Assembly (NCBI GenBank): GCA_946894095.1
Contig: OX335647.2
Span: 10,000,001 to 10,064,000, forward strand
Length of the DNA: 64,000 bases
Source: Incurvaria masculella
Lineage: Eukaryota > Arthropoda > Insecta > Lepidoptera > Incurvariidae
Direction of reading: 5' to 3'
Shown: in pieces, positions 1 through 64,000 of the stretch
Position numbering within the stretch: the stretch's first letter is position 1
How the letters are laid out: each line of letters begins with the position of its first letter
The notes under the pieces: generated by a model
What the model was told of the DNA's origin: nothing
The model's database searches: none
What the model saw: only the letters and a program-made list of their open reading frames with translations
Position numbers and translations under genes: made by a program

Positions 1-540
1 CGACATTTTTGGTCACGATATGTAAATGGCTGAATCTGGGTTCACATGTAAGAGACCAACCCTCTGATACTAAATATGTCGGTCTGCCTGCGCCAAGTGG
101 TTGCGTTATCTAGATTGGCTATATAAAATAGATGTTGGTATGTACCTGCTGATGAATATACGGATTGTCTAGAAACAATGATAACTATTAATTATGCACC
201 AAAAACCATTCGGTTTTTTAATTAAATACTTTAATATACCTAAACTTATGTCTGTAACCTAAATCTCCTATATCTACGAAATGCAACCAAAAATTTGTTC
301 AGTTTTTGTATTGCTAACCAAGTATGTACTGATACTTTCATGCTTTGTCATTTGCATCCATTTACCTTATCATATATATTTTTTGTCACCAAAACGACTT
401 TTTCAGGCGCCTTATCTACGTAACGCAACCACTTGGAACAGGCAGACCGACACATTTAGGTTCAGAGGGTTGGTATTTATCCCCTGAACCCAGTTTCAGC
501 CATTTACGTTATCGTTACCATTTTTGTCGCGACCTCCTAG
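1..540. repeat. Foldback / long-terminal-inverted-repeat element
   Basis: Bases 1-118 are the imperfect reverse complement of about 408-540. Matching text includes GTCGGTCTGCCTG, CCAACCCTCTGA and CAAGTGGTTGCGTTA. Arms of about 120-130 bp enclose about 290 bp of AT-rich filler. The left boundary may lie before the window. The short ORFs inside (281-545) are not coding. Confidence 0.75.
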
Positions 541-544
541 TCTA

Positions 545-745
545 GTAGGTCTTATGGCTGTATCTCATGAACCGTAATAGGTAGGCAGCTGAAATTTGTA
601 TCGAGTGTGTATTTTTTTGCCGCTATAACAACAAATAGGTAAAAAATAGAATAATAAAAATTAAAGGTGGAAGAAATGTGATATTTTGTTATCAATCTTG
701 TACGATGGTAGGGGCGGACGACATGCACTCGGCCGGTTTTTGAAC
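545..745 (+). repeat. Fragment of the lepidopteran CCGT-type 'GGTTCCGTAC' repeat (3' part)
   Basis: Shares GGCTGTATCTC, CCGTAATAGGTAGGCAGCTG, GCCGCTATAACAACAAATA and CGGCCGGTTTTT with the copies at 4335 and 10262, but lacks the 5' part and the CCGT array. Confidence 0.75.
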
Positions 746-1957
746 GTACACTTGATCCTTACTTATCGCGATAGGTAAGAAACATACAAGAAATAATATT
801 ATTTTGTTGTAATCTGCGCGGTGAACATTAATTCAGTTTTAAGCTATGCAAAGAGAGAGCCACTAGTTGTAAAATATATATTTTTTTATTTTCATGATAT
901 ATATTTTTATTACCTAGATCATAAGAAATTCTTGAAATTTAGCAGTATCAAAAATTGGTCAAATAAAAAAATTGGGTCATGATAACTTGTACCTTAACAT
1001 TATTTTTAAAATAATACATTTTAGTGTGTGTTTCAAACTTCTAGGCCAGTCTCGAAAATGTGTTTTTTTATAAACGAAACTTGGTATTTTATTAATACAT
1101 TGTTATTTGTATTCTTTCATTCATTGAAACGTCTGGTAGTCAAACTATATTATGTTACCTAGATCCTCGGACACGATTACATCAGTAAAGAAGAAGAAAT
1201 AAAACTAGTAATCAAAATCAATTAGTCTCCATTGTTACGTAATATTTATTTGTTTCGTTCCACTCTGCAGCAAGCATAAGAAAGCGGAAGGTATGTAGGT
1301 GTAGTTATATTGAATTGGTTCCGTGCATGATGATCGGATACAGGAGTCAGCCTTTGACGTGAGGCTGCAACGGACACGCTAGGTCGAAACCTTCATTTTC
1401 TCTCGCGTGGTCGACAACGCGGCGCGGTGGTCACTTTGGACCCATGACATCTGGTCTGAAATAAATCTTAAATCGAGGAAGACCGCTTCGTAGCGAATAA
1501 TCTAGTGATCAAATATGTTATGCGACCCCGTCATATGAGATATAAAAAAACCGTCAATAGTCATCGGCTTAGTATATTTTATCTCTTTGGTTACAATAAT
1601 TAAAGATTTATAATTGGTTTCCATTTCGCATTATAAATAATAAATAGCGCCCTATATAATGGGCAGTCGTAATCTCAAATATATTTCTAAAATACGGCTT
1701 TGTCTTTTCGTTTCGGTCGAGCAATCAATTACCAACCTCGGTTAGTGTCATAGTAATGGTTGTTAATATATTATATATGGTTATTACATATTATGTAGAT
1801 CTATCTTCTTTCTTCTTCAGGCGAAAAATAAGGACGGATATATTTTATTTTTTTTAAATATCATCGCTAGTTCATAGTTAATTTATTTGATAGATTTTTC
1901 TACACGTCACAATTATTTTGATTAGCAATTTCAGAAGTTTCAGTATTTAAAATAGGT
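746..1957. other. AT-rich intergenic stretch
   Basis: No exon-like or clearly repetitive signal was found. A small GC-richer patch at about 1320-1450 has no open frame worth calling. Confidence 0.5.
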
Positions 1958-2269
1958 ACAGTACATGGCGTACGTAACGTACCAAAGTAGTCGATATTGG
2001 ACACCGGGTGGCTAAGCTAAAATGGCAGTGGGCTGGTCACGTCAGCCGAAGAGACGACGACCGTTGGAGTAACCGTGTCCTGCACTGGCGGCCGTGGACA
2101 GGAAAACGGAGTGTGGGAAGACCACCCGCCAGGTGGGAAGACGACATCAAGTGCGTCGGCGGAAAGCAGTGGTTCCGTACCGCTGAGGGCCGGGAGGACT
2201 GGAGAAGGATTGGAGAGGCGTATGTCCAGCAGTGGACGCAAACACGCTGACTGACTGACAGTACATGGC
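1958..2269 (+). mobile_element. 5'-truncated RTE-type LINE insertion with target-site duplication
   Basis: The 12-bp direct repeat ACAGTACATGGC (1958-1969 and 2258-2269) brackets a 3' LINE fragment that ends in a short CTGA-type tandem tail (GCTGACTGACTGAC). Truncated 5' end, short tandem tail and target duplication are standard for RTE retrotransposons. Confidence 0.85.
2008..2250 (+). pseudogene. C-terminal fragment of RTE LINE endonuclease/reverse transcriptase
   Basis: Eighty codons reading KLKWQWAGHVSRRDDDRW ... GKRSVGRPPARWEDDI ... WRRIGEAYVQQWT to a natural stop. This is the characteristic C-terminal end of RTE-family reverse transcriptases, here without polymerase or endonuclease domains. 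It is intact in frame, which suggests a fairly recent insertion. Confidence 0.88.
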
Positions 2270-3690
2270 ACAAATAAATAACAATTAGAAGCAGTCAATA
2301 GTAATGAAAAAAAAATTAAATAAATAAATTAAGATTACGTTTAAAAAAAATGTCAGTCATAGTGCAGTAAGGATAGCTAACCTAAGATAGTTCACTCCAG
2401 CTTTAATCTCTTATCCGTCGATTATGTAATTTTTAGTTACATATTTCCAATGGGAGTAAATTAAAAAGTCAATTATGTTCAGAAAGGTCGTATTTGATCG
2501 AACTCTAAAAATAATTTGCTTATGATCAAATCAGAAAAACAGTTTTTTTTATGACATTCGACATTGGGTGGACTACCTCCAACCTTATCTACGAAGTTTA
2601 CCTGTTCGTAACGTACTCCTACAGAATTGACCATTAACGGAATGTTTTCTCGAATGAGTGCACTCGGGCGGTCGTACAGCGCCGACATCCTCACGTTCGC
2701 GATGAAATCAGTCGGGGCAGTGCGCGTGTGATGTATCGGGAAGCCTGAATCGTCCCGTTTAATTACCATCGGTATGCACACTTGTAGCCGAGGCGACAGA
2801 TCGCAGCGGCCTCTCTGCAACGTCGCACGTCCATGCATCCAGAAATGCATGTCGATCCGAATAAAAGCAGTACATATTGAATGAAACCTGGCTGTAATAG
2901 ATCATATTTATTGGCAAGCTGAACACAGTTTGACGAGTGTTAAGTGAGTGGACATAAAGAAGACGCACGATGGTCCGTTCGCGTACGACAAGGTGCGCCT
3001 GGGACTGGCATAGGCGAAAGACCATGTATTTGAGTGACACGGTAAGTTTTCAATAATGTCATAGGGAATCCTTCTGATGTAATGTGAAGAATACTGGAAA
3101 GCATGATATAACTCTGTTAATATCAACTGAACGTTTGCATCAATGGGAACACGTTTAAATCACGATTACAAGTTGAACAGTTAAAGATTCATTAATTGCT
3201 ATACTTCTTTTGTTGTTAATTAATACTTAAATTGTTAATCTTCTACATTCCTTAGGGATGTGATGATATAATTATCAATCCAATCAACTGATTGCAATTC
3301 TGGATCTCATTTATATAATGAAAGGCATGAATTGATTGACCTACATATAAATAATGGTTTCATTGGCTTTGTTATGGCAAAATATAGTTTAATGATGCAA
3401 TCATTTTGTGTATAAATTTAACAATGATATTTAATTAAAAACACTGTGTCACAAATAAAACGATTTCAAATCAAAACACTTTTTCATAAGTTATAGTAAT
3501 AAATCAAATATTGTTTACGTTTTCACGCGTAAATCGAAATATTAAAAAAATACATTTATACGTGATTGTGAAATATTAATAATTATTTATTATCTATCGT
3601 CCAATTTTAGGAAGACAATTGACACTCAATTTTAAACAACTTAAAAAAAAGGAGGAGGTTCTCAATTCTTCGGAATCTTTTTTTTTATAT
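2270..3690. other. Intergenic stretch with an unassigned minus-strand ORF
   Basis: AT-rich except 2560-3020, where a minus-strand ORF of 123 codons (2850-2479) and the opposite strand have near 50% GC. I do not recognise the translation (contains ANVRMSALYDRPS and YEQVNFVDKVGG). No convincing splice sites. It may be an old transposon fragment. Confidence 0.4.
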
Positions 3691-3915
3691 AACTGAATAT
3701 GGATGGCTAAGAAAACACTTAGGCACGATTTCAGCCCAAGACACCGCATTCCTGAAGGAATTAGTTCCCATACCAGGACCTTCTTATTATATGAGCACGG
3801 TCACTTTGAACGCAATGGAAAAGGACAATTTCTCTCTACCGCTACCATATTGTCGGTATTTCATCCAATACGATGGTGGTACCAACCAGGGCGTGTACCA
3901 CATCGTAATTAGGTA
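3690..3915 (+). repeat. Dispersed repeat family D (GGATGGCTAA type)
   Basis: Starts near ATGGATGGCTAAGA, with CACCGCATTCCTGAAGGAATTAG, CCAGGACCTTC and CATCCAATACGATGGTGGTACC. Related copies: 10545-10700, 14245-14460, 18945-19140, 31340-31445 (reverse), 35686-35740, 47700-47752 (reverse) and 59930-60060. The ORFs across the copies differ in frame, so this is non-coding. Confidence 0.7.
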
Positions 3916-4334
3916 ACCTTTCCCCATATACAGTTTAAGATGGGTTTCGGAACGTGGAGCGCACCACTTTCTCAACGAACTTGCACATTTCATTCTAGGG
4001 TAAGAAAGGAATAGGCGCATACACAGATATGACAGTAGGTAGTCACTGCCGTAACTTCGAAAATACAAAAAACCTTTAAAGATTGAGACATTCGAGCGCT
4101 TGCGAGAATTCAAATTGGAACTGTGAAATAATACGCGGCTGACTGCAAGTTGGGTATTACAATGGTTAAAAAAGATGTTGGAAATTTTGGGAAAACGTGA
4201 TGAAAAGAGGCATGCAGCCTCTTTTCAGTTTTCATTGATGCCATGAATGCCTTCCTCGGATCAATCCTTATCATCTTCGTTGCGAAACCGAATAATAAAA
4301 AAATCATCGAGAACATTTTCAATTTGAATAAAAT

Positions 4335-4690
4335 TTTTAGGGTTCCGTACCCAAAGGGTGAAAACGGAACCCTATTACTAAGCCTCCGCTGTCCGTCCGT
4401 CCGTCCGTCCGTCCGTCCGTCCGTCCGTCCGTCCGTCCGTCCGTCCGTCCGTCCGTCCGTCTGTCCGTCTGTCACAGGGCTGTATCTCAGTAACCGTAAC
4501 AGATAGACAGCTGAAATTTTCACAGAGCGTGTATTTAATTTGCCGCTATAACAACAAATAGGTAAGATTAAAAAAATATTACAATTAAAGGGGGCCCCCA
4601 TACAAAAAACGGGATTTTTTTGGATTTTTTTTGTACGATGGTACGGAACCCTTCGTGTGCGAGTCCGACTCGCACTTGGCCGGTTTTACT
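4335..4690 (+). repeat. CCGT-type 'GGTTCCGTAC' lepidopteran repeat, full copy
   Basis: Opens with TTTTTAGGGTTCCGTACCC and closes with TACGGAACCCTTCGTG ... CTTGGCCGGTTTT, so the ends contain complementary GGTTCCGTAC/GTACGGAACC. A CCGT array at 4390-4473 lies between. Other copies: 10262-10543 (+), 62365-62632 (-), partial at 545 and 63790. This structure resembles the microsatellite-bearing non-autonomous elements (often assigned to Helitrons) of Lepidoptera; the class is an inference. Confidence 0.8.
4390..4473. repeat. (CCGT)n microsatellite
   Basis: About 17 near-perfect CCGT units followed by CTGT/CCGT variants, inside the repeat at 4335-4690. The ORFs on both strands here (PSVR / TDGR repeats) are translation of the microsatellite. 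Confidence 0.95.
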
Positions 4691-4834
4691 AAAGAAATCG
4701 GCCGAATCCGTTACATTGCCGGGGTTGCGGGTGCAAAAAAAAACATAGGTACAATTCTTTACCTATATAAGCTAGCAAAATATTGTTTTTCCAATGTTAT
4801 GAAAACAAATTTGCGATGATTCACAATATTCTCT

Positions 4835-5460
4835 ATTTATTCCGCTGAGCAACTTTCAACTTTTGAAAAACGGCAACCATCAGAGTCCACGTTTCACACC
4901 CGTACGTCATAACCGGGAGGACGCACGGGTCATATATTCTAATCTTTAAATTGTGTGGATCGATGCTTCGAATCGAGGTCTTCCAGCATGGACTGATGCT
5001 GAACTCGGGAATTTGACAGAAGAACAATATCATCGGCGAAACGAAGATGACTGAGGAAACCTCCATTAACGTTTATACCCATATTGTAATGCGTTTGTGC
5101 AGAGCTTGGGTGAGATCACATCCCCCTGCCTTACGCCTTTACCAAGAGGGATGGGTTGGGTATTTTCATGGAGCCTCACAGTCATCGTCCCGGACCGATA
5201 CAGGCTTCGGAGTACCTCGATGTAACGGTGGTCGATTCTGCACCTCAGGAAGGAGTTTTCGACGGCCCATTTTTCAACTCAGTTGAACGCCTTCTCATAG
5301 TCGACGAAGGCTAGGAAGATCGAATTGTTGTACTCCTCGCACTTCTGCACCACTTGTCTCACAGTAAAAATGTGATCCATGGTGCCGTGTCCGTTCCTAA
5401 ACCTAGTGATATTTTCAAAGAACTCATCTTTCTTATCCATCTCACCCCAAGAACCTATGG
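4835..5460 (-). pseudogene. Degenerate RTE-type LINE reverse transcriptase fragment
   Basis: Read on the minus strand in several frames: NSIFLAFVDYEKAFN, VEKWAVENSFLRCRIDHRY, GVRQGDVISPKLCTNAL and VLPVMTYGCETWTL. These are RT palm motifs and the C-terminal YGCETWTL motif of RTE-type elements. Frameshifts and deletions separate them, and the catalytic YADD region is not visible. Non-functional. Confidence 0.85.
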
Positions 5461-6280
5461 TTCATTGTGTCCGTATAAATATACAATCTCAGAACACTAG
5501 CACTTCATAAAGGCCGTCACACTCAATTTATTATATTCACAATACGCATTATAATTTTAATTTTATATGAGTGTTTTCCATTGAATTACCATCAGTGACC
5601 AGGCCTTATTATTTTCCACCTTTTAGTTTAGTTATTGAACTTCTTGAAGTTCGAGCGCCAGGTTAAGACTATCTTTTTCATACATTTTCAAATTATTTCT
5701 TCAACGTATCGATAGTCCATCCAAAGACCAAAAATGTCCACTAATTGACCATCCCATACTTTCGTTACTAGGCCTTCCTATCTTAAACACTGTGAGACGT
5801 TCAATGTATTCCTCATTGACTTATATATTACTTCGAAATATATCATTGGTATTCCTCCTATTCATTTCTGCAATGCCCTTTCCATGCGCCTCATCGCTGG
5901 AAATGATTTTCTTTGCAAAATCGGCATTGACTATCTCATGTGATCATTTCAAAATTCTTTAAAAAATATCACCGTATATCAATCAAGCGTACATAACTTC
6001 TATATGGCCTTCTACTGCGCCATCCCTAGGTGGAAAAAAAACACCAAATAATTTCACATAATTTACTGATTGGTATCCGTAAATCCGCATTTAAACATGT
6101 TTAAATTTAAACATGTTGATGCCAAAATCAAGTCCCAAGCACGTGTAAATTTTGTAATGCATATCTTCACCCCGAAATGCAGTCCGGCTTATAAGAAATA
6201 AAAAATAACGAAAGGAATTTCGTGCCATATTCTCACGACTGATAGACTAACGTGCTAAAAAGTATATTTAACAGCAGCTT
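5461..6280. other. AT-rich intergenic stretch
   Basis: Nothing coding seen. A short palindromic patch at 6090-6118 (TTTAAACATGTTTAAA then TTTAAACATGTT) is the only structure; similar words recur in the element that follows. Confidence 0.45.
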
Positions 6281-6501
6281 AAAGCTGCGTTTACACGTGG
6301 TTAAATTTGAACATCTTGATGATTTCGTGATCAGCCATAAAAAAAGTGACATGTTTTGTCCTGGATATTAGCATAAACGGTAATTTAATAATCACTGATA
6401 CACGAACACAACTAGCTATTAGCCATCACGTTTTTACAACAGACAACTTTGATTTCGAATGCTTACTACTGAGTTTTTAAGCATGTGTAAATGCGGCTTC
6501 A
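6281..6501. mobile_element. Small MITE with terminal inverted repeats
   Basis: Left end AGCTGCGTTTACACGTGG (6286 on) is inverted at the right end as GCATGTGTAAATGCGGCTT (6481-6499). About 215 bp; the interior has no coding sequence. Confidence 0.6.
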
Positions 6502-6589
6502 GTGTGGTCTCAGTGATTCAGTCGAACGAGATAAACAATTGAACTTAATGTGTTGTGCGTGCACGTGCGCACGCGCAAGCATCAAGCTG

Positions 6590-6800
6590 CTGTGACAAAC
6601 TCCTCCGCCCCGCCCATGCCCCGCCGCAGCCGTGCCCGCCGCGCGAAGTAAATCCTTCCGGCTCGGTCCGGTTCTCAGGAGTTGAATCCCCACCGAAGCG
6701 GAACTGAGCCGCCATGAGCCGCCGCCACTACACTGGTATGCGCTGCCGCCCCGCATGGCCGCGGCTGGCGCCTCATCAGCCGTATCGCAGACGTCTCACC
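6590..6800. promoter_or_regulatory. CpG-rich patch, possible promoter or 5' UTR exon of the transporter
   Basis: Strong GC and CpG content in an AT-rich setting, with several short overlapping ORFs on both strands. It lies 2.8 kb upstream of the transporter's exon 1, whose acceptor at 9592 demands an upstream exon. Direct evidence for a transcription start is absent; it could also be an unrelated GC-rich repeat. A second GC-rich patch is at 7085-7200. Confidence 0.3.
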
Positions 6801-8996
6801 ACCTCGTTGAGACAATGTTGAGAACTTTGACTTACTTACAAGTTCATGAAAAGATATTTCTTGTATTTTTTTCATATCCTATTTTCTGTAGGTATTTTAA
6901 ATATGAGAATATGAGTTTAACCTTTTCTGGTTATAATTATACCAAATAACAATCATCTGTAAAGATAGTAACGTGCATTAATGAAAATGTTTGTTTAAGT
7001 AGAGTATAGACCCGTCAGATCTCGTGGAACAATCATGATTGTAAACAGAATGAGACTCAATTTCATTTATTCTCCGTGCTGCGTGTTGATTGGGCGGGCG
7101 AAAGACACGTTAGGCTATCTTCTTACTGGCCGGCACCACCGCACCGCACCGGTCGCAACCGGCCAGGATCGGATGGTAACGCACGCCGGGAGCCAGCACG
7201 CGTTTTAATTACAAATATTCTTGGGGCTGGAACATATTGAATTGAACATTGTTTCTTATTTTTCGACTGGCAAAATTAATCTGTTTAAGGGCTCCGTACT
7301 TAGAGCTTCCAATGAAGCGTTGCTGTGGCAAGTCCGACGGTCAGTAACTTTTTTGAGAACTTGATATAATTTACTGGGATGGAGATTTTAAAAAATGATT
7401 ATTTATCATATGCAATCACAATATTCCAAGTTAATTAATACAGGGTCCTATGCCTCGTTCAACATTCATGCATAATGAGGTGGTTTTTATTCCTCTTCCA
7501 CCTTACAGCTGCTTATTATTTGAAAATAATAAATTCATTAGAAATTAAAGCATCATAATCGAAATTAAAGGTTGATATACAATTTAAAGTTTTTATCAAT
7601 TCTATAATAAATTATTGAATTTGTTAAATTTGGTTCTTGATTAACCCACTAAGGTGAAAGTATAAATTCGCCGCAAATGCCCTACATTTATGTGGTAAAT
7701 AATATCTTAAAATACTGAATATAGCTAAATAATAACAGTCGTATTCAGAGAGAACCTGTCAAAAATTATTACGAGACCCACCCACCCTGAATTTAAGTGG
7801 TTTCAGGACATGAAAAAAATATGAGTGCCTGTTACGTATAAATAACGAATAATCATCAGAAACCGTAAAAATAGACTTCAATTAAATGTGTTTATTAGCA
7901 ATATCAGTATGATGAACCTAAAATCAGCCGCCTGGCTAAAAACCAATGAGTAAACATAGAATATTACGGGGGTTTCACTCTAACTACTTCGTTTAATCGT
8001 TTCACATATGCAGTTGTAAAGTGACTGTGCATTTATCGCAGTACTTATAAAACTCAGCTAACTTAGCCAAATTGTTTCATCATTATTTTTATAATTGATA
8101 CAGATCACATGTACAAACCATAGCATGACCATGTTGTCTTTAATAAAGCGTCTTAGGCCAGCACAGCGAAGGGCGATCGTTTCTGGAACTATCTGGTTAT
8201 TGTCAGTAATCTTAAGGCGTAGCCGCGTTCCATTACATGACTGAATTGTATTTAATACCCGCTAACTTACAGAATGGCAACGTTAATTAATATGATTGGA
8301 TCTGTAGGGTATAAAGACCTTTAATTCTTTGAATAAGTATTGTGAAACAAGAGATATTGTTAAACCGTTGAATACTTCACCGGAATAGCAGATACAGAAA
8401 ACAGTTATATTGGAGTCATTCAAAATACCAAAATTTTTTGGAACTCTTGACTAACATTCCGCACATTCAAACTTTCCTGACATGGCACCTAGTTCCTATG
8501 ACTCTTATGTCCAGTAATTTATGAACATACTAACGTTTTCATTCAAAACTCTGATTGTTTTTAATTTTAACCTTACACAGATTGCAAACGTTAACTAGTT
8601 CTTCCTTGGCATATTTAGAGCAAAAAAGGAAACATTTTAAAACAACGTCGTGTTATGTATAACATAAAAATGTATGGGCAGAACGATTTTTTTACCGTAG
8701 GGACCGCGAAGCATTTCGTTTCAGCATGGGTAAGAATGCTTACGCATGTCCGGCTGTATACAGGTCGCATTTTATCAATCGATTCTCGTGGAATTTTGTT
8801 AGCAGGTTCGATAAATTATATGCATTTTTTTGGAAGGTCCAAAAATGTAACAAAACTTTATACAGATACTTAGCTTTATTCTTCCCATATATTATTTACA
8901 AGATACTATTACGCTAAATATGAGAGAAGTCGGAGAAAAACCGACTGCTGTTCGTCGGACTATGACGTAAACTAAACCGATGTCATACAAAATAAT
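6801..8996. other. AT-rich stretch upstream of the transporter
   Basis: No gene recognised. A remnant of the 'GTCGTATTCAGAGAG' MITE family is at 7738-7765. The short ORFs at 8655-8917 overlap each other, lack domain signals and have no exon-like base composition. Confidence 0.5.
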
Positions 8997-9546
8997 TTAA
9001 GGTGGCCCATCCCGCTCATCTCCCCATACAAAAGGGGAAAGAAGATCATGCCCATATTTCTTGTCAGAGATCCAAAATTTTGCTCAAAATAGCTTTATTT
9101 GATCGAACTAGATGTCTGATGACCATTGGCATTGTAAAATTGTGTTTGGTTTCAAAGTTATAAGGTCCGAAAGTTCGAATTTTTCGCGCGTTTTATACAA
9201 TAACTTTGGAGGTGGATTACGCAATGATAAAGTAAGAACATCGTAAAAAGATTAGTCATCAGACATAGCTTATTTAATTAAGATTTATGATCTATTTGGT
9301 TTTTGTCAGATTTTTGACTACAGCGGTCGTGGTTTACTTTTAGCTATAAGTCGTTTTGAAATTAAAATTTTCGTAAATCTTACCAAATCATACACTATGC
9401 ACATTGTCTTTTTTGTGGACATGTTGGATCTTCCTCATCACGGAGGCTGTCTTATTCTTTGAAACAGAGAAGGTCCCAGAGCGCAACAGCACAGTTTTGT
9501 ACCGTGCCCGCGAATGAGATAGGCCCGCCGGGTTGGGCCACCTTAA
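8997..9546 (-). mobile_element. TTAA-bounded non-autonomous DNA transposon, copy 1 (550 bp)
   Basis: Starts TTAAGGTGGCCCATCCCG and ends with the inverted GGTTGGGCCACCTTAA. Reverse orientation relative to copies 2-4. No transposase. Its right end is 46 bp from the acceptor of transporter exon 1, so it lies in the 5' UTR intron. Confidence 0.92.
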
Positions 9547-9592
9547 GAGCAAATAACAGGAAAATATCACAACATTCGATTTCCTTTCGCAG

Positions 9593-9894
9593 ATCGTAAC
9601 ATCAGCGGTATATCTCTACCTGCTATCGAGCGCAATCCAAATGATCGAAGCAGCACCGAGCTTGCCCGAGCCCGACCCCATCTCCAGATCCAACCATTCA
9701 AACAGCGAAACAGAGTCGGCCCCCAGGCTGTTCAGCTGGGAGGACTACAGCGTGCTGGCCGCCATGTTGGCGATATCTTGCGCCATCGGCGTCTACTACG
9801 GGTACTTCGGCGAGGCGCAGACCACGAGCGACGACTTCCTGCTCGGGGGCTCCTCCATGGGCACGTTTCCCATGGCGCTCAGCTTGGCTGCCAG
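9593..9894 (+). CDS. Transporter exon 1 (5' UTR end plus residues 1-84)
   Basis: A pyrimidine-rich acceptor (TTTCCTTTCGCAG) ends at 9592, so 9593-9640 is probably 5' UTR joined to an upstream non-coding exon that I could not place. The ATG at 9641 opens the frame; the first hydrophobic helix is about residues 37-55. The donor GTGAGT follows 9894, leaving phase 2. Confidence 0.85.
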
Positions 9895-12800
9895 GTGAGT
9901 GTCGTGTCAATAATTCCGATTTCTGTGGTCGTGTCAGACCACGCCATCTTTGCGAATTCTAATGCACTGGTTTTGTAATGAAACAAACTAAAGCTTTGCA
10001 CAGTTTTAACCGTGCAAATTAAGTAAGATTGTACCTAAACAGACAATAGGCAATTCTTCTTCATCTTCTTTATAGAGAGGATCAAACCATATACTCATAG
10101 AGAGGACATATACTCATTGTCGTTTTTTCATGCATATTTAGGCTCAGGTAAAGGTACGCTTAAATTTCATTCAAATGCTTCAATCAAGATAAAGAGTGAC
10201 AGGGTTTGAACATTTCAATGCGACGTGGTTTTTAAGATTTTTTTTATTTCTTTGTGGACATTTTTAGGGTACCGTACCCAAAGGGTGCCCGCGGAACCCT
10301 ATTACTAAGCCACCGCTGTCCGTCCGTCCGTCAGTCCGTCCGTCCGTCACAGTGCCTCATCAACCGTAATAGGTAGGCAGCTGAAATTTTTACAGAGTGT
10401 GTTTTTATTTTGCCTCTATAACAACGAATAAGTAAAATAAAAAAATAATCACATATAAAATACGTGATTTTTTTGTGTTCAATCTTTTACGATGGTACGG
10501 AACCCTTCGTGTGCGAGTCCAACTCGAACTTGGCCGGTTTTTTGTAACTAGACAGAGATGGCTAATACCACACCCACAGTCATGATAAACCGCAGGAATT
10601 AGGTGCAAAGCCAGGACCACCTTCCCTTTATGAGCGCGGCTACGTTGAACTGGATGGTAAACAAGGACAATTTACGAAAGGGACCTACAGTTTTACATTA
10701 ATTCCGCAATAAGCTCGCATTCGTGAGGAAATGCACTTATCCAATTCAGAAAAAGAAAGAAAGTGGTTCATGACCGGGCGGGGATTCGAACCCAGACCTC
10801 TGACATGCAAGGCAATTCCTTGCGTCACTAAGCTACGAGCCACTTTAACGATATGATATAGATATTCTATCGTGTAGCTAACATTTTATTTATTCTCAAT
10901 TTTTTGCAGCTCAGTGTCACCTATTTGTTCACAATACATGTTTTCTCAAATGTTCTCTTATACAAGAAACAATGAAAAAGCTAGTTCTCTATTTCGCCCT
11001 CATTATATGGGATTTTCAATATCGCAAAATCGTTTTTCGCTTGTTCTTCGTTAGCATTTCAAATTAAATTTCTTTTTTTAAATTAAATCATTTGATTTTG
11101 GAATAACATGTATTTGACAAATGAAGGTTCCTTCCACTTTGGTGTAGCATGTCTACCAGATTTTAAAGCAAAATAAATTAATTGTATAATAACACCTATT
11201 AGATATCATATTATGTCATCTTCGAATGTAATAGTAAAGTGAAGTTTATTTTCAGCTTTGTGACAGCAATAGAGCTGTTGGGGAACCCAGCGGAGATGTA
11301 CACAGCGGGTGCCCAGTTCTGGATGATCTGCATCGCCTTCGTGTTGGTTGTTCCCATCACCAGCCATCTCTTTCTGCCTGTGTTCATGAGGTTGCGACTT
11401 ACCTCGTGCTACGAATATTTGGTGAGCATCACACTTATTGGAGAATACCACAAATAGGACAGAGGTAAAACGGATCGTTTTAAATTTTTATTTCAAATTA
11501 GTTTGCGAAAAATAGCAAGTTGTCTTCAAAATCGTAAGTCTGGACTGCACCATCAGTATTTTAGTTAGGGTTATTATAATTCTATCGTATTTCTTCTTCA
11601 GGCGAAAGATAAGGACGGAGATATATTAAAATGTTCACTAACCAGAGATGGTGTTTCCACCCTAACAACGTAATCATTTCGCGTCTATTCGCCGCTTCCA
11701 ATGCTGAACTTAGTTCATGTTTCCGCACTTCTTGAACGTAATTTTAGTTTGGTTAAAAATCCAGTTCCGTTATTTAAATAATAACATTAATTCCAGCTAT
11801 TTTAAGGTTAACTCACTACCGAACTCACTCGTACTTGAATGGGCCCCCTCCAACGGTCGTATCGCTTGTGACCTTATCGCTTTCAAACAATGACTGCTCG
11901 CCCCCGTGCTCGGGCGCCTGTAGAAATGGTGGAGGTTCTCTAGAAATGTAAATCGATTTCTAGGCGCCGCCATTCCGTTATAGACGACGCGCTCGGAGTA
12001 TGATTGGCAAGAAGTATAGCAACGTTCATATCAAAGTTATAAGTAGCCAGTCATCTCCTTAAATGTAACCATCCTTTAATTGTCGCGGATTTGAAAGATT
12101 CTAAATATGTTTTGTTGGTACCTTCTATTGAAATTAATTTCGATCTTTTCCAGGAAGTCCGATTTTGCAAGTCCGTTCGAGTCCTTGCAAGTGCTCTATA
12201 CATGCTGCAAATGATTCTGTATACTGCTGTTGCTGTATACGCACCGGCTCTAGCACTTTCCAAAGGTAAATACATAAATTAGTTGATTTAGTCAGCAATT
12301 CCTTATTGTTGCAACATATAATACTATATATTTTATAAGAAATATATAATATAACAAACAAATTTATATTTCTTCTTACAGTTACGGGGCTGCACACGTA
12401 TCTTGCCGTTACTTTGGTGTACGTCGTTTGCATATTTTATGCATCTCAGGTATTTATGAGTTACCTTTTATTTTGTATGAATAAAAAATAACATTTGCAT
12501 TATTTAAATGATAATTAAGCCTATAAAACTAAAAAAAAACGATTGCCGATATGTATTGGGATTTAGTAAATGCCAATTTCAGTCCGTTCCTTTTAGGACT
12601 TTTTTCGAAGAATCATAAACTTCTCGAACACGAAAAGAGGCATAAAAAAAAATATCCTGGAATTTCAAGGGCTTCAAAATGAGACAATTCTGGTTTCGAA
12701 AGGATTAAAATTGAGGGTCCACCCTTTCGGAGACGACATATTTTTTGGTGATTTCAGAATTTCGTTAGTCATTTGTCATATCGAGACTATTGTAGTGATA

Positions 12801-15800
12801 TTGTTTCATATTATAAGATAAGTAGGCTTTCTAAATGCATTAAAAAAATCTGACATTCTTTATGTTTGATTGAAGTGACCGCATCTTGGTAACCATATGT
12901 AACAAAAATATGGTTCTGTATTCCTTGAGATGAATAAATGTGTGCTTCACTTCGAGAATTAACGGTTAGTGTTTCACCACAGGGCGGGATGAAGGCGGTG
13001 ATCATGACCGACACCTTCCAGTCGGCGGTGCTCATCGGCTCCCTCGTTGCCGTGCTGCTGCTGGGCGCCGCCCAGGTGGGCGGATTCTCCGTCGTCTGGA
13101 GCTACGCCCGCAACACAGATCGCTTGCATGTTTTTAAGTAAGTGATAACGACAAATAATTAACTTTTTATGTTTTAATTTTAATTGTATTTAATTGTGAT
13201 TGTAAATGTTTAACGATTCCAAGTGTTCCCTACGTCATAAAGGAGGATTAATAAAAAATAAAAATAAAAAAATATATTTTATCGTCGTCTAATAAGGATA
13301 AGACAGCATGGTACCAAAAGCAACTAAACGTCAGATTTAATCACTCAATTGCATGTTCGCCCGGTGAATTAACTTAACATGGTTTACAATATGTGATTAG
13401 TTGCGTCAACACAATTGTTATACAATAAATAAAATCATGAGATTAGGGAATTACTAAATAATTGAAAATAAATATGTGATGTTGTCCGACAGCATGAACC
13501 CCGACCCAACGGTGCGGCACTCGTTTTGGTCCGTGGTGGTGGGTGGCACCATCTACTGGACCAGCATGTTCTGCGCCAACCAGGCCTCCGTGCAGAAGTA
13601 CATGTCTGTGGAGCGACTGTCGCAGGCCCGGGTCGCCCTGTGGGTGTCCGCCGTAGGGCTCATAGCCGTCTACACTGTCAACTTCCTCACAGGCGCGGTC
13701 CTGGCTGCGCACTACGCGCACTGTGATCCCATACAGGTACATATGTGCTACATGTCTGTGAAGCGACTATCGCTGGACCGGCAGTGCGATTACGAAGCGC
13801 AAAATGAGGTGTAGGTATATACTGCACCTACACCAAACTGACGTTAAACGGGCAGATATTGCATGCGAAAGACGTTAGTTTGGGGTAGGTGCCGCACTTA
13901 CACCTTATGTCGCGCTTCGTTATCGCACTATAACGTATATAACGTAAAAGTTTATTCGATTAAGGTACATGATTATCCGGAAAAAAATTAATTGAAATAC
14001 ATATAAATAGCAAAAAGTTAGTATAAAAAAGTACCGGAGGCATTAATTTAAATAGTACCCTGAGGAAAGGATTACAATTTCAGTAGTTGTTGCAAGTATT
14101 TGCGATTATCTAGTAAGCCAATATCAATATGTAGATATTTTTGTCAGTTTTTTACACAACAGTTGGTAAGCTCGGTCGGTTGAACTAATAATATTTGCAA
14201 ATATTTAAAATTATTTGAGGTTAGGCTCATGCAGTCCATAGTTCTTTTTTTCCATATAACTTGACATGGATTTCTGAAACCAAACCCACCGTAATGATAA
14301 TAGCCTGACACACCGTATTCCCGTAGGTGCCACGCCAGAAACTTCCTTTTACGAGTACGGCAGGCAAAAGAGTGCTGGCAGTCGGTTTCCCGCGCATCTT
14401 GGTAGTAACTAGTCTTTCCCACCGAGGTCGAGGACATTGCTATTTGGTAGTAAGTTATAACAATATGGAAGGCTCACTGTGCCGCTGTGCGATGCTCTGG
14501 CCACAGGCTGGCGAGATGAACCTGTCCGACACAGACCGTCTGCTACCTCTGTACGTTGTCCGGGAACTGGGCGCCATGCGAGGCGTGCCAGGGTTCTTCG
14601 TCGCCGGAATTTTCGCCGCCAGTCTCGGGTGAGAGATCTGCTTGACAACCACTATGAGTATGCGAAAAAGCACCTGGCTGGCCGGCATGGTTTTCGCAGC
14701 CCCCCTGAATGTTCGAAAACCCATGGGCGTCGTCGGGCACCTTGAGGTCCTGGCGTACGCCATATGTCGCGCTTAACATACAAAAATGAATCTGCCGTAC
14801 ACTTGATATGTGGTCAATACTATGTATGGTATTGGAGTCGTTTCACTTTGTCTTGAAATACATAATGAATGGCTTTTAAACCTTAAGCCGATTCAGTTTT
14901 TTTTTATTGTAATCCCAACAAAAAAAACGTTCATGGTTTCCTCCTGATTTTAAAATATCACTTCAATATTGGCACCACGCCTTTTGTATTGAGCTGTTAT
15001 TGTTTTATTTAATTTGCCTCAAAAGCACTACAGAGCAACCGAAACGACGAAGTCTTACAGAAGACTACATCTCAGGTTAAATTTCAGACCTCAAATTGAA
15101 TCTGACGAGATGTAATTCAGCTCATACCTACCAATGAAATCAAATAGGCGGAGGTTGATGCCAGGGTAAAGCCTGGTTTTAAAGCGAGCGAATTGACTCG
15201 CATTCTAGGTGTGTTGCTCTAATTTTATTCTTGCCCAGGCGTTAGTGGTAAAGTTTTTTGGCATATAAATTATAACAATTAACATCATTACCATATTTTT
15301 TCAGAACCGTGGCATCTGCACTAAACTCTCTGGCTGCCATCGCTTGTCAAGACTTGGCAAATGGGCTGTTTGGCATTACACTACCTGAAGAAAAAGGAGC
15401 TTACGTAAGAATATTGTATAACTTCTACTCCGGCAAACAATAAGCAATGTTTCAACTATTTAATTTATTTACACTATTAATACGCTCTCCTCCACGGCAG
15501 AAGACGTCGCGTTCGGTCTCTTCTCACTCGGCATGCTGTTACTCTAGGAAAATCTGAGGTTTAATGTGGCGTTGTCGTTGCCAGATAGCACGTTGGGTCT
15601 GCCTCGCGTGCGGCGGCGTGTCCTTCGCGCTGGTATTCGTGGTGGAGCAGCTGGGGCCCGTGCTGCAGCTGGCGCTCTCCTTCAACGGCATGGCGGGAGG
15701 CGTCGCGCTCGGTCTCTTCTCGCTCGGCATGCTGTTCCCCTGGGCTAACTCGAAGGTTTTAAACAGATATTACTTTTTTATTATAATAGTTTGCGATATC

Positions 15801-18800
15801 TACCAAAGAGGGAACTTTTTTCTGGAATATTATATGGTGGGCTTATTATGATCATAGAGTCCTCTGTCACATTTCATGAACCTACAGTAGAATAAGTCCG
15901 ATTATAGAAAAAGTTGTCATCATAAAACCTATTTACCGAAGCCTTAGCTTCTGTAATCGTTGATGATTTTCAAATAAAATTGAGTACAAATAATAGTATC
16001 AATTCGACAATGATGTAGATGCATTTTTCATCGAGAAGTCGGATTTGGCCTGTGACATTTACAAAAACGATCACAGGGTGCGGTGGCGGGCAGCGCGGCG
16101 GGACTGGCGCTCGTGGTGGTGGCGGGAGGGGGCGCCCAGCTGGCACAGCTGGCGGTGCGCCCGCTGCCTACCTCCATTGAAGGCTGCGAGGGCACACTCA
16201 ATCGGACCAACTTTCCAGCGGCAAGCTTGATGTGCGATGTTGTCATAAATACAAAATCGAATGTACTAGCATAATAAATAACTTGTACGAAAGGTATTCC
16301 CTTCCTCTGTGAGTCCTTGAATGTTTAGTTGATCTCGAACCACTATTCAACTACTTTTATGTCGGATACCCTACAGAAATTAAGTTTTACGATTTTTTCC
16401 GTTTTTCTGTGAGTACCAATACGATTAATTCGGACTAGGATAAAGAGCTTCGAGAGATATGTCACAATAAAATATGCACACAGTCCCAATCGGAGGAACA
16501 TCTGCAAATAAATCCACTTCAATAAAACCGACTTTTGGATTAACATAATTTAATCATCATAAAACAGATGAGAGTCATTTTATAATTATATCTTAAAACA
16601 GCGATATTTTAGGTATCTAGTCTAGACAAATATACGGTTGAAGTTTCATTTCAAATCTTAGTAAGTTTCTATGATAAGAAACCAATTATACATTTTTACA
16701 TTGTCAGTTTTTCGATAGTTTGAATTGCATACACTGCCGGCACAGTGGCGGCGGACCCGATCCAGTCGCCGATCGGTAATGTGGGTGTTACGTTGCAGTA
16801 ACGCCGAAGAGAGCGACGTATTCTGGCTGTTCCGGCTGTCGTACCTGTGGTACTCGGCGCTGGGATGCGTGGGCACGGTGGTGGTGGGGCTGGCGGTATC
16901 GGTGGCAACCGGCGCCACGGACCCTACGCAGCTGCCGGTCGACCTGCTCGCGCCGCCCGTCGTCTCACTGCTCAACTCGCTGCCAGAACGGCTAAAGGTA
17001 GAAAAGTATATATAAATAGGACTATAAGTCCTATTCTTGGAATCCCGTGCTTAGGTATCAGGAATGGAATTTAACAGCGGTTGCCAAATATACTTTCTTG
17101 ACGGAAAGATTCCAGAGCACGTTATTTCAATGATTCAAGGTTTTCGGACAACGGCTATAAAAGCAATTTTATCGACTGAACTAATCCTGATTCCTGAAAA
17201 TTCAATTCCAAGAATATGCCAACATTAATATACATTCATAAATATGTATGTTCGTAAATATGTATATTTTGTCGGCTCTGTTGGACTTCGGCTCTTATAG
17301 ATGCACATAAATCGATTTTCAGTCATCATTCGACTTATGAGCATCCTAGAACAATAAATCATCATCACTCACCAGTCCAACGCCCGAATCGGGTTGGTTT
17401 TAAAACAGCAATCAAAAGTCTAACGCCCGAATCGGGTTAGTTTTACAACAGCAGTCAACTTTCCAAGCCCGATTTGGGTCGATCATTTCTGGATTGAAAA
17501 AATATGCTTAACCGCCGTGGAAAGAGGAGAAACGCATTTCCGTCCGAAACTCGCTGCGCTGTGAACGACAATTGTTCTCCCTTCGTGTTTGTACTTTCTG
17601 TTGTGTAGGCGCCATCTTTGTTGCAACAAATCATTGGTCACAACAATGACTCGTGCGCACTAAGCAGAGGTGTTATAAGTGTTTGAAGTGCTCGGATTTC
17701 AATGGAGTGATGAGTCTGAACAGTCTAACCTAAGATAAAATAACCGTGGCTTTAGAAACAAAATATCCAATAATACGCGGTGTATGGTCGAATTTCGCGT
17801 GGCTTGTCTTTGTTGGCGGGAATCTTCCAAAATACAATTAAAAAACCTCCAAACCAGTATTAATCTTGAAAAAACGTCGAAATGAAATCGTGAAGAATAA
17901 TGGAACTACTTATATTATTGTTATCTGCGCTCATTTTTGGACTTTTACGAAATTAGCACCGTGATTTTTTTTATATTATTGATATAGGTATGCATAACTT
18001 GATTTTTTTTATTGCTGCACATGTATTTGCTTCAAAATTCGTTACCTTTATTAAGTAGATAGTATTGTCAATATTTGTTTTCAACTATTTTCGCGGGTTT
18101 CTTTGAAACAATCACTTCTAAGCTGTGCTTCTAAGAAAAACTATAAAATGAAGAACCCAAAAAAGGTGATCTAACGCAGCACTTAGCACATTCTCATATA
18201 TGCACTTGCAATACAAAAAAATTTAGGCAACTTAAAAGATAGATCTTAAGGTGGCCCAACCCGGCGGGACTAACTCATTCGCGGGCCCGGTACAAAACCG
18301 TGCTGTTGCGCTCTGGGACCTTCTCTGTTTCAAAGAAAAAGACAGGCTCCCTGATGAGGAAGATGCAACATGTCCACATAAAAGACAATGTGCGTAGTGT
18401 ATGATTTGGTAAGATTTACGAAAATTTTAATTACAAAACGACTTATAGCTAAAATTAAACCACGACCTCTGTAGTCAAAAATCTAACAAAAACCAAATAG
18501 ATTATAAATCTTGATTAAATAAGCTATGTCTGATGACTAATCTTTTTGAGATTTTCTTACTTTATCATTGCGTAATCCACCTCCAAAGTTATTGTATAAA
18601 ACGCGCGAAAAATTCGAACTTTCGGACCTTATAACTAAGAAACCAAACACAATTTTACAATGCCATCGGTCATCAGACATCTAGTTCGATCAAATAAAGC
18701 TATTTTGAGCAAAACTTGGGATCTCTGACAAGAAATATGGGCGTGATCTTCTTTCCCCGTTTGTATGGGGAGATGAGCGGGATGGGCCACCTTAACAGAT

Positions 18801-19503
18801 CCAGCGTTTTCCCTCCAAAACATTTGGACCTTAATTGGGCGTGAAACGTGTGGCGTTTACATTCAGTGGTGTTACTTTTATTGGGCGTGAAACGCTGTCT
18901 GCTGACTGCTGCCGCTCCGGTGTTCGTTGGACTAGTGACTTTTTTACATGGGTGACTACCGTTATGATATTAGCCCAATACTCCACATTCCTGAAGGAAT
19001 TAGGTGCCGTGCCAGGAGCTTCCCTTTACGAGCATAGCTATAATAAACTGGATGGAAAACACGGTAAATTTTCCATTGCTGCTTCGACCATAGTTTCATC
19101 CAATGCGGTGGTACCAACCGGACATTTCATAGTGGCGCCCTGCCGATCGATTCAGTCCGCCTAAAACAGCATTTTCGCAATTAAGTGCATCATTATGTCA
19201 TAGATGGTGCTGCTCGTAATAGTATAATAGTAACACGGCGCATTGTTATTGCAGAAGCCACTGCGGATATCGCGGCGGATGGGTTCGGAGCGCCGCCGCA
19301 GCTCCAGCGTGAGGCCGCCCGGGCTCGCCGACGACAAGGACTTGCGGCGACGGCGCCGCCTCTCGCAGATGGCCGGCGGAGTGTTCTACAGCGACGCGCC
19401 GGCGGCGACCACGCCCAGCCCGACGCTCGGCCGCGACAACCTCGCGCTCGGGCTGGACTCCGAGAAACCGCAGCTGGCGCTTAACCACAACACGGCGCTC
19501 TGA
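9641..19503 (+). CDS. SLC5-family sodium/solute symporter (sodium-coupled monocarboxylate or multivitamin transporter-like), 12 exons
   Basis: Coding exons: 9641-9894, 11256-11421, 12154-12265, 12382-12449, 12983-13137, 13493-13736, 14507-14628, 15305-15404, 15585-15755, 16077-16231, 16799-16997 and 19255-19503. They total 1995 nt, that is 664 codons plus stop, with phase kept at all eleven junctions. The family moves small organic anions or vitamins into cells with Na+ across the plasma membrane. Visible hallmarks: DDFLLGG near residues 64-70, [10 protein letters not shown] early in exon 2, [13 protein letters not shown] (exon 3), [14 protein letters not shown] (exon 5), [11 protein letters not shown] (exon 6), [13 protein letters not shown] (exon 8) and a [15 protein letters not shown] helix (exon 9). 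The C-terminal tail is basic with RRRSSS and RRRRR runs and looks cytoplasmic. Length fits the SLC5A5/6/8/12 group (about 600-660 aa). The exact substrate cannot be read from sequence. Possible AATAAA at 19831-19836. Confidence 0.93.
10262..10543 (+). repeat. CCGT-type 'GGTTCCGTAC' repeat, short copy
   Basis: TTTTTAGGGTACCGTACCC at the left, a short CCGT array with one CAGT interruption (10318-10347) and TACGGAACCCTTCGTGTG ... TTGGCCGGTTTTTT at the right. Confidence 0.8.
10545..10700 (+). repeat. Dispersed repeat family D copy
   Basis: Contains GATGGCTAATACCACACC, CAGTCATGATAA, GGAATTAGGTGC, CCAGGACCACCTTCCCTTTA and AACTGGATGGTAAAC, shared with 18945-19140 and 3690-3915. Confidence 0.65.
10740..10846 (-). 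mobile_element. tRNA-derived SINE
   Basis: On the minus strand: AAGTGGCTCGTAGCTTAGTG (tRNA box A-like TAGCTTAGTG), then GGGTTCGAATCCCCGCC (box B). It is not a tRNA gene: no full cloverleaf or matching acceptor arms. The same family is at 63912-64000 on the plus strand. Confidence 0.8.
11256..11421 (+). CDS. Transporter exon 2 (residues 85-140)
   Basis: Acceptor TTTTCAG ends at 11255; the codon split AG|C gives Ser. It encodes the family motif [10 protein letters not shown] and a helix around [20 protein letters not shown], ending with the YEYL motif. Donor GTGAGC follows; phase 0. Confidence 0.9.
12154..12265 (+). CDS. Transporter exon 3 (residues 141-177)
   Basis: Acceptor CTTTTCCAG; the coding text includes [20 protein letters not shown], a helix very typical of SLC5 proteins. 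Donor GTAAAT after 12265; phase 1. Confidence 0.92.
12382..12449 (+). CDS. Transporter exon 4 (residues 178-200)
   Basis: Acceptor TTCTTCTTACAG. Short exon encoding [20 protein letters not shown], a membrane helix. Donor GTATTT; phase 0. It lies inside no long ORF and is recognised from splice sites, frame continuity and family similarity. Confidence 0.88.
12983..13137 (+). CDS. Transporter exon 5 (residues 201-251)
   Basis: Acceptor TTTCACCACAG. Encodes [20 protein letters not shown], one of the most conserved SLC5 stretches, then a helix rich in Val/Leu/Ala. Donor GTAAGT; phase 2. Confidence 0.93.
13493..13736 (+). CDS. Transporter exon 6 (residues 252-333)
   Basis: Acceptor GTCCGACAG. 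Encodes [18 protein letters not shown] and [11 protein letters not shown], both standard SLC5 motifs, then a hydrophobic helix. Donor GTACAT. A decayed copy of part of this exon sits 13 bp into the following intron (13749-13781). Confidence 0.92.
13749..13781 (+). pseudogene. Duplicated fragment of transporter exon 6
   Basis: The 33 bases starting TACATGTCTGTGAAGCGACT match exon bases 13599-13631 with four mismatches. It begins 13 bp after the exon 6 donor and runs straight into the MITE at 13779. It has no splice sites of its own. Confidence 0.8.
13779..13935. mobile_element. MITE with GTGCGATTACGAAGCGC terminal inverted repeats
   Basis: Left end CAGTGCGATTACGAAGCGCA is inverted at the right end as GCGCTTCGTTATCGCACT; inner arms GAGGTGTAGGT/TAGGTGCCGC...ACACCTTA are also inverted. 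A related copy occurs at 63385-63531, with an extra terminus at 63584-63605. Confidence 0.75.
14245..14460 (+). repeat. Dispersed repeat family D copy in transporter intron 6
   Basis: CATATAACTTGACATGGATT, CGTAATGATAATAGCC, CACACCGTATTCC, GGTGCCACGCCAGAAACTTC and ACGAGTACGG follow the order seen in the copies at 10545 and 18945. It ends shortly before the exon 7 acceptor. Confidence 0.6.
14507..14628 (+). CDS. Transporter exon 7 (residues 334-373)
   Basis: Acceptor CTGGCCACAG. Encodes [11 protein letters not shown] and [16 protein letters not shown], aligning with the family text around PGLPGLFVAGVFSGSLS. Donor GTGAGA after 14628; phase 2. Confidence 0.9.
14636..14780 (+). mobile_element. 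LINE 3' end fragment in transporter intron 7
   Basis: Text such as AAGCACCTGGCTGGCCGGCA, CCCATGGGCGTCGTCGGGCA and CGCCATATGTCGCGCTTAA matches the end of the LINE at 55630-55925. Related pieces: 20166-20240 (-), 40576-40672 (-) and 29255-29312. Confidence 0.75.
15305..15404 (+). CDS. Transporter exon 8 (residues 374-407)
   Basis: Acceptor TTTTTTCAG. Codon GG|A restores Gly; encodes [18 protein letters not shown], equivalent to the TVSSGLNSLAAV motif of relatives. Donor GTAAGA; phase 0. Confidence 0.92.
15482..15548 (+). pseudogene. Decayed duplicate of part of transporter exon 9
   Basis: Aligns with exon bases 15671-15742: CGCTCTCC..., GACGTCGCGTTCGGTCTCTT and CACTCGGCATGCTGTT. It has small deletions and ends in an in-frame TAG where the exon has CCCTGG. 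It lies about 40 bp before the real exon 9 acceptor and has no acceptor. Confidence 0.85.
15585..15755 (+). CDS. Transporter exon 9 (residues 408-464)
   Basis: Acceptor GTCGTTGCCAG. Encodes two helices including [13 protein letters not shown] and [17 protein letters not shown]. Donor GTTTTA is weak but the frame requires it. A broken copy of this exon's middle lies just upstream at 15482-15548. Confidence 0.9.
16077..16231 (+). CDS. Transporter exon 10 (residues 465-515)
   Basis: Acceptor GATCACAG. Encodes a helix rich in Gly/Ala/Val, then an extracellular loop with Cys and a potential N-glycosylation site (NRT). The donor is inferred: GTGCGA after 16231 leaves phase 2, which exon 11 needs. 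A GC donor (GCAAGC at 16221) would break the frame. Confidence 0.75.
16799..16997 (+). CDS. Transporter exon 11 (residues 516-582)
   Basis: Acceptor ACGTTGCAG. Encodes [18 protein letters not shown], matching the conserved RLSYMWYSAIGC region of relatives, and the last membrane helix. Donor GTAGAA after 16997; phase 0. Confidence 0.93.
17026..17217. repeat. Small inverted-repeat element
   Basis: TATTCTTGGAAT at the left is inverted as ATTCCAAGAATA at the right; inner ATCAGGAAT/ATTCCTGA are also inverted. About 190 bp. Confidence 0.5.
17374..17480. repeat. Tandem repeat, about 50 bp unit, 2-3 copies
   Basis: CCAACGCCCGAATCGGGTTG, CTAACGCCCGAATCGGGTTA and a decayed third CCAAGCCCGATTTGGGTCGA. 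Each unit contains the small palindrome CCCGAATCGGG. Confidence 0.8.
18246..18795 (+). mobile_element. TTAA-bounded non-autonomous DNA transposon, copy 2 (550 bp)
   Basis: TTAAGGTGGCCCAACCCGGC at the left; GGGATGGGCCACCTTAA at the right. TTAA at both ends. Same interior as the other copies. Confidence 0.93.
18945..19140 (+). repeat. Dispersed repeat family D copy
   Basis: Includes TACCGTTATGATATTAGCCC, CCACATTCCTGAAGGAATTA, GTGCCAGGAGCTTCCCTTTA, AACTGGATGGAAAACACGG and CATCCAATGCGGTGGTACCA. The ORF spanning it is not conserved between copies. Confidence 0.65.
19255..19503 (+). CDS. Transporter exon 12 (C-terminal tail, residues 583-664)
   Basis: Acceptor TTATTGCAG. Encodes a hydrophilic, strongly basic tail ([18 protein letters not shown]) that contains possible basophilic kinase sites, then TGA at 19501-19503. 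GC content is much higher than in the flanks. The tail is variable across the family, so this exon rests on splice site, phase and open frame. Confidence 0.85.
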   Translation, partial: KPLRISRRMGSERRRSSSVRPPGLADDKDLRRRRRLSQMAGGVFYSDAPAATTPSPTLGRDNLALGLDSEKPQLALNHNTAL

Positions 19504-20165
19504 GTGTACACCTCGTTGGGGTGCATGACAAACGTGTTGCATTGAATGCATCAATTGGGCCTGGTGCTCATCAGAGTGAATTGTAGGCTTACCATGTTGC
19601 CTCGTTGTTGAGTCATGTGTGTTAGTGTAAAAAAATATCGAATGTATTGGAGTGCACGGTCGTTTACTTTCATGTCGTACTAACAGATTTGTGCAAAGGA
19701 AATAATAAGAATATCCCGAAAATTCCGAATCCTGCTTTCGACGAATATCACGACCAAACCATTTTCCAGATTATTTTCAAAATCTGATTACAATGCTTCA
19801 AATGTAGATGTCGCTGAAATTCAAATTAATAATAAAAAAAAACTTAAATTTGATCTGCTTCGTTTGATATGAACACCAAGTTGACGCAGATCCTCTTCTG
19901 CAGATTCCGACATTGCATTCTTCAAACACTATAATATAAAGAGGTAATGTTTGGCTGTTTGTTTTTTATTTGTTGTACAGGATAATCTTTAAAACTACTG
20001 AACCGATTTTAAAAATTATTTCACCAATTAAATGTTACATTATTATGCTATATTATGATCATTTTTCCTATATTTATAAACGAAGTCGGGAAAAATATCG
20101 TTGCTTGGCGGCTTCATCGGCGTATGCTGCCCAAATGGTTTCAGATATGTGCGATTGAATTTATT
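19504..20165. other. Transporter 3' UTR and AT-rich flank
   Basis: The first 330 bp after the stop are probably 3' UTR, ending near AATAAA at 19831-19836. Nothing further seen. Confidence 0.5.
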
Positions 20166-20240
20166 TTTATGTTAAGCGCGGCATATGACATACGTCAGGA
20201 CCTATTGAGATGCCCGAGGACGCCCATGGGCATTTAAACT
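20166..20240 (-). mobile_element. LINE 3' end fragment
   Basis: Reverse complement of the tail at 14700-14775: GCGCGGCATATGACATACGT, GACGCCCATGGGCATTT. Confidence 0.6.
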
Positions 20241-20252
20241 TTCAGTTACATC

Positions 20253-20318
20253 TTGGGAAACACTGGTCGTAGACCCACTCAACGTCAACGCCCCGACAAG
20301 ATTAGATCTACCCTAAAA
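20253..20318 (+). repeat. Single relative of the 100-bp array unit of 37 kb
   Basis: CTTGGGAAACACTGGTCGTA followed by GACCCACTCAA..AACGCCCCGAC. The same words in the same order occur in each unit of the array at 36995-38013, with a short internal deletion here. Confidence 0.75.
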
Positions 20319-20383
20319 ATCGGTAGGGGAGCAGTTTTTGAGAATTCTAAGAAAGTTGATTTACGAAAACGAGATATTTTTTC

Positions 20384-20933
20384 TTAAGGTGGCCCAAGCC
20401 GGCGGGCCTAACTCATTCGCGGGCACGGTACAAAACCGTGCTGTTGCGCTCTGGGACCTTCTCTGTTTCAAAGAATAAGACAGGTTCCGTGATGAGGAAG
20501 ATGAAACATGTCCACAAAAAAGACAATGTGCATAGTGTATGATTTGGTAAGATTTACGAAAATTTTAATTTCAAAACGACTTATAGCTTAAAGTAAACCA
20601 CGACCGCTGTAGTCAAAAATCTAACAAAAACCAAATAGATTATACATCTTGATTAAGTAAGCTATGTCTGATGACTAATCTTTTTAAGATGTTCTTACTT
20701 TATCATTGCGTAATCCACCTCCAAAGTTATTGTATAAAACGCGCAAAAAATTCAAACTTTCGGACCTTATAATTTAGAAACCAAACACAATTTGACAATG
20801 CCAGTGGTCATGAGACATCTAGTTCTATCAAATAAAGTTATTTTGAGCAAAATTTTGGATTTCTGACAAGAAATATGGGCGTGATCTTCTTTCCCCTTTT
20901 GTATGGGGAGATGAGCGGGATGGGCCACCTTAA
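20384..20933 (+). mobile_element. TTAA-bounded non-autonomous DNA transposon, copy 3 (550 bp)
   Basis: TTAAGGTGGCCCAAGCCGGC at the left; GATGGGCCACCTTAA at the right. Contains a short minus-strand ORF that is only the common interior sequence. Confidence 0.93.
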
Positions 20934-23735
20934 TCTGAGATGGCCAAATAGTATATAAAAATAGGGGTAAATGGGGGAATAACAGCATTTATGGAAAACA
21001 ATACATTTTCGAAATAATTCAACGGTTTCTAGCGCAGGCGAAGCCGCTGGCAAAAGCTAGTGATTTATAAAAAGAAGTAAGTATGAAAACTTCGTGGATA
21101 TTTCACCCAAAATCAGATTGAATACTCATTTCATGACACGACATTGGTAACTTATACATGTGTGTTTTTAACACGTACTCAATTATTTCAACGAGTTGAG
21201 TCGTGTACGTTTGCGTTTTTTAGATTTTCATTTTTATTTAATACTAGCTGAGGTACCCGTCTCCGCTCGGGTCAATGTCGTTTTGGACTAATGTTGGGCT
21301 GAATTATTTCCTCGATATTATATGAGTTCCCCTATTGCACCACCTTCAAGTTTAATTTTCGCCACAAAAGGTTGCCTACGTCCTTCTCCAAGGTCCAGAC
21401 TATCTCTAACCGAAATTCATCAAAATTGACTGACAAACACAATTACTTTCGCATTTATAATATTAGTATGGACGAACAATACAAAAACCTTAACGAATTA
21501 AAACCTCCCAATAGTGCAAGACTAGGTCACCCACATTCTAGTAATTTGACAAAACGTCAATCTGCGTGAAACTACAATTTGGTAAATTTATGAATGGCGG
21601 GAAAATATCTGATTCTGACAGGGACAAACCTATATCGTTGGAAAGAGGGGATATAATCATTACAAAAAATATCCAAGTTTTTTTTCTTCGTGGCCTCTGT
21701 ATCAATAGAAGAGACAGAGTTACTAGAAGAAAATCATTTACGCCGTATTGTCTGTGGCGGCTATTTTGAAATAATTCTGTTCCTTGGCAGCTATATTTCC
21801 GAACTATTTTAATTCATGTAAAAAAATACAGTGAAAAATTTTATGCTGACATGTTTTATGATTGCAAATATACTTACTGGCTATCATTAAAAAAATTATT
21901 TGCTTGAATACTAGTACTGTTTTTTTACTTACTGAGTTAAGTAATATTTTACTTATGACATTTGTACCATCGACGACATAAGTCCAGTAGCACCCACGGT
22001 CGAGTTTGTTTTGCACATGTGGCGTGCCCCTTCCCCCACCGACCGGTTTTCAGTCGGGGCGTTCTACCGCAAGCCGCGCGGGCGCCGGGCGGTGCGATCC
22101 CCTCCTCCCACTTCACCTCCGCGCGATGCGAGCGCTTTATAGCAATCGCGTTTGAAGGTGCTACTGGACTTTTGAATGCGACTATACCAATGACTGTACA
22201 TATGACTAAACAAAATAATGTCTTATAAAATGCGACTTCGAAAACTAGAGCACAAAAAATATTTATATTATTTTTACGACCACAGAAACAAAACGTAAAA
22301 GTAAAGACAGTACCACAGCGAAAACAGCGTACAGAAACGAGTTATTTTTTCAAACATGTTAGCTATAATCAAAAATAAAATTTGCTCAAAAATTTTTTTA
22401 AATTATTTTATCTGTGACGTAACTTTAGTATAATATCAAATTATAGCTGAAATCATGCCAGAAACTATAGCACACTTGTAAAGTTTCTGTTCAACATTAT
22501 CAAGAAATATTTATTTAACCCCAAATGGAATACACATCGGGTAAAAATACAAACGCGCAAACACACCCAATTAATATTCATTACGTTAAAATGGGTTGTA
22601 AGATTATTATTGTTACACATCCTCTTTGAGTTCAAAATATAATTCAATCAAAAATGTGAATTAAACCTAATATTTAAAATCATAAGATATTTAAGTCTGT
22701 CACCAACCAATCATATTAAAATTAAAATAATCAAAGTTTTAAAATACTTACCAGCTTCAACTGCTCTCTTAACAAAAATAATGGCTACAATTTCAAAGTT
22801 TCTTGCTGAAAATCAAACCTAACGATTAGTGTTTTAGAGTTTATATTCTTGTTTTCTACCTTCTTTACCTAACGCACTATTTTTATTTATTTTCTACTTC
22901 TAATAATGAGGTTTTTGTTTATGATAATATTTTTTTTTTTATATAAACATATTTACTGTATCCAGACTAAAACTAGATACATTTTGTTTATATGTACAGC
23001 CAAGTATTTTCATTTAATTTCACAGAAGTAGAAAACATCGATTTCTCTTTTCAATTTCACGACTTAAAAATACATAACTTACCATACGAGTGTCTCAATA
23101 AAGCAGTTGTATTTAATGTAATTTATTATACGTAAGCGAACACCAACTTATTTTCCATAAGTGCACAATCTTAGAATATGTTTGCAAATTTAGTTAAGTA
23201 TTGATTATTAGATGTCACAACTAAATTGTATACTTATCTAAAAAATGTGTTTCCGGTGACGGAATGAAGAATCATGAGTAATTATAAAAATTAAAACCGA
23301 TATTTAAATAAAAACATATTTGAAATGATAAACGTAACTTATTATTTACTAGCAGAAGTACCCGGCTACTGAGAACTTCCCTTCCCTTCATTGCTATTTA
23401 ATATATCACTGGCCCAAGGGATGTTCCCATCAAAATTGAAATAAACTTTCTTGATCCCAATTCATAAGAACGGACCTAAACACAAAGTCAAACATTTTAG
23501 ACCGGTGGCAATATTATCAGCATTATCACATTGTTCGAGCGCGTCGTATACGACCGGTTTATTCTCTGATTTCTTTTAATATTACCGCAGCCTAGCATTG
23601 TTTCTTGCATCGCCGGACAGTAATATCCAATGATATTTTAAGTAGATATCTGATATCTTTATATATCTATGGTAATATCTAACCTTGCAGTTTTTTATCT
23701 TTTGACAAAGACGATGGATTAGAGAAGAGATTAGA
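20934..23735. other. AT-rich intergenic stretch
   Basis: No gene recognised. At 21244-21300 and 23350-23400 there are ACTAGCTGAGGTACCCG and ACTAGCAGAAGTACCCGGCT starts, a dispersed family also seen at 28550-28700. A GC-rich patch lies at 22010-22140 (see separate entry). Confidence 0.5.
22010..22140. promoter_or_regulatory. Isolated GC-rich, CpG-rich patch
   Basis: About 130 bp of high GC in very AT-rich DNA. No convincing splice-bounded frame. It could be a promoter/5' exon of an unseen transcript or a GC-rich repeat; the evidence is base composition only. Confidence 0.2.
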
Positions 23736-23778
23736 GTAGACATCCTATATAGGTAGATATCCTATATAGGATGTCTAC
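23736..23778. repeat. Perfect palindrome, 18-bp arms
   Basis: GTAGACATCCTATATAGG, 7-bp loop, then its exact reverse complement. It can form a hairpin or cruciform. It stands at the left edge of a possible inverted-repeat element (see findings). Confidence 0.9.
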
Positions 23779-25059
23779 TTGTATTACCAACGGTGTACCG
23801 ACAACGCGAAGTGTTTGGATCGTATTTATCACGACATCCTCATTCGGGTGTTGAGTGAGCTCGATGTCCATGGCGATCTCTGTAGCCCTACCATGAGTTT
23901 TGGTGATGTTCACTTCGACCAACGTTAACGAAATTTTTGTATGGGGAAAATTGGAGCGCCTCTAGCGTACGATCTTGTTACTAAAAACGGCACTACGAGT
24001 TCATATTCACGCTCGTTGTCGAGCATCACGAACGTTATCGAACGACGACGCGATACGGTTGTATGAAAAACGGTACCATGAGTGTACATTTTGACAGTTC
24101 AACGTGATCACTTCGATAACGTTATTCGAATTTCATTTCACTAGTCATATCTTGGGTGAAAGGACGATCGAACACACATTTTAGTGCCAAGGATGAAAAA
24201 CCAAGCGTATTTCATGTCAATTTCTGAATTCAATATTATGTTAGCAACTTAATAACTACAACTCTACGTAAAAAAATACTATTCGAAATATTGTTTTAAC
24301 GGTTTATTTTATTTATAAACGTTTCTTCAAACCTGTTTCAGGAATTAATTTATTTTTAAAAATTTAATTTATGTAGGTGTATTTCCTCAATACATATTTT
24401 TTTATGCAAAGAAAATAAAGCATTCAAAACATAATCTGTATCGGTAATCTATAAGAAAAATAAAACAACTTTAATTGCATCCAAGAAAACCAAAGTCAAA
24501 CATTGACGAAACATTTGCGCGAAATGGGTAACTAGGTATATGATGTTATTTACAGACAAATGGTACGCCCTATGAGTCACGCTTATTGTCTCGCGCCGCC
24601 CGCCGCCGCCGGCAAAGTATCGGTCAACAAATATCGTTACAAAATATCGGCTGCCAACAATCGACGGTTTGTGGTATGTTTTTACTAGTAAACTTAGGAA
24701 ATTTATACTCAATTTATAATAGTGCGGTCCTATTTTATCTCATGCGAAAGAAGATACGGACACTGTTAATCACGGCCTACTCACTATCTTCCATTATTTC
24801 TTGTCTCTGGTCGAACGCAACGTTCATCGAGCGTTCGATAAGCGATCCGTCGGTGAATAAAGCAACCCATGGTAGCGACTGTAACGCTGTTCGATCTCGT
24901 TCGTGAACATTCGATGATATTTTTCGTTCGTTCGATAGAAAACTCATGGTAGGGCTACTGAGGTGTTTGGACGTTACGTTAGAATACGTTCGCAACCACA
25001 GACTAAATAGAGGATGTCGCTACTAGTTAAAATGGGTGCTTTTAAATTTAATTTGGTAC

Positions 25060-25327
25060 AAATTCCCTCAGTAGTGTCCCAAGGCTCAGACCAGGGCCCA
25101 TTGTTGTTCAATGCTAATCTTTATGATATTGAAAAATATTTCATGTTTGTACTATTTCTTGTTGTACCTAACCTACGCTGATGACAAAAAACACAACTCA
25201 TGTACAACGCTTAAAACGAATACAGCAAAAATTCATCAAGCAATTAAATTTCCGACAACATCTAATATTCGATAGTTACACCGAAGCCGCGACGTACCAT
25301 GGACTGCAGTCTTTAGAGGAGAGGCGC
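25060..25327 (+). pseudogene. LINE reverse transcriptase relic, interrupted by transposon copy 4
   Basis: VSQGSDQGPLLFNANLYDIE resembles the RT motif PQGSxLGPLLFNIFINDI. It is followed, after a deletion, by HVQRLKRIQQKFIKQLNFRQ and TYHGLQSLEERRL, the typical C-terminal part of jockey/CR1-like RT. The frame runs into the TTAA transposon at 25328, which makes a false longer ORF. Confidence 0.8.
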
Positions 25328-25877
25328 TTAAGGTGGCCCAACCCGGCGGCCTCAACTCATTTGCGGGCACGGTACAAAACCGTGCTGTTGCGCTCTGGGA
25401 CCTTCTCTGTTTCTAAGAATAAGACAGGCTCCGTTATGAGGAAGATGCAACCTGTCCACAAAAAAGACAATGTGCATAGTGTATGATTTGGTAAGATTTA
25501 CGAAAATTTTAATTTCAAAACGACTTATAGCTAACAGTAAACCACGACCGCTGTAGTCAAAAATCTAACAAAAACCAAATCGATTATAAATCTTGATTAA
25601 ATAAGCTATGTCTGATGACTAATCTTTTTAAGATGTTCTTACTTTATCATTGCGTAATCCAACTCCAAAGTTATTGTATAAAACGCGCGAAAAATCCGAA
25701 CTTTCGGACGTTATAACTTGGAAACCAAACACAATTTTACAATGCCAATGGTCATCAGACATCTAGTTCAATCAAATAAAGCTATATTGAGCAAAATTTT
25801 GGATCTCTGACAAGAAATATAGGCGTGATCTTCTTTCCCCTTTTGTATGGGGAAATGAGCGGGTTGGGCCACCTTAA
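25328..25877 (+). mobile_element. TTAA-bounded non-autonomous DNA transposon, copy 4 (550 bp)
   Basis: TTAAGGTGGCCCAACCCGGC at the left; GGTTGGGCCACCTTAA at the right. Shares private variants with copy 6 (GGCGGCCTCAACTC, TTTCTAAGAATAAG, GCAACCTGTCCAC), so the two form a recent subfamily. Confidence 0.93.
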
Positions 25878-26902
25878 TAGTTAATGTCATGTTTATATTT
25901 AACATTTTAAAGAATAATTTTGACTGCGCTGATGTTCATCGCTGCAATTTGTTTTTGTGACGCTCCGGTTCGCACTCGTCAACCGCGATTATTTGTTATA
26001 CCGAGATGCAATTACAATTATGCATCCCATTCTGTAACAACAGTTGTATTGCACTTACAAATATATATGTATTACATGAGCATATATGTGTTTAACATAA
26101 AGAAATTGTATTTTTTTAAATAAGTAAAATTTTTTTTAGCAATAGTGAAGAGTGAACTACTTATATTCTCATCCCCACCTCTTTTATATTCATTAATATC
26201 CAAATACATCCACCATCCATACCTTCCCCATAACACACTGACACACACCCTCTCTCACACACTCCCATCACGCACGCATGACTGACTTATGCCCGTTTCA
26301 CCACCTGCGGCTACAAAAATCCCAAAGTTACCTTTCATAAATGTGCAATGTAGCCGAAAGTTAACTATCGTATTTTAGGTAGCTAGAGGTGGTGAAAACA
26401 GGAATTACTTAGATTTAGTAATTGCCGGTCTCAAGTTCACCTAATAGACAAGAAGTTGTGAATGCACTGTACCTTAATTAACGTTAGTGAATGGTACTCC
26501 AACTTAACGGCAGGCGCGTTGGGATTTGTCGAATGAAGTCACGTGATTGCGGCACGATCTTGTAGGCAATTTTGAAATCTTTCGGTAAACGATTCTTGGC
26601 GATTCTTGGAGACGGTTCTTGGTCATTTATTGTCGGATTTGGATATTTTTTTTTCACGGTTTACCCTGGTTTTTTACTCTTATCAATCTACATACTCAAC
26701 ATAAAACGTGATTGATCCTCATTGATCGAATTCTCTCGTTTCATTTTTTACACTTTACTCCGGTAATCTCTGTGCACGCCGTCAGCGTAATTCGGACCAT
26801 GCCCATAATGTCAAGTGTCAATTCTATTTCTGTTCTGTGGTCATTGATGTCTTTCATAATCGTTTTTCGGTCTTCTGCTGTGAGTGAATAAAATATTTTC
26901 AG
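25878..26902. other. Intergenic stretch upstream of NDUFB11
   Basis: No repeat or exon clearly identified. The 26500-26900 part is the likely promoter and 5' UTR region of NDUFB11; no core-promoter motif stands out. Confidence 0.45.
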
Positions 26903-26923
26903 GGTTCGACAGATTGGTCGGAC

Positions 26924-27355
26924 ATGGCGTCGCTCCTCCGCCCTCGCCAACTGAACATGCTGCAGCGCTGCGTGCTTAACCAACTGGCCCGAAGCCGCAA
27001 TATCTCCACGTCGAAGAAGAACAGCGACACTGCAGCGGCAGCGTGTCCAGCCCCCAGCAAGACCGAGGAAAACTGGGTCAGCTACGGTTTCGACTTCAAA
27101 AGCAAGGAGGAAGACACCAATGTTCACAATGCGTCGTTCTTCTTTTCTGTGACTCTGGTCATCGTGTTCGGGGGCTTCTTGTGGACGTATTCCCCGGACG
27201 TGCACATACGCGATTGGGCACAACGGGAGGCCTTCCTGGAGCTGCGGAGGCGCGAGAAGGCCGGCCTGCCACCCATTTCGCCCAACTACATTGATGCGTC
27301 CCTTATGGTCCTGCCCAGTGACGAAGACCTGGAGGATGTCGAGATCATAATTTAA
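26924..27355 (+). CDS. NDUFB11: NADH dehydrogenase 1 beta subcomplex subunit 11, mitochondrial (complex I ESSS subunit)
   Basis: Single coding exon of 143 codons. The protein is an accessory subunit of respiratory complex I in the mitochondrial inner membrane; it has no catalytic role but is needed for membrane-arm assembly. Residues 1-30 are rich in Arg/Leu/Gln with no acidic residues, as expected for a mitochondrial presequence. Then come the family text ENWVSYGFD, one membrane helix around FFFSVTLVIVFGGFLWTY (about 72-90) and the conserved DWAQREAFLELRRRE, GLPPISPNYID and an acidic end. Length fits the family. A possible acceptor (ATTTTCAG ending at 26902) suggests a 5' UTR intron. A poly(A) signal AATAAA lies at 27460-27465. 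Confidence 0.95.
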   Translation: MASLLRPRQLNMLQRCVLNQLARSRNISTSKKNSDTAAAACPAPSKTEENWVSYGFDFKSKEEDTNVHNASFFFSVTLVIVFGGFLWTYSPDVHIRDWAQREAFLELRRREKAGLPPISPNYIDASLMVLPSDEDLEDVEIII

Positions 27356-27459
27356 TATTTTTCCTTTTACCAAATTAATATTACAACAGTGCATGTGCTG
27401 TCTATACGGTTGAAATGCACAACATTTGCAACCGTTGGAATAGATATTGTCAATCTGTA

Positions 27460-27465
27460 AATAAA
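27460..27465 (+). terminator. NDUFB11: Candidate poly(A) signal of NDUFB11
   Basis: AATAAA, 105 bp after the stop codon. Confidence 0.65.
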
Positions 27466-28549
27466 TTATGTCTAGGTTGTTTTGATGTTTCATTCATAGA
27501 TAACCTAAGCTTCGAATCCATGCTTATTCAAAAGAACAGCTGTCCACATAGCCTATATGCAAATAGTATTGGACATTTTTAGGGTCCTGTCCAGAACTCT
27601 AAATCTTTAATCCAGTCGCAAAAAGCAAAAAAAAAGGGTGTTAGTTGTCTCGATCTGGTGTCTGTCGTACATACACGTTTTGTCCAAAAATCCGGAAAAT
27701 ATAGGTAAGCTTATGCAGTTGTGTACCAACTAATAATTACTTTTACACCAACATACTTCTTGAGAAAAAGCCGGTTTTCTGAAATACTATTTTATGAAAT
27801 AATATTTCGGAAAAAAAAAACATACAGACGAATTGATAACCTCCTCCTTTTTTGAAGTCGGTTAAAAACTATTGACACGGTCAGAGAACTTCAGATAAAC
27901 ACGCTTTAGCACACGCCGTGTCCGTGAAGTGAGTGAAATTTGAAATGGTTGTGTACGCTTATATTGCTGCAATCTCTGCAAATAGTTCTGTTCAGATCAA
28001 CCAGTGAAACACAGTACCCAACGCAACTGATTACATATGTATAACTGCGCGCTCTGAATTGATATTTTGAGCAAGATAGCATGCGATTCGCAATTAGCAG
28101 CCGCCATTTCTAAATCGTATATTGAACCGGGCTATAGTCACAGTATTCTCAAAGAAATTAATTGCCTCACAATACCTTTACCACAGGAACTGAACATGAA
28201 GTGTGGAGGAGTCCAAAAAGGCTGCTGCGCTTTGTGGAAGAGCTTGGCTGGCTGACGTGACAGCTGGTAGAGCTTCTTGACACGTACAATGGATGTATTG
28301 CCATCTAAGTGGGGAAACAAGCCCGAAGCACAACAACAACAGGATCCGTGCTCGCGCGATGTGAAATGTTTTTTTAGGAAATCTTTACGATTTCTCTAGT
28401 TTTCCTTAAACTATCTTTGTATACCCATAAAATATCCTTTTTTCTGGTAAATATTCTTTGATGATAAACTTTTGAATACATTTTCTCTCATCAGTCAGTT
28501 GACTCGTGTCTTAACATTCTCAGCCTATGGTTTTAATTATATATCACTA
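27466..28549. other. Intergenic stretch after NDUFB11
   Basis: Nothing coding recognised. TTTTTAGGGTCCTG at 27576 is a possible scrap of the CCGT-type repeat. Confidence 0.45.
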
Positions 28550-28740
28550 GCTGCCGTACCTGGCTCCGCTCGGGTTAGTGTCGGCTAAATTATTTCATGG
28601 ATAAAGTAGCTCACATGGCTGATCCATAATAGGGTCAAACTGGTCCAGGACAATGTATCCATCTACCAAATTTAATCAAGATCGTTCGAGATGAAATATC
28701 ATGATTTAATGAGAAACATCCAATAATTCCCATTTAGAGC
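28550..28740 (+). repeat. Dispersed 'ACTAGCTGCCGTACCTGGCTCCGCTCGGG' family copy
   Basis: CTAGCTGCCGTACCTGGCTC followed by CGCTCGGGTTAGTGTCGG, then TTTAATCAAGATCGTTCGAG. The start recurs at 21244 and 23350. This type of text (ACTAGCTG..CCCG..TTCGCTCGG) is common at ends of lepidopteran LINE-derived repeats; the class is inferred. Confidence 0.55.
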
Positions 28741-29099
28741 TTCGTTGACATTTGGTGGCTATTTAAAAAAAAAGCATTTGCCGCCAGAACCTTTCTGCAC
28801 TTGCACTGCAACATTGTTTACCTAGTAAGTAAGTAACGTGTAATGTAGGTAAGTTTTGCGTGGACTCCAACCCACAGCTAGCCTCAACATCGATAACAGT
28901 AACCCATCTCGAACCTGACTGCTCCCAGAGATCCTATACATTGATAAAATACGCACATAAATCGGGTTATTGGTTCGCTAGTTATAAGAATTTAACACTC
29001 TCTGCTCACCCTTCTGGTAATGAAGCGTTATATTATGTAGCCTATAAGTTTTGAGTACAATCAGGCTAGACGTAGATACAATCCGCATCTAAATCGAGT

Positions 29100-29320
29100 A
29101 ATTGGTTCTCAAGGATTTTGCCAAGTAGTCCTAAAGTTGCGGGAAATACCAAGCTGTACCCGCCCCCCCCTCCCCGCACCCGCCCCCGTCGCACCGCCCG
29201 CCCGCCCCAGCCGCCGCTCCAGCCGCCGCCCCCGGCCCCGCTCCCCCTGGTGTGAAGTAGTGCTACCGGCATCGTTTTCGCAGCCCCGTGAAAGTTCTAA
29301 AGCCCATGGGCACAATATCT
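29100..29320. repeat. C-rich low-complexity tract beside a LINE tail scrap
   Basis: 29160-29250 is almost pure C/G with CCCGCC and CCGCCGC runs. It is followed by GTGCTACCGGCATCGTTTTC GCAGCCCC and AAGCCCATGGGC, resembling the LINE tail at 14680-14730. The ORFs on both strands are low-complexity artefacts. Confidence 0.6.
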
Positions 29321-29399
29321 TTATAAATTGTAGCCTATGTGTTATTCTGATGTATAAGCTATATTATTGTAAAGTTTCATTAGAATCCATTCAGTAGTT

Positions 29400-30420
29400 T
29401 TTACGTGAAAGAGTAACAAACATCCATCCATCCATCCATTATTACAAACTTTCCCCTTTATAATATTTATTAGATTGACAGTTGGACCATATTGCGAATT
29501 TTTAAGTACAGAGATTTTTTTTAATGTATTCTGATAAATTAACTTTTATGGTTCGTAATTCGGATAGGCTTCCATGGGCCATGAAAAAAGTACAACACAT
29601 TTTGGTAAGAATAGTCCACTTTAATATCATTTTCCGGCTGTGACTCTGCATACACTGCTACTCAACGTACAAAGTTTACAATAACACTAACACTATTGCG
29701 CAGTTCAGCACCACCATTCCACAGTATAGCAGTATAGTTAAGAAGAGCAGTATAACGTCTCTGCCGTGTCCTTGAAACAATTACCTTTGTCTGTACGGCC
29801 CTCTTCGCGTCGCCGTCCGTATGGACTGCTGATCACTCGCGACAGATTGCTGCCTTCTCTTGTATCGAGAGGAACGGACAATTCGGGGCGCGTAGGTAGA
29901 AGCGGGGTTTCGCCCGTTTGTATGGGGACAATATACTGCTCCTCTTACTTATACTGTGTCCATTCCGTAAATAGTGAAATGTTTTACAGTATAAAATAAA
30001 AAGTTGATGAAATAGCTGGCTCCTTTCATAAACGTAGCAATACTGTCAACCCGTACAGAAAATCAATTTTTTTTTTCAGGAACTCACGGTAGACATTCAA
30101 TCACAGTTATTTTGTGTTTTTCTATTGTAAGTCTATAAAGCTTCAAGATTCAAAAATGACGATGAAATATATTAAATAATTTATAAACTGAACCAAAATG
30201 CTTCGTAATGAAAAGGCTCACACATCATTATTTATATTTTTTTTAATAGAGTGCCAACTAGTGCAAATAAGGCACATTAGTAAGCATTACATTCCTATTG
30301 AAGTGTAACTTACTGTAGATGGCAGTAAGATTTGTAACAATTATATTATGATGCCTACTTAAATCCTATAGGTACATTTACATTCATGAAATGGATAATG
30401 CATTTATGCACTAAAATAAA
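29400..30420. other. Intergenic stretch between NDUFB11 and GRASP
   Basis: Contains a short (CATC)n-like tract at 29424-29440. No gene seen; the ORF at 29766-29999 has no recognisable domain. Confidence 0.45.
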
Positions 30421-30423
30421 CAT

Positions 30424-30429
30424 TTTATT
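30424..30429 (-). terminator. GORASP2: Candidate poly(A) signal of GRASP
   Basis: TTTATT on the plus strand is AATAAA on the minus strand, 118 bp beyond the GRASP stop codon. Confidence 0.6.
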
Positions 30430-30546
30430 GTGTCCACAAAACATACACAAAAGCATATATTAAATCATGTACAGATAAAACTTAAAATATATCATTTCAG
30501 AAAATTAACATACGAAAATTTTAAATTTAAAAATAAAATTCCCATT

Positions 30547-30926
30547 TCAAGACAGGAGGTCCTGTCGAATGGACTGCTGCTGTATCTCGTGCATGGTCGC
30601 AGCCGGGAGGGTTGCGCTGACAGTAATAGGGGGCATCCCCGGAAGCGAGATGGGCGTCATTACAGGAATGCCACTGGGCGGGAGAGGAGCATCCGGGGAA
30701 GGCTGCATGGGCATTTGTGCAAAACTACTAACATCGAAGGTGGGTATTAGGGGCTGGGCTTGGGGGTCCGGATTGACTGGCGGCTGGCGGAAGTTTGGCA
30801 TCATTGGGATGTAGGGCTGCGGCTGGTTCATGGGGAGGCCGGGCAGGCTGGGGAGCGGTGCGGGGGGCTGCATACTGCTCACGGATGGTATGCTCCCGAG
30901 ATTTGTGAGTGCAGCATCTGCAAAGC
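30547..30926 (-). CDS. GORASP2: GRASP exon 5 (C-terminal tail)
   Basis: Acceptor TCTCTTTGCAG ending at 30927; codon A|GC gives Ser. Encodes a Pro/Met/Gln-rich tail ([17 protein letters not shown] and similar) ending [11 protein letters not shown] with stop at 30549-30547. Confidence 0.9.
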
Positions 30927-33900
30927 CTGCAAAGAGAATCACCTTTGAATATTGATTCATATCGTCTCTGATTTTAAGAACGAGTTACAGATTTAAAAAC
31001 AATAAGTTTTAGAATTTATACAAAAATTAGTTTATAATTAAGCCCTTATTAAGGGCAACTTTCAACTTCTGATCAACGGCGACCGTCAGAGACCACGTTT
31101 CACACCCGAACGTCATAACCAGAATATTAGTTCAATGAAAATAAGGTTACCACGTGTAGGTAACTTTTATGTAATTTGGTTGTCAGCCCCAGACAACCTG
31201 ACACAGAGGCTCAGGATGCGTGACCGTCCGACCGTGGTGGCTGGCCGTGGTTCATATTAGGTCCCCCTTTCTTACTAAGAAGTAGAGTTAGTACCATCAC
31301 ATTAAATTAAAGATGGGTCGAAGCGATTAAAAAGCAAGGCGCTAGTTCCCATGACATGACTAGCTCCTTCAGGAATGCAGTTCGTTGGTCTAATATCATG
31401 ACAGGTGTGGTAATAGCCATTCATGTCCAGTCACTTAACAGTGACTCTTTTCAATTACTATCCATATCGTTGGCAAGTCAAACAAATGTGAAATTGATAT
31501 TGGATGTTGAATTTAAGGTGGCCCTTCCCGTCGGGACAAACTCATTCGCAGGCATGGTACAAATCCGTGCTATTGCGCTCTGGGACCTTCTTTGTTTCAA
31601 ATAAAAAGACAGGCTCTGTGATAAGGAGCATGCAACATGTCCACAAAGCAGATAATGCGCATAGTGTTTGATTTGATATGATTCACTAAATTTTTTATTA
31701 CAAAACGACTTATAGCAGTAAAAGTAAATCATGACCGCTGTAGTCAAAAATCAAACAAAAACCTAATTGATTAAAAATATCCATGAAATAAGCTAGGTCT
31801 GATGACTAATATTTTTAAGATGTTTTTATTTTATCGTTGAGTAATCCGCCTGCAAAGTTATTTTACAAAACATGCGAAAAAATCGAACTTTAGGAAAACC
31901 AAACAATATTTTACAATGCCAATGGTCATCGGACATCGAAGTCGATCAAATAAAGTTGTTCAAAACAATTTTGGATCTCTGACAAGAAATATGCGGATGA
32001 TCTTCTTTCCACGTTTGTATGGGGACTTGAGCGGGAAGGCCCACCTTAACAGAAGCATATAATAATTAGACTTACTGCTCGAAAATGATGCAGCAGCAGC
32101 AACAAATGACTGAGGCGGTGCACTCGGTGCTGTATAGACTCCATTGCTCGCAACACTGGATGGAGCAATGCTTCCAGGGTTCGTAACTCCAGGAGTAGAA
32201 TAGTTTCCTTGAGACGTATCACTGGGAGCGGCATAGTTTCCAGGGTTCACCATTGGGACTCCGGACAGGAAAGGCGGTGGGGGGTGCTGTTGAGATGGCT
32301 CCCCAGGCAGACCGGACCCCTGGTAGCTGGGCACTTGACTAACTGGTTGATTGTCACTTAACCTCAAATTTTGTATTCCTGAGGCAACATTTGGTTGAGA
32401 ACTGGGTACTTGAGATGATGGAATCTAAAACAAACATTATTATAAACAAACACATATGGCATAATTTTATCATATAAAAAGATTTTCAATGGGGACGATC
32501 AAAGTTTGAAAAGTTATAGCCCCATTTTGTTCAAGGAACATCTGTCAAGGGGCAATGACCAAAATAATACGAAATGGATGATTATAATACTTCATACACA
32601 TAATTCTTCTCTTTCATGGAATGTTATATGTATGTATGTTTAATCGACCGTGAAGCAAGGACGCATTAATTGGAGAAAGAGCCCAATAAAAAGAACTACT
32701 TTACAAATATACTGCAAGGCTGGACCCGAACCAGCAAAACATACCTTTTGCGGGTATTGCATCTGTCAATTTTGCCCCCGGCTGTATACATATAATTTGG
32801 AATTCTCCTGTAGAATTTGAAATTATGGGTATAAGCGGGTAGCGGAATTAGTAGACCCGGCTATAGTACTACTGACCGGCTTACTTGACCAACCTTGCAG
32901 TATATTCATACAGTATTTTTTTTTGCAATTTTTCTTTCATTATCTTTAAGGAATGTAGGACACTCACGGTTGATTCTGTATTCATATCAAATTCGTAAGA
33001 TTAAGAAGTTACATGGATGTGTTCTGATCTACACATGTGATCTATTGTATTTATTTGTATTTGTTGGCAACATTAACCAACAAATATAACATTTTTGTAT
33101 ATTGCAATATTATAATGTGATTATGGCTGTTATACATATTTCTTTAATTATATTAAACAAGTGTTCTAAGCAGTTACGTCTTCCACATTATCATACCACG
33201 CCTCAATGTCATCGAGCTACAATTACGAACTCCTACAGTATTTAATGTATTGGTCACATGACAAAGAAATGCCGTTCTTTAAAAGTTTAAGAGTGCCCCT
33301 GTAAATGTAACTAAAAATGCTCTACATATACCTTCCTCTTTTTTTTCTATTTATTCAGACAATCAAACTCACCGAAGCAGACACAGGTGATGGGAACTGA
33401 ATAGTTTTATGCTCTGGAAAACTTCTAATCGGAATCCTATGCAGGTAACCGTAACCAATTCCGCAGCCCATGCTTCCCTCACCACCCCATTGGAGATTTG
33501 GTGTGATGGTGACCTCACGGCACGAGTCCTCACTCGTGTTGTACACGTACAGCTTGAGCGGGCGACCCTCGTTGTGTTCAATGAGAGTGAATAGGTCCTC
33601 CGACTCATTCATCACTGAGTCCGCTCCGATTATGTAGTCACTGAAGGGCTTCAGGCCTGCCATCTCTGCCGGGGAGGATGGATGGACCTCCTGGAATTAC
33701 AGCAGATTTTGTTTACATTGCAAACAGTTGTGCCAAGGAGCCACTGCCCTTTCACTATTTCTTTACCAAAATTATTTTTTAAAGCTTAGCTTGGCCTGTC
33801 GCGCGGGAGCCTTGAACATAAGGTTACTTAGATAAACACGATTTTATGCCTCATCCCGCTACTAAGACTACATTTAAAAATCAATATAGGAGGAAACATT

Positions 33901-34567
33901 TTGTTATGTCAATCAATAACTACCCCGGCGTAATAAAGCATTTACACATGCTCAGTCCTGTCAAATACTGCTAACTCTCTGATAAAAAGAGGGAGGATAA
34001 ACACAATGCGCTTATGTGACTATTAATAGCCCACTAATGTGTAGTCATATGATTATCAAACAAGTATTTTACGTATTGTGTATCTGATTGTGGGGTCCAA
34101 TGGTAAACATAATTAAGCATAGATATACAACAGAGGAACTAACCAGTATATGCCAAACATTCTCGTTAGCTCCCTCGAAGGAGCAGAAGCGGATGCTTAC
34201 GCCGAGTAGGCCTTGACCACCCCATGACGCGCTTGGGGTTATGTTGACTTCGCGCACCTGCTGAGTTTTGCTGCTGTATACAAGCATTTTTATTTTCGTC
34301 TCAACGTGTTTTTTGAGGAGCTCCTTTAACGTGTCGTTATCCTGGTCCAGTCTAGTGTTCTCTATTGCCACTATGAAGTCGAAGAATGCTTCAAGCCCAG
34401 CGATTTGGCCAGGCGAGCCGTCCTGAACCTAGAAACATAAATTTGTTTGTAAAGAAGCACCAAACAAAATAAAAAACATTAGTCTAGTATCATGCCCTGC
34501 TCACCCGAAGAACATGGTAACCCTCTGAGCCGCCCCCGGGTACCTCAGTACTGTGGGACGTCCCCAT
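30547..34567 (-). CDS. GORASP2: Golgi reassembly-stacking protein (GRASP55/65 family), 5 exons
   Basis: Coding exons in transcript order: 34567-34505, 34428-34144, 33690-33373, 32424-32076, 30926-30547. They total 1395 nt, 464 codons plus stop, in frame throughout. GRASP proteins tether Golgi cisternae by trans-oligomerisation of the N-terminal GRASP region (two PDZ-like folds) and act in unconventional secretion. The start is M-G-T-S-H-S: Gly-2 is the expected myristoylation site. PDZ1 is about residues 15-105 ([33 protein letters not shown]), PDZ2 about 118-208 ([39 protein letters not shown]). Residues 209-464 are the Pro/Ser/Gln-rich tail typical of the family. Insects usually carry one gene for the two vertebrate paralogs, so GORASP1 versus 2 is not meaningful here. 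Minus-strand AATAAA at 30429-30424. Confidence 0.95.
31043..31120 (-). pseudogene. Short RTE-type LINE relic in GRASP intron 4
   Basis: GGCAACTTTCAACTTCTGAT and CACGTTTCACACCCG..CGTCATAACC match the relic at 4848-4915; the minus strand reads [15 protein letters not shown]. Only the C-terminal motif survives. Confidence 0.75.
31340..31445 (-). repeat. Dispersed repeat family D copy, reversed
   Basis: GCTCCTTCAGGAATGCAG, TCTAATATCATGACAGG and ATAGCCATTCATGTCCAGTC are the reverse complement of family D words. Confidence 0.6.
31513..32049 (+). mobile_element. TTAA-bounded non-autonomous DNA transposon, copy 5 (537 bp, diverged)
   Basis: TTAAGGTGGCCCTTCCCGTC at the left and CGGGAAGGCCCACCTTAA at the right. 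More mutated than the other copies and slightly shorter. It lies in GRASP intron 4 and ends 26 bp from the exon 4 boundary. Confidence 0.9.
32076..32424 (-). CDS. GORASP2: GRASP exon 4 (Pro/Ser/Gln-rich linker)
   Basis: Acceptor TGTTTTAG, donor GTAAGT at 32075-32070, phase 1 out. Encodes a low-complexity tail with repeated NPGNY/NPGSI-like segments and PPP runs. The frame stays open into the adjacent transposon (31513-32049), but the donor ends the exon 26 bp before it. Confidence 0.88.
32640..32865. mobile_element. SINE-like repeat in GRASP intron 3
   Basis: ACTGCAAGGCTGGACCCGAACCAGCA and TTGCGGGTATTGC match 54756-54960. The minus strand contains GCTGGTTCGGGTCCAGCC, close to a tRNA box B, suggesting a tRNA-derived origin. 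GCATTAATTGGAGAAAGAGC and GTATACATATAATTTGGAAT extend the match on both sides. Confidence 0.7.
33373..33690 (-). CDS. GORASP2: GRASP exon 3 (second PDZ-like domain, residues 117-222)
   Basis: Acceptor TAATTCCAG, donor GTGAGT, phase 0 both sides. Encodes [19 protein letters not shown] and [13 protein letters not shown], nearly invariant across animals. A methionine inside the exon is not the start, since exons 1-2 are intact. Confidence 0.96.
34144..34428 (-). CDS. GORASP2: GRASP exon 2 (first PDZ-like domain, residues 22-116)
   Basis: Acceptor TGTTTCTAG, donor GTTAGT, both phase 0. Encodes [19 protein letters not shown] through ENVWHIL. The [14 protein letters not shown] motif is the core of the first GRASP PDZ. 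Confidence 0.95.
34505..34567 (-). CDS. GORASP2: GRASP exon 1 (residues 1-21)
   Basis: Short exon with 21 codons: ATG at 34567-34565, then [20 protein letters not shown], and donor GTGAGC. It matches the family N-terminus (G-S-S-x-S... [12 protein letters not shown]). The ATG context reads CGCGATATGGGG; any 5' UTR lies at higher coordinates. Confidence 0.92.
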
Positions 34568-35037
34568 ATCGCGATTTTGCACAAACTTCGCCCAATTACA
34601 ATATCTGATTTTTCTCAATTTTCGTGACTGACTTGGCAAACTTTGACAGATAAATTACGTGGCAATCAAGGAGCAGTGTTACCATTTAAAAATTATGAAT
34701 ATTAGCTAAGCAAGTAGCTCAAAACATGCCAAATTGCCAAACCAAAATTTGGGTGAGCTTCACCTGCTGATGACCAGCTATAACATCGTATCTGGCAGCT
34801 AGAGCAAGTTAAAGAAACTGCTTACCTAGAAGAGAACGTTTTAACTCGAAAGCTCCAATTAAAAAACAAGCTGGTCATTTAAGGAAATTAATAATAATAT
34901 TGCAGAAGATACCTCAATGCCATCTATTATATTTATGTGACGCAATGTTTAATGTAAAAACGACTATCTAACTATTACGTATATAAAGATGATTTTATTT
35001 AACCTTAACCCGCTAGACGCGACAAGTCACTAGCAGG
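34568..35037. other. GRASP upstream region
   Basis: Immediately 5' of the GRASP start codon (minus strand). Moderately AT-rich; likely holds promoter and 5' UTR. No motif identified. Confidence 0.4.
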
Positions 35038-35156
35038 TGTATTCAGAGTGGGCGGACTAAATTTAATCAGCCGGATTAAACCGGTTTTTGTAGGTATGTT
35101 TAGTCCGGTGCTAATGGTAAAATGAAATTTTCACAGGTCCTCTCTGAATACGACTT
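35038..35156. mobile_element. GTCGTATTCAGAGAG-type MITE copy
   Basis: GTATTCAGAGTGGGCGGACT, ACCGGTTTTTGTAGG, TTAGTCCGGTGCTAA and CCTCTCTGAATACGACT. Terminal inverted repeat present on both sides. Confidence 0.8.
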
Positions 35157-35799
35157 TAAAAATATGTAATTTAGCATCTTTAGCTCACAAATACGTGCTC
35201 ACACATTTCACAACCACTTATGTCCAAACTGTATGAACAAATATTAATATTAACCACATAACTTGCCTTCATTTGAATGTGTTTTAGATGACTTGCAGTT
35301 TTTGTTATTCTCTGAGTCTTCATTTACCATTTTGGTTTAGTATTTAGTTTGAATTGTTTTGTATAATTACTGTGATCTTTTTTGTATTACCAAACTTTTT
35401 GTAATCAAGTCTTTTTTATTACTATTGCCCTCCTAGCAAGCTTTCAGGGCAATGTCGTAACTGTCTCTGAGCATCTGGACCCATTGCAACATTTCCAAAT
35501 ACGTAGATTTGCAGCGCTTTATTGAATCCATGGCCAATATTGCATCGCATTAACTGGGGATCGTAACCGTTGCAGAAGGTTTTTTTTTTCACTGGCACAA
35601 CTATTTCTTCTTTACAAATCACAGATAAGACCGGTGATAGCATATTATAGCCAAATTTGGGAAAATAGTCCCCAGTACGTGCTGGCGTCCTTTTTTTTAT
35701 GTGACTGGACATGGATGGCTAATACCACAGTCCTTGGACTCAATACAAAGCCGAGCGTTTTGTCTTGTTGGTGACCCACTACTCACCGATAGTCTGGAT

Positions 35800-36110
35800 G
35801 CGGTAAATCTCCCTTTGCCACAGACGGTCTTATAGGTTCTACTGGTACTATTATGGACGTTGCTCTGCGGAACTCATTCCTCCCCATTTAACTTATATCC
35901 GGAGTACCCGCCGCAGAGAATCAAGAGCACTCCTTTTTAGTTGAAATTTAGCTATTGAGAACGAACCGTTTCTAAAATTAATTTGTCTGCCACCGCTAGA
36001 ATATGGATCTGTCTGCCGGTGGATGTCTTTCCTCATATCTATAAACTGGGAGTCTTCAAACGTAATTTAAACAAGCTTTATAGTTCAGCGATAGTCCACA
36101 ATTCAGCTGG
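35800..36110 (+). pseudogene. LINE 3' end relic with RT C-terminus
   Basis: In shifting frames the plus strand reads RIWICLPVDVFPHIYKLGVF and KRNLNKLY, matching the jockey/R1-like C-terminal pattern RxWNxLPxxVFPxxYNLGxFKxxVNxxL. Multiple stops and frameshifts; dead. Confidence 0.75.
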
Positions 36111-36204
36111 TATGGTGCCTCGCTGAGCATGGTTTCGCGAGGTGAGGTGGATGCGGTTTTTCTGAGTACATTTGGTCTCTTAGCACAGCCACTATATAAA
36201 AGCT

Positions 36205-36265
36205 TTACTCAGAGCGGACAGACTAAACCAGTTTTTGCATGGTTAGTCCGGTGCTAATCTCGTAC
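36205..36265. mobile_element. Partial GTCGTATTCAGAGAG-type MITE
   Basis: CTCAGAGCGGACAGACTAAA, CCAGTTTTTGCATGG, TTAGTCCGGTGCTAATCTCG. The right terminus is missing. Confidence 0.65.
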
Positions 36266-36990
36266 TAAGTTACGATTTTTTTTCCGAAACATAGAACTAA
36301 AGAGAAATAAAGTAGTGTATAAAAGGAGCACAAAAAAGCAAGTCCTAGCGCCCCTGATATACGAGTCGCTCGTTTGGTCCCATTCTATGACTCGTAATGA
36401 ATGATTAGAAATATACTTTAAACTTATGCCTTAAGTCATCCCAAAACTAAATGAAAGTGATCTAAATTTAACCTTTTCATGTGAACGCCTTGAGCACAGG
36501 GGCGCGTGGGTTGGTGTACCCCTGGCAAAATAGCAGCAAGCGGCCAACTATGGTCACACCATTGACTTATATATTACTTCGTAAGGACCCGGTCAACGCG
36601 CACGAATAATGGCACCAGTACGTTGGCCCTAAAATATTCGTTTTAGGGCCAACGCGACTCAGTCGTCTGTGGACCACTGCAGAGTGATGTTGAGTCGTGA
36701 AAATGCCCTTGTTGCGTAGTAAAAGGATGCATAAAAAACGATACGAAAGTTACAAAGACACATGTAATAACGTATCATAGATAAGTAAACTCAGATAATA
36801 TTTTTTTCTGTTTAACAATTGAATAATTGCATTTTCAATTGATAATTTAATTAACTACCAAACTTCATAAGCGGGCAAGTGACGCCATGCCGCGCGTCGC
36901 ACGTGTAGGTGAATTAACCTTGTACGGGCGTCCTTTTTCTTTCTGGTTTTTTTTGAAGTGGATATGAGTATGAGTGGGTAATCAAAGATT
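36266..36990. other. Intergenic stretch with a short perfect hairpin
   Basis: No gene. At 36621-36654 CGTTGGCCCTAAAA, a 6-base loop and the exact reverse complement form a stem of 14 pairs. Confidence 0.6.
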
Positions 36991-36994
36991 TTTT

Positions 36995-38013
36995 TTAATG
37001 TGATCTATCATGTGACCACTCGAAGTAAACGTCCCGACCTGATCTACTTGCCTGTTATGTCAAAATTAGTTTTCGTTATATTTTGGGAAACACTGGTCAT
37101 AGACCTATCATGCGACCACTCAATGTAATCGTCCCGACCTGATCTACTTGCCTGTCATGTCAAAATTTGTTTTCGTTATATCTTGGGAAACACTGATCGT
37201 AGACCCATCATGCGACCACTCAAAGTAAACGTCCCGACCTGATCTACCTGCCTGTCATGTCAAAATTTGTTTTCGTTATATCTTGGGAAACACTGGTCGT
37301 AGACCCATCATGCGACCACTCAAAGTAAACGTCCCGACCTGATCTACCTGCCTGTCATGTCAAATTTTGTTTTCGTTATATCTTGGGAAACACTGGTCGT
37401 AGACCCATCATGCGACCACTCAAAGTAAACGTCCCGACCTGATCTACCTGCCTGTCATGTCAAAATTTGTTTTCGCTATATCTTGGGAAACACTGGTCGT
37501 AGACCCACCATGCGACCACTCAAAATAAACGCCCCGACCTGATCCATCTGCCTGTCATGTGTTTCCCAAGATATAACAAAAACAAATTTTGACATTCCAG
37601 ATAGTTAGATCAGGTCGGGGCGTTTACTTTGAGTGGTCGCATGATGGGTCTACGATCAGTGTTTCCCAAGATATAACGAAAACAAATTTTGACATGACAG
37701 GCAGGTAGATCAGGTCCGGACGTTTACTTTGAGTGGTCGCATGATGGGTCTACGATCAGTGTTTCACAAGATACAACGAGAACAAATTTTGCCATGACAG
37801 GCAGGTAGATCAGGTCGGGACGTTTACTTTGAGTGGTCGCATGATGGGTCTACGACCAGTGTTTCCCAAGATATAACGAAAACAAATTTTGACATGACAG
37901 GCAGATAGATCAGGTCGGGACCTTTACTTCGAGTGGTCGCATAATGGGTCTACGACCAGTGTTTCCCTAGATATAACGAAAACAAATTTTGACATGACAG
38001 GCAGTTAGATCCA
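36995..38013. repeat. Palindromic array of 100-bp tandem repeats
   Basis: Left arm: unit starts CATGYGACCACTC at 37009, 37109, 37209, 37309, 37409 and 37509, an exact 100-bp period. At about 37560 the orientation flips. Right arm: the inverted word AGTGGTCGCAT at 37632, 37732, 37832 and 37932, again exactly 100 bp apart. Each unit holds CCCGACCTGATCTACCTGCC, TGTCATGTCAAAATTTG and CTTGGGAAACACTGGTCGTA. Units are about 95% alike. No coding frame. Confidence 0.95.
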
Positions 38014-38384
38014 GACCAAGCAGGTACAAGAGAAAATTCAAATTGTATTTAACTTGAATACCTTGAAATTACAAAAAACATTTTTCATTCATAAAAGTTA
38101 AAAGAACTTAAAAGTTTAAATTAAAAAGAAAACATTTAAGGACGCAGGTACAAGGTTACATCCTTAGACCTAATGCAACATGGCGGCGAGTTGTCAACAC
38201 GACTTTGACACGGCGCTCACGTAGTTCTTCCGAGTTTGGATAGATGGCGCTACTTTTTGCTTGTATGGAGAAGATTTGTTTCAATTCTATATAAGGGCGT
38301 ATCCTTACCTTTGAAATCATTGGGTCACACTGTCAATGATATTTTTGGATGGTTTGGAATATTTTTGGATGGTTTGGATGGTTC

Positions 38385-39115
38385 TGAGGGGAGCAACACG
38401 AGAAGTTCTCGTATGAGAAGCTGTAAAATTCTATGTAAAAAAAAAGATTTATTTTTCTAAATAGACTTTGACAGCAGCGAACACGAGAACTTGATAAACC
38501 CGCTGCGGCTCTGATAAACCCAACGGGTCACAAAAAGACACTAGTGACTCCCAAATAGGAGACCAGCAGGGGTCTACCGGGAAGCGAAGACGACAAGTTC
38601 TCACAACGAATACCTGCAAGAAGCTGTAATTTATTCGTTATGAGAACTTCTCTTGTTCGGTTGATAAATGCCTAAGCAGGGGGTCGGCAACGTGACACGC
38701 CGTGATTTCATCATGCGAGTCATCTGGCGCTCTCGCTCCTCGGTGCTCCCGAGCGCCTTTTTTACTACTTTTTATCGAATTTATATCTCTAGTCCGAGTA
38801 AAATTGGTCGGTAAGTTGTATTATATGTATGTGTACTGGTACTTATTTAAGTTTAAAAACACCTGACGAGATGTTATTGAGTGACCGGTGAGACACAGAA
38901 CTTTCATCGTGGCTTTAATTTTACAACTACGAAACATTTCTGACTCACCAGCGACTTACAGGTGAGAATCTCTGAGTAGACCCGCTGGGGGTGCACGCAG
39001 AAAGCCAACACGGGAAGTTCTCGCGTGAGAAGCTGTAAAACTGGATGTAGAAAAAAGATGCCTACTTTTTTTTCAATATAGCGGATGACATCTCGCAAGC
39101 TACTCACCGACGCGT
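38385..39115. repeat. Cluster of 'AACACGAGAAGTTCTCG' repeat copies
   Basis: AACACGAGAAGTTCTCGTAT..GAGAAGCTGTAAAA at 38395, a reversed/rearranged version at 38590-38665 (GACAAGTTCTCACAACG..AGAAGCTGTAA..ATGAGAACTTCTC) and AACACGGGAAGTTCTCGCGT GAGAAGCTGTAAAA at 39010. A small element with an internal palindrome (GAGAAGTTCTC). Confidence 0.7.
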
Positions 39116-40575
39116 AAGTAAGATTCAAGAGTGCATACACTGGTCCTATTTTATCTACAATTTGATGGTATATTTATAAAAAATGGATTCAAAGTTGATC
39201 GATTGCTTAGAGCATTTAGGACGGGAGACGCCATCGGTGGGCTAACCCCTCTGCCAAAAGCATAGGCTCGGCGGGCATACGTTTTATATAAAACTAGTTT
39301 CTCCGTACATTTTACTAGACTCGATCCACCTTGCGTGCGCGAAACGCTTCAGACAAAAATACCGAGTTGTAGTGTGTTTCGGTTCAAAAATAGATCAGGA
39401 ACATTAAGTTTACAAAAAGACAATGTGACCTTTCACCAGTAAGTATTTTTGAGTCTCAAAGTAATGTAATTGAGTGTAAAACACAATAAAACCTGTTCGA
39501 TATCAACCATTTGCCTACCAACCGATTGGTAGATCGATCTGCGCACTCGTTGACTCATTGCTATGCTGCACTGGACTAGTCGGCCCGATAGCCTGCTGCT
39601 CCTGACCATAGACAATATGGAGTGGGTGAATAGTGATGTTCACCAAATATAGATTTCGGGAGATTGTCGATTTATTAAAGACAATTAATCAATTCTTATT
39701 TTCTCAATGCTACCTAGACTATTATTTTATTAGTGGAATAAAATGGAAATTTTACAATGACAATAAGTGAATTATTCAATATTATTACAATATTATTTAA
39801 GAAATGGGATCATTCATTAATAATGTTGTTCTTTATCATATATCAAGTGTTAATAAGGGCATTTACTTCTAAAATATACACGTAGAAAGTGGGTTCCGTA
39901 AGGGTGAAATATAGGACAAAATAGAAGTAAACTTAAACCGTTATGTATATGTACTGTGTGTGTCTGTGATGCAGTGCCATTTAATGAACTTTTTTATTTG
40001 CTTCTTAGCGTTTTTAGATCCGTACAGGCGACAATTGTGGGCAAAATCTTGCAATAATCATGATACCTGGGTACCAAAACGAACAAGCACAATGGTGTTC
40101 TGAACATTTTGATAAATCTGCAATCCAAATTCTATCTAATCATAAAAGAAGATTACACGTTAATGCTGTACCCAATTGTAATTTCTAGCAAGAAGTTAGT
40201 ACCTACTCAAACTTTAAATAAACATATTTGTCTCTGTTAATTATATCTTTTATCTAGTTTAGCTGCACACAAATTGAACTTCTTCGTATCTCGCCTGGTT
40301 CTCTAGGCTGGAATGTATTTTATTTAATAACTACATAATATATTACCGGAACTTTATGATTGATATCATAACTATTATCATCACACTATATACCCTAAGG
40401 TACTAGGTGACATGCTAGAATCTCCCGCATATTTGAGCATGCCTGCATTGAGCTGAACATATAAAAGGGTCAATTCAATTTCAGCGTCGACCAACTTTCA
40501 TTCTATAGGATTGTACCAACCCGGCCGGGGGTCACTGGCAACCCGGCCAGAGTTGACCTGGAGGTGCCAGTGACT
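39116..40575. other. AT-rich intergenic stretch
   Basis: No gene or clear repeat recognised. The minus ORF at 39433-39615 shows no domain. Confidence 0.45.
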
Positions 40576-40672
40576 TTTTTTATGTAAAGCGCGGCCAGGA
40601 CCTCTTAAGGTGCCTGACGACGCCCATGAGCTTTCGAACTTTTAAGGGGGCTGCGAAAATTTTGTCAATAAT
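40576..40672 (-). mobile_element. LINE 3' end fragment
   Basis: AAAGCGCGGCCAGGACCTCT, GGTGCCTGACGACGCCCATG and GGGGGCTGCGAAAATTTTGT: reverse complement of the tail at 55830-55920. Confidence 0.7.
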
Positions 40673-40884
40673 AATTTTGAATTGGCTAAGACTGTAATGA
40701 GTAAATATACTAATACGAGAATTTCATTTCTTTCCAAAAAAATTAATCCGCAAAAATGTATTCGACACATGTATACCAAATTAATTCATTTTAAAAACCA
40801 ATAAGTCTCGTTACCCAACATAGCACCCATAAAAGAGCCTATCAATTCCCTACACTACGGGCGATAACTGTTTCCATGCTCTTA

Positions 40885-41011
40885 CTGTCGTATTCAGAGA
40901 GGGTGGACTAACTTTGGCACCCGTATTAAGGTCGGACAAAACGGGTGTTTGTATGGTAAGTCCGGTGCGAACATCGTCTAAGTTTTGACAGCTTCTCTCT
41001 GAATACGACTG
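40885..41011. mobile_element. GTCGTATTCAGAGAG MITE inserted in repeat E, TTA target duplication
   Basis: TIRs CTGTCGTATTCAGAGAG and CTCTCTGAATACGACTG; flanked by TTA on both sides. Removing it rejoins CTCTTA to ATATTTTAATAGG, matching CTCTTAATGTTTTACTAGG in repeat E copy 2. TTA/TAA duplications are typical of PIF/Harbinger-type elements. Confidence 0.88.
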
Positions 41012-41132
41012 TTAATATTTTAATAGGTTTTTGAAATTTTGTTTTCTGAAATATATTGTAGAAATCCACGTCTGTATGTTTTATTTTTATTAGGTATATA
41101 TTATTAGGTATATTAGGTATAGGTATTTTTGT

Positions 41133-41172
41133 AAAGGTATATGAAAAAAAAAATATTTTTTCATATACCTTT
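41133..41172. repeat. Perfect AT-rich palindrome
   Basis: AAAGGTATATGAAAAAA and TTTTTTCATATACCTTT around a short A/T centre: about 17-bp arms. It follows a short ATTAGGTAT tandem (41090-41125). Confidence 0.9.
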
Positions 41173-41425
41173 TAGATTGGAAAATATTGGCTAATAAATA
41201 ATGGAAAAAGTTGTCCTTTTTACGTTCATTTCCGATTTAGTTTTACTGAAAAATACCGATATTAAAAAAAACATAAAAAATATATTAAAATCTGACAACG
41301 TTTAAGGATTGGAAAACGTTAGGGCCCGGAAGACGATTGGGCTATTTTAATGGCAGTCGTCGTGCAAAGTTGTCCTTTGGCCAATGGACTAAGAATGTAT
41401 CTTTTGAATTTTTCAAATCTTAGAT

Positions 41426-42249
41426 TTTCTGTGAGTTCACCACAGCCTTAATCGTATAGAATGTATGAAAAGATGTGTATGTAAAGAAGTCTAAAGAAGT
41501 ACGCTGTGATCGAACCTTAGGGCGCTCTATCATCTCTGATTACACCTCCGGGGAAGCGGCGTTATGGTATGAATATATGTTTTTAAGTAATATTAATATA
41601 TGTTAAAGTGAATAGAAATAAGAAAGACTGTAATAAATAAGATGGTGCCTTTGTGAGGGATCCTTGTCGATTATTTATTTTTAGTAAATACATTATTAAT
41701 TCGAAGACTAATTATCTAGAGTCAGGTACTTAAGAAATCTAACGGTGGGGAGGACGATTGAATGCAGATAAGTGTGTTATTAATAAATGTTTCATTTTAA
41801 AAAACAATAGTCATTATTAACTTATATTTTATCAATCAAGACTACTGCAGAATATGTGTTACCGAAGACTATTCAATTCAAATTATGTGTATTCCTTGAA
41901 TCTAAAAAGTAAAACTATGTGAAAAATTTATGAAAATTATATTATAACTATCGACGTCTACTGTTTATTTTATCGATAACTGTACACGTCATGTCAAGTC
42001 CCTAGCGAGTTTACGCGAGAATTTGGTGGGAGACCGTGTGCAACGAACGTTATGGTTTCGATGTATCTGTGAATTCTTACTGTGTTCGTTCAATTTCTTA
42101 GTGTGCGCTCATTTCAACGCAACGGAGATTTACACGAGTGTGCGAAAAGCCATCATAGTGAGCGTGGACCTACTTTCCCGCTCCCCACTAGAATTTACAG
42201 AAACGAATGCATGCTAAAGCACTGCTTTGGCGTCTCCCGTCCTAAATGC
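41426..42249. other. Intergenic stretch
   Basis: AT-rich; 42000-42240 is more balanced in base composition and could include a 5' non-coding exon, but no splice-bounded frame is evident. Confidence 0.4.
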
Positions 42250-42799
42250 TTAAGGTGGCCCAACCCGCTCATTTCCCCATACAAAAGGGGAAAGAAGATC
42301 ACGCCTATATTTCTTGTCAGAGATCCAAAATTTTGCTCAATATAGCTTTATTTGATTGAACTAGATGTCTGATGACCATTGGCATTGTAAAATTGTGTTT
42401 GGTTTCCATGTTATAACGTCCGAAAGTTCGGATTTTTCGCGCGTTTTATACAATAACTTTGGAGTTGGATTACGCAATGATAAAGTAAGAACATCTTAAA
42501 AAGATTAGTCATCAGACATAGCTTATTTAATCAAGATTTATAATCGATTTGGTGTTTGTTAGATTTTTGACTACAACGGTCGTGGTTTACTTTTAGCTAT
42601 AAGTCGTTTCGAAATTAAAATTTTCGTATATCTTACCAAATCATACACTATGCACATTGTCTTTTTTGTGGACAGGTTGCATCTTCCTCATAACGGAGCC
42701 TGTCTTATTCTTAGAAACAGAGAAGGTCCCAGAGCGCAACAGCACGGTTTTGTACCGTGCCCGCAAATGAGTTGAGGCCGCCGGGTTGGGCCACCTTAA
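42250..42799 (-). mobile_element. TTAA-bounded non-autonomous DNA transposon, copy 6 (550 bp)
   Basis: TTAAGGTGGCCCAACCCGCT at the left; CGGGTTGGGCCACCTTAA at the right. Nearly identical to copy 4 but inverted. Confidence 0.93.
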
Positions 42800-43374
42800 G
42801 ATCGATTGTGATATAGTGCCACATAGCTTTATTTTGCGCGTGGCCAAAATCGGAACAAAACGGTCGCCGTCGTGAACGTCATTCGGCAATCGGAATTCCC
42901 CATATGCTGTCCTCTGTCTTTGTCGAATGTTTTTAGGAATGTTAACGCGTTAAATCGTCCCTAAGGTTTACAAAAGTGGAGTTCGAGAGATTGTTTTGAA
43001 GGTGCGAAAGTTCTACGAGGCCGAAAAGGAAATAAATTGGCTATAATTCCATTTCAAAACGTTACTAAGGGCCGGGTGCACGAAAGGACAAAAAAAAATC
43101 AAACACGTCACTTTGTGTGGACAGTATGGAAGGAACTCTATGCGGATCATTAAAAGTGACGTGTTTCAACATAGATCATCTCAGCCGTCTCTTCGTGCAA
43201 CCGGGGCTAAGCGCGTCTACGCGGCTACGGGGTTGTGTTGCCATTATATCGATGCAAGTTATCCACAGATTATTCTTATTAGAATTATTTTCCAGGTATG
43301 TATTTGTATTGATATTTCTCTTTGAATATTGAAAGCACTGCATTGAAAGAAAATGTGGTCCGAGGATTAGTCAG
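42800..43374. other. Intergenic stretch
   Basis: No recognised gene. Two overlapping 70-codon ORFs at 43113-43332 are mutually exclusive and featureless. ACGTCACTTT..GTGTGGACAG and a reverse AAGTGACGTGTTT at 43085-43165 form a weak inverted pair. Confidence 0.4.
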
Positions 43375-43503
43375 TTACAGTCGTTTTCACAGTGAACTGT
43401 CGAATCTTAGCACGCGGATTAGCACCTGACCAACCACACAAAATTGCTATTTAGTCCGGCGATAATCCAGTATTAAAATTAGTCTGCCCATTCTGAATAC
43501 TAT
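43375..43503. mobile_element. Diverged GTCGTATTCAGAGAG-type MITE copy
   Basis: AGTCGTTTTCACAGTGAACT, GGATTAGCACCTGACC, TTTAGTCCGGCGATAAT, TTAGTCTGCCCATTCTGAATACTA: reverse orientation of the family interior. Confidence 0.6.
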
Positions 43504-44250
43504 TGTTACTCTGTGGGTGTTATGTCGGTGTCGATACTGTTTGCAAAGATGTGATTGACAAAATAGTTGCATAATGAGTCAACAACGACTGTGAAATTCA
43601 CAGTGTGAATCACAGGCGAAGATGAATTTCAATAGTGGACTTCCGACATGGCTGCATTGCGAAAGATTTTTCCTTTCCGTAAAGAGAAAAAAGATTACTT
43701 TGCCCGCTGTCAGACGTGACAGGTAATAATTTCGTAAAATGAGGTGAGGGTCCCCCTTTCGTAAAATGTTTCCAATTTTTCATTGGAAAAATCCCGGAAC
43801 AAATTGTGTGCGAAACAATTGTGTGTTAGATGGAAGTGATATGAATACTGTCCGATCATGTAGTCTTTCGCCACTGCATTAATAATTATTTAGCAATATT
43901 TTCGCAAATCGATGACTGCTGCTGGAATGTGACGGTATACTCACGGTACGCGTTCTCCCCTTGTTGCACAGCCAGCCTTCTGCCGAGGTCGCCCGGTTGC
44001 TCTCCGTTCTGTCAGTGCTTATCAGATTTATCTCTGTTGGCAAGGCTTTTCACGCCCTGCTCATGCTAAATAACCAAGACTTTTATTAAATGAGTCATAC
44101 TTTAATAATTGTAAAGTTAAATATATTATGAGATTTTTTTCACCTGATAGTATTGCTGTTTCTTCGTTACCTTAAACTGTTTTACCAAATATTTGTTAGA
44201 GGTACCATTCATGTCCTCAGTGTACTATAATATGAATGTAGAGGTTTTCG

Positions 44251-44610
44251 CCATGGATATTAAACGTAAAAATGTGATCGTTTTGCATTTGGCTGGAAAA
44301 CCACAAACAGTCATCATTCGGTGGCTCCGATATTTACGTGTGAACAAAATGTTAGCACATCGAACCATTGAGTGTTATAACCATATCGGGTACGGCATGG
44401 AGGGGGTCATCCGAAAATAGCAACATCACGTGATATGGTTTGAAAGGTGAAGGCTCGAATTCAAAGAAATCCTCGCCCGAGTGCTGCAAAATTGGCAAAA
44501 AGTCTGAAAGTATCTGACTCAAGTATTCGGCGCATACGGAAAAAAGAACTGAAATTGAAGCCAGATGTCAGATCAAGAATTTCCATCAAGGGCGCTGGTC
44601 CCTCTCCATT
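44251..44610 (+). pseudogene. Degenerate Tc1/mariner-like transposase fragment
   Basis: First frame from ATG at 44251: MDIKRKNVIVLHLAGKPQTV with WLRYLRVNK, a helix-turn-helix start. After a frameshift: VKARIQRNPRPSAAKLAKSL KVSDSSIRRIRKKELKLKP, matching the RIRRNPxRSxxKxAxxL..S.xSxxRILKxxLGLKP pattern of mariner-like transposases. The DDE/D catalytic domain is absent. Confidence 0.82.
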
Positions 44611-45560
44611 ATAACATTATATTATCCAAAAATATTTGTGTTTCTAAAATATTTTATTTGAGGGTAACAGACCGCTTTCTACCCACCGTGCAACCATGGA
44701 AGACATCCGTGGCAATACATCTATTAGGAGTTTAAATTCATGAAATGAAACAGTCATAAATATTTTATTATTTTTGTACTAATTTTCAATTCAATCTTTC
44801 AGCAACTTTGGATTTATTGTGGAATGTCAACAGAACTATAGAGGTGGGTAAATTCAATTGAATAATTTTGGCTCTAACATCCATGTGATTGGCGATGCAT
44901 GTTTCTCTAACCAGTATGCCCTTACAACTGATAATCACGATAAGCCAGCGCTAATAGCTCCTACTATTGGCGCCGGCTTCCCGTCAGAATAAAAAAATTA
45001 TAATGAAGAAAAGCTGCTACTTGGAAAATCAATGGTGACTGCACACTTTAGTAATTTTTTTGGGAAAGTGGAGGTTTTTGCGAGTTTATAACATAATAAA
45101 GATCCCCTACCGTTCGCATTGCATTCAATTGATATCAAATATTAATTTGGTTCTGAAAATCATCCTATGTCAAACAGCAAATTTTGACACCAGAACCACC
45201 TTATTGCAATGTGCAAAAGATTGTTTATCCCTTACAAGGTGATCCATATGTTCATCGTGATTTTGGCGCAAAATTAGGCAAAAAACCTAAGGGAGTCAGT
45301 CAATGGCGTAATCTAATTCGTCTTGCATATGCAAAGAAATATGTGTAAGTTAAGGTAATTTTTTTCTGCAAATAAATATTTGTCAAACCGTCTTAGTCAC
45401 GGAATGTTATTGTCCTTATGTTAATAAAAAAATTGTGTCCTTTTTCTTAGAACAGTAGAACAGCATAACACATCTCTGTACGCTGTGCGTAAGGCAAGTG
45501 AAACCAATCACTTGCTTTTGACGGCAACTTATTATTGGTATCTTTCAATGTTACCCGCAG
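44611..45560. other. Region upstream of hyccin exon 1
   Basis: AT-rich. At 45241-45348 a plus-strand frame reads DPYVHRDFGAKLGKKPKGVSQWRN to a TAA; I do not recognise it. The 5' UTR exon of hyccin must lie at or before this region. Confidence 0.4.
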
Positions 45561-45816
45561 GTGGAATGAGCCGAGACAGCTCAGAAGAGAGGACTCAAAT
45601 GAGCTAAAGGCAGCCACAATGGGGGAGTGGCGGCCGTTGATTTCCGAGTGGCTAACGGAGTACGCGGCTCTGCAGGAGTCCGAGATTCGCAGTTTTGCGG
45701 CAGAACACGAGCATAACCACGAGATCGCGGCCGCCGTGCACGGCCTGCTCTGTGATGAGAGCCATGGCGACACCAGTTCTAACAGCAGTTCAGAATCCAT
45801 TGATCAAAATAGTCAG
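45561..45816 (+). CDS. FAM126A: Hyccin exon 1 (5' UTR 45561-45618, residues 1-66)
   Basis: ATG at 45619 in a good context (CCACAATGGGG). The frame is open upstream to 45535, but that part precedes the acceptor. MGEWRPLISEWLTEYAAL aligns with the hyccin start. It ends in a Ser-rich stretch (SSNSSSES) before donor GTGAGG; phase 0. Confidence 0.85.
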
Positions 45817-48800
45817 GTGAGGCGTCTACTACTATGAATACCTACTTCTACTACTACTTACTCGTACTAAAACGCTTCGATCTTCGCCCGGGGAGCCAAG
45901 AAGCCATTTTAGGAGGTACAGCTAAGTAATATTTAACTTAAATTCAGCATTATGTGAATATATTTCACAAAAGCACACCCATTAATTAGGTGCGGCTTAG
46001 TAAAGACGTTTCTCCCCTTATCATTTTGTAAAGAAAGAAAGTTCATTCTTGTCTTATAAATAGTTTTTTTATATGAATCAACATTGGCAGTTGCATTTAG
46101 ATCTAAGTATGTATTTCATAATTGTGGACGGAAAAATATGTTATGTAAACCCGTGAAGTTTCTTTGCGGGTTCTTCTTTACTGGGTTGATCGAATCTGCG
46201 GATCTTTGTGACGTAACTTGGTGTAGTTTGACTACCAAAAAGTTTAAATAAATGAAATGAAATGAAACATGAAATTACCTACGATTATCAAACCTACTAT
46301 CATGCTATCACAACACATTACAATGGCCAAATGGTATGGCATGAAAATGCTAAACCTATTTTCATTGCCGTGTGGACCATCTTTCATATAATGCGAGTAT
46401 AGCAACCCATGCGGGCTATGCAGTGTAGAAACCCTACTGCCTACAGGCTCGTAAGAAAGCCTACAGTCTTTCATGGGTTCCGAGTCATAGTTTTAAATGT
46501 TTCTTAACTGAACCTTATGTAAATAGATAGATGGTGGAATAGATTCATTACCCTATCAATTCCCCATACTATGGGTGATAACTGTTTTCATGCTCTTAAT
46601 GTTTTACTAGGTTTTTGAAATTTTTGATTCGAAAATATATTGTCAAAGTCTATGCCTGTATGTTTAGATTTTTCTAATAAACCTTTAATGTTGGAAGATA
46701 TTTACTTATTTATTACTTGATTTATTATATTGATTTATTATTTCGAAAATAGTTGTCTTAAAAAATTAAAACATCTAGGCAAAGAATGAAGCTTTCTCAA
46801 ATAATTTTAAAAAATATATTAAACTCTGACAACTTTTGCATGGCATGGAAGACGATTTCGTTAGTTTAATGGCAGTCGCTGTGCAAAATTGTGCCTTGGC
46901 CAATGCATCAAGAAAGCATTTTGCTAAAGATAAATCGCACCCGAAAACATTTCCTAACAAACAGAGTTGTGGATAATTGGAACGGCCTACCTGAGGAAAT
47001 AATAAGTGCATCGTCAGTAAATGTTTTCAAAAACCAACTGGATCTTTACTTAAAATAAAAAATATATATATAAATAAAAAAAAATTATAAAAAAAAATTC
47101 ATAGACAATAAATAAATAAATAAGTGCAAGTACTTAAAAACAAAAGTGCAAGTGCATAAAAAGAAGTGCACATTATTTACAATATAATTACATGCATGCA
47201 TTACAATATAATAATAATAATAATAAACATTTTAAATATTTGATTTCCGCTGCCTTCACGGCAGCCTTAAGAAACGTGATATCAATAAATTGGGATGTTT
47301 CTAAATACAACTTCCTTGCACAATTATCACGTAAGCATTTCTCTGGCAGCTGCTGGAGCAAGTGTGCGTGCAGCTGTTCAGCTTCTACCGGTCCCGCGAG
47401 GTGGAGCTGCAGCGGTTCTGCCTGCAGTTCCTGCCCTCGCTCGTGAGCACCTACCTCAGCTCGGTTGCGCGCGGCGACAAGAAAACCTGCCGCTGCATCG
47501 AAACCCTCCTCATAGGTGCATTGGCTTACCATCTTAAAACAATTTCGATAATAACTTCCAATTATAACTCAACAAGTGACGTCACAGGCAGTTTTCTTTT
47601 CAATTATTATGCCACAGTTTGGAGTGTGCGTTAACTTCAGTTTTGTTAAATGCCTATTGATCTTTATAATTAATAACGACTATGTCATAATATCATAACG
47701 GTAGTTGTGTGGTATTAGCCATCCATATCAGGTCGCTTAAAAAAAATGTCCAGCAAGTGTTTTTGCTTGTTTGAAAGAAAGCAAGAAATTGCATTGCATA
47801 CATGTCAATGATTACATAGTAACGTAAAGTATTTTTATGATTTTGTTCATGTAAGAAATCTTGTTTTTTTTTTCAGGGCTGTACAATTTTGAAGTTGTAG
47901 ATGAATCCGGTAAACCCAAAGTAGTTTCATTTAGATTACCATCGTTGGCACAGGCCTCTATTTATCATGAGGTGAGTTACTTTCTTCCACATTTATTACA
48001 CCAGTAGCGAATAATATACCTTTTAGGTACCTATCAGATTGTATCATGTGTAAATTTAATTCAATACAAGTATGGAAAATAGTATTCCAAGAATCCTATA
48101 CTTTACTGTTTTCCCTTAAGACAGTCGTTACCCTAACAATTCACCATACTTTGGACGATAACTGTTTAAATGTTTTAAACATTTTACTAGGTTTTTTTTT
48201 TAATTTTGAATTCTAAAATATATTGTTAAAACGTACATCTGTATGAAAATGAAAATATTAACTAATAAACATTGGAAAAATGTGGTCTTTTTTTTACAAT
48301 GTTTATTTTGTTCATTCTAGTTTAAGTTTTTTTTTTACTGTGAAATACAGATATTTACACATAAATACAAACATGGACATATAATCAAGTTTTCAAAGGT
48401 GATTAAACATTTTTAATTAAAATCTGAAAAGATCATTTTAGGGGTAGGGAAACGTTAGGGTCTGGAAGACTATTTCGCAAGTTTTATTCGTAATTGGTGT
48501 GCAAAAGTGTGTCTTGGCCAATTGACATAGAGAGCATTCCTTCAAATTTCGAAATCTCAGAGCCCCGTTTACTTCACGATGAACCACTGAACAACGGTTC
48601 AGTTGAATGTGGTAACTTTACAGCCACTGTCGCTAGCACCCCAGTTTCTGACGGAGAGTGCGCTACGGCGCTGGGAGGAGTGCAACACGAAGCTGGTGAG
48701 CTGGGGCCCACTGCCGCAGGTGGAAGCCCTCAACGCACAGAACCGTCTCAAAGTCATGACTGCGCTGCTCTTTGTCTACAATCGGCAGCTAAGCTTATTG

Positions 48801-51800
48801 CCTAGAATGGCGTTAAGACACCTCTGCACGGCCGCATCTAGGTAAATTATTTTTTTATAATTAGGTTTTAATTTTATATCTTTGTGCATTTTGGGTTTAA
48901 ACTAAGTTTAAACATAAGGTTAGGTTTAGATGAAGATACTGAAGAGAACATTGTTTACGCACCTTCTATAATTAGGATATTTCATGGTGCTGGTGTATCT
49001 CGTGTGGATTGGTATCGTCCCAAATCCAACGAATTTGTTTTTTTTTTTCAAAAATGGGCCTCTTCGCTGCAGATGATTTTTTTAGTAAAATTTTTGACCG
49101 ATGTCCAACTGCCATTTCTCAAACAGAGCACTGATTTTGTTTGATGCTATAACCTTTCATTGTGATTTGTCATATACTGCTGAACAATTCACAACAAATG
49201 TGACGGATGTTGTTTTAACAAAATGGCCAGTGCTGTAACATTTAAAATTTGTATCGTCCATTAAAAGACCTTTTAGAACCTTTATTTTTAAAAACGATAA
49301 CAAATAAACTTTATAAAAGTTTAAGAAATAAAAAAGACATATTTTTTAGAAACGAAATATGTACTTTTTTTTCAAAGTTTTGATAGGACTTTAGCCGCAT
49401 TGCGGTTATGCCAGTCCCATAGTAACTATTGTCACAGTTGTAAGGTCTCCCTAACCTTTTAAAGCTAAAGAGGCCTTAAAAAATTGTATTAATGTTTTAC
49501 AATTTTGAGATGGTGATTGCGATAATGCATAATCAATTCCGAAAAAATAGTTGTAAGCATCTAACTTCAATTTGTCCATTAATTTTCGCCTCAGTGGTTC
49601 GTTCTGCACACACTCTATCAAAATGTGAAATTGGTCTTCAGTCTTATTACATACATTACAATTAGGTGAATCCATTTTTCGCATCAGATAGGCACTTTTA
49701 TTTAGTGGAGTGTGTCCTGATCGGAGTCTTAAAGTAATTACAATGTCAGTGCGGGAGAGACCTGAGCTTTCGAACCATGGTCTTCGAAGCGGCTCATCTT
49801 GGAGAGTCTTGTACTAAATGCCCGTCTCCACCGATCTCCTGTCAAAGTGCTCTTTCCATTTAGTGCTACAGAATTCCTTAGCATCCGTCAAAAGATCTCT
49901 AACGAAAGGCTTACATGTCCAAGTATTGTCACAATTCACTGCACTTTTTGCTAACTTGTCAGCCCGCTCGTTGCCTTCTAAGCCAATGTGATTATTGCGG
50001 CCTCAGTGAAAAAAAGACCAGTAAGCAACTACAACAGTCCATTTAACGTCAATTTTACAGTTAAGGTATATCTATGCTTAGTTAATGACATAAGAAGAAA
50101 GAAGACTGATACTTTATAAACATAACATTGGACAGAGATGGTGCTCTCCAGCCTTAATAATATGTATTACCTGCAGGATAGTAACGCAAGGGTTCGCACC
50201 GACTAAAACAGCGAGCAGCGCGGGCAAGCCGACGCCCCGGATCCCTGTGTCCTCCGGCTTTCTGCTGGAGCTCGTGCACGGTGCCTACTTTGCCATGTTC
50301 AACGAGTTCTACACACTGGCACTGCAGACCGTCACCGACGTGGACCGCCGCGGCAGCTACGAGGTACTGCCCGACGTCATGCTGGTCACCGGTGCCGTCC
50401 TCAACTCCCTGCACTGCAACCCCTCGGGTAAGTCAATTACATTTTTTTATATGGATAACCGCAATTACTTGCAGCGACAGTTTAAACTTATCAAAGTAAT
50501 CATTTGGTTTATAGACTTAGAGGGTTAATATCACTCTTAATGTCATGATCTGCACCTAAGCACCTCATTGAAAATAGATGCCATGACCTTCGCTACATTG
50601 CATGGCTACTTCAATGTCAATAGAAAACGCGGACAATTGTCATGGCCACTTCAACCATCATCATTCAAAACGAGGGTACAAACTTGGACATTATTAACCC
50701 TGCGATCAGTCCCCTACTTACTGATGGGACAGTTTAATGTTGAAATTGAACCACAAAGGACAAATCCCTAAGTCGCCTTTCACGATATGTACAGAAAGAA
50801 CTGCCGAAGGCCCGCTTGTATTATTTTCACTTGCCGGAACCCACACAGAACATTCAACCAATTTGTTAAAGAAAGAATATGGCACAACAGGGCAGCCGTG
50901 CGACGGGCCCATGGGCATCAGTGTGGCGCTCTCACCTGCCACCACCACGCTCACCGTCTCCAAGTCTATGATCACCAACGCCTCATTCCGTACCAAGAAG
51001 CTGCCAGGTGAATTTATCCCACAATTTGGAATGACAGTTTGCCTGGAAATAACATGTATAGAGGTGTCTTGGAACGAACATCGTAGTAGTGTAACAGTTA
51101 TATTGTATGTTTCAACTGATATGAATTACTAAATTATCTCAACTGAGTACAAAAATTTTTTGCCGTTAACTTCATTAATGGAAAAACACGTAAATCACAT
51201 CATTTGAGACTGTCTAGCCTGATGTATGACGCATTAATTTGAGAAATCAAGAATTAATATTTTTTCGACTGTGTAGCCTTTTTTCCTTCAACAGATTGTA
51301 GATTGCCTTTTTGATCTATTGGTTAGACTGCCTTTTTTTATCTTTTGATTGAATTTATGATGAATTTTATTGATGCTTGCATTCTGGAAACATGCATTGA
51401 AAAATGATTAAGTTCAATTTACGTTGAATACCAATTTCTGTGTTATAAGAACTGCAACATTCAGATTACACGTCACAGGATAAAAATAAATATGTCAGAC
51501 AAATTTTACTGTTAATACTGCTAATGTATTTTAGTGACGACATTACCATTTACCAATACTTTCGTTTTAAAGTGTTTATCCATTTTGTTGATTGCTTAGC
51601 ATAGACCTAATATTGATGTTAGCAGATTTATATGAATTTATTTATAGGATGCCATTCCACTGGCTCATCTCACTGGAAGTGTTGCTGATGGTTGTGATAA
51701 TTGTTCTAACCATTATATCACTAGCTCATTATTGAAGGTCTCTACCATCGCTCTATTCACAAACGATATTTGTGAGATGGTTTGCAGACATTGTTCAAAG

Positions 51801-54800
51801 TTACAAAGCTTGTCTTGTTATAATGAATTAAGCTCTATCATGTTAACATTTTAAAATATTTACATCTTTGAATATATTCTTTTTTAAATACCATCTACAC
51901 ACTTTATTTTTCTGGCTTCCGTTCGGTCAATATCGACCGAGGGTTTTTCGCCATAATCGACCTTATTGCCTAAGTCGAAGGAAGGTCGATGTTGTCAGAA
52001 ATGATGGTGAGAAAATCTCCTTATTAAAAAGGAAGAAAGACATAAAAATATGTCATGCGAAAAAAATACCTTAGGGAAAGTAAGGATTAAAGACTAGCAA
52101 GACATTTGCAATCTGTTGTCTACGAAATTAATTAGCACTGCATCTCTTAAGGGCCTTGACTCATCAACAAAGGATAGTACCAAGTCTATGGTCACTATTA
52201 CATATCATTTCTCAATGCATCCATCCGGCTATAGAACCGTAGTTCATAATGTTCCGACAATAAATTGTCACACAGCTAAACTGTATAACAGATGAATGCG
52301 GTAATTTTTGCATGCTGCCAAATGAATGTTATTGGCCAGACGATCTCGAGGTAGAGTTGTGGAGTAGGCACGGGGTGGGGGCGGTGGCGGGGGTACACGA
52401 CGTGCCCTCGCTGCTGCACCTGGCGCCGTGGCTCCATGCGCACCCCGGACACTGGCACCTGCCTCTGTGGAAGCTCCCCGCCGAGGACACCATCTCGGAG
52501 AGATCTGAATGTTCCTCGTGCGATATTGAAGAGGGTTTGGAGGGTTACGTGAAGCAATACATTCCCAAGTTTCTTACGGAGAGGGGGCTGCCCGATTGAA
52601 TTAGCGAATGACTGACCCTATAAAGATGCTTAGGTACGGTCTTGGATAAAATCTAGGTACGGTCATGGATAAACTTTTTATGAACACACGCACCTACAAG
52701 TTATTTTATTGGTTTTTCTCACATTAAGAGCTCTAAAGGTCGAATCTGAATAATTTTAACCATACAAGTCCGACCTTGGATTCCTGTCTCACATCGTCAG
52801 TCAGAAATCTAATTCATTATTATTATATAGCTGAAAATGTGTTGTTTGCTATTATGTTAACGCACAGGAAGCACACATTTTGCTATATCTTTTTTCACCT
52901 TTTCGGAATTAATGTTTGATACAAATTTTGATACAAACCAATCCCTTAATGACATAGATCTTTTTCTTTAAAAAGTATTAAAATGTTTCTTCACAATTCA
53001 GAGCCATTGAAAACTATTATCCTAGAACAACGTTGATATTTAGGATAGTCGAAATCTTCCTTACAACGCTCAGTATGACTGTGAAAGTCGGTTATGTTAC
53101 GCTGATAATTCGATGGTTTACATGGTTTATACGATAGTGGTCAGAGTTTACATATAATATACATAAAATAGAGTACTACATATCTAGTACTAGAGTACTA
53201 TAACAAAATTCATAGCATTTGTTATTTTTATTCATTTTAACTTATGAGTTATTTATGCACAAAATTGTGCTACGAAAACTAGACTAGAATAACTCATTTT
53301 TGTATAGGACTGATGCAGAACAAACTTGCAAAAATTTAAATTTTTACAAGGTGAATTTTACAAAGTTTACAATTAAATCGTCTCCACACAAATTTCATTG
53401 TTATTGCTTCATTATAGTCCAAACACAAGTTATCTTTCTATTATGAGTACATTCTAACACATGGAAGTAAATGGATAAAGGTATTCTATTGCATTATTAT
53501 TGTTGGATATCCATTTAATTCATAATTTGATGTGCTAATAAAGGACTGTTAACGATCCGACCATGCTGCATGCTTCGCAGGGTTCATGAATATTTCTTAG
53601 TTTTCAATCACACAAGTACTATACTGTATTATAAATGGCATCTCAAGAGTATACATAAATCATAAATTATTATGAGTTATAAAGCATTTTGAACAAAACA
53701 TTTATTTAAATTTTTCCCCTTTAAAATTAATAAAATAATTCATAACAAATGTTATGATTTTAACGGCAACAACATACCGTGCACACTTTTTTCCGTGGGA
53801 AACGAATTGTATCAATTTCTCCATTAGGGATCCTTCATATACTACGTGATGGATTTTGGGGGCAGAGGTCCAGCTCTCGGTCTCGTCCGGCTTTTCGAAT
53901 AGTTGTGTAAAATTACATTTTATGAATGCCCCGTAACTTGGGAAGGGGGTCACGGGCGGTCACCTAACCATAGAGGGAGGGTCCAAAATGCACTAAAATC
54001 CGTCACGTAGTTTACGAACGGTGCATCTCTCACAGGATCAATAACATTTTAACATCCTTATGTCACAAAACACATTCCTAATGGAACCCGAAATCTAAAA
54101 TCGTCAAATACATTTCCACACAATCGATCAGCATGCCATTAATCTCATATTCAATCTGCGAGAATGTGTTCAAAGAGTACAGACACACACACTGCCATTC
54201 GACTTTTTAAATACTGGCGCTTTAGTTGGTACATTTATTGTTTGCAGATAATTCGCCCCAAAGTAGCTGACACGTGTCGGCATGATGTGTGTTTGTGCAT
54301 GCTCTCTTAGTTCACTAAAGCAAAAGCAAGGTACCCCACACTTGGTTTACCGAGTAGCGCACGTAGACTTGTTGCTTGACACAAACCTGTGTTTTGTCTA
54401 TTGTAGATCTGTCTTTATGTTAGTTTTTTCATATTTGTGGTGGTAGATATGTACATTGTAGCATTACGTGCGGACACAGTGAATCGCATGGATCTGTTTA
54501 TTCTTGCCGTGTCAGCATTTATGTGGTATGGTTGATACTCATAATCCCATTTCGATTATATTCCTGTCATTAACGTAGGATTTTCCTGATTTTTATATTA
54601 AAACTTGCAATTTATAAAATATGTATAAAGACAGTATTTTTTTCTCCTTGATAAATATGTCTTGTGGAATAAAATGAAAATGATTTTGATGCTTCACATT
54701 TAAAAATTATATGTATTCCTACTGATAAATTTACCACTTTTAAGGAATATATGTATGTTGGAGCAAGGGCACATTAATAAAAGAAATAGTCCAGTAAAAA

Positions 54801-55490
54801 TAACTTCTTTACGAATATGCTGCAAGGCTGGACCCGAACCAGCAGAACATACCATTCGCGGGTATTGCGTATTCCAATTTCACCAGCTGCTGTATACCCA
54901 TAATTTGGAATTCTCCTACAGTCCCTCCTCCCGTAATCAATGCCTCCTACTAACACAGTGTTTAAGATTATACCTACATAAATTTATTTAACGCTTCATC
55001 TGCGTTGCGGATACATTGAAAACTGAGAATAGTTTTAGTAATCGTGCGGGCGTGTATTGCAGACGATATTCCGATACAAGCGGGCGCGGTGGGCGGGGTG
55101 GCGGCGGAGGGTTCGGACGCGCTCGCCAGCATCACGGAGGAGGCGGAGACGGAGTCGGCGGGCGTGCAGCGCGGCGGCCTGCGCTCCTCGAAGCCCAAGC
55201 TGCCCGGCTTCCCGGGCCTCGGCAAGAAGGCGGTCAAGCAGCGCGTGACGCTGAAGGAGGCGCGGACCGGCAGCCGCAGCTCGCTGGGCGGCGGCGAGGC
55301 GGGCGAGGGGGGCAGCCCGCCGCCGCCGCCGCGCCGCGCCGCCGAGCTGCTGCTCGAGGCGGAGAGGAACGGCGCCGCCGGCGAGGCGAGCGAGTCGCTC
55401 GAGAGCTCCGACGCGCTCTCGCACATGACGAGCGACTCGCTCGAGCTGGAGACGCCGCGGCTCGCCACCATGCAGGTGAGCTCCGTCTGA
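45619..55490 (+). CDS. FAM126A: Hyccin (FAM126 family), with two alternative last exons
   Basis: Shared exons: 45619-45816, 47350-47515, 47877-47971, 48624-48841, 50177-50427, 50795-51007. Then either 52292-52599 (482 aa) or 55063-55490 (522 aa); all joins keep frame. Hyccin stabilises the PI4KIIIalpha-TTC7-EFR3 complex that makes PI4P at the plasma membrane. Family landmarks: WLTEYAAL near the start (human hyccin has EWLSEFKTL there), LFSFYRSREVELQRFCLQFLP, GLYNFEVVDESGKPKVVSF, LTESALRRW, LNAQNRLKVMTALLFVYN and [17 protein letters not shown]. Residues 1 to about 310 are the folded hyccin domain; the rest is variable, as in other animals. An acceptor at 45560 (TTACCCGCAG) shows that the first coding exon has an upstream 5' UTR intron. 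Confidence 0.94.
46540..46925 (+). repeat. Interspersed repeat family E, copy 2
   Basis: CCTATCAATTCCCCATAC, GGGTGATAACTGTTTTCATG, CTAGGTTTTTGAAATTTTTG, AAATATATTAAACTCTGACA, GGCAGTCGCTGTGCAAAATT, GCCTTGGCCAATGCATCAAG. Confidence 0.8.
46921..47058 (+). pseudogene. LINE RT C-terminal end in hyccin intron 1
   Basis: Plus-strand text NRVVDNWNGLPEEIISASSV NVFKNQLDLYLK ends at a natural TAA (47056-47058) and is followed by an A/T-rich tail. This pattern (VVxxWNxLPxxVVxAxSVNxFKxxLD) is the C-terminus of CR1/jockey-type RT. Open in frame here, so relatively young. Confidence 0.85.
47350..47515 (+). CDS. FAM126A: Hyccin exon 2 (residues 67-121)
   Basis: Acceptor TTTCTCTGGCAG, donor GTGCAT, phase 1 out. 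Encodes LLEQVCVQLFSFYRS through CIETLLI, matching human LLEPVCHQLFEFYRS ... CIEALLLG. Confidence 0.94.
47700..47752 (-). repeat. Dispersed repeat family D end, reversed
   Basis: GTGTGGTATTAGCCATCCAT..CAGGTCGC is the reverse complement of the family D start (ATGGATGGCTAATACCACAC). Confidence 0.6.
47877..47971 (+). CDS. FAM126A: Hyccin exon 3 (residues 122-153)
   Basis: Acceptor with a run of T ending TTTCAG; donor GTGAGT. Encodes GLYNFEVVDESGKPKVVSF and SLAQASIYHE, matching the GVYNLEIVDKQG and SVYHE motifs of vertebrate hyccin. Only splice-aware reading shows it. Confidence 0.93.
48125..48545 (+). repeat. Interspersed repeat family E, copy 3
   Basis: CCCTAACAATTCACCATACT, GGACGATAACTGTTTAAATG, ACTAGGTTTTTTTTT, AAAATATATTGTTAAAACGT, ACGTTAGGGTCTGGAAGACT, GTCTTGGCCAATTGACATAG. 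It ends about 80 bp before hyccin exon 4. Confidence 0.75.
48624..48841 (+). CDS. FAM126A: Hyccin exon 4 (residues 154-225)
   Basis: Two in-frame acceptors exist. I chose TTTACAG ending at 48623, because PLSLAPQFLTES then aligns ungapped with human PSSIGSMALTES; the other (CACCCCAG ending at 48638) would drop five residues. Encodes LNAQNRLKVMTALLFVYN. Donor GTAAAT; phase 2. Confidence 0.9.
48842..50176. other. FAM126A: Hyccin intron 4
   Basis: Holds the RNase H-bearing LINE relic (49440-50010). Otherwise AT-rich; ORF 48884-49144 has no domain. Confidence 0.6.
49440..50010 (-). pseudogene. LINE relic with RNase H and C-terminal zinc-finger region
   Basis: On the minus strand: HIGLEGNERADKLAKSAVN, the conserved HxGxxGNExAD motif of RNase H; then TDIVITLRLRSGHTPLNKSA, and CNVCNKTEDQFHILIEC, the CCHC finger typical of R1/I/jockey-type elements. 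It has at least one stop and a frameshift and lacks the RT. Confidence 0.85.
50177..50427 (+). CDS. FAM126A: Hyccin exon 5 (residues 226-309)
   Basis: Acceptor TTACCTGCAG; codon AG|G gives Arg. Encodes [20 protein letters not shown], almost identical to the vertebrate [20 protein letters not shown]. Donor GTAAGT; phase 1. Confidence 0.94.
50795..51007 (+). CDS. FAM126A: Hyccin exon 6 (residues 310-380)
   Basis: Acceptor GATATGTACAG; codon G|AA gives Glu. Encodes GPMGISVALSPATTTLTVSK and TNASFRTKKLP, equivalent to the ITPTSSRISRNAVTSMSIR region of human hyccin. Donor GTGAAT; phase 1, shared by both downstream exon choices. Confidence 0.88.
51008..52291. other. FAM126A: Intron before hyccin exon 7a
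   Basis: AT-rich; no repeat or exon recognised. Exon 6 donor and exon 7a acceptor bound it. Confidence 0.5.
52292..52599 (+). CDS. FAM126A: Hyccin alternative last exon 7a (residues 381-482)
   Basis: Acceptor CTGTATAACAG ends at 52291. Joined to exon 6, the split codon G|AT gives Asp and 102 open codons follow to TGA (52597-52599). The encoded tail begins DECGNFCMLPNECYWPDDLE: four Cys in the first 15 residues. It then has His/Trp-rich text (HLAPWLHAHPGHWHLPLW) and ends YIPKFLTERGLPD. I do not recognise this tail. GC content is well above the flanks, as in real exons here. Candidate poly(A) signals: ATTAAA near 52977, AATAAA at 53537-53542. Confidence 0.7.
52600..54755. other. FAM126A: Region between the two alternative last exons of hyccin
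   Basis: Probably 3' UTR of the short isoform at first (poly(A) candidates near 52977 and 53537), then intron. No coding signal; ORF 53702-53953 on the minus strand has no domain. Confidence 0.45.
54756..54960. mobile_element. SINE-like repeat, second copy
   Basis: CTGCAAGGCTGGACCCGAAC, CGCGGGTATTGCGTATTCC and TGTATACCCATAATTTGGAA match 32640-32865. Lies about 100 bp before hyccin exon 7b. Confidence 0.7.
55063..55490 (+). CDS. FAM126A: Hyccin alternative last exon 7b (residues 381-522)
   Basis: Acceptor GTGTATTGCAG ends at 55062; codon G|AC gives Asp, then DIPIQAGAVGG and a disordered tail rich in Gly/Ala/Ser/Glu with PPPPPRR, to TGA at 55488-55490. The exon is extremely GC-rich. The last codons read ATG CAG then GTGAGC: a perfect donor motif (CAG|GTGAGC) sits nine bases before the stop codon. 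The exon may therefore sometimes splice onward to an unseen exon. Confidence 0.82.
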
Positions 55491-55629
55491 GCGGGCATCG
55501 CCGCCGCGGTATCGCTGCACCGTCGCCTCGAGTCGGCGACCATGGAAGGACGGGAGAGGCGATCGAAACTCATTCGTATGGTGGCAGCGTAGCCCCGAAG
55601 TTTTCGAAAACGTCTAACTGTTTCCCTTT

Positions 55630-55925
55630 CTAGCATCACACAACGCGGAATGGGCAGGAAAAGCACCCGTTCACTGTCGACATTCCAAAAATCAGAACCA
55701 ACCGATCCTCTAGGTCCTTTATTTTTCGGGATGGTAAACTATGGAATGCACTCACTGCCGAGGTATTTTCCCCCAAGAACAATTTGAGGTCCTTCAAACA
55801 TGGTGTGAAGAAGCACCTGGCCGGCTGGCATGGTTTTGGCGGCCTTTTTAAAAGTTCAACACATGGGCGTCGTCGAACACCTTAAGAGGCCCTGGCATAC
55901 ACCATATGCTGCACTTAAAAAAGCT
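55630..55925 (+). pseudogene. LINE RT C-terminal end and 3' tail
   Basis: Plus strand reads HPFTVDIPKIRTNRSSRSF IFRDGKLWNALTAEVF..NNLRSFKHGVKKHL, a classic jockey-like RT C-terminus, stop, and the tail shared with 14636-14780. It starts about 140 bp after the hyccin 7b stop, so it lies in its 3' UTR or flank. Confidence 0.85.
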
Positions 55926-57560
55926 TACAAATTCGGGATGTTTGTAAAACTAAATTGCGTCATGTGTACTTCTTAAGTGGAACTAGAGATAATCAGTGGT
56001 AAGCGAGCTCAGTCACCGGCGCTGCCGTCATTGTATGTTAAAGTCGCCGCCATAAAGCCGCCCCTATAAAATCGAATGTCGGTTGCTACCCCTATCCTTC
56101 CATGCCCGTTGCCTCGACTCGATAGAAGACTTGTTGAAAGTAGATTTACCCCAACCTAAAAATGATGTTTTGAGTGTTGTATTCCGTATAATAAGTCTGT
56201 CCTTTTTCAGATTGTAATTCAGATTTTCCATTATGTATCTATACGATGTATCCCTCCTGCTAACAGGAAAATTTGTACTTATCAGATATTGATGATTGTG
56301 GGGTGGAGCCGTATTGAGCAATGTAAACTTTGTGCGGTAATAGAGATTCAGTAAGAAACATTATTAGTGAGATTTACTTTAAGTATAACTCTGTAAATCA
56401 CTGTTATTTGCTACACGAGCTAGTGTGTAGGAAACATCATGTATAGTGTTAATATGTTTATCAAATTTATATGTATTAAAAGAGTATTTTATTTGTATGG
56501 ATATTAATGATAGGTGTATATTTTGACCAAAATGTCCTCTAAAAAAACTTTTTTTTTCTTTTATGTCAACAAAGTAAGCTTAAACATGTTTTAAATTCGA
56601 AGTGATTTAAATAATCTTAATTTTCTACATTACGTGAAAACATATGACACCCACTTGCAAATAGTCTTCAATTTCACTGTACTATATAACACCTCCATTT
56701 TTTTTCATTACCAATAAAACACTGACAAAAAAATATGTCTGGAAAGCAATTCGGTTCAGTCCGTATTTTTTTTTCTATTTGCTGTCACCGTGTCGTGTTC
56801 GTATACAATTCAATATAAAGAACAATATACAACAAAAAGGAACAGGTACCTTAAATTTTCATTTACCTATGCAAAAACTTCTGTGATCATGTATATTTTG
56901 CACCATTATTCATCTGCATTGTTGATTATTTCGACGTAGTGTATAGTTACACTTTCACTGTCTAGTGTAGTGAGATCGAAACTAAATTGCAGCCAATGTT
57001 ACCTTTTTTTTACTTTAAATTGCCAACACTCTGCTCGTCTTTCGCATACACAAAATATTGGCCCACTTTCTGTTTTATTGCGCAGTAAGAACTGATGATT
57101 GACTCCATCTTACACTGCACGAATTTAGATTGAAAATATTGGTGCATTTTAAAATGATTTACATCGATAGACTGGTGTGAGTAATGGTCATACTGGTGAA
57201 AATTTGACAAATACGTGAAATAATTGTAGTGTGAATTAAGTAAAAAAAGTAATATGTATACTCTGAGAAACTTTTGGACTGACATACTTTTTAAACAAAA
57301 AAAAATTATAATGGGTGCCATTCTGGCTCCCGAACACCGATATATGTTCTCAGGACCCACCCAACAGTTGACAATTGACAACTTTGTTTCGCGCAATGAT
57401 GTGTTTAGGCACACGTCATGAGTGGCAAGCCCATTGCTGTATTATCTATTTTCTAGGTGCTAGTTGCCACAACACCGAAGTTGTCAGTTTCCTCATGATG
57501 TCTTCCTTTACGGCAAAGCATTGGTGTTTCATATGTAAATGCACTTTTTAAACTCTTAAC
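55926..57560. other. Hyccin 3' flank
   Basis: AT-rich. Poly(A) candidates include AATAAA at 56713-56718. The 134-codon minus ORF at 57010-57414 is rich in Tyr/Phe/His/Asn from AT-rich DNA and has no recognisable domain. Confidence 0.45.
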
Positions 57561-57662
57561 GAAAAAGACTTAACGAAGAAGACAATGGTGCGTCGAGCTG
57601 TTATCGAACCCACGGATCCCGGCTAAGACGCGCAGCAACAAACCACTAGGCCATGCACACCT
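57560..57662 (-). mobile_element. tRNA-derived SINE fragment
   Basis: On the minus strand: GGTGTGCATGGCCTAGTGGT (box A-like TGGCCTAGTGG) and GTGGGTTCGATAACAGC (box B). Not a tRNA gene: the arms do not pair as a cloverleaf. Confidence 0.75.
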
Positions 57663-58680
57663 TTCACTGTCCAAAGTATTTTAACCGTCCATGAAAAAAC
57701 TACATCTGCGCTTATTTGCATAGCAGCGAACAAATCACATGAAAAAAGGTACATATCTATTTTAAACTCCAAAGAATTGACTAATAAAGCTGATATATAG
57801 GAATTCAATTAATTGGTCATCATTCTAGTGACATCAGATTTTTTTCTATATCGTGTCCGCGCTTCACGGTCGATTTTACATATATATGTTCGTTGAAAAT
57901 GCGACGTACTTGCATACTACGATAAACTATATTTTACTGAAATAAATGTCACTGTAACTTTTTACAGAATTACAAATTATTTGATTAGTAGGAAAAAATA
58001 AATTGTTTGAATATTATTCATGGGTACTCATATTACCTACTGTTGTTAAAAAGGTATGTAACTTTCTAGTATTATAATCAATAACATTTTAAGTAAGTAT
58101 TGGTGTCTAAGGTAAGGTTAATTTTATTTCATTTAATTCCGGGTAATTAAGGATGTCTGTTGTAGAGGGGTATTGTGCAAATTCGTTTTTATGTAAAGGT
58201 ATGATAAGTATTTAAAAGTAATAAAAATATGTTGTACCGTAGAAGGTATCTTGGAAAGTGGCTATATTCCTATGCAATCCAAAATAAAGATGTTGCATCA
58301 TGACATGCCAAATGAAAAATCGACCTGTAGACATTTTGAAATTATTATTTGTATTTTGGTAAAATCATGCTATTGAAATTGAAAATATTTCAAGTAAACA
58401 TTACTTTATGTGTTAAAAGTATCTTTTCCCATGAGAAATGATTTTATGAGTGAACCAAATCTTTTCAAAGTACACAGACAGATTTTCCTAAAGTTATAAT
58501 TATATGTGATTGTGTTCAGCCTATACTAATTTTCTTCTAACAACATACAAAAACAAATATACTTTGAAGCGGTAATTCATTATAAATTTTAAATATACCC
58601 TCATTAGATGTTGTGGCAAATTTATATTCAGAATTTTAGATTCATTGGCTTGGTTGTGATAGGCATTGGAAGTTATACTG
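57663..58680. other. AT-rich intergenic stretch
   Basis: Nothing recognised on either strand. Confidence 0.45.
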
Positions 58681-58925
58681 TTAGATGGCGCTATGTAACT
58701 GTGGTGCTAGATGGCGCTGTTGTTGAGATGCACAATCGTTTTTTAACCGACCCTTTTATAACACGCCCATGAAGGTTTCTGATCACATTTTACCAGGCTC
58801 CGTTCGAGTTCGTTCGATCGGAGCCCGTTAAAACATGACCAGAAACTTTAGCGAGCAGGTTACTCAAACTGTCAGTTAAAAAATCTTAATCTCGACAACA
58901 GCGCCATCTATCGGGCCGAAAACTA
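58680..58925. mobile_element. MITE with AGATGGCGCTGTTGT inverted ends
   Basis: GATGGCGCTGTTGTTGAGAT at the left, inverted at the right as ATCTCGACAACAGCGCCATC. The interior is itself palindromic (TGATCACATTTTACC..GGCTCC / GGAGCCCGTTAAAACATGACC). A diverged partial copy is at 63230-63385. Confidence 0.8.
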
Positions 58926-61280
58926 TGGTATCTTTCAAGTTAGAACCAGCTATACACATTCACAAAATTTCAAATCTGAATATAAATCGGTTGTGTATTC
59001 GCATGTACGAACATAGTGACACATATTTTTTTAAAATTATATGAATCGTTTTTGTGTTATGTTTGCAAGAAAGTTTTTATGGGGCATGCTCTTTCTGAAT
59101 CCTATAAAATATAGCTCGCCAAATTTAAGAATGTATCCTACGAGCAGAATAGACCTGCATTTGAAAAATTTCCATCGTCTGCTTTAAATTATGAACTCTG
59201 TAAAATGTGTTGATGGAGAATGTGTATCCAATACTTATAGAATGTTATTCCTTGTTGATGATTAAAGTAATGTTTTAAAATGTTGATATTTCCTTAATAA
59301 TTTTACTCCAATTGAATAAGTTAAAAATACACTAACAATTACTGTACTTAGTGGGTGTGCCATTACTAATGGTCTGGATTAACTGGTGGTGTGTAGAAAT
59401 TCTTTGTACTTTGGTGTAGTTAATATTTTTCGCTAAGATTTGTCTAACATCGACTGAGTATTTCTTACATAGATGTTTTGAGTTGATATTTCCTGCGAAA
59501 TCTTGTGATCAAATTTCCATTTGCTGATGATATGGAAACAAGGCTCGGGTCTTATGCACATTTCGCATTGGGACAGGTCAGGAAGACATAACAGTGGGTG
59601 TTCAACGTTCAGACAGTTCTTAAGACTGGGTGTGAATCGAAACTGACCATCTTATAAAACATTGTTAAACCATTGTATGTTATTGTAACTGTCTTGAAAT
59701 CTTCTTAACAGATTTCAGTGACAAAAGAAACAAAAAAACAATAAAATTACAGATACCTCTCTAGTCTGTGCTTGCCACACTGCAATGCCGGCTAGTTCAC
59801 ACGCGTCTAGTTTCGGCTAGCTATCCAAGCTACCAGCTTGCACAGAATGTTTATGCAGTCCAATGTTGCCATTGGTCCAGTGAGACGTGCATGCCCTGCG
59901 GCCTTCATGCTAGTTATTTTAGATGCATGATATTTATCACAACTGTCATGATACTAACCCATCTTACCACAATTCCGAAAGAGCTTTGCCATTCTAGGAC
60001 TTTTTTGGGAAGAACTACATTTAACTGGATGGTCAACACAGACAGTCTTTCATGGGTTTAGAACCACAAATGGATCCATTTGCTTTAAGAAAATGCACGT
60101 TCAAATATCAGATAAGACATCCTTAGCAAACTGACCTGCTGTACCTTTACAGAGACATGACTTTTCCGTTTAAAGCAAGACACATGATAATATTACAAAG
60201 AGGTGACCCTGATGTACGGTGCCACTTTGCTTAGCATTCATAAAGTAGTAGTTACCTAGAGTACAATTGTAAATAAAATTAAGAACATGCAATAAATACC
60301 TTTTCATTTTCTTTAAGAAAAACCTTCAATTCCTTAAATTCTCATTTAAATACCTATGTAAATGGCAAGCACTACAATGTTCTGCTTATTTCTTCATTCC
60401 CGAAAATAATTATATTATAATACATTATTTTAGTGTGATAATAGTTGCAATAATTTCAATACAAATTAAAGAATATTTTTACTATACTTAAAGAAATGAT
60501 ATATATTGTAAATTTGAAAACTTGAGGCTAGTCACGTGTAGGTACATCCATACGCTGTGAACAATCCCGAACCAAGGAACACTGATCTAAATTACACTGC
60601 TTACAGGTCCAACCTGCGACTTTATGGACAAAAACTCTTTTTCAAAGAACAAGACAACGTAAAATTAACTGTGAAGTAAAGTAAGATTATGAAATTCAGA
60701 AAAATTTTTTGTTGCCAAACCATTGAATTGCATTTGGGGGTTTTATCTTAAGGCCCTGGTACTAGCCAAATCGCAAAGTTAGACGAGGCACCCCAAGTTA
60801 ACTAACTAAGTCTGACGATTATAAGTGTCATTCTTACAATATATGATTCCTTGTCTATTAATCAACCTATTTTCGTTAATGTATGTTACCTTTTTCTATA
60901 CAAAATACATTGCGGAAACGGTGTCCATTTCCGAACTTTTTTGACTAAATGTAGAAATCTAATAGCAAATGGAATGTTTTGTTTATGCATATATGCTGTT
61001 TTTGCTTATATCTATTAATCGAATTACTTTCAGATTTCTAATGAGAAAAATCAACTTTTTTATTTTTATTATTATTTAAATAAATAATGGAATCAAAAAA
61101 TATAAACAATCCATTATCAGTCTGGAGTTCTATTTGGATTTTCTGAAGCGTTTCACTACATATTATTACATTTGTTAAAAAGTGCATTTGTATGGCGCGA
61201 GTAGTTGGCCAGTCCTAGCGCCTTAACTGTGTGACACACGTAATTTTTTAGTAGTAATGTTTAATGGAAGGTGATCAGAT
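58926..61280. other. AT-rich intergenic stretch
   Basis: A family D copy is at 59930-60060 (CACAACTGTCATGATACTAA, AACTGGATGGTCAACAC). No gene recognised; ORF 59768-60061 overlaps that repeat. Confidence 0.5.
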
Positions 61281-61569
61281 TCCATACAATGGCTCGTACC
61301 TGTTTCTCAGTCAAATAAATATATTTTTTCTCATATTTTGCACATTAAATTAAATCAACTGAGAGCTTCGTCTGTCCCTACGTAATTCTATTTTTGATAA
61401 ATTAAATTTTATCTGTGGTATACGCCTCTAAAAATATCATGGATACCATTTAATTTATTAAAAAAAAACTTTCAGGCGTAGCTCTCAGTTTATTTATTTA
61501 ATGTGCAAAATTTCAGAAAACTATTTCTTACTTTGACTTTCCTATTTAAGGCACGAGCCATTGTATGGA
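61281..61569. mobile_element. Foldback element with long inverted arms
   Basis: TCCATACAATGGCTCGTACC (61281 on) is inverted at the end as GGCACGAGCCATTGTATGGA. Inner TTTTGCACATTAAATTAAAT / ATTTATTTAATGTGCAAAA and CTGAGAGCT / AGCTCTCAG are also inverted. Arms are about 100 bp, imperfect. Confidence 0.82.
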
Positions 61570-62364
61570 ACTTGATAGCGTCGTTATCCTCTAGAAAGGT
61601 TAATAATCAAGCAGTGTGTGACAGCAAATACAGTCGCACGATCAGACACAATATGGCGGGGTCATTTATTTTCTCGGTTAGGGTATGAAAACGTTTGGGA
61701 AAAACAAAGAGCTTGTTGCTTTTGTCGCTAGTTGCATGAAAATCAACTAGGCAGTATCCTGGTGATTGAGTCTGTGTTCCCACTTCTTGAATTTACCACA
61801 TAGTACATATATTTAGAAAAGTCTTTGGAAATAATGTTATTACATGTGTTATGTAAATAAGAAAGATTATAACAATCGTTTCGAATATTGAAATCACAAA
61901 ATAAAATGATCCAAGTCCAAATTCAGCGCCTTTTATTTACTTAAATATTATATTAACATAAGCGGGCCACTTTCAAAATATTTGCTTTGCTACGATGGTT
62001 TTACCTTAAACATGCTTGAATACTGTTTGCCTTTTCTGAAACATGCAGGTTGTTGTGAAGATTTGTAAAGGTGGGTCAGGTCTTGAGACCCACGGCTGCG
62101 CAGCTGCTTTCCTCTAGTCGTGATTTCAATGTTGTATATGTGTTAACGAGTTGGAAAACTTCGTTAGTGTGATATAGACATCATGTGTTTTTGTTATGTT
62201 GGACGTTCTAGCAGGTAGCGCCATCTAGTGCCATGTTAACTAGCTTCTATGCATCTGTTTGCTGCATTTGTGGCATGTGAAACTAGCAACTCTTAGCAGA
62301 GGGCCCTAGGTCGCCACAGTGTTAGTGGAAGTGGTTCAAACGTTAACTAGATATTTCCTAGACA
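61570..62364. other. Intergenic stretch
   Basis: AT-rich; no gene. TAGCGCCATCTAGTGCCATG at 62215 is a word shared with the MITE ends at 58680. Confidence 0.45.
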
Positions 62365-62632
62365 TATTTCGCACACGAAGGGTTCTCTGCCATCGTACAA
62401 GATTTTCTGTATGGGGGGGGGGGGGGGGCATACAAAAAATCTAATTTTTATTATTTTTAAATTTTGCCCATTAGTTGTTATAGTGCAAAATAATTACACA
62501 CTCTGTGAAAATTTCAGCTGCCTACTATTACGGTTCACGAGATACAGCCCTGTGTCAGACGGACGGACGGACAGCGGAGGCTTAGTAATAGGGTTCCGTT
62601 GGCATCCTTTGGGTACGGAACCCTAAAAAACT
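62365..62632 (-). repeat. CCGT-type 'GGTTCCGTAC' repeat, reversed copy
   Basis: CACACGAAGGGTTC at the left; ACGGACGGACGGACAGCGGA and GGGTACGGAACCCTAAAAA at the right. Contains a run of about 14 G at 62415-62428. Confidence 0.8.
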
Positions 62633-62851
62633 AAATAAGATTTGCATTACCATCTCCAAATCACTATAAGACAGTTAGTTGACAGAGGGACCTCATTGTT
62701 TATCATCATCATTTTGGGCAAGTCTCGAGTGTCCGCCACCATTGTTAATCTTCGACAAAACCAAACGACGGAGGGTGCTGCTGATTTAGCTTGTAACGCT
62801 CGCGCGGGTTGGGAGACATCCGGGCCACCTGGGGAGCAATGAGAGCATCCC

Positions 62852-63212
62852 ACATGGCCCTTCCCGGCTTGCTATTGCGTTCTGGGACTTTATCTGTTTC
62901 AAAGAAAAAGACAGAATCCGTGATGAGGAGGATGCAACATGTCCACAAAGCAGGCAATGCGCGTAGTATTTGATTTGGTAAGATTTACGAAAATGTTGAT
63001 TACAAAACGACTTACAGCTAAAAGTAAATAACGACCACTGTAGTAAAAAAAAAAATTAAATATAAATATTCATGAAACAATCCAGGTTTGATAACCAATA
63101 TTGTAAGGTGTTTTTATTATATCGTCATACGTATACGTATACGTGATACGTTATACGTCCAAAGTTATTGTTTAAAACGCGCGAAACATTCGAACTTTCG
63201 ACCTTATAATTT
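62852..63212 (+). mobile_element. Degraded, truncated copy 7 of the TTAA-bounded transposon family
   Basis: GGCCCTTCCCGGC, TTTCAAAGAAAAAGACAGA, GATGCAACATGTCCACAAAG, TTTGGTAAGATTTACGAAAA and CAAAACGACTTACAGC follow the family order. Both TTAA ends are lost. A TACGTA-type short tandem (63124-63162) has expanded inside. Confidence 0.8.
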
Positions 63213-63229
63213 ATATGCTGAACCTCAGA

Positions 63230-63605
63230 CTCAGGGAACCTTTAGAGTCGGGAGGCTCCGCTCGTTTTTTGTATTTTCACCCGAACGGGGCCCGGTAAAA
63301 TGTGATCAAAAACCTTTGCGGACATCTTATAATTAACTATCGTGTAAAAAGATTCTGGATCTCGACAACAGCGTCACCTACCGGCAGTGCGATCACGAAG
63401 CGCAACATGAGGTGTAGGTGCCGCACCTACCCCAAATTGACAGCAAACGGACGGCTTTCGATTACAAAATATGTCAGTTTTGAGTACTAACCGCACTTAA
63501 TTTCGCACTTCGTAATCGCACTGCGGTTACTTCCTTATCGTTATCGCAATTTAGCTGTTAAATACAACCAACCTCCCCCGTTTCGTGCTTCGTAATCGCA
63601 CTGGG
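63230..63605. mobile_element. Adjacent MITE fragments
   Basis: 63230-63385 resembles the right half of the 58680 MITE (CCGGTAAAATGTGATC, ATCTCGACAACAGCGTCACC). 63385-63531 resembles the 13779 MITE (CAGTGCGATCACGAAGCGCA, TTCGTAATCGCACTG), with one more terminus at 63584-63605. Confidence 0.65.
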
Positions 63606-63789
63606 GGTCCAACTATAGCTAAGAACTATCCAGATGAATCTATAATAAAAATAATACATCAAAATCGGAACAATTACAAACACACGCATACCGTAATTTT
63701 ATATCTGAAGTAAGTATACAGATAAAATCGATGTTATTGAAAGTTGTAAGTTCTTAGTCCGTAAACGAGTAAGATAAAATTAAATAAAA

Positions 63790-63905
63790 ATCGGCCAAGT
63801 GCGAATTTGGCTCGCACACGAAGGGTTTCGTACCATCGAAGAAGATTTAACACAAAAAAATCACGTTTGTCATTAACAATCATTAATTTTAAATTTTACC
63901 TATTT
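63790..63905 (-). repeat. CCGT-type repeat, terminal fragment reversed
   Basis: ATCGGCCAAGTGCGAATTTG, CTCGCACACGAAGGGTTTCG and TACCATCG are the reverse complement of the 3' end at 4640-4690. Confidence 0.75.
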
Positions 63906-63911
63906 TTATTT

Positions 63912-64000
63912 TGAGCGGCTCGTAGCCTAGTGGCGCGGGTCTGGCCTAGCGTACCAGAGGCCTGGGTTCAATACCGACATGCACCACTGTCGTTCTCTTT
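63912..64000 (+). mobile_element. tRNA-derived SINE, cut by the window end
   Basis: GAGCGGCTCGTAGCCTAGTG (box A) and GGCCTGGGTTCAATACC (box B). Same family as 10740-10846, other strand. Continues beyond the window. Confidence 0.8.

What the first reader, a model, noticed from the sequence alone, without database searches (positions are those of the whole stretch)
51001..55490. Hyccin has two mutually exclusive last exons with matching phase and unrelated tails
Exon 6 ends in phase 1. Both the acceptor at 52291 (split codon G|AT) and the one at 55062 (G|AC) restore Asp and open 102 or 142 codons to a stop. One tail is Cys-, His- and Trp-rich and compact-looking, the other is Gly/Ala/Ser/Glu-rich and disordered. 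In vertebrates the hyccin C-terminus is variable and regulatory. An isoform switch could change how the PI4-kinase complex is tethered. The Cys cluster (four Cys in 15 residues) hints at metal binding or lipidation, which is inference only.
Basis: partly seen in the sequence, partly recalled or inferred. Interest (0 to 1): 0.75.

Follow-up and report, generated by a model that had tools for sequence, protein, structure and literature searches.

The report
Moth hyccin gene's alternative last exon
A moth gene for hyccin, a helper of a membrane-lipid kinase, most likely has two interchangeable endings, one of which removes a conserved tail; the second ending sits in the same slot as an alternative segment in flies, bees and ants.

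Summary
The two candidate last exons exist as described: exon 6 ends in phase 1 at 51007, and acceptors before 52292 and 55063 open 102 and 142 codons. Tail B (DDIPIQ...QVSSV) is the canonical insect hyccin tail. Open-frame length alone is not unusual (45 of 300 simulations). Comparison supports tail A. Plodia interpunctella 'hyccin isoform X2' has MLPNEC at the same distance from the junction; 52292 fits it best of 181 intron AGs, and 0 of 20,292 random AGs do as well. Of 165 fetched hyccins, 33 (Diptera, Hymenoptera) carry an alternative segment in the same slot, mostly starting KKLP|DDL(E/D). The window has an in-frame acceptor 48 nt inside tail A (52340) encoding KKLP|DDLEVELW, again unmatched in 20,292 random AGs, and coding-like composition begins there. 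Best reading: an old, fast-evolving alternative last exon whose acceptor was extended upstream in moths. Including it removes the disordered tail and its PDZ-ligand-like end. Metal binding and a compact fold are not supported: three Cys in 11 residues, not four in 15; one shared with Plodia; low-confidence models. No RNA was available; later parts of tail A match nothing outside moths; function is inferred.

The parts
45619..45816 (+). hyccin coding exon 1 (start codon at 45619)
   Evidence: the protein model aligns with insect hyccins over its length
47350..47515 (+). hyccin exon 2
   Evidence: PF09790 match
47877..47971 (+). hyccin exon 3
   Evidence: PF09790 match
48624..48841 (+). hyccin exon 4 (start corrected from 48645; the added 21 nt encode PLSLAPQ, matching PLSLGSQ/PLSLGPQ of relatives)
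50177..50427 (+). hyccin exon 5
   Evidence: PF09790 match
50891..51007 (+). hyccin exon 6, ends KKLP + G (phase 1), donor CAG|gtgaat
   Evidence: KKLPD present in 162 of 165 fetched relatives
52292..52599 (+). tail A: alternative last exon, 102 codons and stop (DECGNFCMLPNEC...ERGLPD); acceptor placed as in the Plodia isoform
52340..52599 (+). shorter form of tail A from an in-frame downstream acceptor: KKLP|DDLEVELW..., 86 codons, matching the alternative-segment start of Diptera and Hymenoptera
52977..52982 (+). ATTAAA; among the candidate poly(A) hexamers after tail A (others include AATAAA at 53537 and 53729)
   Evidence: pattern only
55063..55490 (+). tail B: canonical last exon, 142 codons and stop (DDIPIQ...MQVSSV)
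55473..55487 (+). codons of the conserved C-terminal QVSSV, PDZ-ligand-like; also holds a donor-like CAG|GTGAGC (intron side from 55476)

Best explanation
The hyccin gene of this moth has an alternative last exon (tail A, 52292 or 52340 to 52599) placed before the canonical last exon (tail B, 55063-55490). Splicing exon 6 into tail A, with cleavage and polyadenylation before 55063, gives a 450-residue (or 434-residue) hyccin that keeps the kinase-scaffold core but lacks the disordered-looking tail B and its conserved QVSSV end. Skipping tail A gives the 490-residue canonical form. The slot is old: Diptera and Hymenoptera hyccins have an alternative segment starting KKLP|DDL(E/D) there, at the end of the protein or inserted before DIPI. 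In the moth lineage the acceptor moved, or a second one arose, 48 nt upstream, turning former 3' splice-site sequence into 16 codons that include MLPNEC; the older acceptor (AG|AC at 52340) may still work. Shown here: the exons, phases, open frames, junction-near conservation, and hyccin matches at this one locus. Inferred: real splicing, acceptor choice, ancestry of the rest of the exon, and the effect, which I expect to be loss of a PDZ-type or phosphorylation-controlled contact of the PI4KA complex rather than gain of a folded domain.
For: Tail B in 40 of 42 Lepidoptera-like hyccins, all 40 ending QVSSV. Plodia isoform X2 (P0041) tail: shared MLPNEC and LW, same 7-residue spacing from the junction; local score 52, reached by 2 of 5000 shuffles; acceptor 52292 top of 181 intron AGs, 38 versus 14, 0 of 20,292 random AGs; exon A is also the best of 2173 window ORFs to the Plodia tail, though only at E 0.078, next 3.3. 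Same-slot alternative segment in 33 of 165 fetched proteins, by name 15 Diptera and 18 Hymenoptera, 18 terminal and 15 with DIPI following. Acceptor 52340 scores 16.1 for that start; next of 181 intron AGs 5.0, next of 3112 window AGs 12.9; 0 of 20,292 random AGs and 0 of 398,960 positions in any frame. GC by codon position for codons 17-102 is .67/.42/.76, core .57/.45/.73. One match to tail A in the genome and five PF09790 matches, all at this locus (lower bounds by the tool's own note). No donor scoring above 3 inside tail A. 130 of 140 proteins with a DIPI or DIPV tail end in [ST]x[VIL].
Against: No RNA data. Only 1 of 42 Lepidoptera-like proteins has tail A; MLPNE occurs in P0041 alone of 165 fetched; a search with the window tail scored none of 48 candidates, and with the Plodia tail the 120 listed of 312 show no other. 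Both acceptors are weak by recalled generic weights: -1.1 and -1.5, ranks 49 and 51 of 174 intron AGs (55063 ranks 38). The same weights give a real hyccin donor (47516) -0.21, so absence of a donor above 3 in tail A does not exclude its use as an internal exon. The first 16 codons lack a coding-like pattern (.44/.44/.31). Beyond its DDLEVEL start tail A is not detectably like the Diptera/Hymenoptera segment: profile scores -0.6 to -2.8 bits with shuffles up to 1.0, hhalign probability 0.6%, while those orders find each other in 8 of 15 and 11 of 18 cases at E below 0.01. The DDLEVE likeness was noticed by eye before it was scored.
Confidence: 0.74

Rival explanations
1. The working acceptor in this moth is 52340 only. 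The real product is KKLP|DDLEVELW..., and 52292-52339 is intron (3' splice-site region) that resembles the Plodia model by common descent of DNA that is not coding here. (This rival changes the acceptor, not the claim of an alternative last exon.)
For: Start of the Diptera/Hymenoptera type at 52340; coding-like base composition begins there, while the first 16 codons do not show it.
Against: Six identical residues MLPNEC at the same distance from an AG in Plodia and here. By hand from its protein, Plodia has no residue with a G-first codon at the equivalent spot, so it cannot start there.
Confidence: 0.3
2. Tail A is a decaying remnant of the old alternative exon, spliced rarely or not at all in this species.
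For: Little similarity to Plodia after residue 24, weak acceptors, no trace of the later motifs of the Diptera/Hymenoptera segment; one lepidopteran database isoform among 42.
Against: Frame intact for 102 codons with codon-position GC like the core in codons 17-102; conserved junction-near block with Plodia.
Confidence: 0.17
3. 52264-52599 belongs to an unrelated nested gene or mobile element and only looks joinable to hyccin.
For: It is an island of higher GC in an AT-rich intron, and the frame stays open upstream of the acceptor to 52264. A DNA-level repeat search of it could not be run.
Against: Plodia carries the related tail on a hyccin protein; the tail has one protein-level match in the genome; no Pfam match.
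Confidence: 0.05
4. A metal-binding or lipidated Cys cluster in tail A re-tethers the complex.
For: Three Cys in the first 13 residues; palmitoylated Cys in an alternative tail are known in another protein, calcineurin A-beta-1 (PMC8523714, passages).
Against: Cys3 is His and Cys7 is Ser in Plodia, only Cys13 is shared; no confident fold.
Confidence: 0.05

Closest known systems
Plodia interpunctella hyccin isoform X2 (P0041, NCBI-named)
   Same: Same core and same junction KKLP|D; tail with MLPNEC at the same distance, LW, similar length (81 versus 102 residues).
   Different: Little identity after residue 24; no DDLE block; two of the three N-terminal Cys absent.
Diptera and Hymenoptera hyccins with the KKLP|DDL(E/D)... 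segment (e.g. Neodiprion X3 P0110, sandfly X2 P0099, Aedes P0119)
   Same: Same slot between the KKLP exon and the DIPI tail; DDLEVEL start available from acceptor 52340; terminal in 18 of 33.
   Different: Their W.WK, SIEEE/SSP and SAGARLY blocks are not detectable in the moth tail; 15 of 33 have DIPI following, for which tail A shows no good donor.
Vertebrate hyccin / FAM126A C-terminal tail
   Same: Disordered regulatory tail after the structured core; the solved hyccin chains match only core residues 62-318 or 62-297 of the model.
   Different: A PxIxIT-type motif like its calcineurin-binding PSISIT (PMC8523714) is absent from tail A, tail B, the Plodia tail and the B tails of P0001-P0040 (0 of 40).
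Alternative last exon genes controlled by ELAV/Hu proteins in Drosophila neurons (PMC8055025, passages)
   Same: Proximal and distal last exons.
   Different: Hyccin is not mentioned in that paper's main text (0 occurrences); regulator of the moth exon unknown.

Membership tests
Hyccin / FAM126 (PF09790) | PF09790 match over the curated cut-off | tested here: met
Hyccin / FAM126 (PF09790) | Canonical insect tail DIPIQ...QVSSV | tested here: met
   Tail B; 40 of 42 Lepidoptera-like relatives
Alternative last exon | Shared upstream donor, two acceptors in the same phase, separate stop codons | tested here: met
Alternative last exon | Own cleavage and poly(A) site after each exon | tested here: inconclusive
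   AATAAA/ATTAAA hexamers after both; no chance expectation was computed
Alternative last exon | Both junctions present in RNA | not testable with these tools
   No reads held; for tail A only a protein model in another species (P0041)
Insect KKLP|DDL(E/D) alternative hyccin segment | Same slot and phase, DDL(E/D) start at an acceptor | tested here: met
   Acceptor 52340; post hoc test; its use is not shown
Insect KKLP|DDL(E/D) alternative hyccin segment | Profile similarity over the rest of the segment (W.WK, SAGARLY) | tested here: not met
   Tail A below zero bits, shuffles reach 1.0; best of 2173 window ORFs E 1.4. I therefore do not file tail A as a full member, only as the same slot with the same start
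Zinc-binding Cys/His module | Conserved Cys/His ligands | tested here: not met
   Of the three N-terminal Cys only Cys13 is shared with Plodia; Cys3 is His, Cys7 is Ser there; one comparison only
PDZ ligand, class I (definition recalled) | C-terminal [ST]-x-[VIL], conserved | tested here: met
   130 of 140 proteins with DIPI/DIPV tails; binding itself not tested

The most novel reading that the evidence does not exclude
Insects have carried, since before flies, wasps and moths split, a C-terminal switch in hyccin that removes or displaces a conserved PDZ-ligand tail and so changes where the PI4KA complex is held. In moths the switch exon was rebuilt by moving its acceptor 48 nt upstream, turning old splice-site sequence into new conserved protein (MLPNEC), while the old acceptor stays usable, giving three hyccin ends from one gene.
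Probability: 0.3. Interest if true: 0.6.

Novelty: new variant of a known kind. Interest (0 to 1): 0.42.

Why it matters
How the hyccin C-terminus regulates PI4KA is open: in vertebrates the tail is disordered, binds calcineurin and is reported to inhibit the kinase by an unknown mechanism (PMC8523714, passages). A natural insect isoform that swaps out the tail would give a direct genetic test of what the tail does. The two acceptors in one exon would also be a clean case for watching splice-site sequence become protein.

Tried and rejected
Open-frame length as evidence: rejected, 45 of 300 simulations do as well. Compact or metal-binding domain: no Pfam match for either tail at E up to 10, two chance-level PDB matches (E 0.57 and 0.77), low-confidence models. 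A separate SAGARLY-type exon elsewhere in the window: best of 2173 ORFs has E 1.4. Homology of the whole of tail A to the Diptera/Hymenoptera segment: not detected, with a positive control that works for 8 of 15 and 11 of 18 segments. Tail B running on into further exons through CAG|GTGAGC: not favoured, since all 40 moth-like B tails stop at QVSSV and some other insects have QIS endings, which cannot be GT; two models do diverge there. The phage search, the bacterial promoter scan and the RNA family search gave nothing useful. One search used wrong exon boundaries; one search mended them except exon 4, so the full-length proteins given to lack 7 residues of exon 4 (found). I found no paper on insect hyccin last exons in the listings (1 to 20 rows shown of up to thousands; subscription papers are not held).

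Full report
What is there. The window lies in a 552 Mb, 31-contig genome whose hyccin is closest to moth and butterfly hyccins: the 42 best of the 120 listed of 511 hits. The hyccin gene runs on the + strand in exons 45619-45816, 47350-47515, 47877-47971, 48624-48841, 50177-50427 and 50891-51007, then tail A (52292-52599) or tail B (55063-55490). Exon 4 starts at 48624, not 48645 as in my first model: the extra 21 nt encode PLSLAPQ, matching PLSLGSQ or PLSLGPQ in relatives. The core scores 358.5 bits against PF09790, and the five PF09790 matches listed for the genome all lie at this locus (counts being lower bounds).

Tail B. Of the 42 best Lepidoptera-like proteins (35 with names I know as lepidopteran, 7 unnamed), 40 have KKLPDDIPIQ and all 40 end QVSSV. 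Of 165 proteins fetched have a DIPI or DIPV tail and 130 of these end in [ST]x[VIL]: QVSSV 74, QVSQV 28, QISSV 8, QVSTV 7, QISQV 7 and rarer forms. By a recalled definition that is a class I PDZ ligand. Binding was not tested, and a literature search for FAM126A with PDZ listed no paper that by its title or abstract start concerns such binding (20 of 22 listed). The last codons also form a good donor by recalled weights, CAG|GTGAGC. Two models, P0106 and P0158, leave the shared sequence just after the Q, so splicing there may occur in some insects.

Tail A by comparison with moths. The two of 42 without tail B are Diatraea P0042, which appears to run into the intron, and Plodia isoform X2 P0041. 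The Plodia tail, DDHETLSMLPNEC...KLW, aligns with DECGNFCMLPNEC...ELW without gaps for 27 residues (score 52; 2 of 5000 shuffles reach it). Read in phase 1 from each of the 181 AGs of the intron, 52292 scores 38 against the first 13 Plodia residues, the next 14. In 200 kb of the same genome (20 stretches, both strands) the best of 20,292 AGs scores 22. Without the anchor at the junction the signal is weaker: among 2173 window ORFs exon A is the best match to the Plodia tail but at E 0.078, the next at 3.3. A database search with the window tail scored none of 48 candidates at E 10 or below. One with Plodia residues 322-425 gave 312 proteins, 120 listed; the next best after itself has 38 bits against 225, and MLPNE occurs in P0041 alone of the 165 fetched. 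Annotated tail A is therefore rare, 1 of 42. A moth tail-A protein with a full core should have scored near P0041 (545 bits) and been listed, whose list ends at 399 bits; partial ones would be missed.

Tail A by comparison with other insects. 33 of the 165 proteins (by name 15 Diptera, 18 Hymenoptera) have another segment after KKLP, starting DDL(E/D), in one DDIE: 18 end without DIPI, 15 have DIPI following. These are database models; their transcript support was not checked. Inside tail A, 48 nt in, CCAG|ACGATCTCGAGG reads KKLP|DDLEVELW in the same frame. With a profile of the 14 distinct 8-residue starts this site scores 16.1; the next of 181 intron AGs scores 5.0 and the next of 3112 window AGs 12.9. 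None of 20,292 random AGs and none of 398,960 random positions in any frame reaches it. Of 17 AGs inside tail A, three are in frame. I saw the likeness before scoring it, so the test is post hoc. GC at codon positions 1, 2, 3 is .67/.42/.76 for codons 17-102, similar to the core (.57/.45/.73), but .44/.44/.31 for codons 1-16.

Against. The rest of tail A does not match the Diptera/Hymenoptera profiles: tail A is at -0.6 bits with the joint profile and -1.3 to -2.8 with the separate ones, shuffles reach 1.0 (200 made, Diptera profile only), and hhalign gives 0.6% probability, aligning just the DDLEVEL stretch. The Hymenoptera profile gives 8 of 15 Diptera segments E below 0.01 and the Diptera profile 11 of 18 Hymenoptera segments (E for 1000 sequences). 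Acceptor scores with recalled weights are weak: 52292 ranks 49 and 52340 ranks 51 of 174, though a real hyccin acceptor, 50891, scores lower. Length of the frame is not evidence. Structure prediction of tail A alone has mean pLDDT 51.5; the Plodia tail, with a 28-sequence alignment that holds no other such tail, is near 32. No RNA was seen.

Reading. I take tail A to be a real alternative last exon with probability about 0.74, in a slot shared with flies and wasps. Which acceptor is used is open: 52292 has the Plodia evidence, 52340 the older start and the coding composition. The simplest history is an upstream move of the acceptor in moths. Tail A has no donor scoring above 3, so inclusion probably ends the message there, with the caveat that one real hyccin donor (47516) scores only -0.21. 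The product keeps the core seen in solved hyccin structures (9b9g and 5dse over residues 62-318, 6bq1 over 62-297 of the model) and loses tail B. In vertebrates the tail is disordered, binds calcineurin through PSISIT and is reported to inhibit PI4KA in vitro (PMC8523714, passages); a PxIxIT-type motif is absent from tails A and B, the Plodia tail and 40 of 40 moth-like B tails, so that particular contact is not what the moth exon switches. A tail swap in insects is likely to alter regulation or placement of the complex rather than its assembly; this is inference. ELAV/Hu control of proximal versus distal last exons in fly neurons (PMC8055025, passages) is one possible regulator, untested; hyccin is not named in its main text.

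Not found in print. Searches (listings with abstract starts only) showed no paper on insect hyccin last exons.

Noticed in passing
55473-55490: The conserved C-terminal QVSSV is encoded by CAGGTGAGCTCCGTC, which is also a good donor by recalled weights; two other-insect models (P0106, P0158) diverge exactly after the Q.
   Followed up: partly
52180-52195 and 50960-50975: 15 of 16 bases of exon 6 (CCAAGTCTATGATCAC) recur about 100 nt upstream of tail A; probably chance, but could be a remnant of an exon 6 duplication.
   Followed up: no
49451-49813: Minus-strand ORF inside a hyccin intron with a Cys/His stretch like the end of a retrotransposon reverse transcriptase (by eye).
   Followed up: no
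30547-34428: Minus-strand ORFs resembling GRASP-type PDZ domains and a Pro-rich tail (by eye).
   Followed up: no
P0094, P0100, P0119 (mosquitoes), P0130, P0134, P0139 (ants): In these models the alternative hyccin segment is followed in frame by DIPI rather than ending the protein, so the slot may change between insert and ending.
   Followed up: partly
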